The position numbers and the translations under genes were made by a program. Positions 1 to 64,000 of a DNA stretch of 64,000 nt are shown here, piece by piece. The stretch's first letter is position 1. Each line of letters starts with the position of its first letter. The notes under the pieces were generated by a model, which was not told the origin of the DNA, searched no databases, and saw nothing but the letters and a program-made list of their open reading frames with translations. The stretch spans positions 140,744,361 through 140,808,360 of the forward strand of contig NC_079492.1 of NCBI RefSeq assembly GCF_020520425.1. Reading direction: 5' to 3'. The stretch is from Spinacia oleracea (Eukaryota > Streptophyta > Magnoliopsida > Caryophyllales > Amaranthaceae).

Positions 1-19
1 CACTAAGATCGATGGTCCC

Positions 20-3000
20 TTGGAAAAATCGGTCAGTGGTGACTGGTTGGTGGAGGCGAAGCTGGGGAACTACCATCGGAGAGCCGAAGAGTTATACGGA
101 ATCCAGCACGCCTTGGGGTACTGGTGCGAGCTTCCCGACCAGGAGCGTCCTCGGGTGACTCATCCGCCGAGGGGGTTCATCTCTGTGTATACTCATCATT
201 TGGAGAACGGTCTCCGCTTTCCTTTGGATCCCTTCGTTTCCGAGCTCCTGGTGTCGTACAACATCAGTTTGGCCCAGCTTACCCCTAAATCTATGAGGCA
301 CATCATCGGATTTAGATGGGTGTGCGATTTTATTAACTTTCCATGCTCTGTTGCCGTGTTTCGGGATCTACACGATCTGTCTTTCAACCATGCTTCCAAG
401 GGAGATGGGTATGGTTGGTGGACCATCATAAACAAAAGATCCCGAAGGAAGGGGGAGCCGAACTATATTACGGCCTACCCTTACCTCAGCTCTGATCATA
501 ATTGGAAGACGGAGTGGTTGTTTGTTCGTGTGCCGACAGATCCGAAGCATCCACATTTTTACCGCCCTCCGAAGTGGTTTGTGACTCCTGATCCTGATAT
601 GCGAAGCGTGGCTGCTCCGGATCGGAACCATCACCACTACGTGGATCTCCTCCAGTGGTTTTTGGCTCGGGAGGACAACTATAAACTGCCGTCCAACTGG
701 CTCCCGAACCTCAACTATATCTTGCGGGAGGACATTCTTGCTGTTGCCGGTCTCAGTAGGATTTTTGACAGGGGTAGGTGTCTTTCGGCTGGGACCGTGC
801 TTTAGTAAGTTTGTCCTCCTCCTTTTTGTCTCGTTTTATTGACTTTGCTTTGTGCTTTGTTTCTGCAGAGTACGGCTTTAGCTGCGTTGATCCTGTGGTC
901 TTGGGCATTTCTTTGGATCTGAAGACCATTCACGACTCGGCCCCTGATTACAAGTTCGGGAAGGAGAATCCTCGTAATCCTCGCTTGAAGGATTACGTGC
1001 TGTCTCCGTCGGGTGTCGCTCGGATATCTGAAGTTCGAGCTGATCCGTGGGATTCTGCCTCTTCTCCCGAAGCTGTTCCAGTGAAAGTCGTGCTCCCTGA
1101 ATTGAGGACGACCTCGGATCCGGTGAGTGTGACAACTCTCTCGAAGTCTTTTGTTTGTCTTTCTTTCTGGTTGGCCGTCGGCTAACGTCTTGGTCCTGGA
1201 CCATCTTTTTAGGGTCCTGGGACTGACGCTGTGCCGCGTGCCGTTCCTTCGGTTTCATCTCCGGCTCGGATAGATATCTCTTTATCTAGGAACCGGGTAC
1301 TTCGCGTTTTTTCTTTATTCCTTCCTTTGTCTTCTTTTACATTTATTGACCCTTGGTCTCCTCTGTTTAGGATCAGCGCAAGAGGAAGGGCAGCACTCTT
1401 TTGAGGCCTTCTGCGCATCCGAAGAAAGCGAAAGCTTCTCGGTCTTCGGAGAAGGTATTTGTTCTGACTTGGAGCCTTTGTGGTCCGTTCTCTCTTTTTC
1501 TGAAACTGACTTTTGAGCGTTTGCCCTGTAGGAAGAAGTTTCGGAAGTCATGCCTCCTCCCAAAAATCTCCTTCACTTCATGCCCTTGCCAGGGCAGAAG
1601 TTGAAGAGTGTGGTGGTTGCGGAACCGCCGCCCGTGGACCAACCGTTGGCCGAGGAAGATACCATCCCCTCTCCGCTGAAGCCGTCTGCTGCTTTGGGGA
1701 TCGAGATCCAGGATATAACCAAGGTGATGGAGGCAATTGAAGCCGACCTTGTTCCTGGCTCGGATGTCCCTACTGTGGCCGAGCGGAAGGAAGAATCTGC
1801 TGACGTTTCTCTCGAAAGGGAGAGAAGTCCAGATAAGGAGATGGTGGATCTCACCGAGGCTCACATGGAGGTTCCCGAAGCTGAGAAGGAGGTCCCTTCT
1901 GCTGAGGAGGAGCAACCCGAGCAGGGTCTGACGAGGAAGAGGCGCCACTCGACCTTGGGCTCTACTTCGACCTCGGCCCTGGATAGACTGATCCACGCTG
2001 ACCCTTGCTCGGATGTTCCGCTGAAACGGATCCCCGAGGAGGTAAGGGAGGCGATGGCTCGCTATGCTAGGGCTCCGGTTTTGGGGGAGAATCCCATGGC
2101 TCACGTGGGATCTTTGGTGGGTCCCGAAGCTGCACGGGAGAATCTTCTTCGGGCCAACCCGCAGTGGAGGGTTCCTGGAGCTGAGGAGAGGAACCCAGCT
2201 ATGATGGCTCAGTATTATCTGAATGAGGTAAGTGTTGGAAATTTTGTTTTGAGTTCCGTTTTTGGTTTGTTGTTGTCTTCTTTCCTCATCTTTTCTTGTC
2301 TTTTCTTCTTTCCCAGGCTGTTTTCTGGTCCTCGTTCGCTTCCGAGTGTAGCTCGGTTGAGGAGAGGCAATTGAGGAGGTATCAGGAGGCTTATGCTCGT
2401 GATATCCCTGTCTTGGACCAGAAGGCTGGGCAGCTCATGGCCGAGATGGTGGACCTCAAGCTACTGTACCTTCAGTACAGTCGTGAGGCTAGGGAATCGG
2501 CTGAGCAGATCGGGGCCGAAGTTGGGAAGCTTACTTTCCGAGTCGAGGAGGATGCTGAAAAGATAGCTTCCTTCGACAAGGAGAGGAAAGAAATGGCTGC
2601 CAAGTTTGCGAGCGAACTTGAAGAAAAAGACAGTCTTCTCAAGGAGATGACTTCTAAATTTGAGGCGGCCATTAAGCAGAGCCAGGAAGCGGAGGCGAGG
2701 CTTCAGCAGTTTGTCAAGCATCGGGAGATTGTTCAGAACCAAGCTGACAAGGTGCCCGTTCTCCAGCTGAAGATCCGAGAGAAGGATGCTGCCATTCGGA
2801 AACTGGAGCAAGAGAGAGTTGACCTCTACACTGCTGATCAGTGTAGGGAGCAATACTGGAATGGCATCCTGGGCGCTCGGCGGATGTTCGCGAAGCATAT
2901 GCCTCATTTCCCTTGGAATGAGAAGGTTCCGCTCTGGATGAGGGCCCAGGATCACTTGGTGGAGTGCCAGGCCGATCGAGACGAGGCCGAAGCTGAGCGC

Positions 3001-3117
3001 CAAGCTGCTCTTGCAGAGGCTCGGGCCCAGAAGGCGACTTCCGAAGGTGATACTACTGCTGGGGGTTCTTCGAAGGATGCTCCCCTGGGGGATGCTCCTG
3101 AGACTCCCAAGAGTTAG
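20..3117 (+). CDS. Antisense accessory ORF region of the Tat/Retand element
   Basis: This region lies between pol and the missing 3' LTR, on the strand opposite to pol. The first part (from about base 20) resembles the plant 'putative gypsy type transposon' domain (PF04195-like): a conserved patch around HHLENGLRFPLDPFV followed by a WWTIINKR-like segment. The last part (about 2300-3117) is rich in Glu, Lys, Ala and Gln and would form a long coiled coil. The open reading is split into several stretches separated by short gaps bordered by GT and pyrimidine-AG, as expected for an intron-containing transcript. Antisense ORFs at this place are known in the Retand group; their function is unknown. 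Assignment is from motif memory and position. Confidence 0.65.
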
Positions 3118-4169
3118 GGATTCGGGCAGTCGTCTTCTTCAGAGTCGGTCGGTTCCAGTTGAGGACTTCCGAACATGTGCTTGCCTTTCCCCCTTTTGCC
3201 TCGGCGCTGCGTTGTACTCATTTCTTTTTGCTTTCTTAGTACTTCGGTAGGCCGGTATTGTCTGTTGATGGCTGCCGATTTTAACTGTTTCATTTTGTTT
3301 TCAATTTTTGAGGTTTTCAATGTATTTGTACTTCCCCCAAATATTGAATAAAAAATGAATGTTTGTTACTTGGCTGCTTCTTTTCAACTTGTTCTTTCGC
3401 AATTTTAGGTCTTTAAATCCGTAGATTTCTCGAGCTCCTCTTTCTGTAGACTTGCTAAAAACCTTTTGATCTTGCGAGCTCTTTAAATCCGTAGATCTGC
3501 TAAGAGACTCTTTAGTTTTGCGAGTTCTTCAAATCCGTAGATCTGCTAAGAGACTCTTTGACTTTGTGAGTTCTTCAAATCCGTAGATCTGCTAAGAGAC
3601 TCTTTAGTTTTGCGAGTTCTTCAAATCCGTAGATCTGCTAAGAGACTCTTTAGTTTTGCGAGTTCTTCAAATCCGTAGATCTGCTAAGAGACTCTTTAGT
3701 TTTGCGAGTTCTTCAAATCCGTAGATCTGCTAAGAGACTCTTTAGTTTCCAGACTCTTCAAATCCGTCGATCTGCTCAGAGGTTTGGATTGTTCTTCCGA
3801 TCTCTTGTGGTTCGGAAACCTGGGCAAGAGATCGCTAGTCTGCCTCTTTAGTTATGCCTTCGGCGATCCGTGGATCTGAGCCGGAGTTTTATAACTTGAT
3901 TCGAGCGACTGTTTGTTGCGAACAAATTTTATTAGGGTACCGCGAATCCGAGGATTCTGGACGATTCCCTGAAGTGTATGATTTGGTCATTTCTTGAATT
4001 TTATCAAGGAATGGGCAAAGTCAACCTGTTTTTAGTCTCGGATTGATCAGATCCGAGGCTGCATATATATATAAAGGGACAATAATTATAGAGATAAGTT
4101 TAATGAAACACATGGTGCCAATGGCTTTCCTCTTCTCATTAAACAACTTACTTGGTTTACAGACAGAGA
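3118..4169. other. Element 3' untranslated zone between antisense ORF and pol
   Basis: No open reading frame stands out. The stretch holds a poly(A)-signal-like AATAAA near 3346 on the plus strand, shortly after the antisense ORF ends, then the 46-bp tandem array, then about 390 bp of unique sequence up to the pol stop codon. It is internal retrotransposon sequence. Confidence 0.6.
3410..3780. repeat. 46-bp tandem repeat array inside the retrotransposon
   Basis: The unit contains AAATCCGTAGATCTGCTAAG followed by AGACTCTTTAGTTTTGCGAG. The GTAGATC word recurs at 3491, 3537, 3583, 3629, 3675 and 3721, exactly 46 bp apart, with diverged copies at both margins. Units abut directly. Tandem arrays in the 3' untranslated part of Tat/Ogre-type elements are a known source of plant satellite DNA. 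Confidence 0.92.
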
Positions 4170-7100
4170 TCATACAAAATATTTCTTGAGAACATCGGTA
4201 TTCCAATGGTTCTTCAGAATTGTTCCATCTAACTGTTTCAGCATATACGTGCCTGGCCTTTTTTCGGAATGGATGATGTATGGTCCTTCCCAAGTGGCTG
4301 AGAGTTTGCCATGGATCCGTCCTTTCTGAACCGAGGCGGCGTTTCTGAGTACTAGATCACCGACTTTTAGGGGTCTGGCGTTGACTCTTCGGTTGTAATG
4401 CTTGTTGACCCTCTGCAAATAGGCTGCGTTGAGTGTCCTTGCATCGTTCCGAGCTTCGTCCAGTAGATCGAGAGCTTCGGATAGAAGTTGATTGTTGCTT
4501 TCTCCTTGGAGCCCATCATACCTGTTGTATGCCTGGATCCTCAGGCTTTCTGTTCCGATTTCCACAGGGATTACAGCTTCGGATCCGTATACAAGGTGGA
4601 ACGGTGTTTGTCCGGTAGCTTCTTTTTCAGTGGTCCGAAGGGACCATAGCGTTCCGGGTAGCTCCTCTAACCATTTGTTTTTGTCATCCTCGACTCTTTT
4701 CTTGAGTGCGTTGAGGATGAGTTTGTTAGCAGCTTCGGCTTGCCCGTTGCTTTGTGGGTGACAGACTGCTGAGTATGCTAGGTGTATGCCGAACTGTTTG
4801 CACCACTTTTGCAACGGGGTGTTGTCGAACTGTTTCCCGTGGTCGAAGACCATCAGTCTTGGTATGCCGAACCTTGTGATGATGTTCTGCCATATGAACT
4901 TGCGGACCTGAGGTTCGGTGATGGAGGAGACAGCTTCGGCTTCGATCCATTTGCTAAAATAGTCGACTCCTACAATCAACCACTTCTTCTGGTTCGTTGC
5001 TGAGGGGAAGGGACCAATGATGTCTAACCCCCACTGTGCGAATGGTAAGGGATACAGTGTTGATTGTAGGGTTTGAGCTGGTTGATGGATGGCTGGTGCG
5101 AACTTTTGGCATTTCTCGCATTTCCTTGCCATCTGCTTTGCCTCGGAGACCATAGTGGGCCACCAGTACCCAGCCCGAAGGGCTTTATGTGCTAATGTCC
5201 TACCTCCAATGTGGTTTCCGCATATCCCGAGGTGGATTTCCCTTAGGATGTAGTCAGCGTCTGTTGGACCCACACATTTTAGCAGCGGAGCAGAGAATGA
5301 TTTCCTCATGAGCTCTCCTTCGGCGCTGATGATGAACCATCTGTTGAATCTTTTCAGTTTTCTCGCTTGCAGCTTATCTTCGGGGAGTTCTCCCCTTTCT
5401 TTGTATGCAACTACTGCGTCCATCCAGCTAGGTTCGGTACGTAAGCTGCATACTGTGGTGGGTAGCAAGTCGATGCTTCTCTCTTGGTGAACTTCCACGT
5501 GGACCGACCTGTTTAGGTCGATGAGTGTTGAGCTTGCGAGTTTTGACAGTGCGTCTGCTTGCGTGTTCTGTCCTCGGGGAATGAGGATGACTTCAAAGGA
5601 TCTTAACTTTGACGTTAAGGATTTAATTTTTGCTAAATAGGCTGTCATGCTGGGCCATTTGGCCTCATACTCCCCTCGGATCTGGTTGGCTACAAGCTGG
5701 GAATCAGTTTTGAGGCGAACATGTTCGGCCTCCAGGGATAAACAAAGCTCTATCCCTGCGATTGCGGCCTCGTATTCGGCCTCGTTGTTGGTTGCTTTGA
5801 AGCCGAACTTCAATGCATACTCTATGCTTTTCCCCGTCGGGGGGATCAGTACAACTCCTGCCCCTGAGCCGTTTATTGTGGAAGATCCGTCAGTGAAGAC
5901 CTCCCAAGTGCTTTTCGTATCATCCAACATTTCCTGGTATGAGCACTCGGCCAAGAAGTCTGCCAATGCTTGTGCTTTGATTGCTGTCCTCGGCTGATAT
6001 TTGATGCCGAACTCTGATAGTTCGAAGGCCCAGGCAGCCAATCTTCCTGACCTCTCTATTTTGTCGAGTACTTTTTCGAGCGGTTGGTCAGTTAGCACTG
6101 TGATCTGGTGGGAGTCGAAGTATGGCCTCAGTTTTCGTGCAGCTACCACTACTGCATATGCGACTTTCTCGATGAGTGGGTACCGGGTTTCGGCCCCTGT
6201 GAGTGTTCGGCTGGTGAAGTAGATTGGCTGTTGCTTCTTTTCTTCTTCCCGAAGAAGCACTGCGCTGACGGTTCCAGGGCTAACTGCGACATATAGGTAC
6301 AGGGTTTCCCCCTCCTTTGGTCTGGCCAGTGTCGGCAGTTGAGCTAGGTGGGCTCTGAGTTGCTGAAAAGCTTCTTTTTGCTCCTGTTCCCATATCAGTT
6401 CGGGATCCACTTTCCTCGGGACCCCTTTTTTCTTGACTGGTTCTGCTTCTCCCCCGGGGAGGTTCTTTGGTTTCAGTGCTTTGAAAAAGGGGGCTCCCTT
6501 ATCCGAGGCCTTTGATATGAACCTTGTTAGTGCGGCTAACCTGCCGGTTAGCCTCTGCACATCTCTCTTGGTCTTCGGCTCGGGTAAATCCAATGCCGCT
6601 TGGACTTTGTCCGGGTTCGCATCAATTCCTCTTTCGCTCACCATGAATCCGAGGAACTTCCCTGACTTCACCCCGAAGACGCATTTTTTTGGGTTCAGCT
6701 TCATGCTGTATTTTCTCAGATTTCCGAAGGTCTCTGCCAAGTCTTTGACATGGTCTTCCTCCTTGATGGATTTTACGATGGAGTCATCCACGTAGACCTC
6801 CACATTCCTCCCTTTCTGGTCGGCGAAGACGTGGTCAACTAACCTCTGGTAGGTGGCTCCGGCATTTTTCAAGCCGAAAGGCATCATTTTGTAGTTGAAC
6901 ACTCCTGCGCTTGTGATGAACGCTGTCTTTGCCCTGTCATCGGGGTGCATGAATACTTGGTGGTAGCCTGAAAAGGCATCCATGAAGCTGAGCAGTGCAT
7001 GGCCGCTGGTGGAGTCAACCAGTTGATCTATCCTTGGCAGGGGATAGCAGTCTTTGGGGCAGGCTCGGTTCAGATCTGTGAAATCTACGCACATTCGCCA

Positions 7101-9923
7101 TGAGCCGTTCGCTTTCTTGACCATCACCACGTTGGCCAGCCACTTCGGATACATGCATGGTTCGATGAATCCGGCCTCTTGCAACTTTTTAACCTCCTCG
7201 GCGATGGCTTTGTTTTTCTCCGAGGAGTAATTTCTCTTTTTTTGCTTGATTGGCCGAGCTTCAGCGTTGACATCCAGCTTGTGACAAATCAGCTTCGGAT
7301 TTATCCCTGGCATATCTGCTGCTGACCATGCAAAGATGTCTTTATGATCCCTGAGTAATCGGATCAAATCGATTCGGAGCCCCGAGCTTAGGCCCTTGCC
7401 TATTCGGACGCTCCTGTCTGAATCATCTTCGAGGAAGATATCCTCCATTTCTTGATCCGGTTCGGGGGATAGGGTTTCGGGGCGAGCATCAACTTCCGCG
7501 GGAGACAAGCTGCTCGTGCTTGCTCTTCTCCTTTTTGCCTCGCTTTCCTCTCCCGTAGCTCCTTTTTCCTCCTCGGGGCCGTCCCCTAGCTTGGGCTTTC
7601 GGACAGCAGTGTGGCAGGTTCTTCTCGCCACTTCTTGATCACCTCTGATTCGTTCGGCGAATCCTGCATCCGAGACGTATATCATCAGCTGGTGGTATGT
7701 GGAGGGGACTGCTTGCATCTTGTGAATCATGGTTCTCCCCATGATTACGTTGTATACGGAGTCGCAGTCCATCACCAAGAATTCGTCCCGAAGGGTTTTT
7801 GCTGCCTGGCCTTCGCCCACTGTGACTGGCAGGGTGATCTTTCCTCGAGGGATAGCTGCGGATCCGTTGAATCCGATCAGAGGATAACTGACTTTCGTCA
7901 GTGCTTCCTCTGGTTCTTCGAGGATCAGCTGCTCGAAGCAGTTTCTGAAGATGATGTTGACGGCACTTCCTCCGTCGACTAACACTCGATGTACGTTGTG
8001 ATTGTTGAGGTCCATGGAAATGACCAAAGGATCGTCATGTTTGTACTGGACTCCGAAGCAATCATCAGCAGTGAAGGTCATGTTCGGGGGGTGTGGTTGG
8101 TTGTCTCCAACCGCGCTGAAGTTGACCCGATGGGAGAGGGCTCTTAGGTGTTTTTTGCTGGCCTGGCCAGACTTCTGTCCCCCGAACACCACTAGGATGT
8201 CATTTTTCTTGTGCCCTGTTGCTTCGTAGACCCTTTTCTGGGGTTGCTCGTGTTGTTTGCCGCTTGCGGCCTTTTCTTTTTCCTCCCTTCGGTCTAACAA
8301 GTACTGTTTCAGGTAGCCTCGGCGAACGAGGTCTTCAATGTTATCTTTCAGCGAGTTGCACTCTTCGGTATGGTGACCGAAGTCATCATGGAACTCGCAC
8401 CACTTGTTCTTGTTTCTCCGAGCTGGGTTGGACTTGAGCTTCCCCGGTAGTTTCCACTTTTCATCATTTCTGTTGAGGCTAAATATCTCTTTTCGGGGCA
8501 GAGTTAGTGGAGTGTAGTTGGTGTATTTGGGTTGAAGTTCACCCCTTCTCCCGTCTTTCTTCGGGCTCATCTCTCTAGCTCCTACTTTCTCTTTCCCTTT
8601 CCTTGAGCCGCCCTCGGGCCTGCTCTGGTTATTCTTTGTGTCTCTCGGATCTGACGATCCCTTCAATTTTGCAGCGGCCTTGTTGAACTCTTCGGTTCTG
8701 ATGAACGCATCGGCCATTTGGAGCACGTCAGCTATTTTGGAGGGGTTCTTCATTGAGAGTTCGTCACGGAACTTCCCTTCCTGGAGCGCGTGCTTCAAGG
8801 CGAAGATGGCCACGTCTGGCTGCAAGTTTGGTATGTTTGTTGATTCTTTCATGAATCTGGCCATGAATTCTCTCAGACTTTCGTCTCTTTCTTGTTGGAT
8901 TGAGGTCAGTTCTGCTGTGGTTCGCTCGGGGCGATTGTTGCTCACGAACTGTGTGCAGAATCTCTTTTTCAGCTTTTTCCAGCTCTTGATCGATCCCTTC
9001 GGCAGCGATCTAAACCACTCTCCCGCCACTCCGGTTAGCGTGGTTGGGAAGTATTTACACCAACATGCTTCGGAGTAGGGACTCAAGAACATTTGCTGTT
9101 CGTATGAGATGACATGATCCCTCGGATCTGTGATTCCGCTGTAGGTTAGGTGCGCTGGCAGTCTTACTTTCGGTATTTCTTCCATGATCAGCTCGTCCGA
9201 GAAAGGGGATGACGTAGGAGTCATGATTCTTTTCCCGAGTCTAGCCCTGATGCCTTCGTTTGCCGAGGTTCTGTGATTAGAACGCTCGGGCGTACGATGG
9301 GGGCTAGGGGTTCGATCATGCCTCCTGTCTCTTCTTCTTTCTCGGCTACTGACCTCGGGTCGTTCGCCAGACCTGCTCGACTCACCTACCCCGAGTCTCG
9401 TATGGATCGAAGGTCTTAACCTTGAATGGACCGAGGGTCTCAACCTGCTGAGCACCGAGCTTCGGATCCGAGTGTTACGGGTAGTTGATTCGCTTTGGAG
9501 AGCTGTTGGAGTAGGCGATGGTCTCGCAAACCAATCTGGTTGCTGTTGTGCCCTTTTTTGGGTGTCCCACGTGCTTTCCATCCACCTCGACGTCAAGTGT
9601 GTACCTGTCAAGGGAAGGAGTTCTCGTTCGGGTCTGGACACTTCCACACTGGGTGGCTCGTTCAGCCTTCGCCTGGTCCTCCTCTCTTCTCTGCGGTCAT
9701 TTGCCAGCCCTTGCTGCTTCTCATTGAAGAGGAAGTTTTGCATGATGGTCATGGCCGCAGTGAGCTCTTCCCTAGTTGGAATCGGAGGTCCTGCATTTGT
9801 GGCGGTCGTAGCTCTGCTTGGCTGTGACCTCGCCATCGATTGAGGGTGCCCCTCTTGGTCAGATTCTGAATCTGACCGCACCATCATATCGTCGTCTTTG
9901 TTGTTAACAACATCGTTCACCAT
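4170..9923 (-). CDS. gag-pol polyprotein of the Tat/Retand element
   Basis: One continuous frame. The open frame extends to 10100, but the primer site at 9973-9990 lies inside it, so its first 36 or so codons are LTR sequence; the likely start is the Met at 9923 (MVNDVVNN). Domains in order, numbered from 10100: gag capsid region (about 310-480) with basic linkers, a CEFH...GHH..EC zinc-knuckle-like motif (about 590), aspartic protease with VLVDGGSAVNIIF (about 740), reverse transcriptase with YVDD (about 1150), RT-linked RNase H (about 1330), a second archaeal-type RNase H with FTDGSS and NNEAEYEA (about 1450), and integrase with an HHCC-like region, GLDIIGPFP and DHGKQF. It copies element RNA into cDNA and integrates it. 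The frame looks whole. Confidence 0.93.
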   Translation of the reverse strand: MVNDVVNNKDDDMMVRSDSESDQEGHPQSMARSQPSRATTATNAGPPIPTREELTAAMTIMQNFLFNEKQQGLANDRREERRTRRRLNEPPSVEVSRPERELLPLTGTHLTSRWMESTWDTQKRAQQQPDWFARPSPTPTALQSESTTRNTRIRSSVLSRLRPSVHSRLRPSIHTRLGVGESSRSGERPEVSSRERRRDRRHDRTPSPHRTPERSNHRTSANEGIRARLGKRIMTPTSSPFSDELIMEEIPKVRLPAHLTYSGITDPRDHVISYEQQMFLSPYSEACWCKYFPTTLTGVAGEWFRSLPKGSIKSWKKLKKRFCTQFVSNNRPERTTAELTSIQQERDESLREFMARFMKESTNIPNLQPDVAIFALKHALQEGKFRDELSMKNPSKIADVLQMADAFIRTEEFNKAAAKLKGSSDPRDTKNNQSRPEGGSRKGKEKVGAREMSPKKDGRRGELQPKYTNYTPLTLPRKEIFSLNRNDEKWKLPGKLKSNPARRNKNKWCEFHDDFGHHTEECNSLKDNIEDLVRRGYLKQYLLDRREEKEKAASGKQHEQPQKRVYEATGHKKNDILVVFGGQKSGQASKKHLRALSHRVNFSAVGDNQPHPPNMTFTADDCFGVQYKHDDPLVISMDLNNHNVHRVLVDGGSAVNIIFRNCFEQLILEEPEEALTKVSYPLIGFNGSAAIPRGKITLPVTVGEGQAAKTLRDEFLVMDCDSVYNVIMGRTMIHKMQAVPSTYHQLMIYVSDAGFAERIRGDQEVARRTCHTAVRKPKLGDGPEEEKGATGEESEAKRRRASTSSLSPAEVDARPETLSPEPDQEMEDIFLEDDSDRSVRIGKGLSSGLRIDLIRLLRDHKDIFAWSAADMPGINPKLICHKLDVNAEARPIKQKKRNYSSEKNKAIAEEVKKLQEAGFIEPCMYPKWLANVVMVKKANGSWRMCVDFTDLNRACPKDCYPLPRIDQLVDSTSGHALLSFMDAFSGYHQVFMHPDDRAKTAFITSAGVFNYKMMPFGLKNAGATYQRLVDHVFADQKGRNVEVYVDDSIVKSIKEEDHVKDLAETFGNLRKYSMKLNPKKCVFGVKSGKFLGFMVSERGIDANPDKVQAALDLPEPKTKRDVQRLTGRLAALTRFISKASDKGAPFFKALKPKNLPGGEAEPVKKKGVPRKVDPELIWEQEQKEAFQQLRAHLAQLPTLARPKEGETLYLYVAVSPGTVSAVLLREEEKKQQPIYFTSRTLTGAETRYPLIEKVAYAVVVAARKLRPYFDSHQITVLTDQPLEKVLDKIERSGRLAAWAFELSEFGIKYQPRTAIKAQALADFLAECSYQEMLDDTKSTWEVFTDGSSTINGSGAGVVLIPPTGKSIEYALKFGFKATNNEAEYEAAIAGIELCLSLEAEHVRLKTDSQLVANQIRGEYEAKWPSMTAYLAKIKSLTSKLRSFEVILIPRGQNTQADALSKLASSTLIDLNRSVHVEVHQERSIDLLPTTVCSLRTEPSWMDAVVAYKERGELPEDKLQARKLKRFNRWFIISAEGELMRKSFSAPLLKCVGPTDADYILREIHLGICGNHIGGRTLAHKALRAGYWWPTMVSEAKQMARKCEKCQKFAPAIHQPAQTLQSTLYPLPFAQWGLDIIGPFPSATNQKKWLIVGVDYFSKWIEAEAVSSITEPQVRKFIWQNIITRFGIPRLMVFDHGKQFDNTPLQKWCKQFGIHLAYSAVCHPQSNGQAEAANKLILNALKKRVEDDKNKWLEELPGTLWSLRTTEKEATGQTPFHLVYGSEAVIPVEIGTESLRIQAYNRYDGLQGESNNQLLSEALDLLDEARNDARTLNAAYLQRVNKHYNRRVNARPLKVGDLVLRNAASVQKGRIHGKLSATWEGPYIIHSEKRPGTYMLKQLDGTILKNHWNTDVLKKYFV

Positions 9924-9972
9924 TTTCGCGGAAAGAGGTGATTGATGTCTTTCAAAGGCTTTGAAGTGTTCT

Positions 9973-9990
9973 TCCCCACAGACGGCGCCA
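9973..9990 (-). other. Primer binding site, tRNA-Asp type
   Basis: Read on the minus strand it is TGGCGCCGTCTGTGGGGA. The first eight bases fit the 3' end of plant tRNA-Asp (GGCGCCA) and the rest is a partial match. It starts three bases inside the LTR edge, the usual position for minus-strand priming in Tat/Athila elements. Confidence 0.85.
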
Positions 9991-9993
9991 AAT

Positions 9994-10460
9994 TGTTCCG
10001 GTGTTGTAAAGATGGAAACAATGGGCTTCGAATGAAGGCCCTTTTGTATGTGTTGAAGATCTTGCTTGTTTGAATGAGTGGAGTCCGAATTCACCTGCAC
10101 AATAGCAAAGTTACTAGCCTCGGGGGTGTTTCCGAGGAAAGCCCCTCCGATGCCTAAGTAAGAATGATGCTCGGATTCTAGAGAGAAGTTCTCTAGAAGA
10201 GTAGTCTTAAGGCGGTAAATTGGACGTACCTTGAGGTGTGAGCCTTGGCGGCCTATTTATAGTGTTTGCATAATAAATGCCCATAGGTCATTTATTGCTT
10301 TTGGGCCTTGGGCCTTGATGGATGGCTGACTAGCCATTGGTGGGTTTGATGCTGTTTGTTTAGAGCCATTGGGCTTTGGACTTAGTGGCCCAATTGAGAA
10401 TCAATTGGGAGCCCAAACAATTAATATAGCAAAGATTTCTATTAATTAATTGCCTAGCCA
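9994..10460 (-). repeat. 5' LTR of the Tat/Retand element
   Basis: The inner border is set by the adjacent primer site; on the plus strand the LTR opens with TGTTCCGGTG. The outer border ends in CA at 10419 (426 bp) or at 10460 (467 bp). It cannot be fixed because the partner LTR is outside the window and no target duplication can be compared. A TATA box sits at 10252-10264. Confidence 0.7.
10252..10264 (-). promoter_or_regulatory. TATA box in the retrotransposon LTR
   Basis: On the minus strand it reads CACTATAAATAGG, a strong plant TATA box. It lies about 260 bp upstream of the primer site, a suitable place for the U3/R border of the element's own promoter. Confidence 0.65.
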
Positions 10461-10470
10461 TTGTCTATTA

Positions 10471-10699
10471 CTCCCCCGTTCTTAATATTAGTCTCATTTT
10501 GACTTTTTAGTCTGCATTAACTCAATGTTTAAACGTATATATCTCCAAATACATACGTTAAAGAAATATAAAAATTTGATATTGTTAAACTATACACTGA
10601 GACGAACAAAATAAGATTACATGAATATATTTTTAAATACGTATTAGAAAGAAATAAGGAGATTCTCTTCAATGTAAATAGTGACAAGATTACAAAAGA
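10471..10699. mobile_element. Stowaway MITE, one end missing
   Basis: It starts with CTCCCCCGTTCTTAATATTA after a TA, typical of the Stowaway (Tc1/mariner) family. Family-like internal sequence runs to about 10699. The expected right inverted end (ACGGAGGGAG) is absent, so the copy seems cut at its right side. Confidence 0.65.
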
Positions 10700-13094
10700 G
10701 GATAAGTTTGGATAAGTTTCATAAAACTTTCTCTCTCTAAACTTTCTCTCCGCATTCTCTCTAAACCCAAAAACCAAAACCCTAAAATCTCTTCTGCTCA
10801 CTGGCGGCAGCCTGACCCTGCCACCTTCTTTGGGTCGCCGGTGAGCCGCAAAATTAGGGATAAAGTCAGTTTGTTAGTGGTAAAGTGAGCTGCGAAGATT
10901 TCAACCTCGATTTGGAGCTAGGGTTTCGGTTTTAGGCCGCTGCCAAATTAAGGTAGGAAGCCTTCTTTGCGTTTTCGTGTGCGGTGGTTTCAAGCCCCGC
11001 CCATCATCGAAGAAGTGAAAGAGGAGCCAAGCTACTGCTTCTACCTCCTTTTCGTTCGAAGCTCTTCTTGGTGATTGTTTTGTTTTTCGGTTTGGCGTAG
11101 ATTACTCGGCCTTGGGTGTTTCATTTTTGAGAGTTAAGACATTTTGGACATGATTTTCGAATTGTAGGTAAGGTGGTGAGATGGACATGATGAGCGAGTA
11201 AATAATTAGTCATGACTCTATAAACAAAATACTAGTAGTATGTAAAGATAAAAATTTGTATCATTCGGTTAATTTAAAGTAGTATAGAACGTATTTCAAC
11301 CGTATAAAAGGTTGAAATATTACATGTTGAGGCTTTCATTTTGGCTAGTAGATTTCTCAATTGTCCACAAGCTAAGGCTAATTCATTTTGGCTAATTCAT
11401 TATACACGGGCTAATTCACTATACACAAGCTTTTAATAACCGATCAAGATCATATCGCATTTTAACCATTAAAAGCGAATGTGTATGTTGTACGATGGAA
11501 AAAACTCAACGATCAAAACGAAACAAAGGAAAACCCTGCACCCAAAGTGACCTCAACGATAAAAACTCATTGCATATACAAAGTAGCTACATTAGTATAA
11601 AATATTAAGATACAAACATTCACGTCTCAAAAAATTCACTTGCTAATTGGTTGAGACGAGACTTTCAACATGATGATGACCCCCAATTGGAACCCTGTCA
11701 AAACCAATACCTTCGGCATGTTCAAGATATTCTACAATGGAGTGGTCAACCACCTTTAGCTCCTCACGGGCAGGGTTGTACCAAACATTTGCCGGTTGAT
11801 GAAAAAGCAAGAATATATTCGAATATCGAAGGGATCCATTTCACCCAACAATCGGAATCACCAGGTTGATGTTGCTTCATAATCCAAACATCACCAAACA
11901 GATTACGCTCATCACGCATAGAAAATAATCTCAATACAGCTAGAAACTAGAATATTGAGTATCCGAGATTGTAATTTATTTGAACTTATCAATGCGCTGT
12001 GTTTGAGGTTGAGGGATTGGAACGCCTTCTTTATAGGCAGGTTGTGTTTGAAGGATTCGAACTAGAAAGATAGCTTAAGCACATGCATAAAAGGTTGGAA
12101 ATTTCTTTAATTACCAGCCCACTCTAATTGTTTTCATCTATTTCCCATTGTTTCTAATTAGTTTACACACTTTTTTTTTAAACATTGTTCCATATTTTCA
12201 ACCTTTTATTAATTATTAGCGAATGGTTGAATTGCGTTTTCTTTGATACAAGAAAACAACATTTACTTGTGTAATCACATGTACTTTTACTTTGTTATTT
12301 TAAATTTGATTTTTTATTTCACATAATGTAATAAAAAACAACGGTCTACTGATAAATTGGTCCGTTTTCAATATGGAAAATGTCCCTACTTAATCACAAA
12401 GGACATGAAATTGACAGTTATTAATATGATCTCTCTATATATACCCCTCACTACCCTCCCATTTGTGTGTAAATACCATTAGTAGGGTTTGTAATTAAAT
12501 TTATCGTGTGCAAGTACCTATCTTGATAGGCCAATTTATCGTGTCCGGTTTTTAAACGGTTTGGACCGGTATTTAAGTATTGCGATTTAAGAGGTTAAAT
12601 TCAACTTTTTCACAACTTCTTATACAACTTATACGATATTCCCATAGTTTTCTTTATAAGATTAATTAGCTTTTAAAATAATCCGGGTTTTCGATCGGTG
12701 CGGACCGGAATTTTCCGAGTTTTACCCGTAATCGAGTATTTTTGTGGACCGCGGATCGAACAAGAATTTTTAGGTTCGATCCAAATCCGGTCTGATTCAG
12801 GTCCAATTCCTGTCCAATTATACGAGTTAACTTCTCAAAAATGATAACATAACACTTAAATTGGGATAATGAAGTACAATAATTGAGAAATGTTTACGTC
12901 TCAAATGTCAAGAAGTCAAAACGGGTCAGCAATTTGGTACGTATCGATTATGAATGAACACATAAAATCGAGTAATTTCCGGTAAACGTCGGATTAATTT
13001 TTCTTTTTCGTTAATATATCACTTCGATTTCGGATGAAGTAAATGATGAATAGTTTTACGCCTGGACGAACTTTCACACGGTTGAAATTGAGTA
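10700..13094. other. Gene-free spacer
   Basis: No gene is supported. From 10730 to 11100 the plus strand looks like a plant leader (CT-rich, then AACCCTAAA words), perhaps a relic of a promoter and 5' untranslated region. Around 12520-12830 are ACCGG-rich words resembling degraded ends of the hAT-like repeats found elsewhere in the window. The rest is AT-rich without visible structure. Confidence 0.5.
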
Positions 13095-13420
13095 CTCCCT
13101 CCGTCCCGGAATACTTGATCTGTTTTCCTTATCGGGTCGTCCCTTAATACTTGACCTGTTTCTAAAAATGGAAATATTCTAACAATATTATATTATTTCT
13201 CACTCCACCCCTATTAACCCACCTACCCCTACTCCATACAAAAAATAATTAAAAATTCAAACCCTACTCTCCCCAACCCCACCCCTTTACACATTTCCCA
13301 CTAACAACATTAAAATAATACCCCACTATCAACTACTACCTATTAAATTAAATAAGTCAATTAAAGTTCCTTAAACTTTGTGCCGGTCAAATCGGGTCGA
13401 GTATTCCGGGACGGAGGGAG
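13095..13420. mobile_element. Stowaway MITE, complete
   Basis: The terminal inverted repeats are CTCCCTCCGTCCCGGAATAC and its near-perfect complement ending in GGGACGGAGGGAG, flanked by TA at 13093-13094 and 13421-13422. The length of 326 bp and the TA duplication fit Stowaway elements mobilised by Tc1/mariner transposases. It lies 228 bp upstream of the first HSP20-like start codon and could affect that promoter. Confidence 0.92.
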
Positions 13421-13647
13421 TAACATTTTAATATTTAAAATGATTTAATACCGATTTAGCTTTGTTCGGGCGTATGCCGAATTCTGGTGTACGGAGTAAT
13501 TGAATATTTTGAAAAAACCTTAAAAAAAATAGGAGGGAACATTCCACATTTTGTAACATTTTGGGGTGACAACCGTGACATAGACATTGAATCGTCCCCT
13601 GAATATTTCCTCATCCCGGAAGCAACACTTCACAATTGCCAATTGCC

Positions 13648-16406
13648 ATGGCAGCTTCATCTTCTTCCTCCCTTCCATCAGGTATTTGATCCCACTCTCT
13701 CGTCCTCATCCTCTTCCTTTACATTTACGAATTTTATTTACTTAAAAATGTCATAATTTCAGAAAATGAAGTGGAGAAGCACCCATACCAAGATGCAGAA
13801 AAAGCAGGGCCAAAGGGAGCCTTTGAAGCAAGGCAAGTGAAGTTAGGTTTTTATGTAAGAGTCGACATGCCCGGAGTTCCGCCGGACGGCGTCAAGCTTT
13901 TCAAGTACAGCGATACTCGTACGGTCACCTTCACCGGTAAAGCCCCAATTCTCTGGCTTCTCGACTCTTCCGAAAGGGTTTACGCCGGTTATGTTGTTCT
14001 TGATCGTGATCCTAAACTCATCGACATTGAATTCATTGTCAAAAATGGTTGCCTGAGGTTGTTTTTCCCTGACGCCGAGGGTGTTCTCCACTTTTTCCCT
14101 TCTAATAACCACTTTTCTCTCTCTCCTCAACCCATCATTTCTAGAGGTTTACCATCTTTAATTTTGTCACTCTTTTTCTTTCAATTTATTATTATGATTG
14201 TCATAATGGTCTAATTGATCAAATGTTGAATTTGTTCAAGGTTCATCTACATTCTGGCCTTGTCAAGACTCTTATGATGACCAAATTGACGCCCAATCTA
14301 ATGTAATTTTAGGTATATTGTTATATGTTTTGGGAGTGTAATTACTTGAGTTTGCCTAATTGATCTGGGTAACTGGGTTTCGCTAAAGTTGGGATTTGAT
14401 TTCTGTTTGTTTGAAGGCCGTGTTGACAAGGTTGTTTCCCACCCCGTCAACTGTTCGTGCTGCAAAGGCGTTAAACGAAAATCTCATCTTTCAGGTTCTT
14501 ATTTATCTATCACCAATTCACCATCTATTCATCAATGCATGTTGTTAATCTCCTTAGTTTGTTCTTAACTCTAAAACCTTATAATGTTGTATCATCGTAT
14601 TACCTCAATTTCTAAATAATTGAATTATTTTGACTTTTAACACTATTCATTTATCTTACTTTGACCTCATAATAGTGTTCCGGAATTTCATCCGCTTCAT
14701 GATCTTGTTCCTCTATTTTAGTTGAAGTAATTTGCATCTGGAGAGCTGAGTATATGTTCAATTGAGCATTGTCGAACATGATCACCAATTCACCATCATA
14801 TAATGACATAAACTACTTGTTTTTTGTTATACTACGATTCAGTTACAATATACTCCGTAGTTAGTTGATTAAATTAGTTAATATCCTCACAAGGAAAAAG
14901 GGAAAATGATCATCTGTGTAGCACAAATGGTACATGTTTCTTTATATGGAGTAGTTAGTGTTTGCTTTACGCGCTTCTTGAATTGTTGCTTGTGGGATTG
15001 ATTGCAAATTAGCTTCACATCTAAATCATAGAACAGTACATTCTCTCTTAATGCAAATCATCTATTGATCTTCTTTTTCCGCTTAACCTTTCTTGGGCAT
15101 AAAAATCACATCAAAGGGCTCGTTTGGTTGAACATAGAAATTAAAACTTCATAGGAGAAAGTTTTTTATGATAAATAGACATTCCTACTAAGTAGGAAAT
15201 GTTATTTTGTTGAACATGAGAACTTTCACTTACCTACCTAGGTAAGCAATTTCGTCCGTTTAATGGGAAGTGAAACTTCCTAGGAAGTGCAACTTCCCAT
15301 ATTTTTGTTAATCAAACATCTCACGGTCTTCCACTTCCTAGGAAGTCATGTTTCTCATGATTTTCCATGTCAACCAAACAGCAACTAAAGCTTGGTATAC
15401 TATCTATAGCAGTTTATTGAAGGAGCCATATATATGCACATTTGGACGGTGTTCCAGTGTTTCCTATATGATTCAAATCGGTATCTTTTCAAGCATTGGT
15501 AGAAAATTAATTGTTTGTTTAGTAAGATAAATCAATGTTTGAGTAGGTTCTCTAATGGTTACTACTATTGTTGGCCATGATACATTTATTCATGGTAAAG
15601 AACATTTTAGCGCGCTTAAATTGGTGTGGTTTCTTTTTTTTGTTAGTCAACTCTGCAAGCTTTTCTAACAAAACGAGTACCTTAATCTATATCCAAGATG
15701 AAGTGTGTGTAATTTTATTCGTTTGCCCTTTACGTGGTTCAAAAAAGTTCCATAAGAAAGCTTCTTCAAAGAGAAGGAGGTAAGTCCTTAGGTAATAGGG
15801 GGTTGAGAAATGCAATTGGACTTGATTTGGTTTATTTGTGACCATTGCTGTGTTATACTGTTATCTATCCCCTAGCTCCATCAATGATCAATCCATGTAC
15901 CTCGTAGTAGTCCTAATTTGGAGGTTATTTCCATTTATCCCTTCCTCTGTTGTCCTAATTTGGAGGGTAGCAACAGTTTTACTTTTGTTAAATTTCTTAA
16001 TTGACTTCTGAAGTTACTTCTTTCTTGATATATATATGCAGTTATTGAGCCTTATGAATATCGATATTCCAATCCATACTTGCTGCAAGGAATGCAAGGA
16101 GTTTGCGATAGCAAAGTGCTAGATGGGAAGACGCTGTCCATAAGGGTGGATATGCCAGGACTTAAAGAAAACAGTTCATTTGTAATGGTTAATCGAGGTA
16201 ACAAGCTTACGGCTGCCTATAGGGAAAGGTACAGAGAGTCTTGGAGTTCGATGAATTTGGGAGGGGTTGGACCAAAGGAGTACCGTTTTGATGAAGGTGG
16301 TCGGAAGTACCTTTGTTGTGTCATCCTTCTATGTGATTGCTGTGAGATTGATGGTGCAATTCAACAACTGAAAGATGGTGTCTTGAGGGTATCATTGATA
16401 AAGAAG

Positions 16407-16438
<32 letters not shown>

Positions 16439-16439
16439 G
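13648..16439 (+). CDS. HSP20-like double-domain protein, copy 1
   Basis: Five exons fit: 13648-13681, 13763-14146, 14241-14312, 14417-14494 and 16042-16439, all with GT-AG borders and phase-1 introns, giving 321 residues. Domain 1 (about 40-120) holds YVRVDMPGVPPDGVK, then TVTFTGKAP and YAGYVVLDRDP, the layout of an alpha-crystallin-like fold with a plant small-heat-shock signature. Domain 2 (about 205-310) repeats the pattern with NPYLLQGMQGV and LSIRVDMPGL. Family members are annotated HSP20-like and are presumed to bind unfolded proteins; the exact role is unknown. The protein ends in twelve Lys coded by a microsatellite. Exon 4 codes a small Cys patch (CSCC). The start was chosen because copy 2 has the same short first exon. 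Its tandem partner starts 1.2 kb downstream. Confidence 0.85.
15116..15382. mobile_element. Tourist-like MITE in intron 4 of HSP20-like copy 1
   Basis: The ends match as inverted repeats: GGGCTCGTTTGGTTGAA on the left and GTCAACCAAACAGC on the right. The interior has inverted short blocks (ACTTCCTAGGAAGT types). End sequence and size fit PIF/Harbinger-derived Tourist MITEs. A target duplication is not clear, so the outer bases may be off by a few. Confidence 0.65.
16401..16436 (+). repeat. (AAG)12 microsatellite in coding sequence
   Basis: Twelve AAG units sit directly before the stop codon of HSP20-like copy 1 and encode a poly-Lys tail. Copy 2 lacks it, so the tail arose after the duplication. 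Confidence 0.95.
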
Positions 16440-17639
16440 TAGAAGGTGCAAAGACTGTAAACACCTGATGTTTCATCAAGTAGGAACTACGTAGTACTAA
16501 TTTGGTTAGGCCTTTTTAGACCAAATTTAAACTAGCACTTGTACATTGTTCAAACACTCAAGTAGGTTATGTTGTGAATTTTGTGGTTTCCAGACTATTG
16601 GCCGAGTATGTCCTTAACAATACGTTTGTAAATCGATCAACATATTTTGTTATCATGGAAAATGGACGTTTAAAAATATTTATAGTTTGAACTTATCGAT
16701 GGTTGCATAATGCTTATTACGAGTATCTCTCATTTTCATTTTTTTTAACACAAAGGTAAAAAGGAATATTTTTTTTTAAGAGACCCTCGTTGCACGGGGA
16801 ACATCAATATCATAGTGTCATACTCCTATGTGTCTAACATTTGAGAAAGAGGTGAGCTTTTAGGGTGGTGATCGGAACATCGATTAAGTTCCAATCAGAT
16901 TCTATCAGATTTAATCAATTTCAATACTTCCTCCGTATTTATTTAAGAGATATACTTGGCCGGGCACGGGTATTAAGGAAAAAAAATTGAATGAAATAAA
17001 GTAATGAAACAAGTGAGGTTGAGTAGATATTTTAATAAGTAAATTAAATAAGTGGGAACCATGTCATTTTAGGGGATGGGTGTGAGAGTGGGGTGTAGAT
17101 AGATTATTTAATTAGATGGTGGGGTTGATAAATTATTAAAAATGGCAAGTGTATTTAAATAAATACAGTCGGAAAAGACAAGTGTATCTCTTAAATAAAT
17201 ACAGAGGGAGTATGTTTTAGAACAGTTCAATCTATGACCAAAAAAAAAGAAAAAAAAAAGAAAGCACCCTTGCTCTAATAGTCTAATGCACCCAAGAAAC
17301 TTGTTTACTATGGCCAAAAAAAATCCAAAACATTAGGTAGTCGTACTAAATTACATTGTCCAAAATTTTAAAAATATTAGGCTATGAATACCTATTTGAT
17401 GAGGAGTCGTATCAAAAGTGTTGATGAGGAGTAGGAAACTAGGAATAGCTCTTTGATGAAATGTATCAGAGAAATGAGGCTGCTACAGTATAGTATAGTA
17501 TAGAGTGTAGAGTGCAGCTGGCACCCCTTTTAGGCTTTTGGACACCTCCTTTTTATTTACATCAGAAATCAGACTGCACCATTTTTACACAAAATCACAC
17601 TCCACCTCTTTCTCTCTTCTAATCATTTACCTTGTATCC
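16440..17639. other. Spacer between the two HSP20-like genes
   Basis: It holds the downstream region of copy 1, a Stowaway MITE at 16927-17210 and the upstream region of copy 2. No clear TATA box or heat-shock element array is visible ahead of copy 2; a TATAG repeat occurs near 17490. Confidence 0.5.
16927..17210. mobile_element. Stowaway MITE, complete
   Basis: The ends are CTTCCTCCGTATTTATTTAA and the inverse TTAAATAAATACAGAGGGAG, with TA on both sides (16925-16926 and 17211-17212). At 284 bp it belongs to a subfamily different from the one at 13095. Confidence 0.9.
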
Positions 17640-20149
17640 ATGGCAGCTCCTCCTCCTTCTTCTTCCTCTCTCTCTTCCGGTTTGCATGCTTTCCATTACC
17701 ATCTTCACTCTTCTCTCAATTGTTTTCTTTCTTTTTGAAAAATCTACTTTTGTTTTTTTGGGTTTTAAATCTGAATATTGTTTAAATGTTGGTTGCAGAG
17801 GAAGAGGTGAAGCTTCATCCCTACCAGAAGAGAGGACCCAAGGGAGCTTACGAGGCAAAACAGGTAACCGGGTCGTGGAACGGCGGTAAGAAGAAAAGCT
17901 GTCGTGGTTTGTACGTTAGGGTGGATATGCCTGGTGTTCCTGACGACGGCGTTAAGATTTCAAAGTACTCTGACACCCGCACCGTCACCTTCACCGGAAA
18001 AGCACCAGTTGTGTGGGCCCACATCGATTCATCTGATAGGGTGTATGCTGGGTATGTAGTCCTTGATAGAGACCCAGCCATGGTAGATGTGGAGTGTCGG
18101 GTTAAGAATGGTAGCCTCCATTTGTTCTTCCCTTGCTCCGATGGCTCCCTTCATTTTCTCTCTCCTAACAATTCTTCCATCCCTCCTCAACAAGAATATG
18201 ATGATGATACTGGTTTGCTTCTTTCTTTCTTTTTTGTCCTTTTCTTTTTTTGTTTTTTTTAGTTGCATTTTTAATTAATTATTCTAATATTTATTATGCA
18301 GTGGAATTAATTGAGATAGGGGAGCTCTTTATAACCCACATTGAACATGCTCCTGAGGAACCTTCTGGTAATTCCGTCCCACTTCATTTCTAACATTAAA
18401 CTAGTTGTTTTAGGTCTTGTTTGGTTCATTATAAGTAAAGGAAAGTTAGAGAATTAAAGGAACGGAACGTAACGGAAAAGATTTTATTTTTGTATGTTTG
18501 GTCTAAGGTTTAAGGGAAGGAAATGATGGGAAGAGAAAGGAAATGTAAATGACAATTTTTTATTTTCTCTTATCTCTCAAATTCCTCCAATTTTGGGAGG
18601 AAACGCAATTTGGATTATACACCCGGGTGCACAGTGTTCATGGTGCACCCGTTGAACATTTATTGAAAATCTAATGAACATTGATAATGATTTCAATGTA
18701 CATGTACTAGTGAAATAATTTAAACTATATGTTATATGGATTTGAGCTATATGTTCATTAGCTATATGTTCTTTGGGTATGAATAATACGAAGTATGTTC
18801 TTTGTGTTTGAACTATATGTTCTTTTAAAAACAGGGTGCACAATATTGTGCACTCGGGTGTATAAATCATATTTTGGGAGGAAAGGAAACTGAAATTTTA
18901 TAAAGGATATTTCCTCTTTCCCATCAAAATTCATGTCATTTATCTAACCAAACATCAAAACATAATAAAAATCATTTTCTTTCCTTTCTTTTTCTCTAAA
19001 ATCCGCTCAACCAAACAAAGCCTTAATTGCATCGGTTAACCTTATGGGCAGATGCCTCGATTTGTTTTAATTGCATCTGTTAACAACCCTCAATCTTTTG
19101 CTTTCTGTTTTGTGTGTGTGTGTGTGTGTGTGGGATGTTTTTACCCCTACCAAACTCCATGGATGTTGCACCTAATTCCTAAAGCAAATTAATCAAACAC
19201 AATCATGAACTTTAATGTATTATTGGATTCCCCCCTATACTTGATCAAATGATAATTGCAACACAAGAGAGCTTAGCAATCAACGTTTTAGACCACTCAC
19301 CCATTTCAGTTTAGCACTGACCATTGAGCACAAGAGATTGGAGATGAAAGGGTGTCAGACTGAGATATTAATTAAGGAGAAAGATGGGAACTTGTAGAGT
19401 TGTGGACTGTGGAGGCCTCATGGGTAGCCAGAAAAATCAAGTCAATGTTCGAAATCTAACTAAAGGTCCTAGCCAATAACCTACTTCCTATATGCCAAGA
19501 ACTAAAGGCCCTTGTTTGCCACTTTTGTTTCAAAAGATCATTTCTCACAAAAGTAACCACATAAAAAGTCACTCTTAACATATTTCCCTTAAATATATAA
19601 CATTTTATCTAATTTCTTATAATCCTAATTGCTATGTGCATATTTGAATTAATAAATGTTGGGTTGAAAAAGGTGTTACATATTATAGGGATAAAATTGA
19701 GGGGAGGAAGACCAGAGCACATCAACCCGTATCTTCTAAGCGGGGTTAGAGGAGTGTATGAACACAAGATAGTTAGTATTGGCCACACTCAACATCTTAT
19801 TTATGTGCGATTAGATGTTCCAATGACAAACTACAAATTGTTTTGCCTGACTGAGAATGCGGATAGGCGCATCACCTTCGCCGTTGATGCTGCTGAGAAG
19901 GACTCGACGTTCGATGAGGGTCTACGAGGTTACATTGGTTCATTGGTTACTAAATGTGAATGCTGCCAGTATGAGATTGTTAAGTATGATATTACAGATG
20001 GTGTCATTCGTTTTTTAGCTAGCAAGAGTTCTTCTGTTGACCTGCGTTCCAACATTTATTGCTACGAACCTCCTTCTAGACCCGGTCAACCCCCCAAGCG
20101 TAAAGCTTTTGGTAACCTCAGAGTCAGCTTCGAGAAGCCTCGGCGTTGA
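17640..20149 (+). CDS. HSP20-like double-domain protein, copy 2
   Basis: Four exons fit: 17640-17679, 17799-18212, 18302-18367 and 19689-20149, again all in phase 1, giving 326 residues. Domain 1 has HPYQKRGPKGAYEAKQ, LYVRVDMPGVPDDGVK, TVTFTGKAP and VYAGYVVLDRDP, very close to copy 1. Domain 2 has INPYLLSGVRGVYEHK and a weaker LIYVRLDVP. The conserved first domain, shared exon phases and head-to-tail order show a tandem duplication. The second domain and the linker have diverged: copy 1's separate CSCC exon has no counterpart found here, while a CECC motif lies in the last exon. Likely a chaperone-like protein of unknown client. The last intron holds two nested MITEs. Confidence 0.82.
18413..19022. 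mobile_element. Tourist-like MITE, host of a nested element
   Basis: The ends are GGTCTTGTTTGGTTCA and the inverse of GGCTTTGTTTGGTTGA, flanked by a TTA duplication (18410-18412 and 19023-19025), the PIF/Harbinger hallmark. It lies in the last intron of HSP20-like copy 2 and is split by a second element at about 18615-18865. Confidence 0.8.
18615..18865. mobile_element. MITE nested inside the Tourist-like MITE
   Basis: It has 18-bp terminal inverted repeats, TTATACACCCGGGTGCAC and a complement with one mismatch. The interior repeats ATATGTTC words. Sequence on both sides (TTTTGGGAGGAAA) belongs to the outer element. The family is not assigned because the target duplication is unclear. Confidence 0.78.
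19110..19132. repeat. (TG)n microsatellite
   Basis: About eleven TG units in the last intron of HSP20-like copy 2. Confidence 0.9.
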
Positions 20150-22095
20150 TGCTAGTACTCTACCAGAGTATTGGTGTTGGTTGCTGTGACTACTTTCCAG
20201 TTGATATGATTTGGATCAGTATCTTAGCTAGTGAGCTTGCATTATGATCATGACACTTATTCGTATGTTTTATGTGCTTATTTGAATTTTGTAATATGCA
20301 AGCATGTACAAGGGGATCTTGTTTCTAGGTTAGCTTGAACTCGATGTTGAAACCTAAATTTAGTAGCGGGTATGTTTAAAACTGAGTTTGTTTTAAAACA
20401 CTACTTATTTGAGTTATATGGTAATTCAAGCTCCTATATATGACCAAAACAAAACAGCTATTCGTAGCATTTTTTGAAGATGCAAGTCTCTAGCTTGTTT
20501 CTGGGGGCTTCAGATATTTGGTAATATATTTTCAGACGTCTATCAGTGTTTGTCGCCAAACTGTTTAATTTAAATACTACTGTATTAGTTAAGCTTAAGA
20601 GTAATGTGGTTGATTAGGATTAGGGGAGGAAGGCTTTGTGTTCATGGGTTTCAGTTGCCAGGTTGGTTTTAAGGTTAACTTTTGTTAACTCTCATTTTAG
20701 GTTAGAGATAAGATTTATTCTCATCGCTTTCAAAATCTCAAATCTAAACGCTGCTCCTCAAATTTTGGGGGTTTTATAATATGCTTTCCGAGTCAATTTT
20801 ATTGACTCATGTTGGTAATGAGCAAGGTGAATTGCTCACAAAGTCTCTACAACTGACCGTGATCAGGTTCTTTCACTTCCACTTCTCTCTGTGTCCTCCA
20901 AGTTTCGCAGATTTTCAAGGGACTCTCTCAGTGTTTGCTGCCCATACGTAGGCTATCTCTTCGATAAGAAATCACGAATGACAATGGGAAAATAAGTACT
21001 CTGCATTTCATCAACCAAGGGATGACAACAGAAGATGCTACTATCTATTATGTTTTTCATAGTTCTTGTGTTGATAGCTGTTGTAACTCAGTGTAATATT
21101 TATGTAGTGTTTTTTTTTTTTCAATTTATTTAAGTTAAATCTATGTAAAAAAAATCCATAGTTTCTAAAGGCAGAAAATCAATTTCTTTGTGCAAATTTT
21201 GAAAACTCACAACTACCCTTATAAATCCTTATTAAATATTTTTTTTTAAAAATATATCAAACTCATCATTGTCTTCCTATGCTTTTGCACCAGTGCCGCT
21301 GAAAGTGAGATCAAAACCATTAATATAACAAACCAAAACAAACCATTTCCATGGCAGGCTTGGCAGCCATTAAAAACTAACGAGGTCTTGAGAATTTGGC
21401 CATTATTTTGGGTATTCTATGCGTACCCTTACATTCCTTTGACTCCTTGTTGATGATGGTGTTATTAGATTTTGCAGTTATGGGAAGTTCCGTACTCTGA
21501 AGCTGATAGTACGGAGTATTTTTTTTAATTTAATATTTTTGGGTATTTTAGTCATTTCTAGTTTTGTATTAAGAAATTAAATTCTGTATTTAGCAACACC
21601 CAAAAAATCTAAGAGTACTTCGCAACCTCCAATTTCGCGGCTAATGCCATGGAATCAAACCTTATTATGGGCATAAAAGAAATTCACTACAGTAGTACAC
21701 CGTATCTTATGGTATTTCCCAGTGCTAATAATCCATTTAAGGAGCTCATCTGTAGTTACCGGAACTGGTCCTTAGAAAAATAAAAATGCTACTCTAATCA
21801 TGCATGGTGACAAGAAACTAATCACCCCGATAAATTAAATCCCTGAAATATGTTGGATCAATGAAATTGCATAAATGGCAAAAAGAACAATACAGTACTT
21901 GGACATTCTATAACACTAGGCATTACTACCACATAGGCGTGATTAACTACAGGATGCACCCCGCAAGTATTAGCACATAATGAGGAACGAACCTATTTCG
22001 TTACAATTTACCAAAACTATGCGGGTAGTGAAATGTAGGCATACAAACCTTGGGGGGCAAAGACAATATACAATAAAAAGCAACGAGAAGTTGAA
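20150..22095. other. Spacer between convergent genes
   Basis: It lies between the 3' ends of HSP20-like copy 2 and the TRAPPC3 gene. No coding sequence, MITE ends or RNA gene were recognised. Confidence 0.5.
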
Positions 22096-24835
22096 TCACT
22101 CATCATCCTTGTATGGGTATTCTTCTGGAATTTGCTTGAGGAGCTTAACTTGGAGTTCATACGCATCATCCCCACGTAGCATATCGCGAATCCAGGTCAC
22201 TTCTGTCTTCATTGACACCTACAAATACAAATGGAGGCAGGGGAAGATTAGCTAATTATAAGTGGGAACGAAACAAAAATAAATACTCCGTGACAGGGTG
22301 TCTTCATTCATTCCTGTCAAGAAGAGGAGAGTTTCATATACCATAGGAGACATCTTTGGAAACATAGGTAAACTGAAAGACATGCTCAACATTAAAATAT
22401 ACCCCTCCCTCTCATATAAAAGAAGAAGATATAGGAAAACATAGTACTCATACTACATATTAGCTAGATTAAAGAAACAATGAAACATATCAAGGCAGCT
22501 GATGAGACAAAATATAGCTCATATCAGCTTAACGAGTGTCTGATTCTTAGAATTCAGCAGCATACTCTCCTTTGTATGGGAGTAAACAAAATCATAATCA
22601 CAATAAGGAAACAATTTCACAAATTGATAAGAAAGTTGCATGAGGTAGCAAGAGCTCACCATCTCCAGAGCTCCTCTGACCACACCGTTTAAAACATTGC
22701 AATAATGAAGGCCTTGGCATGTGTCAGGAAGCTCAACGAAATCCACCAAAGGATTGTCCTCCAAGACAAGGCTGCAAGTTGTTCCCTCTGCATCCCAATT
22801 GGTGACTGTTGCAGTCACCCCGAGAAACATTTTGAAGCCAACCTGTTCGCATGCCATAAAGTTGTTAAAATTTCTTCCTATTTATTTGCGTAATGGCAGC
22901 TATAGACCGCACTGACAAAATTAGGGAAATTCTCTTTCTAAAATCAAAGAAAAAGCTGTAACCTGCATGCAGTTTAATAACCATTTTTGTTCCAAGCACT
23001 TACGATAATAAACAACATAGAAATCATTATCTAACAAAGCTATCAACTAAATTGCTGTTATGTAAGATAAGACTAGCGCTTTATTATTCATTACATGATT
23101 TACATCAGACAGGGTTTACCATAGTCTGAAAATAACTCAAGTTACTGAAAGATACCAACTTCATGACTATGGAAGCTTCCCTTATAATTAATACCATTAG
23201 AAAAAGAATCATCCATCTTTCAGAAGGCTTTATAGAATCATATGAGTATTTCAGATTTTCCACATCCTCTCCCTGGTGAGACATTAGCGAGATTTAAATG
23301 ATGTCTAGTTAGATACGTTCACAGGACATTAATTTAGGTGATACTGGTACTTAATAGGTGAGACTAGGTGTTTGGTGTATTGTTTCCTTCATGGTGATTA
23401 ATGAAGTAAAATTAAGTCTATGCTGGAAAAAAAAAACGAGACGTTCAAAGTTCAAACGAAACTAATATTAGTACAAATACCACACAAAAAAAAAAAAAAA
23501 AAAAATCAGAACAGGAGTTTACAGTGACTGAACCGGTTTCACAAAAAAGTACTGGAAGAGAAAAGATAGAATTGATCGGTTTTTATTACCTTTTCTCTAC
23601 CAAATACATGTTACATGTTCCAATTTGTGGCTTACTGGTTTATAAGCATAAAATTCTACAAAGTATGCAAAAGTTGCTAAGTTACGGCATGCTGCAGGAA
23701 TTGATATAATGCAAGTCTTGGGGATAAAAGAGTCATAAGTCAAAGCAACATCAATTGACGGTAAAGGATGTCTCACGACTGCCTCCAATCCCCTCCGTTT
23801 GGAACTCTCCCTATAAACAATTGGAGGATAGTTCGAAAGAGGGGGATGGTTGTGAAAATGCTAAAATTAAGAAATAGTAGCTGATTCATTGAGGAATAGT
23901 TAAATTTTACACTCTAGCAAGTAAGTAGAATATATATAGAACCCAGAAAAAACCCCTGTACTGACAGTGAAATGCAAAAACCTTCTGAGTTCATGGAACT
24001 TAAGAACAACAAGATATCAGCTATAATATAATCGGACTTGTTCTTGGTAAGGGGAAGTAATCCATCAAGTGTTATGTTAACAAAGACGTATTGTAGATCA
24101 GCTGTTGTAATCAAGTGAGCTATTGACAAGCCTAAAATGCAAATTCGCATGTAGACAATTAAAAGAAATAGACCTTTGCAATAACTTCAGCAGTTTCTTT
24201 GAAGTCCACACATCTAGAGACATTGGATTTTGCTAGGAATTCATCAATCAATCGCACACCGATATTATAACCCCTACAACAAAATTAAACATTGAACAGA
24301 CAATCAGAAGTTGACATTCACCAGGAACAACACACATCATGTACAGCAATGTGCGCTTCAGAGGTGCCCAGAAATGTAAAATCAATGCAAGAACAAGGGA
24401 AGACAAATGATCAATAAAAAAAATAGGGCTGCAATCTGTGCAATGATCGCATTTCATAGCTACCACAACCCAATTGAAAATTAACTGCAATTGGAAATCA
24501 CCTAACAACACAAATGATTCAATGCGATTCATATGATAAGAAGAACACAATGACCAAAAAAGAAAATAAGAAAAATGCTCACATTTGATCAAGCTGCTTG
24601 TTGACTTCATCAACTTCTTCCAGATCCGTAATCAGTTGACGAACTATTGCTCCATAAGTTAATGTAAACAATTCCGCATTCTATTCGCCAAATCAATCAA
24701 TCAATTTATGCTCTTCAAATTCAATCAATCACAGTACTGAAATTGGGAATTATTCGAACACGAAAAGGAAAAACTTACGACACGCTCAGCACTGGCGAAG
24801 ATGGCATCCCCGGATCGTGGAGCAACCGCCGGCAT
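22096..24835 (-). CDS. BET3: TRAPP complex subunit 3 (BET3 homolog)
   Basis: Five exons on the minus strand: 24835-24779, 24680-24583, 24273-24174, 22842-22660 and 22218-22096, giving 186 residues, the normal size for BET3. Diagnostic segments are NAELFTLTYGAIVRQL, MGYNIGVRLIDEFLA, TNWDAEGTTCSLVLEDNP, LVDFVELPDTCQGLHYC and EEYPYKDDE at the end. The Cys in the SRCVDF segment (about residue 73) corresponds to the lipid-modified Cys of BET3 that fills the protein's hydrophobic channel. BET3 is a core subunit of the TRAPP tethering complexes, which act on ER-to-Golgi and later vesicles through Rab activation. The start codon opens the typical short Pro/Ala-rich N-terminus. No defect is seen. Confidence 0.95.
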
Positions 24836-26386
24836 CTTCTGATCTCACTGCTTTTCGTTCTTCTGGGGAGAGATTTTTGAGAGAGAAGCAGAAAAAGGAG
24901 AGAGAAAGTACAGAGGAAGGAAGTGGGTAAACGATGGGCCTACAACAACTAAGAATTGAAGAGTATGTACAAGTGAGTAAGTGACTGATATGAAGGCCCA
25001 ATCCATAAATATGCATTTTTGCGCAAGCGTGTATAACAAAAGGAGAATGTTTTTTTTTCCCAAAAAAAATATACAAAAAAATTTATGACAGTTTTCTCTC
25101 AAGATTGTATCCTAACTAATCAAAAGGTGAATGATGTAAACGAGATCAATTTGATTCTCAAGACATGTACTCGGAATCAACTCTAAGTTTAACCAACTAA
25201 GTTAATTAACGGCGTTGACGCCCCTCTCTCACTAAGTTGTAGTTACTACACCGCTAGAGCTAAGATCTATGGATTATTACCAATTTTAAGGGGTTATTAC
25301 TTATTACAATGTAATAAGTATGTAACTTTGTTTTTCCAATAGTGTAGGCCCTCTTATGAAACCGCCTGGTCCACCTTACAAATAAGATGGTTGATGTCAC
25401 CATTAAACTTTTTAGTTATACGATTATAAATTGTAACTATTTAATTAGAAAGTATTAAACACATAAATGTTTGATTATGTTTAATATTTCTGTTTATAAT
25501 GCATGTGTACTCTTTCGTTCTTTTAATTAGGATTCTAAGCTTTTCTTTGATTCTCACTCACAAAATTCCCCCCTCTTGTAAATGTAAAGTCGAAATGCTT
25601 AACAAAACGTAAAGAAGCATTCATAACTTGTTTGAAGTAGTGCTTGACTGCTTGGCCTGTCAAAAAATAAAAAGTATTTGGTTCCCTATTCTATAATGAG
25701 GTGTTCAATGCACCTGAATAGAGTATTAACTCAAGACGAAAAACTATGTGAAAAATAACGAAATTTTGAAGAGGTAGAAAAGAAAACTATTATTGTTTCC
25801 AACTGAAATTATCCACATTCAAGTGAACAACTAAAAGTCCTGTGAGCGTATGAACATAAAAGTAGCCTAATCGGTTGAAATGGGACTATGGGAGTAGCTA
25901 AATAAGTATTCGTTACGTATAATTATTAGATGAAAATAAATTATATAACATTTTTATCCCTAGACGGATATTCTTTTTCCTTTGCACATGAGTTTAATTA
26001 GAGTACATGATGGAAATCAATACCAGTTACTTCTGAGTGGAGTGACGAATCTTGAACAAAAAGTTATGAGGGGCTAAGGGTTGAAAATTCAACATCTTAC
26101 CAATGTAAATGCATTCAATCAGTATGCCAATAACATTAATAGGAATATTGTAGCTTTGTATAACTAATAGTTTCGTAAAACTATCAGGAATCTGACCCCA
26201 AATGTCCCCGGTTGAAGATCCTTCCCTACTTCGACCTTGTTCCGTAAACTAAAAAACTTAGGTATTGAGAGGGTGTTCATGCCTACTGATGACCTCTGTC
26301 GCATTTTCTCTAGCAAAATATGTACACGTAAGGAGAAAACGTGATAGGATGAAATGATGAATAGTGCACCTTAAATGTGTTCATAA
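24836..26386. other. Upstream spacer of TRAPPC3
   Basis: The first 150 bp is likely TRAPPC3 leader and promoter (CT-rich on the minus strand). The rest, up to the target duplication of the Mutator-like element, shows no gene or repeat I can name. Confidence 0.5.
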
Positions 26387-26395
26387 ATAATTAAA

Positions 26396-27899
26396 CGGAT
26401 ATTTCATGAAATGCCCCCGAGTTTTGCCATAATTCACCAAACGCCCATCAAGTTTCAATAATTCATAAAATACCCCTCACAATTCGTACAAATACCCAAT
26501 ATACCCTTACTAATAACGGACCGTTAGTCTGCCGTTAGCCAAGTTTCCAATTCACCCAAATGCCCCTATTCTGAAACTTATTTCACCAAATGCCCCTATT
26601 GTGAAACTTATTTCACCAAATGCCCCAAACTTAAATATAGCTATTTTGATGTTTCAGCGACTAGTTTTTGTGTTTGAAAGGTAGCTGTTGGTCATGGTTG
26701 ACTATAAAAGCCCCTTTGCTGAATGGTTCTTGTAAGTTAGATGTTATTTTGATTTGCTTTTCTAATTTCATAAGATTTTTGTCATGAGTTTTCTTTCAAA
26801 ATCATCATCCACACCCAATGAGTCCACATATATTAGAGTACCTACCAAATTTTGTTATTGTGGTAGGAAATTTGTCATTCGAAACTCTGATACAACACTC
26901 AATCCACAAAGGTTGTACTACAAGTGTGATCCTTGAAACAATCTGAGATGGTACAAGGGAGTAGTTGAGCAAGAAAACAAGGGGCAACAACACGAAGGAC
27001 AATGCGGGGGAAGCTTAGACGAAGGAGAAAGTATTGAAAACAGGCGAAACAGTAAGATGCAAGAAAAATTGAAGCAAATGAAGAAGAAGCTAAAACAACA
27101 ACAAAAAAGTAGTCAAAGTTGTAATACAAATGGGGATATTGATGTTTGTAATTTTATTGTTTGTAATCATGAAGTAAACACAAGTAATGAGAAACAAATT
27201 CACATTTCATAAATAATTGATGTTGCATAATCTGCACAAAATACCAAACTGGGAAGCATTCCTGTTTTTAGCTTCACTTACAAAACATCTTTGCACCAAC
27301 TACATTTAATGCTATATATTTTCTAATCAATGAATATGTGCAAGATCAAAACAAATGTGCAAAAACTACCCCAAAAAGCATTAGCAGTTATCCAGAAGAG
27401 CTTGTGGAACACCACTTCAACCTCTATTCCTACCACAATAACAAAATTTGTTAGGTACCCTAATATATGTGGACTCATTGGGTGTGGAAGATGATTTTGA
27501 AAGAAAACTCATGACACAAATCTTATGAAATTAGCAAAGTAAAGTAAAATAACATCTAAAATACAAGAACCATTCAGCAAAGGGGTTTTTATAGCCAACC
27601 ATGACCAAGAACCACTTTTCAAACACAAAAACTAGCCGTCGGAACATCAGAATAGCTATATTTAAATTTGGGGCATTTGGTGAAATAAGTTTCCTAATAG
27701 AGGCATTTGGTGAAATAAGTTTTAGAATAGGGGCATTTGGGTGAATTGGAACTTGGCTAACGGCGAACTAACAGCCCGTTATTAGTAAGGGTATGTTGGG
27801 TATTTGTACGAATTGTGAGGGGTATTTTATGAATTATTGAAACTTGATGGGCGTTTGGTGAATTATGGCAAAACTCGAGGGCATTTCACGAAATTCCCG
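26396..27899. mobile_element. Mutator-like element with 474-bp inverted repeats and a GRF zinc-finger ORF
   Basis: Inverted repeats of about 474 bp (26396-26869 and 27427-27899) start with CGGATATTTCATGAAATGCC and CGGGAATTTCGTGAAATGCC respectively. A perfect 9-bp duplication, ATAATTAAA, flanks the element at 26387-26395 and 27900-27908. Long inverted repeats plus a 9-bp duplication define the Mutator superfamily. The 1504-bp element has no transposase, so it is non-autonomous. Each arm holds a 28-29-bp internal duplication (ACTTATTTCACCAAATGCCC units). The exact target duplication points to fairly recent insertion. The single ORF begins inside the left arm. Confidence 0.92.
26784..27212 (+). 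pseudogene. GRF-type zinc-finger ORF carried by the Mutator-like element, one internal stop
   Basis: One frame of 143 codons runs from ATG 26784 to TAA 27210-27212 with a TGA at 26934-26936. The N-terminus is Ser/Thr-rich (residues 1-20), then CYCGRKFVIRNSDTTLNPQR, LYYKCDP and LRWYKG (about 26-58), matching the GRF zinc-finger pattern (C-x-C-G, S-x-T-x-x-N-P-x-R, Y-x-C, W). A Lys/Gln-rich coiled coil (about 95-115) follows. The stop falls just after the third Cys, near where GRF proteins carry their fourth zinc ligand, so a Cys codon may have been lost. The start codon and the first two Cys codons lie in the inverted repeat, so the right arm carries the same 5' part reversed. GRF fingers bind single-stranded nucleic acid in other proteins; the role here is unknown. 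Confidence 0.72.
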
Positions 27900-28130
27900 A
27901 TAATTAAAATATACGAAGAATTGAAAAGAATATTGGAAAAGCTTAAGTTGTGCACGTAATCCAGTTGCAAATTCTGGTCAATTTAGCTTCAATAATTTAC
28001 AATCATAAAGAGTTAAAGACATGGTAATCCCCTATCCAAGAATTCGTTGACTTCCAGTTCAACCTCAAATGGAAAAGCAATCTTCTATAACATCTTTGTT
28101 CTCACTCCATAAAAAACTCCAGTAGTCCAG

Positions 28131-29234
28131 TCAAGTAACCTCTTTTTTCTCACTCCATAAAAAACTAACATCGCCTTTGATAACCACCTGCTTCTTGCGT
28201 ACATCAATTGTGTATTCTTTAAACCCTGCGAGTTCAATGATAGCCTCAAAAATTATAAAAGGCAGTCCAACATTATTTGTAAGAATTTGCTAGCGAATAA
28301 ATGAAGAATCAGTTTCTGAAATGAAAACAGATGTATATCAGTTTCTTCTCTGATGTTTAAACAAGATATTTCAGAAATCTCAATTACCGGTCATTTTTGA
28401 CAAAACTCTGGAGACTTTGTCACGGCAGGAGCTGCATCCCATGTTTGCATTCATTACAATGACCTGAAACTGCATAAATATAGCAAGATGATTGTGAAAA
28501 ACACCGCCTAATCTAGCCTTACATGAATGACTAATTAACTATCTACAATATTTCCTTTCAGCATAAAAGGGAGTAAGAGAAAGGAAAAGAAGCATGCTGA
28601 TTATTGAAACACTGGTTTTTGCCATATTCTGAACAAGGACAAATTGAGACCAAGTCAATTTGTTAGAAATAATACAGTTGTTTAGTTATTGATTTTGTAC
28701 ATTAGATTTGACATTCAGATCAGCATATTCTGCCCATTATCAATAATTCTTACTGCATTATTAGAAACAACAGACTAGAAGGATGACATCTCTGAAGTAT
28801 CATAGATGCTGGTCAAACACATGATACAAGTTAACCGTGATCAAACCAAACACTCAAGTATAGATATAAGCAAAACTGAATGAAGCTTCAAATAACTAAG
28901 AGGTCCGATGACTTAGAATAGAAGAAAAGATAGCAAGAAGGGGAAACAAATTCATAGCATTTGCCATTCGGTTTCAAGGCAAATTAACCAGAAGAAAAGC
29001 TGCAATATGCCAACAAAGAATAACCAGCATAAATGACCGCGAGTAGAGTGCAGCGGAAATACAAAAATAACCAGGGAAGAGGTATTTGAGACTACTTACG
29101 GAGGGTATTGACAGATCTTCAGCAAATATAAGGGATTGGTTCTTACCAGTTCTCATGTCAACGGCGTTGTGAATCCTTTTCTTGTCACCCTTTTCAGCTT
29201 TCTGGATAATGAAATGTTCGGCACTATTCTTCAT
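28131..29234 (-). CDS. Small heavy-metal-associated (HMA) domain protein
   Basis: Three exons: 29234-29100, 28469-28388 and 28225-28131, giving 103 residues in phase. Residues 46-90 form a compact HMA fold: VIVMNANMGCSSCRDKVSRV with the metal-binding MxCxxC at 55-60, then FKEYTIDVRKKQVVIKGDV. The N-terminus (DMRTGKNQSLIFAEDLSIPS) resembles plant metal transport/detoxification superfamily proteins from memory. There is no C-terminal CaaX box, so it is not a typical isoprenylated HIPP. Expected role: soluble binding or delivery of Cu or Zn. The last residues (SFLWSEKKEVT) come from a locally duplicated block (see finding). Further 5' exons cannot be excluded. Confidence 0.75.
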
Positions 29235-30965
29235 TCTATATACTCGTCTAACAATATCAAGTAACAATAATTAGTTATTAAGCATTTGATCAAACATGAT
29301 ATTTAAGGGTAAGACAAGGGAAGATGTATAAGTAAAAAAAGAGTCTCCGAGCTGTCATATCCGATCAATTAAAAATACTCCGTATTTAAAAGTGCTACTA
29401 ACCAGTGTAATTCCACGCTTTCTTCTTCATGCATTCCACCAAGATGGCTATTAGATAAGGTAGAAGTAGCCAAGTAGGAGAGGTAAGAAAATGTCAATAT
29501 TCCTGGGCGGCTAATCAGCTATGGCCTCCATGTTCACCCAAATCCAATGTATAGTCTCTCTTTAAGAACTATTTTACAATTATATTAAGCTGGGGAAGCA
29601 AAAGCATGTTATAAAACAATTGCTAAATAAATTATGAGCTAGTGCAGGGAACTTCATTGTATATGTTTAAGCCAATTATTATATATAAAAGAAGTTGAAC
29701 ATAATTAAGTATGACTAAAACGCCGCTGCTATACCCCTGAAACCTCCACTCATTCCTTTGATATTTGGTATGACACAATATAAGTATAACTAAAAGATGT
29801 ATGTGTAACAAGAATCAGGCCCAGATTTTAGAAACTTTAAAGGTGAAGAAAATTACTGAAACGAGATAATAACAGATAACAGATATTTAATCTCATGTCT
29901 TGGGTACCAACCCCAAGACTTTACCCTAGCAAGCATCTACTAAGCAAAATAAACAATAAAGAACGTTGAGATCGTGATCTCTTCAAAATAAATAAAAAGT
30001 CGAGACCGTGAATAAAAAGTTGCACAAATGCAGGCATGCAGTTCACTGCAGTACTGTTATGCCTCACTGCAGTACTGACAGAACTATCTCTCAGATTGGC
30101 AAGTAACACTTCTTACCGGGACTTTGTCTTCTGGAACAAAAGGTTTGAAGATAAGTATACCTCATACTTTGTACTTCAATCTAATCTGAAGATTTTCTGA
30201 AACACAAACCACAAAAGTCCTTTTCCTGGAAAATTGAGAGTTTGTCATAATCAACCGTTAAAAACTCAAGATAATGTGTATGATAATATGACTAAAAAAG
30301 AGACTAAACAGACCTAAAAACCTGTGTTGATAAAGACTAGAAAAGATCAAAAGAGGGGGAAGGGAGGGTTATTGACATAAGTGAGAACTCAAAGTTTAGG
30401 AAATCATTCAGTATCAGTCTATTCCATGATGTAATTAGAAATTTGAACAAATTGTCAGGCATCAAAAGCCTACTCAGATATAAATAAAATTGTTATCACC
30501 AAAACATATGCCGTTAGCTCCCCCGTAAATAAACAACCACGAGGGACGGAGAAAAATAAATCACAAGAGACCATAGTATAATGGATTAATGGGTGATCCA
30601 TGTCTTTACAACTCGAAAAATATATACATCACCAAAACAACGCCAACATGTGTAAGCATTCACTTTATATCAGGTGAGGAGGCAGATAGATCTCAGTAAT
30701 TCAAGCAATTAATCTCATCTGATCAGCAGTTTGGTGTCAGGTCAAGTGGACTGTGTGAGCTTATGCAGGAAGCAAGTAGAGAACAGCTCAATTATCCAGC
30801 AGAAAACCAAATACATAGGATTAAAAAACAACATTGCCAGATTTTCTGAAAATCAAATTTGGTATCCCCAGAGTATCCATAAGATAAAGTTGACTCCAGA
30901 TCCTGTCTCAGAAGCAAGTGCTTGAAAGCAAGCCACTATGAGGAAATCCAGGATATTTATCACCA
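29235..30965. other. Spacer between HMA gene and LENG1-like gene
   Basis: It should hold the HMA promoter and the 3' untranslated region of the LENG1-like gene. No exon or transposon end is supported. Confidence 0.4.
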
Positions 30966-33479
30966 TTACCTCCTATATCGGTCCCTGCAAGAAGACAAAA
31001 AAATAAACAGTTCAGCACCAACAATGACTTCAGATCACAAATATATTTGCTCGAAGGTCACACCAATTCTAAAATTATAGAGCTGTCAAAAATCGACCCG
31101 ACCCGAAAACCGACCCGAACCCGACCCGAAAATACTGGGTCGTGAACAAGATTTTGTGACCCGTAACCCGATTTTATCCGAACCCGAACAACCCGAAAAG
31201 GAATGGGTCAAAACCCGACCGAACCCGTTTTAGACCCGACCGATTGAAAATCATTGTATTTATAGTAATAAATGAGATTATGAGAAAATTTAAGCATAAA
31301 AGACACGTAGTTTTTACTATTGTTCTGTGTAATATGATTTTAATTTGAATTATACGCCATTTTATGATTGAATTTGACAAAATATAAACTTTCGTAGGAA
31401 AATTTGTTAACTTGTGCCAATATTTTGTATATTTTTCACCTAAATTAATGAAAATATAATGCGCGTTTTAAAATCTCTCAACCCGTTGGGTCGACCCGAA
31501 CCCGAAAGTTCTGGGTCTTGAACAAGCATTTGTAAACCCGAACCCGAAAGTGACCGACCCGATTCAACCCGAACCCGAAAGTAAATTTTTACAACCCGAC
31601 CCGACCGACCCGTTTGACAGGTCTATAAAATTATGTTGATGACTTAACTTAATGATGAGTGGTTCTAAGAGTTCTAAGTAAGCAATATTCTACACACAAA
31701 TCTGACCTATGTGTAATTAGTACAATCCACATAGGTTCAAACAGAGTAAAATACATACTCCATACTTATATATAGAACAATCTGTGATTAAAACTAAAAG
31801 GAATGGATTAGCAAGAAGATAAGAAAGTTGTTCAAGTGACAAGCATGAACAATGTATATGAGTATATCATAGCAAATGGCTCATGAAAACAATGTTGGTT
31901 GCATTGCTCCAATTACTCCGTAGAACTGTTACTCTCATACTCAAATGACCATCATTTTCCCCATAGACAACACTGCAGGTACAGATACAGTCTCTAGTAG
32001 AGTAGTTTCTACAGCCTACCAATAAGATAACCAAACAAATCATAAAATACAACTCTTTACGCTACTAGTATGCCGAGCAATTTAATCCCTTAAGATAACC
32101 TATGACATGGAGAGTGGAATAGGCAAGGTCTCATAACCCAAAAAAAGAAGTATATCGTTATGACTTTGAATGGCATAACCGAGTATCGTACTGAGTACTC
32201 GAATTTGCCAACCCCATGCATGTCTTCAACTCTTCCTATCTAAAACCCAACAAACAGGTGAAGGGACACTGTCCTTCTACCCTAAAGATTATCATCCTTG
32301 AAACCACTTTACCAATCACATTTTGATACTCGCATCTCACTGCCAAGTGCTTGAAGAAATTATCCACTAACACTATAAAAGTAATGAGTTGCAATTGTCT
32401 CCAATTCATGAGTATCATCAGAGTATGCCAGCAAAGAACACTCACATCCTTCAATAGCTCAACTACCCGCAGAGATGCAAATTCAAAGTAAGTCCAACAC
32501 CCCCTACGCGGCCACACCCTTTCATCCCTCACCCCAAAAACAAGTCACAACAGAAGAGCAACAACAATAAAATATTATGAAATAGCTTAAATAAGGTCAA
32601 AAGCATGGTGCTTGATTCAACCATTAAGCTAGAACACAGATACACAGTATGAATGAGATAACAAATGCTAACATTCTATAAAGATTCACTTTTATAAGAG
32701 CCATAACAGCATTATGAATACAGTTACCTTGGAATTGGATAGTGCCCATGACTGCCTCTATTGCGCGATAACAAAGCTCGCTCTCTCTCCTTCTCAGCCT
32801 TCTCTCTCTTCAATCTCTCTTCCCTAAGCTCCTCCACTGTCTTAGGCGTCGTCTTCTTCATCTTCGTCTTCTCACCACTGTCTACATTTCCCTTCCTTTT
32901 CTTCTGATCTCTCTCTTCGTCCACCTCCTTTCCAGGTCTCATTGTATACCAGGGAGCCTTCACCCCTTTCCCAGCCACACCATAACCAAGCCTATACACC
33001 TCATCCTCAGGCCCCACCACCCTCACTTCCTCCTTCTTCTTCTTCCTCTTTTTCCCTTCGTCTTCGTCTTCTTCTTTCTTCTTCCCTACCACCTCTACTG
33101 GATCAAATATTTTTATCCCGTCAAACAAGTTAATATGCCTCGATTCCGACTCCAATTTCGATTCAATTACGGATTCTGATGCTTCCAATTTCGGTTCAAC
33201 TGCTGATTTTGATTCAACGACATAATGAGATGCTACCGATTTGGATTTAACTATTGATTTTGATTCAACAACCGAAATAGATGCTTCCGAAGTCGTCTTA
33301 TTCTTGTTCTTCAAAATGTTGAGTCTCAATTCGGAGTCGCGCTTGCGAGATTGGTCGCGCTTGAGCTGTTCTTCTCTGGCCGCATCTTCCTCGTCTTTTC
33401 GAACTTTCTCGCGGTTGTCAAAGTTGTATACATTCCACTTCTTCTGTGGGAGAATGTTCAGACCTCCATGACCGCCCAT
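30966..33479 (-). CDS. LENG1-like protein with CIR N-terminal domain
   Basis: Exon 1 (33479-32728) codes 250 residues. A 19-nt last exon (30984-30966) behind a good polypyrimidine-AG acceptor adds RDRYRR and the stop, giving 256 residues. The N-terminus MGGHGGLNILPQKKWNVYN and NREKVRKDEE is the CIR_N signature shared by leukocyte receptor cluster member 1 homologs and CBF1-interacting corepressors. The middle (about 65-120) has imperfect VESKS repeats, followed by Lys/Glu-rich stretches and WYTMRPGKE (about 175). The family is nuclear and linked to splicing-related complexes; its plant role is not defined. The 1.7-kb intron holds an hAT MITE. A probable Helitron begins 131 bp upstream of the ATG. 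The small last exon is the least certain part. Confidence 0.85.
31078..31625. mobile_element. hAT-type non-autonomous element in LENG1 intron
   Basis: The ends are TAGAGCTGTCAAA and the inverse of TAGACCTGTCAAA, flanked by a perfect 8-bp duplication TAAAATTA (31070-31077 and 31626-31633), the hAT hallmark. Both subterminal zones are packed with GACCCGAACCCG repeats, probable transposase-binding sites. It is 548 bp long with no coding capacity. Confidence 0.9.
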
Positions 33480-34699
33480 TTTTGTTGACCAGAACTCAGA
33501 TGAACATCAAAAAGGGTTTCCGCGGGAAGTTAGGGTTTCGCTTCTAATTGGATTGTTTGGGAATTTTCGTTAATCGCAAAATTTACAAGGGAGGTACCCA
33601 AGTCCCCAAATCTCTATTATATAAGCCAACTCCTGAGTATTTTTTTGTAAATTAACTTTTTGTGTCCCCAAATTAAATGACGAAAATGCCCTCAGATATC
33701 TCTCATCCTATTTTGGTGTATGCGTTTGCTGAACCTTTCTCCTCCTCCCACTTTTCTCTCTCCTCACCTTTCCCTCACCAAACAACACTGCATTTCTAGG
33801 GTTAGACTTCTCCCGCAAAGATGGTATTCAATCAACTCTATCCTCGATCGCCTCGACGGCGGCGTCTCCCTCAACAGCCGCGACGGAAATGGGTTTTAGG
33901 GTTTCTAAGGAAATTTTTTCATTGAAGGAGAGAGATTCAAATTGAAACTTCCGTAAAAAATAATCGAATAGGGTTTAGGAAAGGGGATTCGATTATAGAT
34001 AATAACGGATTGAAGGTCGATAATGGAGGAGATAGAAATCGATGGTGGGTGATGGCTCCTTGGAGGCGGCGGCAATGGCGGCTCACCTTCCATTTCATCC
34101 TTTCAGGTTTAATTTCAAGCTTCCCTTTCCACTCTTTCCATTTCAGTGATTGATTTGTAATCTGGTTTTAGGGTTTTACTTCAATTCAATTCAAATTCTT
34201 GCAAAATTTTCAACTTCTTGCAGAATTTTTAATCGCTGGATTGTTTTGGTGAAATAAATTCTGAAATTGGAGATTAAATATATTTCGAAAGTAGGGTTTT
34301 AATTTTTTAGGGGAAATCTAAATTAGGGATTTAGAAAAGGGTTGAATGATCGATTACAAGATGTCTAGATTTTGGGGGTGGTTTTGTGTTCGGCGGCATA
34401 ATTAACGGCAACTCAGCTAGGGTTTCCGAGTCGGGTTATTGCCCCGTTGCTTCAATTACTGGTGCACTTAGGGTTTCCTGATTTCATTTGTAAACTTCAC
34501 CTACCTCTATTACCCTTCCATTCTTAATTTAATTTTTAATTTGATTTCAATTTTCTGATTGATTAATTCAGAAAAAGGGTGATTCAGATTAATTCAACCC
34601 TGTTTTTTTGTCGACCTGAAGGTTTCTCATCATTCCATGATCTTTTTCTCTCATTCTCGAATTACTGTGATTTTTATTAACTTTGTTGTTGTTGTACAG

Positions 34700-34754
34700 A
34701 TGATCCTGGTTCTTCACAGCTTTCGCCAAAGCTGCAAAAAGCTTCCAAACTGGG
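34700..34754 (+). pseudogene. Exon-like fragment inside the Helitron, unidentified
   Basis: A 55-nt open stretch lies between a TTGTTGTTGTACAG acceptor and a GGTATTTT donor. It would read DDPGSSQLSPKLQKASKLG. I do not recognise the source gene. Coding-like composition and splice borders suggest a captured exon. Confidence 0.35.
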
Positions 34755-35362
34755 GTATTTTCTTTTCTTCTATTTCTTTTCTGAAGCTTTTGATTTTTTG
34801 AAGGTTCAGTTATTATTATAATTTTTTTTATATAAATGGGGGAAAAGAGAAGAATCAAAGCCGGTACACCGGAGAAAGGTGCAGCAAGTTGAGTATTTTA
34901 CACTCTATCTTGATTGGAGAAAGTTTTGAGTATCATTTGAAAATAAGATTATTTTAAATTCTTGAACACAATTTTCCATATTTGTATTTCCATTGGTGTA
35001 TAGTTTTGGATGGATATCATTTGATGGATATTAGTAAATTCTTGATTTGCTTTGAATTTGTTAGATTTTATTAACACTAAAATGAGCTATTGACTATCCA
35101 TGTGAAGTGTTTAGATTTCTGGGTAATTACTCTTTTTTGTTAGCTTTGATAAGGGATTTTGAGTGTTTAAGGTGGTTTATGTGGATTATTTTTGTTACGT
35201 TAAGGTTGAGAATTTCTATGACAAATTGTTGATATGATACTAACTGTAGTTTCTGGGTGTTGCTTTAATTAGATGATGGACCTGGATCGCTAAGAGAAGC
35301 GTGTCGGATAAAGTAACCACTCTGGATTGTCTGAGGTCATACTTGAATGTGTCATATTAAAA

Positions 35363-35435
35363 ATGGCGAAAGAATACAAGACCACCATGGAATCAGTCAG
35401 GTCATGGGTCGTTCAACACAAGCTTCGTACCGTCG
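35363..35435 (+). pseudogene. Captured first exon of a HIG1-domain (RCF1/hypoxia-responsive-like) gene
   Basis: ATG opens a 24-codon stretch, MAKEYKTTMESVRSWVV then QHKLRTV, ending at a GTAATT donor in phase 1. It matches the start of plant HIG1-domain proteins, in which SVRSWVVDHKLRTVG precedes CLWLSG. The rest of the HIG1 domain (two membrane helices) is absent downstream. Full-length family members are small mitochondrial inner-membrane proteins tied to respiratory supercomplexes. This is a fragment within the Helitron, most likely gene capture. Confidence 0.7.
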
Positions 35436-37273
35436 GTAATTTTAATAATTCATCTAAATTTAAATTATACTCCGTAATTGATTTTGCCATGATTTGGTTT
35501 TCTCTCAAAATAACTGGGTGCGAAATGATGCAGCAACCGAGCTCGAGTATTTCGGAAATAATTTGAAATGGCAAGCAGAAGGATCTCTTCTTATCTCGCT
35601 CACTTTCAACTTATCTCACCTCTCCTGTTGGAAATTTTCAATAATCTCCCATTTCTATTCCCCAATTTTGATTAACTTTTTTGTTAATAATATTTGTTTC
35701 TTTGATCTTCTATTTGTTTTTCGTGGGGTTTGTTATTTTTTCTTTCACAATTTTGTTTAGTTATTTATAGTAAATTCCCCAGTTTTTGCCCAAATTCCGA
35801 CTCTTATATAGTAACTATGAGTGCAGGTAACCCATAATTTATCCTGTTTAAATCAAAGGGCATACAGAATTTGTAGCTTTATCACAACTGTAATTGATTT
35901 ACTCTTGAATTAGTCATGTTTAGGGACCTTTACTTGATATGACCTGAGATACTTAGGGTTGACTTTGCATTTATGTCATGTTTCAATGCGAGAGAGATAT
36001 TGATGTCAGTTGGGGTACACGGTGTTTCCTGATTCGTTTTAAGGTTACTAATTGTTTAGGTAGGCAGGCGTAGTAAGTTTGGGGAAGCTTTTAGTTGTGG
36101 CCTGTTATCTTTTTTGTTTGATGAGATACTTACCTAATCTCTTGATAAAAAAAAAAATTTTACAGTGGGTAAATTTGTGTGATGATCATTGTATTACTAT
36201 ATTTGTGGTTCATGGCTGATAAAGGCAGTTATATATACTGTCTCGATGTTGCATTGTAGGTTGTCAATAACAAAAGTATTCATATCCATGTCAAACTAAT
36301 AGATTCAAAGAGAACTAGATCTTTAGGGAATGTAAAGAATATGGGTGGTCACTTGGTATTTGAAAGAAATCATGAAAGGTTTCACCGTTTCTATGAACAT
36401 GCCTTTATAGTCACATGGTTCCATTATTTTACGTTTTTGCTACATAATTTATTCAATAATTTTATGCTGTGACTTGCTGTTTCATTACATTGTTGTTGCA
36501 ATCTTTTCTTTGATTAATTGAAGAAGGTTAATAGTGTACTGCCTTATGATTCGTAATGGGCGAATTTTTGCAATAATTAGTGTGGTTTTGGTTTGAGTTT
36601 GGTGACGAGTACATTCCTGTTGTTGTAATTGTAAGTGTGTGTAGTCGAAAAGATTGGGTTTATGACTGTAAGATGATGTAGCCATGTAGTTTTGAAATGC
36701 TTTAGTCCCAATAAGACTGATATTCTTCTGTATGATGTAATGTAGGTACAAACGTTCTTCTGTATTCATTCTTCGTTCACAGAGTTGGCTTTATGATGAA
36801 CTGCAGGTACAAACATTCTTCGTTCACAGATTTGGCTGTTGGTGTTAGTGTGTAAAACAGTTTATTGACCTGAATTTCGATTTGCAATTAGTTGGTTGAA
36901 ATTTCGATTTCTGTTTCGGTGTCTGATGGGTGGAAAAATTATACATTTTGGGTTGAATTAGGTTGATTTTGTATTAGTAAGAAATTGTGTCAGAACTGGT
37001 TAGTTAAAATGTGAGTGCTAAAACAAAATAGACTGAATACTATTCTAACAGACACAAAATTACCATAACTGACTATTGGGGATATGTTAGCTAAAATATG
37101 ATATAAACAAAAGAAACTCAGCTTGAAACCACAACTGACTATTGGGGATACTAATTGGTCGATGTCAAACTATTTTAAGCTAAGTCATATAAGACAAGTA
37201 AGGAACCAACCAGCAATTAGACATTCTGGGTCTCAATCAGTCAAGGATGAAGGATGTCCTACTTTCCTAAAAG

Positions 37274-37417
37274 ATGAATATTCTCAACTTTCGTGATCAA
37301 AAATGGATCTGGGAAGACGAGCATGCCAGGACCGTCAAACTTCAGAACTTTGCGACTGAATTTTCGAACAAGATGGATTCAGAACCGTTTGAGAAGAGGA
37401 CCGTGTCAGGTCTGTGA
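37274..37417 (+). pseudogene. Coding-like 47-codon fragment in the Helitron, unidentified
   Basis: ATG to TGA reads MNILNFRDQKWIWEDEHART, then VKLQNFATEFSNKMDSEPF and EKRTVSGL. The charged, non-repetitive composition looks like real protein sequence, unlike the surrounding AT-rich DNA. I do not recognise a family. It may be part of a captured exon. Confidence 0.35.
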
Positions 37418-37613
37418 TGATTCAACTACCGATGATTGTCTGACATTTAGTCTTCAGCTTAGATGATAGCCTGTGAATTATTTGTAATGATAGATGAAAT
37501 AACATAGATGGAAATTGAATAAAACTAGCTTCATTAATCACTATTTTGGTCTATTGCAATTGTTGTGATGCTTTATATTTTTATCTGCTTATTCTACTGC
37601 GATTCTTATGCAG

Positions 37614-37657
37614 TGTGTGCCATTGCAGCTGTTCTTAGAGACCTCTGCATTGCTGAG
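37614..37657 (+). pseudogene. Exon-like fragment in the Helitron, unidentified
   Basis: 44 nt between ATTCTTATGCAG and GTAACTCC; one frame reads VCAIAAVLRDLCIAE. Clean splice borders and hydrophobic coding-like content suggest a captured exon, source unknown. Confidence 0.35.
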
Positions 37658-39204
37658 GTAACTCCTTCTATTGGCCAATCAGTCTTGGTTTATCTTTGTT
37701 TGGTGAATGGTTATCTGATGTGATGATGAATGTCAATACTGATCCAATCTAACATTAAATTGTTGAACCAAATTACTGGGGTTATAAAGGTAGGAAGAAT
37801 GTTAAGGGTTGGAGAGATTAATCTATCTCTGAGGGTTGAATTACAAGTGTCATTTTAGTTTTCTACAAATGTGAAATTCATTAATATTTGCTCTTAATAA
37901 ACTAAATTACTCTTTTTTGTTAGGTTTGATAAGGGATTTTGAGTGTTAAGGTGTTTATGTGGATTATTTTTGTTACTATGAGGTTGAGAATTGTTGTGAC
38001 AAATTGTTGATACGATAGTAATTGTAGTTTCTGGGTGTTGCTTTAATTAGATGATGGACATGGATCGCTAAGAGAAGCGTGTCGGATAAAGGAACCACTC
38101 TGGACTGTCTTCGAAATTTCAGGTACAATTGAATTGAGGTCATACTTGAATGTGTCATCTTATAAGATGATTGGTGGTCGTGGGCAGAGAATTAAGTTCA
38201 CTGGGAAAGGGCTAAGGCTAAAGGAATGTCAGCGTGTGATAATATGCAATCTAGAGTTAAAGGTGGGAGGGGGCATGATATGATGTAGATGGGATTCAGA
38301 TCAAACCTAATTCTAAGCATATATGGATTGATCGCTGCACCTTGCGTGATTATTATAATGATGTCAGTCAGTGGATCTTGAAACTTATTCTACTTGCAAG
38401 ATCATTTATTCATTCCGTCTGATTTTTTTTCAATAAATGAACTGCCAGTTAAGGTTATTTTTGCTTACTTCTTAAGGCAATGCTTTATACTGAACATGAA
38501 CTCATCATAACAAATGTTTATACTGGTTAGACTAATATATCTTGGTTAAGATTCTGTAAGAACTTCTAACCAAACATAGCCTAAGATAACATTAATTACG
38601 CTATTTGAGCTGCGAGGTATGATTTTTAAGTGAAATTTTGGAAATTGTACTTGCATTATTTGCGTTGAATTCCTGATAAAGTTACATTTTCTTTTCTCAA
38701 AACATCTGGTTGTTATTTTTGGACAGAGGGAAAAATATACTAGCATATTTAATTGGTTCAATGTCTCTCTTATGCTCCGCAGATGTCATTTCTCTCAGCA
38801 TGACAAAACAATGTTCATTGGAGAAGATCCTTCTTCTCATGTGGATGCATTCGGGTGACTATTCACCATTGCTTTTTTTTTTATGGAACTCGACAGAGAC
38901 ATCTCGCTTGATGAACTTTGTAAACATTTTTTTAATCTAATTTTACATTTAGAGGTTGTAATGCAATTTTAAGTTTTTATAATCCCGCACGCATCGCGTG
39001 CATATAAGAGTAGTCCCCAATACTCCAACAGGGCTTCAATTTCTCCGTAAAATAATTAATTTTCCTATGGTACCCTCAACTCCTCTAGCAGTGAACCTTC
39101 ACAAAATATAGCACCGGCCACCGGGGTAGGGGTTACCGGGTTACCGCCTATTCGAGTACACGCCTAACGAAGAAAAAAAGAAAAATTGGGACGTGCTTCA
39201 TCAT

Positions 39205-39860
39205 AGTTAAAGATGGTCGTGGGTCGGGCCGGCACGTGTCATGGGCCTAAACGGGTCGGACCCGATCCAGACCCACTTGCCTTTGTGTCGGGCCAAGTTG
39301 AAAAGTTTAAAATAGGGCCCAACCCCACGGGCTTTCATGTCGGGACTAACCGTCGCGCCTAAGCCCAATTTAACTAAATTTAGCTTGCTTTGTCGTGTTG
39401 TGTCGAGTCGTGTCGTACCTTGTCGTGTTTTTTTCCAAAAGAAATTGTCCACGACTTCGTGCTCATATCGGGCTGTGCTTTTTTCGTGCCTGTGTCGAGT
39501 CGGGTCGAGCCTCGGGCCTGCCTGGCTCACACCCATATTTAGCTTCATGTTGAACGTGTGTGCTTTAGACTAGATAGGCTTGGTTTACATCAAGCTCACT
39601 AGTTGTGTGTCATTTAATACCGTGTCCAAATTTTCAGAAGGGAGGCTTGTGCATTACCTAAGTTCACGCGTATATTATACTGTGCTTATATATCTAAGTC
39701 TAATTTTACTCAATTGAATGTCTTTTGTCTTGTTGGGTCTTGTTGTGTTTTCTGATGAAAATATGGTCCGAGCACGACCCATGTCCCACGATTGTGTGCA
39801 GTGTCGTCTTGTGCTGCCTTATTCGTGATGGGTCGGGCCCATCTTAGAGCATAGCATCTG
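39205..39860. mobile_element. hAT-like non-autonomous element, ends approximate
   Basis: The left end has AAAGATGGTCGTGGGTCGGG and the right end has the inverse-like GGGTCGGGCCCATCTTAGAG. Both subterminal zones are rich in GTCGGGCC and GTCGTG words, the style of the hAT MITEs in this window. No clear 8-bp duplication was found, so the borders may be off. Confidence 0.5.
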
Positions 39861-40188
39861 CCAGCTGGTAAGGAGGTAGAGGGTCAAGTTTGAAAATGTA
39901 TGACGTGTCTAGGGTTACACACTAACCTATCGAGGCACATGTTATGGCTTACCCAAAAAATGGCAGCGGGCCAATCATTGAGGGACAGAGGTTTGATTGT
40001 TGGCTTGTGTACATAACTACATAAGTCATAGGTTCAAATTCTCACTTCCCGATTGTAATTTGTATATAATATCCTTATGGCTCATTTGCACACAAAAAGA
40101 ATTAAGAGATCATACTTTTTTTAACTATCTTTTATAGTGTGAATTTGTATTTTTATCATACAAGAAATCATGCCTTGCGAAATACCTA

Positions 40189-40684
40189 TCTATACTAATA
40201 TATTAAAAGGCGTTTTGAAGAACGTATACGTGTCACGTAGTTCTCTCCTTATTACGCCACGTCACCACTAATTAGCATCATGACATTTCATTACAACCAA
40301 AAAACATCTAATAAGGATCGAACACAAGACCTCTATGTTAAAAGTTACACTTCTTACCATCTTAACCAACTACAACTTATGTAATATCTTTCTATATAAG
40401 CAAATATATTTTTTTACAATAAACAATACATTGAATAAAAGTGAAGGCAAAAAAGGGAATGATTATTTAATTTATAATGTACAGTTATTACTTTGAAGAA
40501 AAGGATCCGGCTTTGTTTAGATTTTTGGATGTGGGGTTTTAGATTTGGGAGGTTGTTGATCAGCCACTAAACTTATGTCACCACCGTAATTTGATGATGA
40601 CACCATCTCTACGTGCACATAATTAAAAAAAAAATGACCCGAATAAAAGTCAAAACCAGCGACAACGCCCGGGCTACACACTAG
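40189..40684 (+). mobile_element. Short non-autonomous Helitron
   Basis: It begins TCTATACTAATATATTAAAA after an A and ends ACACACTAG before a T, with a GCCCGGGC palindrome 9 bases upstream. These are textbook Helitron ends (A|TC...CTAG|T). It is 496 bp long, without coding capacity or terminal inverted repeats. Confidence 0.82.
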
Positions 40685-41160
40685 TTAAACTATTAATAAC
40701 GTGTTAACTTTGTTTAAGTGAAAAAAAAGAAGTAATTATCTATTTCGTTTTAAATAAAAGATATACGATCTTTCCATTTTTCTAATCAATTACTTACTGC
40801 ATATGACACATTTTACAAAATTACAATATTCATTCATATAGAATATTACGGTGCATCTTTTAATTGAATTAAAGTGTTGCGCGGTTGCGCCACATCAGGG
40901 GTCATTTCTTACATGAAGATTGTTCATTGTTGAACTGCAACAATTAAACTATGGAGGATTGGAGATACTTCCTAGAATGGAGGAGTGAATCATGGTAGTA
41001 ACAAAATAACAGAAATTAAGGTGGACTGTTATTTACAAATCACAAGACCTTAATCTAGAATTACTTATCGATCAAAACAATGCAAAAATGACTTATTGAT
41101 CAAAACAATTACCAATGACATACATAATCTAGAAAACTAGAATGAAGTAAGAACAGAGCA

Positions 41161-41252
41161 TCATAATCTCCAGCTCCTGATTCTTAAACTTCCTTTATCA
41201 TAATCTCCTGATTCAATATTCAGACCCATTGATGAACTGGTACGAACATATA

Positions 41253-41319
<67 letters not shown>

Positions 41320-41586
41320 GCCATCATTATCATAATCATAATCGTATTCGGGAAGATCATTAGAGACATAGAAAGAATCAGCTTCAGAATAATCAAATGG
41401 GTGAGTTTGGAAAAGAGGACAACATTTCATAATCATAAAAACAATCCCTAATAAAAAACAGAGCATAACTACCATCCCTATATGAATCCCTTTCCTGTAC
41501 CGCGACGGAGACGGAAGCAGAGGCTGTTTGTCATTCCCTTCCTTTTCGATATCAACTATCTTCTGGTATAATTGCTGTGTTTCCAT
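41161..41586 (-). CDS. Small single-pass membrane protein with Asn run (hypothetical)
   Basis: Single exon of 141 residues. A hydrophilic N-terminus (METQQLYQKIVDIEKEG, with PLLPSPSRYRK before the membrane segment) leads to one transmembrane helix at about 36-56 (GMVVMLCFLLGIVFMIMKCC). An acidic Tyr/Asp stretch and about 22 Asn coded by a (GTT)n microsatellite follow, then a charged tail ending RSWRL. Basic residues before and Cys after the helix suggest a type II or tail-exposed protein. I recognise no family. The upstream minus-strand sequence has an ATAAAAG motif at a TATA-like distance. It could be a lineage-specific gene. Confidence 0.45.
41253..41320. repeat. (GTT)n microsatellite in coding sequence
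   Basis: About 22 GTT units, read as AAC on the minus strand, code the Asn run of the small membrane protein. Confidence 0.95.
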
Positions 41587-43015
41587 TGTTAAGATTTAAC
41601 AACAATGCTAGACTTTCATTCTTGTTCAGACTTTCTTTTATCCTCTTTTTAAGGTAACAAAACTTCACCCTCTTTTTTTGTTTTTAGAAACTTTGCCAAA
41701 CACTGCCTTAATCGTCTAACAGCCTTTTAAAGAAAAGAGTTGCTCTCAAAATTTAAAGGAAGTCAGGTTCATTAGTTAAAACAAAGTTGTCAAATATGGA
41801 GTATGATTGATGATTCTGTTCTGTTTGATCACTATCTTTAGCGTTAAGAGTTAATATTAAGTCAAAAAAGTAGGTAATTAAGGGCTATCAGAAAACAAAC
41901 CCGACGAAGACGACGGATAATTTAAGGTAATCCTTGGAATGCAGTCTTTGGCTTCGTATATTCATGTCATTGTTTCTTGTAGTAGTTGGAACTTGGAAGT
42001 TTGGTGGATTTGGTTGCCTCTTTTGTTCTACATTTCTTTCTCTATAGTACTCCCTCGGTCTCTTTTTATTTTTTACGTTTTCTTTTTTGGGTATTTCAAA
42101 ATATTCTTTACATTTTCTTTGATATTATCACATAAATAACTTAGTATTCTATCAAAATTTGTGTCCAATTATTATTTTAACCAATCAAATTCATTGGGTC
42201 ATATAATCTCTCACACTTTTCCATTGGGACATTAAATTTTTTCTCATTTTCCAATATCATAATTTTGATAAAAGTGAAAACATTATAAATAAACGTAATT
42301 TATCTCATTTAAATAAAAAAATTGAGGGATTTCAATGCAAATTAATTATTTGTTAAAACGCGTGAAAAATACAAAACGTAAAAAACAAAAAGAGACGGAG
42401 GGAGTATTACATTTCATTAATATTCTGTATTACGTAAACAATTAAAATTGCCTCACAACAATAACTAACCACTTTCATTAGTACTCCATTACCATATAGT
42501 CGTATCGTACATTGAGCTTCAATTGATTGCTTAACTACTGCAGAAGAAAAGGCAGTATAACATTAACAGTAAAACCAGAAACACGGTTAAAAGGTGAGAC
42601 ATCGTTCAGAGATGAACTCCGGAAACACCAAGAAAACACCAGCAAGTGTAGAAAAATATTTTCACTGTAAACTGTTTGTCGGCTACAATCCTACAATGTA
42701 TGCAATAGATAAGGAATGGTACTGCACAAACTGAGAGGCAACTCAGTGACCTTATCTTTATGTTTGATACCCCAGGATCATCAATGGAAGTCGTCACTCT
42801 TTATCCAGTGATTCATGGTTGAAATCAGAGAAACCTGCATATTCCAACTTAAATGAGCTTTTCTACCAAAAATAACAGAATTCCAGCAAATGTCTTCAGT
42901 TGACAATTTGACATACCAAGAAGTCAACTATGACGTGAAATCGGCTTGTCCACTGACCGCTGTATCTGGCAAAGTGATTGCACGAGACTAAAGAGGTTGG
43001 TAGAGATTGACCCTA
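41587..43015. other. Spacer with a Stowaway MITE
   Basis: It carries the upstream region of the small membrane protein, a Stowaway MITE (42050-42404) and, at the right, the likely 3' untranslated region of the multi-zinc-finger gene. No further gene seen. Confidence 0.45.
42050..42404. mobile_element. Stowaway MITE, complete
   Basis: The ends CTCCCTCGGTCTCTTTTTAT and the inverse AAAAAGAGACGGAGGGAG are flanked by TA (42048-42049 and 42405-42406). It is 355 bp, the longest Stowaway copy here. Confidence 0.9.
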
Positions 43016-46000
43016 TTAGAATATGAAGTCGCTGAGTTGGCCACTCTTTCCTCTCCCAGCACCTCGCCGGAAAATGTATGCACCATCTTCCGCATCTGCA
43101 TTCAAGCAATTCATCCTATGCCTGAACCAACAAAAAAAATATCGGGAGTTGAGATATATTTAGTAAAGAGATTCAAAAGACTGAATCTGTTTGCAGCTAC
43201 ATGTGAAAGTGCAGAATACTAACCATTCAAAATGATCCTCACAACATATGGATCCCCAGATCATTGCAAGCCCACCTCTTTTCCTGTATTGACAAGAAAC
43301 AAATCATTAAATGTTGGGCCCACAAACTAAACTAAACACACACAAAATCAGTCTTATGTTCAATTTAGGTGCATATTGTCAACAATCACTATCATTTGTA
43401 TGGGCCCCTCAGACGAACATCATTGTATGCTGAAAGCCATATTTTGGAAAGGCGGGATATGTGCAGTCTAAAGTAGTAGTAAGCACCATGAAGCTGTGAC
43501 ACGAAGAGGCAGTGCTTTAAGTCTTCCTGTTGAAATGGATTATTGAAATCACAAAATGATCATGGTGGTTATCATGGTGGTTATATGGATTCTTGTGTTA
43601 TATGGATTCATGCAATTTCCGGAGTATTCAGCAAGGCTATAGACAGATTGACTCAGCCAAACATAGAACAAACCACTCGTAAAGCAGAGTAGCCGACTAG
43701 CTTCTAGACGCGTGCCATTTTTTTAAAATCTTTTACAATCATAAGTACACAAGAACTTCATGTAAAACTCACAATCAGTATTTGTTCTGCAGAGATCAGA
43801 ACAGCAATGAAATTCAGAAAAACAATATAAGGAAGCAGAACATACCATGTCGCAGTATACATATCATAAAACTTGTTGAATGCCTTGTCAAAACAGTAGT
43901 GGCAAGTTAAAAGATCCCTGATATCAGTCACTTCACATGTTGACTTACAGCATTTGACCTGAAGTTAACAACTTGAGTTGTCTCAATTAAAAAAGAAAAA
44001 GAAACATAAAATGCTCTAGATTTGCATGAAAAAGAGTGGCAAGAAGGTGTCGAGATTTCTTAGTTAGAAAGCAGGACATCCTTTCCAGAGAAAATCAAAC
44101 AATTAAAATGGACAAAGCCACAAAGGTCCCAACTACCAGAAAGATGCATAAATCAATGTAAAAGCATTACTGTCAAATTGTATTACGGAGTAGATATAAG
44201 TTCCTCTAATGCAAAGCCTGACTTGAATCTTACATTGCTAGCAGAACATACATAATATCGTAATATCATCTTCTAGCAATTTTATGTTTAGAGCACAGCC
44301 TATAGAGGAAATATCATCTTCTTGCAAAATATTTGGTACAGTTAATGCCCAACTTCATCCAAAGGAATCACAGTGATTACCCTCCCTTGTTGGCGTATGC
44401 CACGAAAAGGAAGAAGATCAAGGAAGTCATTGATGCAGAGTGTGTATTACAAGGGCAATTTAGGCACTTATTAATAATTCTGCTAGAGTTCAGAGAAATT
44501 ATGATGAGTATATAAAGAGGGGATGGATGGCCTGTTGAGGCCCTTGAGGGGCTATTGAGAAATTAAGTAAGAGAGTAAGGAGAGCATCCACCTCTGGAAT
44601 GTGGAATAGGTTGTAATTGAATTTTCCTTCTGTTTTTCCCTAATTTCTAATGAACAAGTTAAGTTTAACGTTTACACTAAAAAGGCAGTCAATATTCCTG
44701 CCACCCAAAAGTTGCATGCAACCAACATGCAGCAAATTTCTGAACTTTTTGTAAAATGTATCTTATTTGTCATGTACTATCACCAACATAAACCATGAAA
44801 AACATGATTCACTGAGGCGTAGAACCGAATATCTCAATTACAAACTACATGCAGCAAAAGATATGTAAAACTAATACATGGCAGGATAGTCTGGGCTGAA
44901 AATAGTGAAGAGGTACCATTCTTCTTTTCGTATTCATTGTCGCAAGTACAAAAGTGGAACATTCAGCACAATGATAAGGGAAGCTAATGAAATGGCAACA
45001 CATTAGAGGTATAGAAAGAATAACACGTTTTTTCATCTAAGCAAGTTACTTACCAAGCGCTCAAGTTTATGAGAGTATATATGATGATGTGCGGGGTGAG
45101 CTGATATATGCCCAGAAAGATGGCCTGCACTACAAAAGTTCTTAACGTCAGAGGACAGAGCAAGGATGGGATCCTATTATGCCATAAGAACGAGGAATAA
45201 ATTAGCAAGTTCATGTAATTTCCAAGTGGGTGCACTATTTTTTAAGAAAATCTGTACAAAATATAGAATTAAATAAATAGGGAGCTAATTTAATTTGTTA
45301 ACTTCAAAAAACATCCCCACTGGACCAATTGCAACTAGTGCAGTAACTAGTGAACTGAAGTGCTGAACTATTATTGGTTAGCTGGATCCATGTGCACCCC
45401 CCCCCCTCTCCTCTTGATTAATGGTGAATTCACCACTCACAAGAGTACTAGTCCACTTCTCAGACATAGTAAATGCTTGAATCAATGTTCAACGCATACC
45501 CCTTCAAATGAAACAAGGTACACATACGCGGAGAGAGAATAGGCAGGCAATGTAAGTGATGAAACTAACACGTACAAAAATATTTGCACCGCAAATTTGG
45601 GTCATTAAAAGATGCGACAGGCAAGAATCACACCCATGGAGAGGCCTTGATCGATTAGTTGGTTCAGGCAGGGTAAACTTTTCAGGTATAATACTATTCA
45701 CATAAAAGGTTCATATCATCACATAAACATTAATAGTGAGCTCAAAATATGAATGTAGCCATTGCTCTAAGATACCTGTCACATATTATGGTACTGCAAT
45801 CGAGGCAAGTCGCCAAGGAGATAGAATTGCAGCATGTATTGCACTTAGCATTCACCTTGGTCTTGTTTATCTGATGGCATCTGAAACATGACATTGACGA
45901 TAATGCACACGGGAACAATTACATGATAACCAGAGTACACATGACATGTGAAACCCCCCTTTCATTATCAGATAGAAGAATTAGAGCAGCTAGAAAAACT

Positions 46001-49000
46001 GAAACAGGATATTAGTAACAATCACCAAGCAACATGATAACGAATTTGAGCTATACCTAAAAAAACCAGAAAAAGGAAAACATAATCTAGACAAAACAGT
46101 CATATAACTCCTTTACTCCTTTATTCTCATTACGCAAATAGTGATTAGGAGCTGGAAAAGGCTAGGCACTCCAACAAATAGATAATCAAACAAACACATG
46201 AACATTATAAAATATCACCCTTGAAATGTGCAAACCAGGTATCCAAAAATTAAACATAACAATAGGGTAATACAATGCTCAAAGCAACATTTTCCCTAAA
46301 TCTCATCAGACTTGTACTGGTTTCAGTTATTTACCCAATTCTTTCCTTTCTATTTTCCTTTTCTTTAAAAAGTTATTTTTAAACCTCCAATTTCTCTTCT
46401 AAGGGGTGGCAAAGAATTGTTCATTTGCTCTTTGAGTATAAGGGACTCGGAGTCAAAGCAGGCCCACATGATAAAGACAAGGTGAGGGGAAATATTAACA
46501 TTCCGTTTTAGATAATAATGTGCCAACAAATGAAAGACACTTCATGTAAATTCTTCACTGATTTGGTATCCGCGAAGGAAAAAGGGCATCAGTTATCTCA
46601 CGCCTTCACTACGTCACTAATTTCTAATCAACATTAGAAAACGAAAATAAAATAGAAGAAAAATAACCTACTAATCTCGCAATGGAACATTATAGCAGCG
46701 TCAAAGCAAAAATGGAAAATAATGAAGAATACCATACTGAGAGCACAGAAAGATTTTTCAGATAACAAGCACAAACCTTTTAAACAATTCACGAAGTTTT
46801 GCAGACATGAACGTGGATTTCTTTGGCTTAATCGCGTCCTACATGTTGTTATAAGAGGAAATTTAGTCACACAAAATTATAAATATGAATGCTACGACTG
46901 TAGCATGCATAACCATCATGGAATACATGCTACAAGTATCAACCAAAGACAGAACAGAGGCCAAAGAAGAAAAACCAGAAAGAGAGGTGGGAACAAATAA
47001 AGAAACCAGCAGAAAGAGCACCTGACTACAGGCTCGAGTCAAACTAAGAGGCTGAAGGCAAGGGTTGGTTACTAAACAATCTTCAGCAAGATGACCAGGT
47101 TTATTGCACTTCCAGCTACGAGAAAGAGTAGACAATCAAGACATGATATGTAAAAAGCAAATACAGAAGAAATGATGGTGTGCAGGCTCATAACCTACGA
47201 TGTGGGATGGAGGGAGCATCATTTATTAATTACATGGGGAGTCATGACAGCAAATTCAAAGGCCAGAACCAAGAGTCATAGTGCCATAAGAGGACTAATA
47301 TCAAATACATCCATTATGGCTTATCAGATCATACAATCAATTGATTTTCTAGTTTTTCCATTTATCTGAAAGGGTCTTTTACCATTTTTTTGGTTGGACC
47401 CTTTGACGAGACATGCTAAAACACTCTAGGGAGAAACAACTCAAAATTCCACAAGATAGTAAAGAACTTTACCATTCATACGACGACAAGCAAGATCTCT
47501 TTCTAGACCATCGATTACGATCAAAGTCCCAAGAATCTTCTTCTACTCCAGCTCGTACTAATGACCCTTGGGGTTCATATGCAGACAAATGTGTACGACT
47601 GTTACCAACACCCTGCAAATATCAATTTCTGTTTCAGGCCAACGTCTTCAAACTTTTCAGGAGCCTAACTCAAAGAATAGACAGACTTGCACCTCAGGAG
47701 GGCTGTCATAATTTTTATTTAACAGCACAGCTTTGCAATCCATGCTACAAATATCATCATCAGTCTGCCAAAAAATAATATACCCAAAGAGTAGCCATTG
47801 AGTCGCAAGAAAGCCATATACAAGCAGGGGTAAATAAGATTCAGGAGGTAGAAAAAACATGAAGGCTTGTTCATATTCTACAATCTACATCATACCTCAT
47901 TACATATGTACTCCCCATATCTACCACAGATAACACAGACAGGTTCTCCGGGTAAAGGAAATCGCTGCTCACTTCTACTTTTTGTATGATGAACTTGCTC
48001 CGCTTGATCTAAAATTTAAGGAGAAAATCTGTTAGTAGGTGAGGAAATATCAATCAAGAAGATCTCAGCACACAAAAAGACCAGAATAGAGAACAGTCAT
48101 TCTAAATTAATGAATGCTTTTCAGGTCTATAATCATGCCTCTAAACTCTTAATTCTGTATGTTTCAGAATTTCTGTGCGGATACTATTCACTTCAACTTG
48201 AAGTCAGTGCAGAAATAGCTTATTTGAATCCATCTGGCAATCAAAGTCCAATTCCAAGAAACTAACCACGTTGTTTCCCTAATTTTAACTTTAAATGCTA
48301 AAACCGTAGAAGGGAAAAAATCAGGCAACAGTGGCAAGTAACAGTCATGAAGCAACTCATGGGTTTTACTCACGCATTATGGATTGATTGGCATGGACGA
48401 ATCGAAAAGATCCACTATATTATTGTGATATAGGTGTTTCTAAAATAACATATTTTTGGATTACTTGACATATTTTTCTGACACCTTAGCTTATTATTTT
48501 ATGAAGAAATGAGTAGTTATAAACAATTGTAGTGAGACTAATGAAAAATGTAAGAGTCTAGGGCCTCTAGGCTCTGTTCTCTTGAACTGATATTTACTGA
48601 ACTGAAATGATTGATACTGAACATAACTATTTTAAACTACTCTGTAATAAACTATGATTTTGTCATACGTAGTTCTTGATTTTTACTAATCAAAACAGAT
48701 GTTGCTGAAACTGGTTTTGTAACTTGAAGAGAATATGATGTTGTAGTGTACTTTCAAAACATATTTTCCAGAACAGGAATTTCGCGCAACATCAGGTCCA
48801 AAACCCTTTACGGAACAGAAGAACCTGGCATGATAGAAATCCTTAAACTCTAATCCATCATCTTAGAAGATGGGAACCGGTGGCTCTTTTCTCAAAATTA
48901 CACATGAGGTATTAGGTATCTTCAACTGAGAAGAGTTGATAAAACTAACAATTGTGTAAAAAAGAAGCCTATATAAAGAAGTTTAGCAGTACAGAGAAGG

Positions 49001-50286
49001 AAAAGTGTATCAACATCTCAAATGTAAGTGAAGCTGTCTAATGGGGATCAAGAAGAACACCTAAAATTGGCTGTCTTGATAATTCTTTCGACGTTGAAGG
49101 GCTATCGTCACCTGAGTTTAAAGTGAAAAATATAAATTAAATTTGTTAGAAGCCAGCAAGACTTAATATTAAGTAAATGCATCAATAACCGCAATTCTAG
49201 CTTTTACACTATACATTTAGGGTGTGTTTATCCCTAGTCTGGAGGGGAGATTAGTGAAAAGCTGATGTTTCAGAGTCTAGAGTTTGAGGTTGAGCTTGAA
49301 ACACCCTTATTGAGTACATTCTATATTTCTATGGAAAGGCTATCAAAAGCATATGAGAATTTGGTCGAGAGTACATAATAGCATGGTTTCATATTGTAAA
49401 AGATGGAATTGTGCAAAAGGACCCCCTTTCTAAAGCTTAATCCTTCAATCAGAATGAAGAAGTTATCAAGAGTGACACATCTGATTACTACATAAAATTG
49501 AGCTCACACACAAAATAACTAAAATCCAGAAGGATTGTCTATCTGATGAGTACACTAGCATACTGGATTATCGCGATTCTTTGTTTATTTAATCATCTGA
49601 ACTAATAAGAAACCAAGAATAAACATTGAAAAAAAAACAAGAATACTCACTATCACTCCCGTAATCCACCAACTGTGCACCGCAAGTAGAGGAACTTTGC
49701 TCCTTCTACATAATTTCATTACAAAATTAATTCAATTTTCCATTCACTAACCATAATTACACGATTAATGATAGAATAGAACAAGTAAGCAATTACCAGA
49801 ACATCGGGGGCTAACTTCTGGTAGCTCTGAGATGTTGAACAAGCTCCTTGCCTATCAAAATAATCAAAGTTTAACATCCAGCAGCAGAATAAAAACAACA
49901 AAATTAAAATTAAAATTTAATTTGACCTTATTAAATGGATGTAATCCTGATGAGACATAGGACCATCATCATCATCCACTTCGTTTTGCCGGGGCTTGGT
50001 GGACGGGGGTCTCTTCTCACGACGCTTCTCACGGCGTCGATTTGGGCGGGGCTTCCGATTCTCACCGGCGGCCGTCGATTCGTTCGTTGTTGGAGCATTT
50101 CCGGTGACGGCATTATAAGCTGATAAAAATTAAAAACGTTGATTGTTACAAGAAATCGGATTAAATTAACAAAAAAAAAAAGAGGAAAACGTAATTACTT
50201 TGAAGATTTTGGAGAACGGAAGAGAGGCTGTAAGCTTTTTTGTAAGCAAAGGACGGGTTCTTGTACAAATTGCTCCTCGTCGACAT
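43016..50286 (-). CDS. Multi-zinc-finger protein: HIT-type, CCHC knuckle and Cys/His-rich C-terminus
   Basis: Fifteen exons close in frame: 50286-50199, 50119-49927, 49851-49797, 49705-49651, 49111-49061, 48008-47896, 47764-47693, 47612-47473, 47115-47022, 46838-46777, 45880-45776, 45129-45054, 43958-43846, 43283-43224 and 43115-43016; 458 residues. The N-terminal third is basic and low-complexity, then Ser/Asp-rich. Residues about 170-195 hold [12 protein letters not shown] then CSMDCK, a zf-HIT-type Cys pattern. About 257-270 is [14 protein letters not shown], a CCHC zinc knuckle. The C-terminal 150 residues are Cys/His-rich ([43 protein letters not shown]), perhaps another zinc-binding fold. 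The last exon ends SGQLSDFIF. zf-HIT and CCHC fingers suggest nuclear RNA or ribonucleoprotein assembly work. No named family is recognised. Confidence 0.8.
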
Positions 50287-50413
50287 CTTTCTCTTCAATC
50301 CCTTCTAACTTCAAATTTCCATCAATACTTGACGCCCAATCTCACATCAATTGCTATTTACTTCTATTTCATGCCCAAAATCTTATGGACGGTGGATGCT
50401 ACATTACGAAATA

Positions 50414-51808
50414 GAATTATTTTTTTTGAATAAAATCACCTTTTAAAGTTGTCATTTTTTAAATAAACACCTTATAATTTACTTTTTTTAATAACCACTT
50501 TAAATTTACTCCGTTAAAGAAATCACCACCTAATTTGAACTTCAGTATAAAATTCCGTTTTGTGGGATCCACATCCGACCAAATTAAATTTTCCCTCCTC
50601 TTTCCTTTCTTCTTCCTCTTTATAATCTCTTCCTCCATAAACACACGTTGCTCGAAAAAAAATTCTCAAAAATCTGCAAATTAATTCAATTTCTCTTCCG
50701 ATTTTTCAAGTACATTTCATCACCAAATAATTTTCGTCAATTTTCCCCTATTATCAGCATGATGCAAGTAGTTAAACATGTAATTTGTAAAATTCTGATA
50801 TTAGGGTTCTTCGTATGTGAAGTTTGGGGGGTTTTTAATTTGGGGATTTTAACTCAATTGATTGTTGTAGGTTGATAGACCGTGTGACTATTCATTATTG
50901 GGGAGCTCTTGGTAGTTTATTGTTATTGCAGAACTCAGTTTATTGGATTTCTATAATAGCAGCCTTTACTTGTCATGGCGATGGACTGAAAATCATGCAA
51001 TTATATGAAGAAATCTTATTGGCAGGAGAAGAGCCTATATGAAGAAATGCTTGCAGTCACATTGGCCTAGTAGATAAATGCTAATATGTCAGAGCTAGCA
51101 CAATCCCTGTCCCAGCATACTGCTATTTGTAGACAAAATTGTTGTTTACATAAGTTGATAAGCAAATTAACCATACACATAGAAGCAAGCTGTTTCGCTT
51201 GCTTCTATGTGTATGGTTAATTTGCTGCTATATCATCATTCCCCTTTATTTGGGTTAATGCTATGCAATGATGACAAGGGGAAGAGCTTGCATGATGTAC
51301 TTCTTAATAGTCCCATTTAAGGGGAAGAGTTGTTTGTTGACCGTGGTCCATCAACCCTTAACAATTAATTGAGTTATAAACCCCAAATTTTACAAACGAA
51401 GAACCCTAATTTCAGAATTTCACAAATAACCCGCTTTACAATGTGCACCATGCTGATAAATGGGGAAATTGTCGAATTTTGTTAGCTAATTAAAATTAGC
51501 TGGAAATTTCAAAGAGAAATTGTTTAAAATGGGGAAATTTGGAAAAAAAAATATTGAGCAAGCTTTGTTAATGAAGACCGTGTTAATTGGAGGAAGAAGG
51601 ATTAAGGGAAAAAGGAGGGAAAGTTCAAAGAATAGTTGGAAGTGGACCCCGCAAAACGGAATTTTTGATGGAAGTTCAAATTAGGTGGCGATTTCCTTAA
51701 CGGAGTAAATTTAAGGTGGTTATTTAAAAAAAAAAAAAAAAAAAAAAACTTATAAGGTGGTTATTTCAAAAGTGGCAACTTTAAAATGTGGTTTTATCCA
51801 AAAAATCC
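50414..51808. mobile_element. Mutator-like element with inverted repeats of about 470 bp
   Basis: Long inverted repeats (about 50414-50885 and 51337-51808) share blocks such as TTAAATTTACTCCGTTAA and AATTCCGTTTTG, with moderate divergence. A perfect 9-bp duplication TACGAAATA flanks the element (50405-50413 and 51809-51817). No transposase is present. It is unrelated in sequence to the element at 26.4 kb. It ends 127 bp upstream of the start codon of the multi-zinc-finger gene, so it probably overlaps that promoter. An A-run of about 21 lies in the right arm. Confidence 0.88.
51161..51226. repeat. Perfect 30-bp inverted repeat (hairpin)
   Basis: The left arm 51161-51190 (begins AGCAAATTAACC) and right arm 51197-51226 are exact reverse complements with a 6-base loop TGTTTC. 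It sits in the interior of the Mutator-like element, between its long arms. Confidence 0.97.
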
Positions 51809-51817
51809 TACGAAATA

Positions 51818-53739
51818 TGCTCATATTTCTTGGAAAAACTTTTGTTGACCCTCTTGGGTCAACTATCCATTTTACATGGATGCTTACATATCCCTTTTCT
51901 GACATATCTTGCTGCAAAATAAATATTTTTTTATGTTTAAAGTCAGTGTAGAAAAAAAAAGAAAAAAAAAAGTTATCTGGACACAAATTTTGATATAATA
52001 TTAAAGTATTTATGTGATAATATAAAAGGTAATGCTTTGATTACCCGTGAAATGCATAAAATCATAATATATATAATATTAGTCATCACGTTCTTTAGCT
52101 CTGATTACTCGTGAAGTGCATAAAATCATCAAATGCAACGTAAACAACGTAAAATGCACAGGGAGTATAAAGTTGTACTAAGCTAGTGTTGCACACACTT
52201 TAAAACCTATCCTTAGCAAGGGTATATGGTACGACAAAGGCCTTGAATTAACAAAGGCCCAACAACCGAGTCAAGCCCAATCAAGATACAAAACCAAGAG
52301 AAAGAGAGATAGAGAGCAGCCCAACAAACGATAAGCCCAAGAGAAACGCGAAGCCCGGGAGGATCATATTCCAGCACCAGTTACAAGGAAGTTAGAAAAG
52401 ACGGAATAACTCAAGGCTGGTTTGGCCACGATCACCTGGTATCTCTCTCTCCCGTCCAAACAGTTACAGGAGAAACTCCCACTCTCCTACAAACCGCTTT
52501 TCAACCGCCTCGTATTAGGGGTATATATACATCAAGAACCGACATTCATAAGGATATCATCAACACGCAAACAAAGCATTTCTTACTTTCGGTTTTCAAT
52601 AGCTTTAGCCCTAGCGCTTAGTGTAGCCTAGCAGTAGCGTAGTAGTATTCCGTACGGTTTCCCTCATGTATTGAAGCACTTCCGGCAGTTTACATTGTGT
52701 AGTTTCTAAGCATTCAACCATGGAGGTAATAATGTTTGTCCAGTTTCTCATTACATATCAATCAATGATATTTGTTTAACTTTGTATGTTGTTTTACTTA
52801 ATCATTTCATTTCGCATTAACTTTGTCATAAAAAGTTCTTGTATTTGGTGATTCCCTATATTTTACTCGTTCACGAGCGAGACCTCTACATAATAAGGCA
52901 AGCCGTCGTTTAAGGACAGTACCCCTAGACACCTTTATTCGCCCTACAAAGTAAGGTGTCCACCATCTAAATTGCAGCTATTTAGAACGCATAGTCGAGG
53001 ACATAGAAGAGCTGCAATATTCCGTGGGTTAGGCCGTGGTACGACAAGTTTGGCCTTTTCCTGTGCACTCACCATTGCAGCTTGCAATAAAGGCATAAGA
53101 CAGAGTTAAGATAAAGAAAACAAGATGGAGACCAAAATTTAATCGTACATCTTGATATTGAATGAGAAGCATTAAAAATACTCCATAATACTCATAGATT
53201 ACACAGGATACAACTGTGAAAGATAACCAAAAGTTATACAGTTACACGACCAAGTTAAATTTCCGAATTTCTTAATTTTGGAAAAAAAAATAAAAAATCA
53301 TAGTAAGTTAGTAACCCTCTGCTAGTCTACCATAAGCCATTTTCCAACATGACATGTTTTCCTGGTGTCATGCTCCATTTCTTTGACGTTCTCTAAATAA
53401 CCCTGAACTTCAAGAAACACTCCAGGATCGGAGATTAAACCTTAAACAGACTTCATTGCAGTTGATGGGGTCATTTCGGAAATAACCTATCGCGCAACAA
53501 AACGGGGTTACCATAGATTATTCCCCATTTTAATCAAGCACATGAATCTCCCTTTCGTATTCTGAAACGTAACCTACTTTGCAAAAAAGTTGAGAGGAAG
53601 AGAAACTCTATTCTAAAGAGCTAAACCTAATCAATAGGGTGGTGGAACACTAATTCAAGCATCTGATATAGTGGCCCAGATGGCTAAAAACAATGTGTTG
53701 AATAATCATCGGATAAGTTGGGTTATCATTTAAAGATTA
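51818..53739. other. Spacer with repeat relics
   Basis: At 51900-52170 is AT-rich DNA with GTAAAATGCACAGGGAGTA at the right side, possibly a decayed Stowaway end. At 52187-53060 is an LTR-like stretch listed separately. The remainder to 53739 is the downstream region of the TMEM135-like gene with no gene recognised. Confidence 0.4.
52187..53060. repeat. Possible solo LTR or related repeat
   Basis: The plus strand shows GGTATATATACATC (TATA-like) at about 52518, a CT-rich then leader-like stretch, and a direct TGGTACGACAA word near both sides (about 52227 and 53038). The promoter-like layout without coding sequence suggests a solo LTR, but neither TG/CA borders nor a target duplication could be fixed. 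Confidence 0.3.
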
Positions 53740-56700
53740 TCAGAGTCCTGAAATAGACTCAAGGTTATACTTAGCAGAAGACTTGTCGGTAGCTTCTTCC
53801 TTCTTTGTCTGTAATCTCGGTTTTTCCATGACCTCGAGAGTCTGTAGATATGCATATGAAGCATTACGATTTGGCGGAGGGCTAGGATTACTAATTCGGC
53901 TTGCCAAGAAGCGGCGTAATATGCCACGCAAAAATGGAGCCATCGTGTCAGGCTCATGCTCTAAATAATACATGATCCCACCCATACAAGCACAAAATAA
54001 AGCCACCTGTTTACAGAAAAAGGGATTGTAACTGGTTATTAATATAAACAAGCCCAAAATCAAGCTTCCAACCAACTACAGTGCAATGATGAAATAAAAA
54101 AAAAAAGACTTTGACAGTCAGAGACTCAGAATCACCCATGAAAAGATTTGGTCAAACGGGTTCTTTTGGTGTGAGGGTGGGGGTGGGGGTGGGGGAGATG
54201 TGAATAGTCTTACTCTTATCCATAGATTAAACACAGGAAGCTGCTTACAGTGGACAATTAGACAAATGTAGACTCTGCAGAACTTTGGCAATTCAGAAAT
54301 CAAATTGAAGACTATTCAGATGACATATACGATGTAACCACGGATCAAACTGAAAAAAAAAAGACTTTGACAGTCAGAGACTCAGAATCACCCATGAAAA
54401 GATTTGGTCAAACGGGTTCTTTTGGTGTGAGGGTGGGGGTGGGGGTGGGGGTGGGGGAGATGTGAATAGTCTTACTCTTATCCATAGATTAAACACAGGA
54501 AGCTGCTTACAGTGGACAATTAGACAAATGTAGACTCTGCAGAACTTTGGCAATTTAGAAATCAAATTGAAGACTATTCAGATGACATATACGATGTAAC
54601 CACGGATCAAACTGAAAATGGTTGGTACTGAGGGACAGAGTTTGATACTTTGGAGTTCCCTTTTTTTAGTGAAGCGGAAAAAATAGTTGTAAAAAAGGTT
54701 ATTCATCTCAAAATGGATGGAAAATAGTGGATTTAAAGTCTTAGCCAAAATCAAGCAAATAGAAATGCAGAAGCCAGAAAAAGAAGAGAATTGAAGGTTA
54801 CCTCAGCATTCTTAATACGTGGAAGTAAATGGCGATTTACCAATATGTACCATAAAGAATCCCCGGCACGCGGAAGAACATATAAAGCAAGTTCACTCCG
54901 CCTACTTTTCTTTTCAAACAGCACAGAAAGGGCAGCAAGTCCACCTGAAATCCAATATACAAGTTTGTGGTCTTTTGACGCCACTTTTCTGTGCAAACAA
55001 ATAACACCCTGCAATTCCAGAATGAAATCAGAGGTGTGTGACAAGAGGATCCAGAATACATTTCCACGGAAGTGAGAGAAAAGGTTACCTGAAAGATCCC
55101 AACAAATGCTGACAAGAATGTAGTTGAGCGAACAGCCTCTTTAGAAGCACGCCAACAAGTTTGAGCTGGTGTTTCCAAGAACTACAAAGATGGCAAATTT
55201 GCTTCAGGTAACGGCGATACAGCCAATTTAATTAAAAAAAATGATCACCTCAAAAGCTGCTTAAAACATAATGCTGAAATCACATCCAAGAAGTATATTA
55301 ACCTCAAGAACTGGGCTCAATAATCGAGATATTAAAATATGCCTCTTGACTTCTTGAGTATTATATAGCCAAATGTTTAAAAAAGTCCATCCTTGATATA
55401 TTTCAAACTAACATATCCTGCCTAGGAGATAAATACAGTCCCTATATATATATTAACATTTTAGCATCCAATGATCACTATTCTTAAAAAGCATCTCTGT
55501 GTAACGCATGAAGTAATACAGGTCCATCAACAACAATAATAACACACATGTTCAGATAGTACTGTGGGCAGTCTTCAACAGAGATTACACAAAACCAGAC
55601 CCAAATGATGAATGCTAACACAGATGTTACAGAAGCAAGATACCCAACCCAGCAAAACTCTTCCCACAGCTTCCAATCTCTATGCTGAACAAAACTAGCA
55701 GCATAACAAGATTTATCTAGATAATCCACTATGTTATTCGGACTCTTCATTTTACCTCAAGTACCCGTGTCGGACCCTCGACAAACGGACATGGGAATGG
55801 ACACTCCGATAATTCATTCTGGGCTAAACATATGGAATATTTCAAAATGTAGCCGAGTCGGACACTTGACACGTACTCGTGTCCGACACTCTACCCGAGT
55901 CCAAGTAACATTTAATTGTTGTTGCAACATGTCTTTACTTTCTAAAGTATACACATGAGAAATAACTAATTCGTGGAGTATATCACAACAAGGTTGAATT
56001 TATTTTCCTTTTTCTGTGAACTAATCACAATTGTGGAAAAAGTGTGCTTAAGATAGCAGTACCTTCTGTAGATGCAGAACCACGAAAGGTACAAAGGTCA
56101 GCGAGAAATAGAGAGGAAAGGTTTTCTTGAAAGTAGCCGATGCTGCATTCATATCATGAGCTAAACATGACTGGGTGTTTGGATGAATGACGGAGCAGGG
56201 AATAATGGAGGGGAACTCGTCCAGGGGCACTGAATTTTGGACCCCTCTACTCAACAAATATGCTGACAATGAAGCCACATCCACTGCGCTACCTCTACAA
56301 CAATCTCGGACAGCCTTGTATACAGGTTGTGCCACTGGCCCTGTTTTCTGAATGAAATCTTGATAGGATTTTGGTAAGCTCTCAGGACGCATTATGAAAG
56401 AATACATGACCTGAGCAAAGTTACCTCCAAGTTAGATAAATCCAATAACATTTTATGTCAGTTTTAGTTGGAAACGACATTCCAGTAAAAATAACATGAT
56501 ATTTGATGGCTTTGTTATTGAATAGACAAAGAAAATACAAGATAAAATTCATCAGATGAATCAGCTAATGCTATTATGGCATCATATACAACTGCAGCAT
56601 TTCATGTTAACATGCATCATCAATACTAGGTGCTCGCTCCAAGAAAAAGAAACATGTTAATGATGTCATTAGGACGCATTTGCTATAAGAGTCACAACAC

Positions 56701-59700
56701 CAAATGGTTGGTCATACTTACAGGTAGGGGTGTCAAATCGGGTCATCGGTCGGTTACGGTTCGGGTATAATCGGTTCGGGTATAATCGGATAATGTAGTT
56801 GTACGGGGCCATTATGCTTACGCGGATTGAAGGTGAGATTTTTTTTCGGGTCACTTCGGTTTTTGTTAGAAATCGGTTGGATCGGGTCAGTTTTTTACAG
56901 CCCTACTTACAGGGTGGTGCATATGATGAATTAATTATGTAGGTGCTTTTCCACAAATGCATTGAATGCAGTAAACTAGTAAAACAAGTAGGAGAAGCGG
57001 GGAAGGAGAATCTCAGACAGTAAATTATTAAAAAAAAAAAAGTTACAAGGTTTAATGTGAAATGAAAAAGGGGCAAGAAAAGTTTTAAATAAAATTTTCA
57101 GGTGGAAATGAAAGATGTATTTTACATATATTAGTAATATTAATAATACAGGTCAACCACAAATCCATAATTACCTGTGCAGATGACAAAGCAAAAAGTA
57201 AGGAATCTCCATGCTTCCAGTGGCTTCCCCATAGATGAAATTTGTTCTTGGATTTAGCAGAGTTATAAGCACACTAGACAGTAATAGAAGAAAGAAAACA
57301 TTGTGAGTTGCCATTAAAAGCTCGTGTTGTTGTAAGATAATCACCTACGATCGGTAACATATATTAACAGGGACTGCCTTTCTTAATGCAACATAAAAGA
57401 AAACAATCAATTTGATTAAGGTACCTGAGCTACCCTAGCAAAAAGATACAAAGCTAGAGTACGCCTTTGGTTGGGATCACCTAATGCTAAGATCGACAAG
57501 CCTGCAACAGAACCTGCTAAGATTCTGCTCCATCATCAGCTTTAACAAGGTTATCAATATGTAATTTGACAGTAATTTGTTAAACACCAATACATGTGAC
57601 AACTAAAATGAACAGTAAAATCACACACAAAATAGCTCACTTTACAAACTTACACGTTAAGGGGGGTTTCCCTTCTCCTCCACTTCCTCAGTATACATCT
57701 TAGGGCATGATAGGATCCTGTAAAACCACCAAAAAGCAACCCAACACGGCAAGCTTCCTCTCTAACAATCAGATCCTTCTCTGAGACAAGTTGCTGGAGA
57801 AGAGCACCCAAGAAGATTCCAACTCAGACAAGATTAAGGATATGTACAGAATAAAAGAAACCACCACAAACATCAGTAAATGAGGCTCCCATATGAATCT
57901 AGTGAAGTACAGTTTAACCCATGCAGCTCACGACTAAAATAAAAAGATAGTCCTTATGCTTAATCCATGACAGGCAAAAGCAGAAAAATTACCCACAGCA
58001 GCATACAACAAGCTTGGAACTTCAGTCACAAAGATACAACTCATCAAAGAGGAGACACGTATCGCTTCAGCAAAACAAATAGCTTATTTTGTGACTCTAA
58101 CTTGACTACTTGAGTAACTTGAGCACTCTAAATCATTAAAAAGAACTTCAAAAAAAAACACTAAGAACGATATTACAAGATTACCAGCAGTTACGAGACT
58201 TACGACTCTCGAGTCTCACAATAACATTTCAAAAAATTAACTGATCATGCCAGATCATATTGATGTTGTCTCTGTGGAAACATGAGTTGCATAGCTTCTA
58301 GTTCTTTTCCCTTTTTGGCCACAGAAATTATTGCTTCTAATTATAATTCTGGAATACCAAATCCGATCATCAGACCCAACCTACTTTGTAGTACATCCAA
58401 GTCAAAAGTAGGGTGGGTGGCGGGCACACAGCAATAGTAAAATACCTCACTGGTAAGTTGGTTTGATGAAGTATTACACATCAGTAGTTCAGTATATCAC
58501 TGATATGCTTCCATGTGCATAGCAATTCATTATACAAAAAAAGCAAAATAGTAATAGCACACTTACTTTACTGTGACGATCAAAATAGGTAAAACCATTG
58601 GTAATACTTGTATCTAAAGCTTTTTCCCTCCCACTTTCCTAATTATCTGATGGCGAATGGCCCAGCCAGTAGTCGCCACTAATTTTTTCATCTATTTTAT
58701 GGGACCAATTGTATCTCTTATAGTCTTATGTGGTGCTAGTTATACATAAATCAAGGGTCCCTAACCTTTATTCAGCTTCCCCCAACTGAAAGCCTAAACG
58801 AGCACTCACATCTCCCATAGCATCTTTCAAATCACTTGGCGTGTCATAAACATCCACAGAAATAAATTAGCTGTCATCAATGATGTAATTTATGACTGGT
58901 TGGATCTTCTACAGCCTGCTTGGTGTTACAATGTAGAAGTTACTCAGATTTCCCAATTTGCTTATTCTAAGCATCTAGAGGCATAGAGCTAGAATCTGAC
59001 CAAGCAACCTATCAAGCTACAACCATAAGTTGGGGTTTGTTACATTAATCCACATATAGAGTATCCAAAATACATGTAAGAAAGCATCAAATAAGTTCCA
59101 CTTCTACATATAGTACAGATTACATAGTCTTCACCCTCACGAAGTTGTATCAAACACAAGAAAACTTAAGTTCATGGTCGCCAATGACAAGGTCTACACA
59201 GTGATAACTTTCTAATCACCCCAAGAACCGCGTACCGAATAAGCGAATTATAACATGAAAATGGTACAATTTTGGTCTAGTTTAGCAAATTAGGTAGCGA
59301 ATTGCATACCCGTACCCGGTCTTATACTGGCGAATCAGGTAATAGTTGGTTTACAACTAGGGTAAAGTTCCTTATCTAGGTAATGGTTAGTATTGATAAT
59401 GATACCAAGTAAGAGGCCTATGCCATAATGCAATTGCACCCAAAAAACATGTAAGATTGCCCCCAACTATGTTCCACTTCTACATATAGTATAGGTTACA
59501 TAGTCTTCCTCACAAAGTGTACCAAACACAACAAAACTTGAATATGGTCAGCAACTACAGCTAGGGTAGTATTGATCTTCCCTAAATGGTTATTATTATT
59601 GGGTAAAAGGGATATACCATAGTGCAATAGCCCAGGATAATTCTCCTTCATCCTATTTCCGTATGATCTATGATCCCACTAACAATGTAAAGAAATTTTC

Positions 59701-62700
59701 TTACAATTAACAATATTAACCCCCAATTAAAACAACCAAAAATCAAGTAATGTATAGTAATCAAAATTAGTTCTTTTCTTTTTAATTTTGAGAAAACGAA
59801 AGGTTACAACAATTGGGGTGCCTAGTCTCATGGATCATAAAAGAAAACAAAAGACGCCACGTAACACAGAAAATGCAAAACTTGAGCTAAACAATACAAG
59901 TGGCCCACCGATAACAGATTAACATCAAGCAAAAACTGCTTCTTTATAACCAGCCAAATTTGAGGCCAACATGATCAGCCAGAGGGAACAAAGATTCAGC
60001 TTAAAACTAGGCCGCTAACATCCCAACTGCATCTAGGGGTGTGCATAATTGGACCGGGTCCGGAATCCGGTACGGTCCGGACCGGTCCAGTTGATTCAGG
60101 TCCGGACTCCGGACGGTGAAAATTAGTGAATCCGGATTCCGGACAGGACCGGATAAAACCCGGAAAAATCCGGTCAAATCCGGAACCCGATTTAAATTGC
60201 TTTTTCAAAATTTTCCTGGGAAAGGGGCAAAGAACAACACGCCAACACTGGCATTTTTAATGAGGTCAACCCAACACATTTATTTGCCCCATTTTTCCAT
60301 GACTCATTTACTCGGCACTCTTCCCTTGGCTCCATGCCCCCTTCTTTCTCTCTCCTCATTTTCACATCTCATTTCCTCTGCTCTCTCCTTCTCAAACTCT
60401 CCTTCCCCTCTCTCTTAATGGATCATATAAATGGATTAGTAAACTTTTTTTGTAGGGTTTAACTTCTAACTTCTTTTGAGAAGTTTCGGAGGGAGATCGA
60501 ATGAAACTCAAAGGTCTCATAAACTATGGATCTGGAATTGGATAGATCTCGAATGGAGGGTTTGTCATGGAAAATTTGTACTTTGTGTTTAGGTGATTAG
60601 TTTTGTTTTGGTAATTTCAAATTTTGATATTGATTTGTCTATTTGTTGGATTCGTGAGTTTGATTGTAAATGTTTCAGATTAATTAATTTTCAAATTGAG
60701 AGGAATAATTTATTTATTTTTAATTTATTGACAAATCAGGTCCAACCGGTCTAAAACCGGAACAAACCGGAATAATCAGGTCCGGACCGGGTTTGTCCGG
60801 AATTATACCGGTCCGGACACCGGATCTAGGAATTTGGTGATTCCGTTTCCGGTCCATTCCGGTTCCGGTCCGGACCGGACCGGTTTTGGACCGGTGCACC
60901 CCCCTAACTGCATCAGTCGGGTCTGGCTGAGCCTTATAGTTGTCTTCTTCACAATCCAGATAAAGAGAAACAACTCGCCAAAGAGCGAGGCACATTCCAA
61001 GTAGTGAGACAAGGACACGGACTTAGCAAACAGCCTTCGGCTGTCATTACTTCTACAAACGTGCGAGCACTAGAACTCACACCCATGATTCTCTAAATTG
61101 ACGTAAGAACATTGACAACCAAAACTCTGAACTTAAAACACAGTTTGCATCATCGTCCATCTCCTCCACACACATTCATAGGGCCAAGAAAAAGCCAACA
61201 CAAACCCCAAATGTTTCCAATAATACCCTCCAAAAGATGATATTGGGGCAAATAAGATAAAAAAAGATTTTAAAAAACAATGGAAAATCAAAAAAGATCT
61301 AGGCCAATGATAAAAACAAGTGAAAATATAACGAATAAGCACTTTAAAAGATCAGTAAGTAAAATCTAAAGGCAATGAAGTACAAAATAGTACTCTGTAT
61401 ACAGCTACGAGCATATAAGATCAAAATAAAAATTAAAAATATTAAATAGGTACTAAATTCTTACGTAAAATATTCACCGTTTATATATTCTATTTTCTTA
61501 ATCCTAATCCACCGTAATCCTCAGTCTAAAATTTCAATCCAAGACAGAGTAACAAAACTAGAGTGTTCTTTACAGTTTACATTATCGCCATAGAGGGAAA
61601 CCAACTTTTAAGTAATTGCTGCAGAAATTGGCCCTTTGTCCACGATGTAGAGACAAATGAGTTCTGTATTACATTGGATTAACTGTATGTCTTTCTTTGA
61701 AAAGGATACTTGCAGCTCACGAGTTGACTCTATGATCAGCTATTCAGCTGGGGTAATTTTCGTAAAAAAAAATCCGACATACAGAGTATTTTCCAAGAGC
61801 TTGTTTCGGGACCATATCAAAGATGCTAAAATGATTGCCATATTTAAAAACAGTTCAATAAGGTTAGACAACAAGGATGGGGAAGTAACACAAATCTGTC
61901 ACAGAGACACGTGCTTAACATGCTTTTTCCTAACTAGGCTTAATCAAATGTGATTGGAACCCTAAATTTAACCTTGGGAAAAAAATATGTACCACCTGAT
62001 GAAAGAAAAAAATATGTCAAGATAATCCTGCAAGATAATCTGCTTACTTTTTAAGGCATACTTCTACCCAATTGACATCTGTGCTAGAATATTCTCATAA
62101 ACAACCTCCAAATATCATCAGTTCATCACCAATACACTCCAACTTGCAGGAAGAGAAGCTCCAAGGACTTAAAAAATGAGCAATTTTCTTGATTGGCGTA
62201 TCAGTAATTGACTAGATCAACTGTCTTTGATAATCTCACCTACTTTTACAATATGGCATACCATCAAGTTGAAGTCCATATTTGACAGAAACGGAAACGA
62301 CTCTTCTTTACGATAAAATCAAGTAGTGTTTACTCTCTCGCCTACTTCAATCCCTCGACTAATAGCAGAACTATTATCACGTATATGTATATCCTTGCTC
62401 AAAGACACAATCACTAAGAACACCGTAAATCCCTAACATGAGCAGCAATCTAAAAATCCATATTCCACTTACAACATATGCACTCTACCCGATCTTCAAC
62501 AAAACTAAACCATAATCCACCTAATTGATCATCAGAACTTGATCAACATTCTTTCGTCAGTTAGATACATGTAATCAGTTAGTGTTGGTGTAACAGATTT
62601 CAGTTAGCCTTTCTGTTAGCCTTAGCTGTTTGATCAAGCCTTCGATCCTTAGTTCTTAGCACTATAAATACTTGTACAGATCATTGGGATCAAATCATCA

Positions 62701-63402
62701 ATAACATTACAACATTCCTACTTTCTCTCTACAATTCTTTCTCTATTCTGAATCTGATTCTCTCTTTCTATCTCTCTCAATCTTTCTTTCTATTTTCTGT
62801 CATCGCCATTGGAGAATATCAGCAGTTGAGCTAAGCTCCTGCAACATACACTACGCGTGTTCGTTGTCCATATTGATTATAGAACAGTCATCTAGGATGT
62901 CTATACTCGTCATAACCCTAATTTTGATCGCTAATACCTAAATCTAGACCCTAAACTCGAGAAGTTATAATTGCATAATAGAAACCAACAATGACGCATT
63001 GCACATTTGCATGCCAATTAACTAAGAATTCAGATTAAAAAAATGTCAAAATTGAGCATAAATTGATACCTTGAGATCGAGGAGGGAGGAGTAAGAATGA
63101 CCGCGAGCAAGCTTGAAGGCGCGCAAGAGGATGCCGATACCAACACGAACGCCATATGAGAGGAGGAAGCTCTGGCAGAGGTTACCGATGGCGTGAGCAA
63201 CGCAGGAATCGTCAGGGTGATCGCAGGGAGGGCAGTGAGGCCCACGCGCTGCCGCGGCGCGACTGAGCTGGCGGCGCTGGAGCTCCTCAATGGCATCCTT
63301 GAGCCGTTCTTCTGCCTCGCGAAGGCGGATTTCAGCGGCGCTATCGATGGGGTCGGAGTTGGAAGGTGGGTGGGGGGATGGTGGAGGTGTAGATGGAGGC
63401 AT
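53740..63402 (-). CDS. TMEM135-like multi-pass membrane protein
   Basis: Eight exons: 63402-63070, 57793-57654, 57524-57425, 57273-57175, 56410-56063, 55181-55089, 55008-54802 and 54006-53740; 528 residues, in frame throughout. After a Pro-rich start and a charged helix (about 25-45), residues about 52-85 hold CPPCDHPDDSCVAHAIGNLC, the Cys-rich opening of the TMEM135 family. Hydrophobic stretches follow, with QRRTLALYLFARVAQ, FHLWGSHWKHGDSLLFALSS (a family landmark), MYSFIMRPESLPKSYQ and FCACMGGIMYYLEHEPDTM. Animal TMEM135 acts in peroxisomes and mitochondria; the plant role is not established. The C-terminal 50 residues are hydrophilic. Intron 1 (5.3 kb) and introns 4, 5 and 7 hold repeats. 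The first ATG was chosen as it opens the Pro-rich leader. Confidence 0.88.
54107..54615. repeat. Two-copy tandem duplication of about 250 bp with a GTGGGG minisatellite
   Basis: The copies 54107-54353 and 54363-54615 are nearly identical. The second has one more GTGGGG unit in its G-rich run and one substitution. It lies in intron 7 of the TMEM135-like gene. The high identity implies a recent duplication. Confidence 0.95.
55755..55915. repeat. Repeat fragment with GTGTCGGAC/GTCCGACAC words
   Basis: The left side has GTACCCGTGTCGGACCC and the right side GTACTCGTGTCCGACACT and CCCGAGTCCAAGTAAC, a dispersed plant repeat style. It lies in intron 5 of the TMEM135-like gene. No target duplication was seen and the family is unassigned. 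Confidence 0.4.
56725..56905. mobile_element. hAT-type MITE in TMEM135-like intron 4
   Basis: It begins TAGGGGTGTCAAATCGGGTC and ends TTTTTTACAGCCCTA, flanked by a perfect 8-bp duplication CTTACAGG (56717-56724 and 56906-56913). The subterminal zones repeat TCGGGT/TCGGTT words. It is 181 bp. Confidence 0.9.
59071..59552. repeat. Local direct duplication in TMEM135-like intron 1
   Basis: About 105 bp at 59071-59180 recurs at 59447-59552 (shared CCACTTCTACATATAGTA and TACATAGTCTTC) with noticeable divergence. An old segmental duplication of intronic DNA. Confidence 0.75.
60034..60906. mobile_element. hAT-type non-autonomous element in TMEM135-like intron 1
   Basis: It begins TAGGGGTGTGCATAATTGGA and ends CCGGTGCACCCCCCTA, with a perfect 8-bp duplication ACTGCATC (60026-60033 and 60907-60914). 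Both ends are dense with GGTCCGGAC/CCGGAATCCGG repeats; the middle is CT-rich and AT-rich without a coding frame. It is 873 bp. Confidence 0.92.
62584..62880. repeat. LTR-like fragment in TMEM135-like intron 1
   Basis: It starts near TGTTGGTGTAACAG and has CACTATAAATACTTG (TATA-like) at about 62661, then a leader-like CT-rich stretch. The shape fits a copia-type LTR relic, but the right border and target duplication were not found. Confidence 0.3.
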
Positions 63403-63684
63403 TTGTGGGATAATGATGAATTTTGAGGTTTTAGGGGGGAATGGGTTGGTTGTTTAATTTGGAGGTCTTGTCCTGGTTTTGGGCAGAATTGAACAACAAT
63501 TAGTTTTCAGTTGTGGGCAAAAGTTTTGTTGCATTACGAAGTTTTCGTACTTGCTTGCACGATTCTCAAAGTAAGTTTGTTAAAAAGTTAAAAACGACCT
63601 GACCTTCCTGCAGAGGGTAGTACTTCATGTCGAATATAAATGTACTACGTAGGATTCTAGGAAGTCTTTACGACTAATTAGGAT

Positions 63685-64000
63685 TAGAGCTGGCAAAATT
63701 TAACGGGACACGATAATACGATACGAATCGGACACGAAAAAAGTGAGTTAGTGTCAAAGTTTACGTCCCGTTTAATTAAACGGGTTAACACGACACGACA
63801 CGTTTAATTAAATGGGTCGGATTAGTGTTGAGATTCTCAACACGAAACTGACACGACTTAACCGATTAACAAAAATCAACCAATAATTTAATGTATTATG
63901 TTACAAACCTTATAATAAAGCCAACTTTATCGAACAAACACGACAAGACGACACGAACCGGACACGAAAAAAAGGGGTTAGTGTCAAGAGATTATGACAC
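63685..64000. mobile_element. hAT-like element, cut by window end
   Basis: It opens with TAGAGCTGGCAAAATTTAAC followed by ACACGA, CGACACG and ACGGGTTA repeats on both strands, the style of hAT MITEs in this window. The other end lies beyond base 64000. Confidence 0.6.

Follow-up and report, generated by a model that had tools for sequence, protein, structure and literature searches.

The window (the whole 64,000-nucleotide stretch of Spinacia oleracea DNA that we analysed) contains a 1504-bp Mutator-like element (MULE), flanked by a perfect 9-bp target-site duplication and ending in terminal inverted repeat (TIR) arms of 474 and 473 nt that are ~93% alike in alignment (Table 1). This anatomy agrees with an earlier description made from the letters of the window alone (the sequence-only reading), and the identification as a MULE is borne out by the 9-bp duplications, by the TIRs (474 nt at 93% identity in the window copy, with a mean of 92% over 40 copies) and by the MULE-type transposase of autonomous relatives. 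The element contains an ORF whose start had been placed inside the left arm: its ATG and its Cys codons 24 and 26 do fall within that arm. The further suggestion that the arm combines a promoter-like region with 5' coding sequence holds on both sides of the element, as each arm has a TATAAA 81 nt ahead of an ATG. The ORF had also been described as interrupted by a single TGA; the TGA is there, but it is not the sole defect, as the frame is also shifted towards the ORF's 3' end. When the stop is passed over, the window ORF continues in frame to 27212.

Several other open frames are found in the window. A 2028-aa frame on the minus strand (4170-10256) reads by eye like an LTR retrotransposon polyprotein, which we take to be of Ty3 type and intact. 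Three plus-strand frames of 158-178 aa follow (13690-14214, 17786-18262, and 19613-20149), the first two of which have YVRVDMPGVP and KYSDTRTVTFTGKAP motifs in common and, by eye, presumably belong to a tandem small-heat-shock-like family, the third being more distant. About 5 kb from the element, a 260-aa minus-strand frame (32724-33506) starts in the manner of what we assume to be a LENG1/CIR1-type nuclear protein. No Rfam family reached its gathering score over window positions 1-64000.

Table 1. The Mutator-like element and its parts, in window coordinates
Feature	Position	Strand	Remarks
Non-autonomous Mutator-like element, 1504 bp	26396..27899	+	40 full-length copies; 9-bp duplications
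Target-site duplication, left, ATAATTAAA	26387..26395	.	perfect 9 bp
Target-site duplication, right, ATAATTAAA	27900..27908	.	perfect 9 bp
Left TIR arm, 474 nt	26396..26869	+	matches small-gene end of two-gene relatives
Right TIR arm, 473 nt	27427..27899	-	also matches small-gene end (TATA box, ATG, and ~29 codons covered)
TATAAA, 81 nt ahead of ATG	26703..26708	+	putative promoter element
Second-gene relic: ATG and 50 codons up to the fixed stop	26784..26936	+	presumed zinc-ligand codons 24 and 26 in the arm
In-frame stop (TGA)	26934..26936	+	40/40 copies; invariant Cys codon in 8 aligned stop-free relatives
Relic: remaining finger and Lys/Gln-rich helix region	26937..27108	+	
Relic: hydrophobic C-terminal tail, frame-shifted in this copy	27109..27177	+	reads VVKVVIQMGILMFVILLFVIMK in the relatives' frame
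Transposase-gene scrap, 12 codons, FHKLFWITANAF	27374..27409	-	match to the relatives' transposase
Mirror ATG in right arm, reading inward	27510..27512	-	
Mirror TATAAA in right arm, 81 nt ahead of mirror ATG	27588..27593	-	

A recently amplified family

A DNA-level search of the 894-Mb assembly (242 contigs, with the window on contig 6) with the element gave 2492 first-look candidates; the 40 that were scored include the window copy. All 40 scored copies are full-length, so the genome holds at least 40, and the other 39 are 95-98% identical to the window copy. Row-by-row reading found a perfect 9-bp duplication in 36 of the 40; in L038 the match is 8/9, the flanks of L017 are a poly-A run in which a duplication cannot be judged, and L003 and L015 have no target-site duplication. 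The two flanks of L003 are inverted copies of each other over ~15 nt, as would follow from a rearrangement or from insertion into a palindrome. The smallest pairwise difference among the 40 copies is 0.13% and the median pair is 2% apart, and the family has therefore been amplified recently. The existence of copies only 0.13% apart, together with 9-bp duplications in nearly all of them, suggests mobilization in trans, with the transposase supplied by relatives.

Two-gene relatives and their second protein

A protein search with the stop masked (150 scored of 1533 candidates) retrieved stop-free relatives that are 79-83% identical to the window ORF protein, and a second search with one of these (150 scored of 1358) gave at least 40 stop-free matches by count. 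Intact siblings, which the sequence-only reading had named as the key question, thus exist in number, with 181 distinct stop-free matches among the 199 entered. Their left ends align with the window element starting at its base 1, L071 with a gap, and have the ATG at the corresponding place, and past this shared end they extend into longer elements; the relic in the window, for its part, aligns with the relatives' left side end to end, over element positions 1-956. The TATAAA stands 81 nt ahead of the ATG in L071, L072, and L078 also, and 51 nt ahead of it in the complete element described below. Downstream of the small gene, on the opposite strand, the relatives carry pieces of a transposase, and in those of L072 and L079 the MULE domain PF10551 scores 41.9 bits (cut-off 27.6), the SWIM domain 34.5 bits (cut-off 19.6), and DBD_Tnp_Mut 22.4 bits, under its cut-off of 25.

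A complete two-gene element on C6 measures 5072 bp end to end, with a perfect duplication TATAAATAA and a TIR identical over ~115 bp. Its second gene (L084) encodes 121 aa, and its convergent transposase gene is split into three long open pieces that are presumably exons, the longest of 750 aa. The right ends of E72, E74, and E77 are absent from the stretches of sequence examined, and genome searches identified no intact element matching the window family at 95% or more. The scrap of transposase gene left in the window element (protein match, E 0.017; DNA match of the same stretch to a transposase-bearing relative, E 5e-11) lies on the minus strand and ties the element directly to the two-gene layout. 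Our main reading, with a probability of about 0.88, is that the 1504-bp element is non-autonomous and arose by internal deletion from a two-gene Mutator-like element of the MuDR type.

The association between the two genes was counted in two ways. Comparing 40 stop-free small ORFs with the best 37 of 150 transposase matches, we found a convergent transposase within 20 kb of 28 small ORFs, 24 of them within ~2 kb, and no nearby transposase among those 37 for the remaining 12. The wider count set the 78 transposase matches (of 150) with an open frame of at least 700 aa against 199 small-gene rows, after weaker rows had been dropped. Here a convergent small gene lies at 1.66-1.95 kb in 70/78 long frames, and 65 of these 70 small genes are stop-free; in five the small gene is 3.9-12.3 kb away, three have none among the 199 rows entered, and no non-convergent small gene occurs within 5 kb of any of the 78 among those rows. 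A convergent second gene, as in two-gene elements of the MuDR type, is thus a feature of the relatives (within 3 kb in 70/78), and the window copy has only relics of both genes. In three further families of transposase (73-75% identity in the MULE region), the one member inspected in each has the second gene at the predicted site, with 45-50% identity over the matched part; judged by such comparisons, the second gene is recognizable across several families of one genome at ~50% identity.

Substitution rates indicate strong purifying selection on the second gene in full-length relatives. Between the gene of the complete element (L084) and L071, L072, L077, and L078, dN/dS is 0.080-0.094 at dS 0.65-0.80 (Fisher p against L084, 2.5e-14 for L072 and 4e-16 for L071); comparisons across families, whose synonymous sites are saturated or nearly so, give 0.13-0.29. 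Close pairs give higher values (0.27-0.42, and 0.71 for L072-L077, with only 4 changes), as expected for young or decaying copies.

In the second protein, of ~121-134 aa, a CxC...CxxC GRF-like finger is combined with a Lys/Gln-rich helix and, at the C terminus, a hydrophobic tail. GRF zinc fingers have the spacing C-x-C ... C ... C-x5-W, and the Cys/Trp spacing of the second protein fits this motif in 8/8 aligned stop-free proteins, all of which have C24, C26, C48, C51, and W56, as well as C57. Residue 51, five residues before the invariant Trp, is the presumed fourth zinc ligand alongside Cys 24, 26, and 48. The earlier description of the finger as GRF-like is consistent with this invariant spacing, at a Pfam score below the cut-off: against the 25.9 bits set for PF06839, the window ORF scores 13.2 and the protein of the complete element 12.6. 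At E of 1 or less, Pfam's two GRF models match 8/8 (best 0.0032) and 7/8 (PF06839, best 8.9e-4) proteins, and the unrelated models CHD5 (5/8) and Orf78 (5/8) score in a similar range. Assignment to GRF by Pfam was therefore rejected, every score with known bits being below the cut-off, and we use the label "GRF-like" for these reasons.

Searching solved structures by sequence returned no convincing relative (best E 0.19, to unrelated chains). An AlphaFold model of the second protein has a mean pLDDT of 54.5, with the finger region unfolded and below 50, and a confident C-terminal helix from residue 76 to 120. In 12/12 stop-free proteins, a 19-residue hydrophobic stretch (mean hydropathy 2.1-2.8) is followed by just two C-terminal residues, and the protein is probably tail-anchored, i.e., inserted into a membrane. 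Its finger may bind nucleic acid or a partner protein. The gene, in the mudrB position of intact elements, would be a transposition helper. Its product might hold DNA ends or transposase at the membrane, a role that we regard as less likely than not.

Other GRF-coding and second-gene-like sequences were seen during these searches. At least 148 matches to GRF are above the Pfam cut-off (150 of 485 candidates scored; e.g., C1:24990979-24991116, plus strand), many of them in near-identical stop-free ORFs of 144-164 aa that form another repeated GRF-coding family. Their positions were compared by eye with those of MULE matches, of which at least 150 came from 1960 candidates. Among the matches listed, there are four convergent pairs within 13 kb (C4:63237285/63240264, C5:49038801/49045334, C1:101317367/101329059, and C6:8321999/8334387) and one non-convergent pair (C6:146472239/146481368), too few to conclude from. 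A further many-copy second-gene-like family, with examples at C1:53606903-53607256 (minus strand) and C3:757775-758128 (plus strand), has 132-aa stop-free frames that are ~48-50% identical to the L088 protein.

Arms, interior, and reading frame of the derivative family

In the relatives with both ends visible, the TIR measures ~115 bp (the complete element), 122 bp (E71), and 279 bp (E78), the last two being internally deleted, and in all three it stops short of the ATG. Both arms of the window family, by comparison, match the second-gene end up to nucleotide 474, including 29 codons. Since the TIR of the three relatives does not reach the ORF, the start of the ORF came to lie in the TIR when the small-gene end formed both arms, and the matches of the arms indicate that the transposase-side end has been replaced in the window family. 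The second gene's core promoter and start would be present in each arm, which could allow both sense and antisense RNA of that part to be made.

The non-autonomous copies might then be natural silencers of the second gene, their inward promoters giving rise to antisense or hairpin RNA and to small RNAs that would switch off the two-gene relatives, as in the case of Mu killer. The TATA box, ATG, and 29 codons present in both arms, and the high mean identity between arms over the 40 copies, would suit such a role. Mu killer of maize, as described in PMC3440606, has both TIRs from one element end, that of mudrA, together with an inverted part of mudrA, and like the window family it is internally deleted and carries inverted copies of a gene start. 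Mu killer is, however, a single locus that doubles the transposase end, whereas the window family has at least 40 mobile copies, doubles the small-gene end, and is a putative silencer. Over the shared part, moreover, identity between the arms and the stop-free relatives examined is no higher than 73-87%, which counts against a strong effect in trans, and we consider silencing of the second gene by these copies unlikely. The layout with the ORF start in the arm is real but secondary; of more interest is that a second gene is conserved where mudrB would lie.

The interior of the element bears on another explanation, in which the small element is a Pack-MULE that picked up part of a host GRF gene. 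Gene capture is frequent in MULEs, ORFs with GRF fingers above the Pfam cut-off occur elsewhere in the genome, and a GRF-domain gene, GLU-U7 in the rice Pack-MULE TNR12/MuDR, is interpreted in PMC3503983 as a captured fragment; among the papers listed in the searches made, this one joins GRF and MULE terms. Yet 70/78 long transposase frames, from several diverged families, have the same convergent gene beside them, and the relic in the window can be aligned with two-gene elements throughout positions 1-956, which makes capture by the small element very improbable; the elements' ancestor may have captured the gene long ago. The rice element resembles the relatives in having a GRF-domain gene within a MuDR-type element, but, in that account, as a captured fragment in one element, whereas here we find a standing second gene in several transposase-bearing families. 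The window element cannot be classed as a Pack-MULE, as what lies between its arms comes from the two genes of the element itself.

As a derivative of a two-gene element, the family has kept the second gene only in broken form. Codon 51 is a stop in 40/40 copies and codon 57 a further stop in 29/40, both codons being an invariant cysteine in the eight aligned stop-free relatives, and the identical stop in every copy means that the ORF is dead in the derivative family. The sequence-only reading had a non-autonomous transposon making this protein; the family does not make it, and the decay of all copies that the same reading had named as telling against itself is what we find in every copy examined (40/40). 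A 33-base pattern around the stop is found at 291 places with at most 2 mismatches, compared with 0 for a reversed control, and a hand count of the 100 pattern places listed gave 65 with the stop and 35 with a cysteine codon. A sister derivative family (L056, L060) has a different stop at the same codon. On the derivative stem we count 5 synonymous and 6 non-synonymous changes plus 1 stop (p 0.063, no clear departure from neutrality), the sister-family branch has 0, 6, and 1, and polymorphism in the ORF among the 40 copies amounts to 11 synonymous, 28 non-synonymous, and 1 stop (pN/pS 0.61), changes too few to decide firmly on selection in the derivative family. That the 50-aa ORF up to the stop is itself a functional peptide is scarcely credible: the ATG and first 50 codons are open in 40/40 copies at the codons checked, but the arm part is retained through TIR function anyway, the peptide ends before the fourth of the presumed zinc ligands, and the stem, sister-branch, and polymorphism counts just given argue against it.

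Comparison with known Mutator systems

In maize MuDR, the two genes are convergent and their promoters lie in the TIRs or immediately interior to them, according to PMC3310237 and PMC3440606. The relatives resemble MuDR, with its mudrA and mudrB, in having a transposase gene and a smaller convergent gene between TIRs and in their 9-bp duplications. The product of mudrB, MURB, is described in PMC3440606 as a protein of unknown function, and we liken the second protein to it by layout; neither a GRF-like finger nor a hydrophobic tail is mentioned for MURB in the relevant passages of PMC3440606 and PMC3310237.

Abermu type II elements of barley and other plants combine a MuDR-related transposase with an opposite-strand ORFR lying between that gene and the far TIR; as presented in PMC9168764, ORFR has Ka/Ks < 1 and is given no known function, and the ORFRs of distant plants have no similarity among themselves or to MURB. 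The relatives likewise have a transposase and a constrained second ORF on the opposite strand, but, unlike ORFR in that account, the second protein here is recognizable across families that are ~50% identical. VANDAL/Hiun elements of Arabidopsis (VANB, VANC) are portrayed as MULEs with accessory genes, one of which encodes an anti-silencing factor (PMC6446971; see also PMC5735166 and PMC10398659). In carrying accessory genes, as far as these descriptions go, VANDAL/Hiun elements are like the relatives. VANC proteins are not known to be related to GRF fingers.

In our reading, the relatives are two-gene MULEs with a recognizable, conserved, GRF-like, and probably tail-anchored second protein, and the window element, though uncommon in its arm layout, is an ordinary derivative. 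We suggest, tentatively, that the GRF-like, tail-anchored protein is the product of a standing second gene of several MuDR-type families and a functional counterpart of MURB, which would hold the transposition complex or free DNA ends at a membrane (e.g., the nuclear envelope), and that the derivatives with two small-gene ends would be a naturally amplified, Mu killer-like brake on that gene.

The role of the second gene in MuDR-type elements is an old question, and the second ORFs described earlier are, in the account of PMC9168764, unrecognizable between distant plants. Recognizability across families, purifying selection, a domain layout, and hundreds of copies with and without stops together make the second gene described here testable. 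The "captured GRF genes" of plant MULEs may be genes of the elements themselves, and the rice case is worth checking for a second-gene relic.
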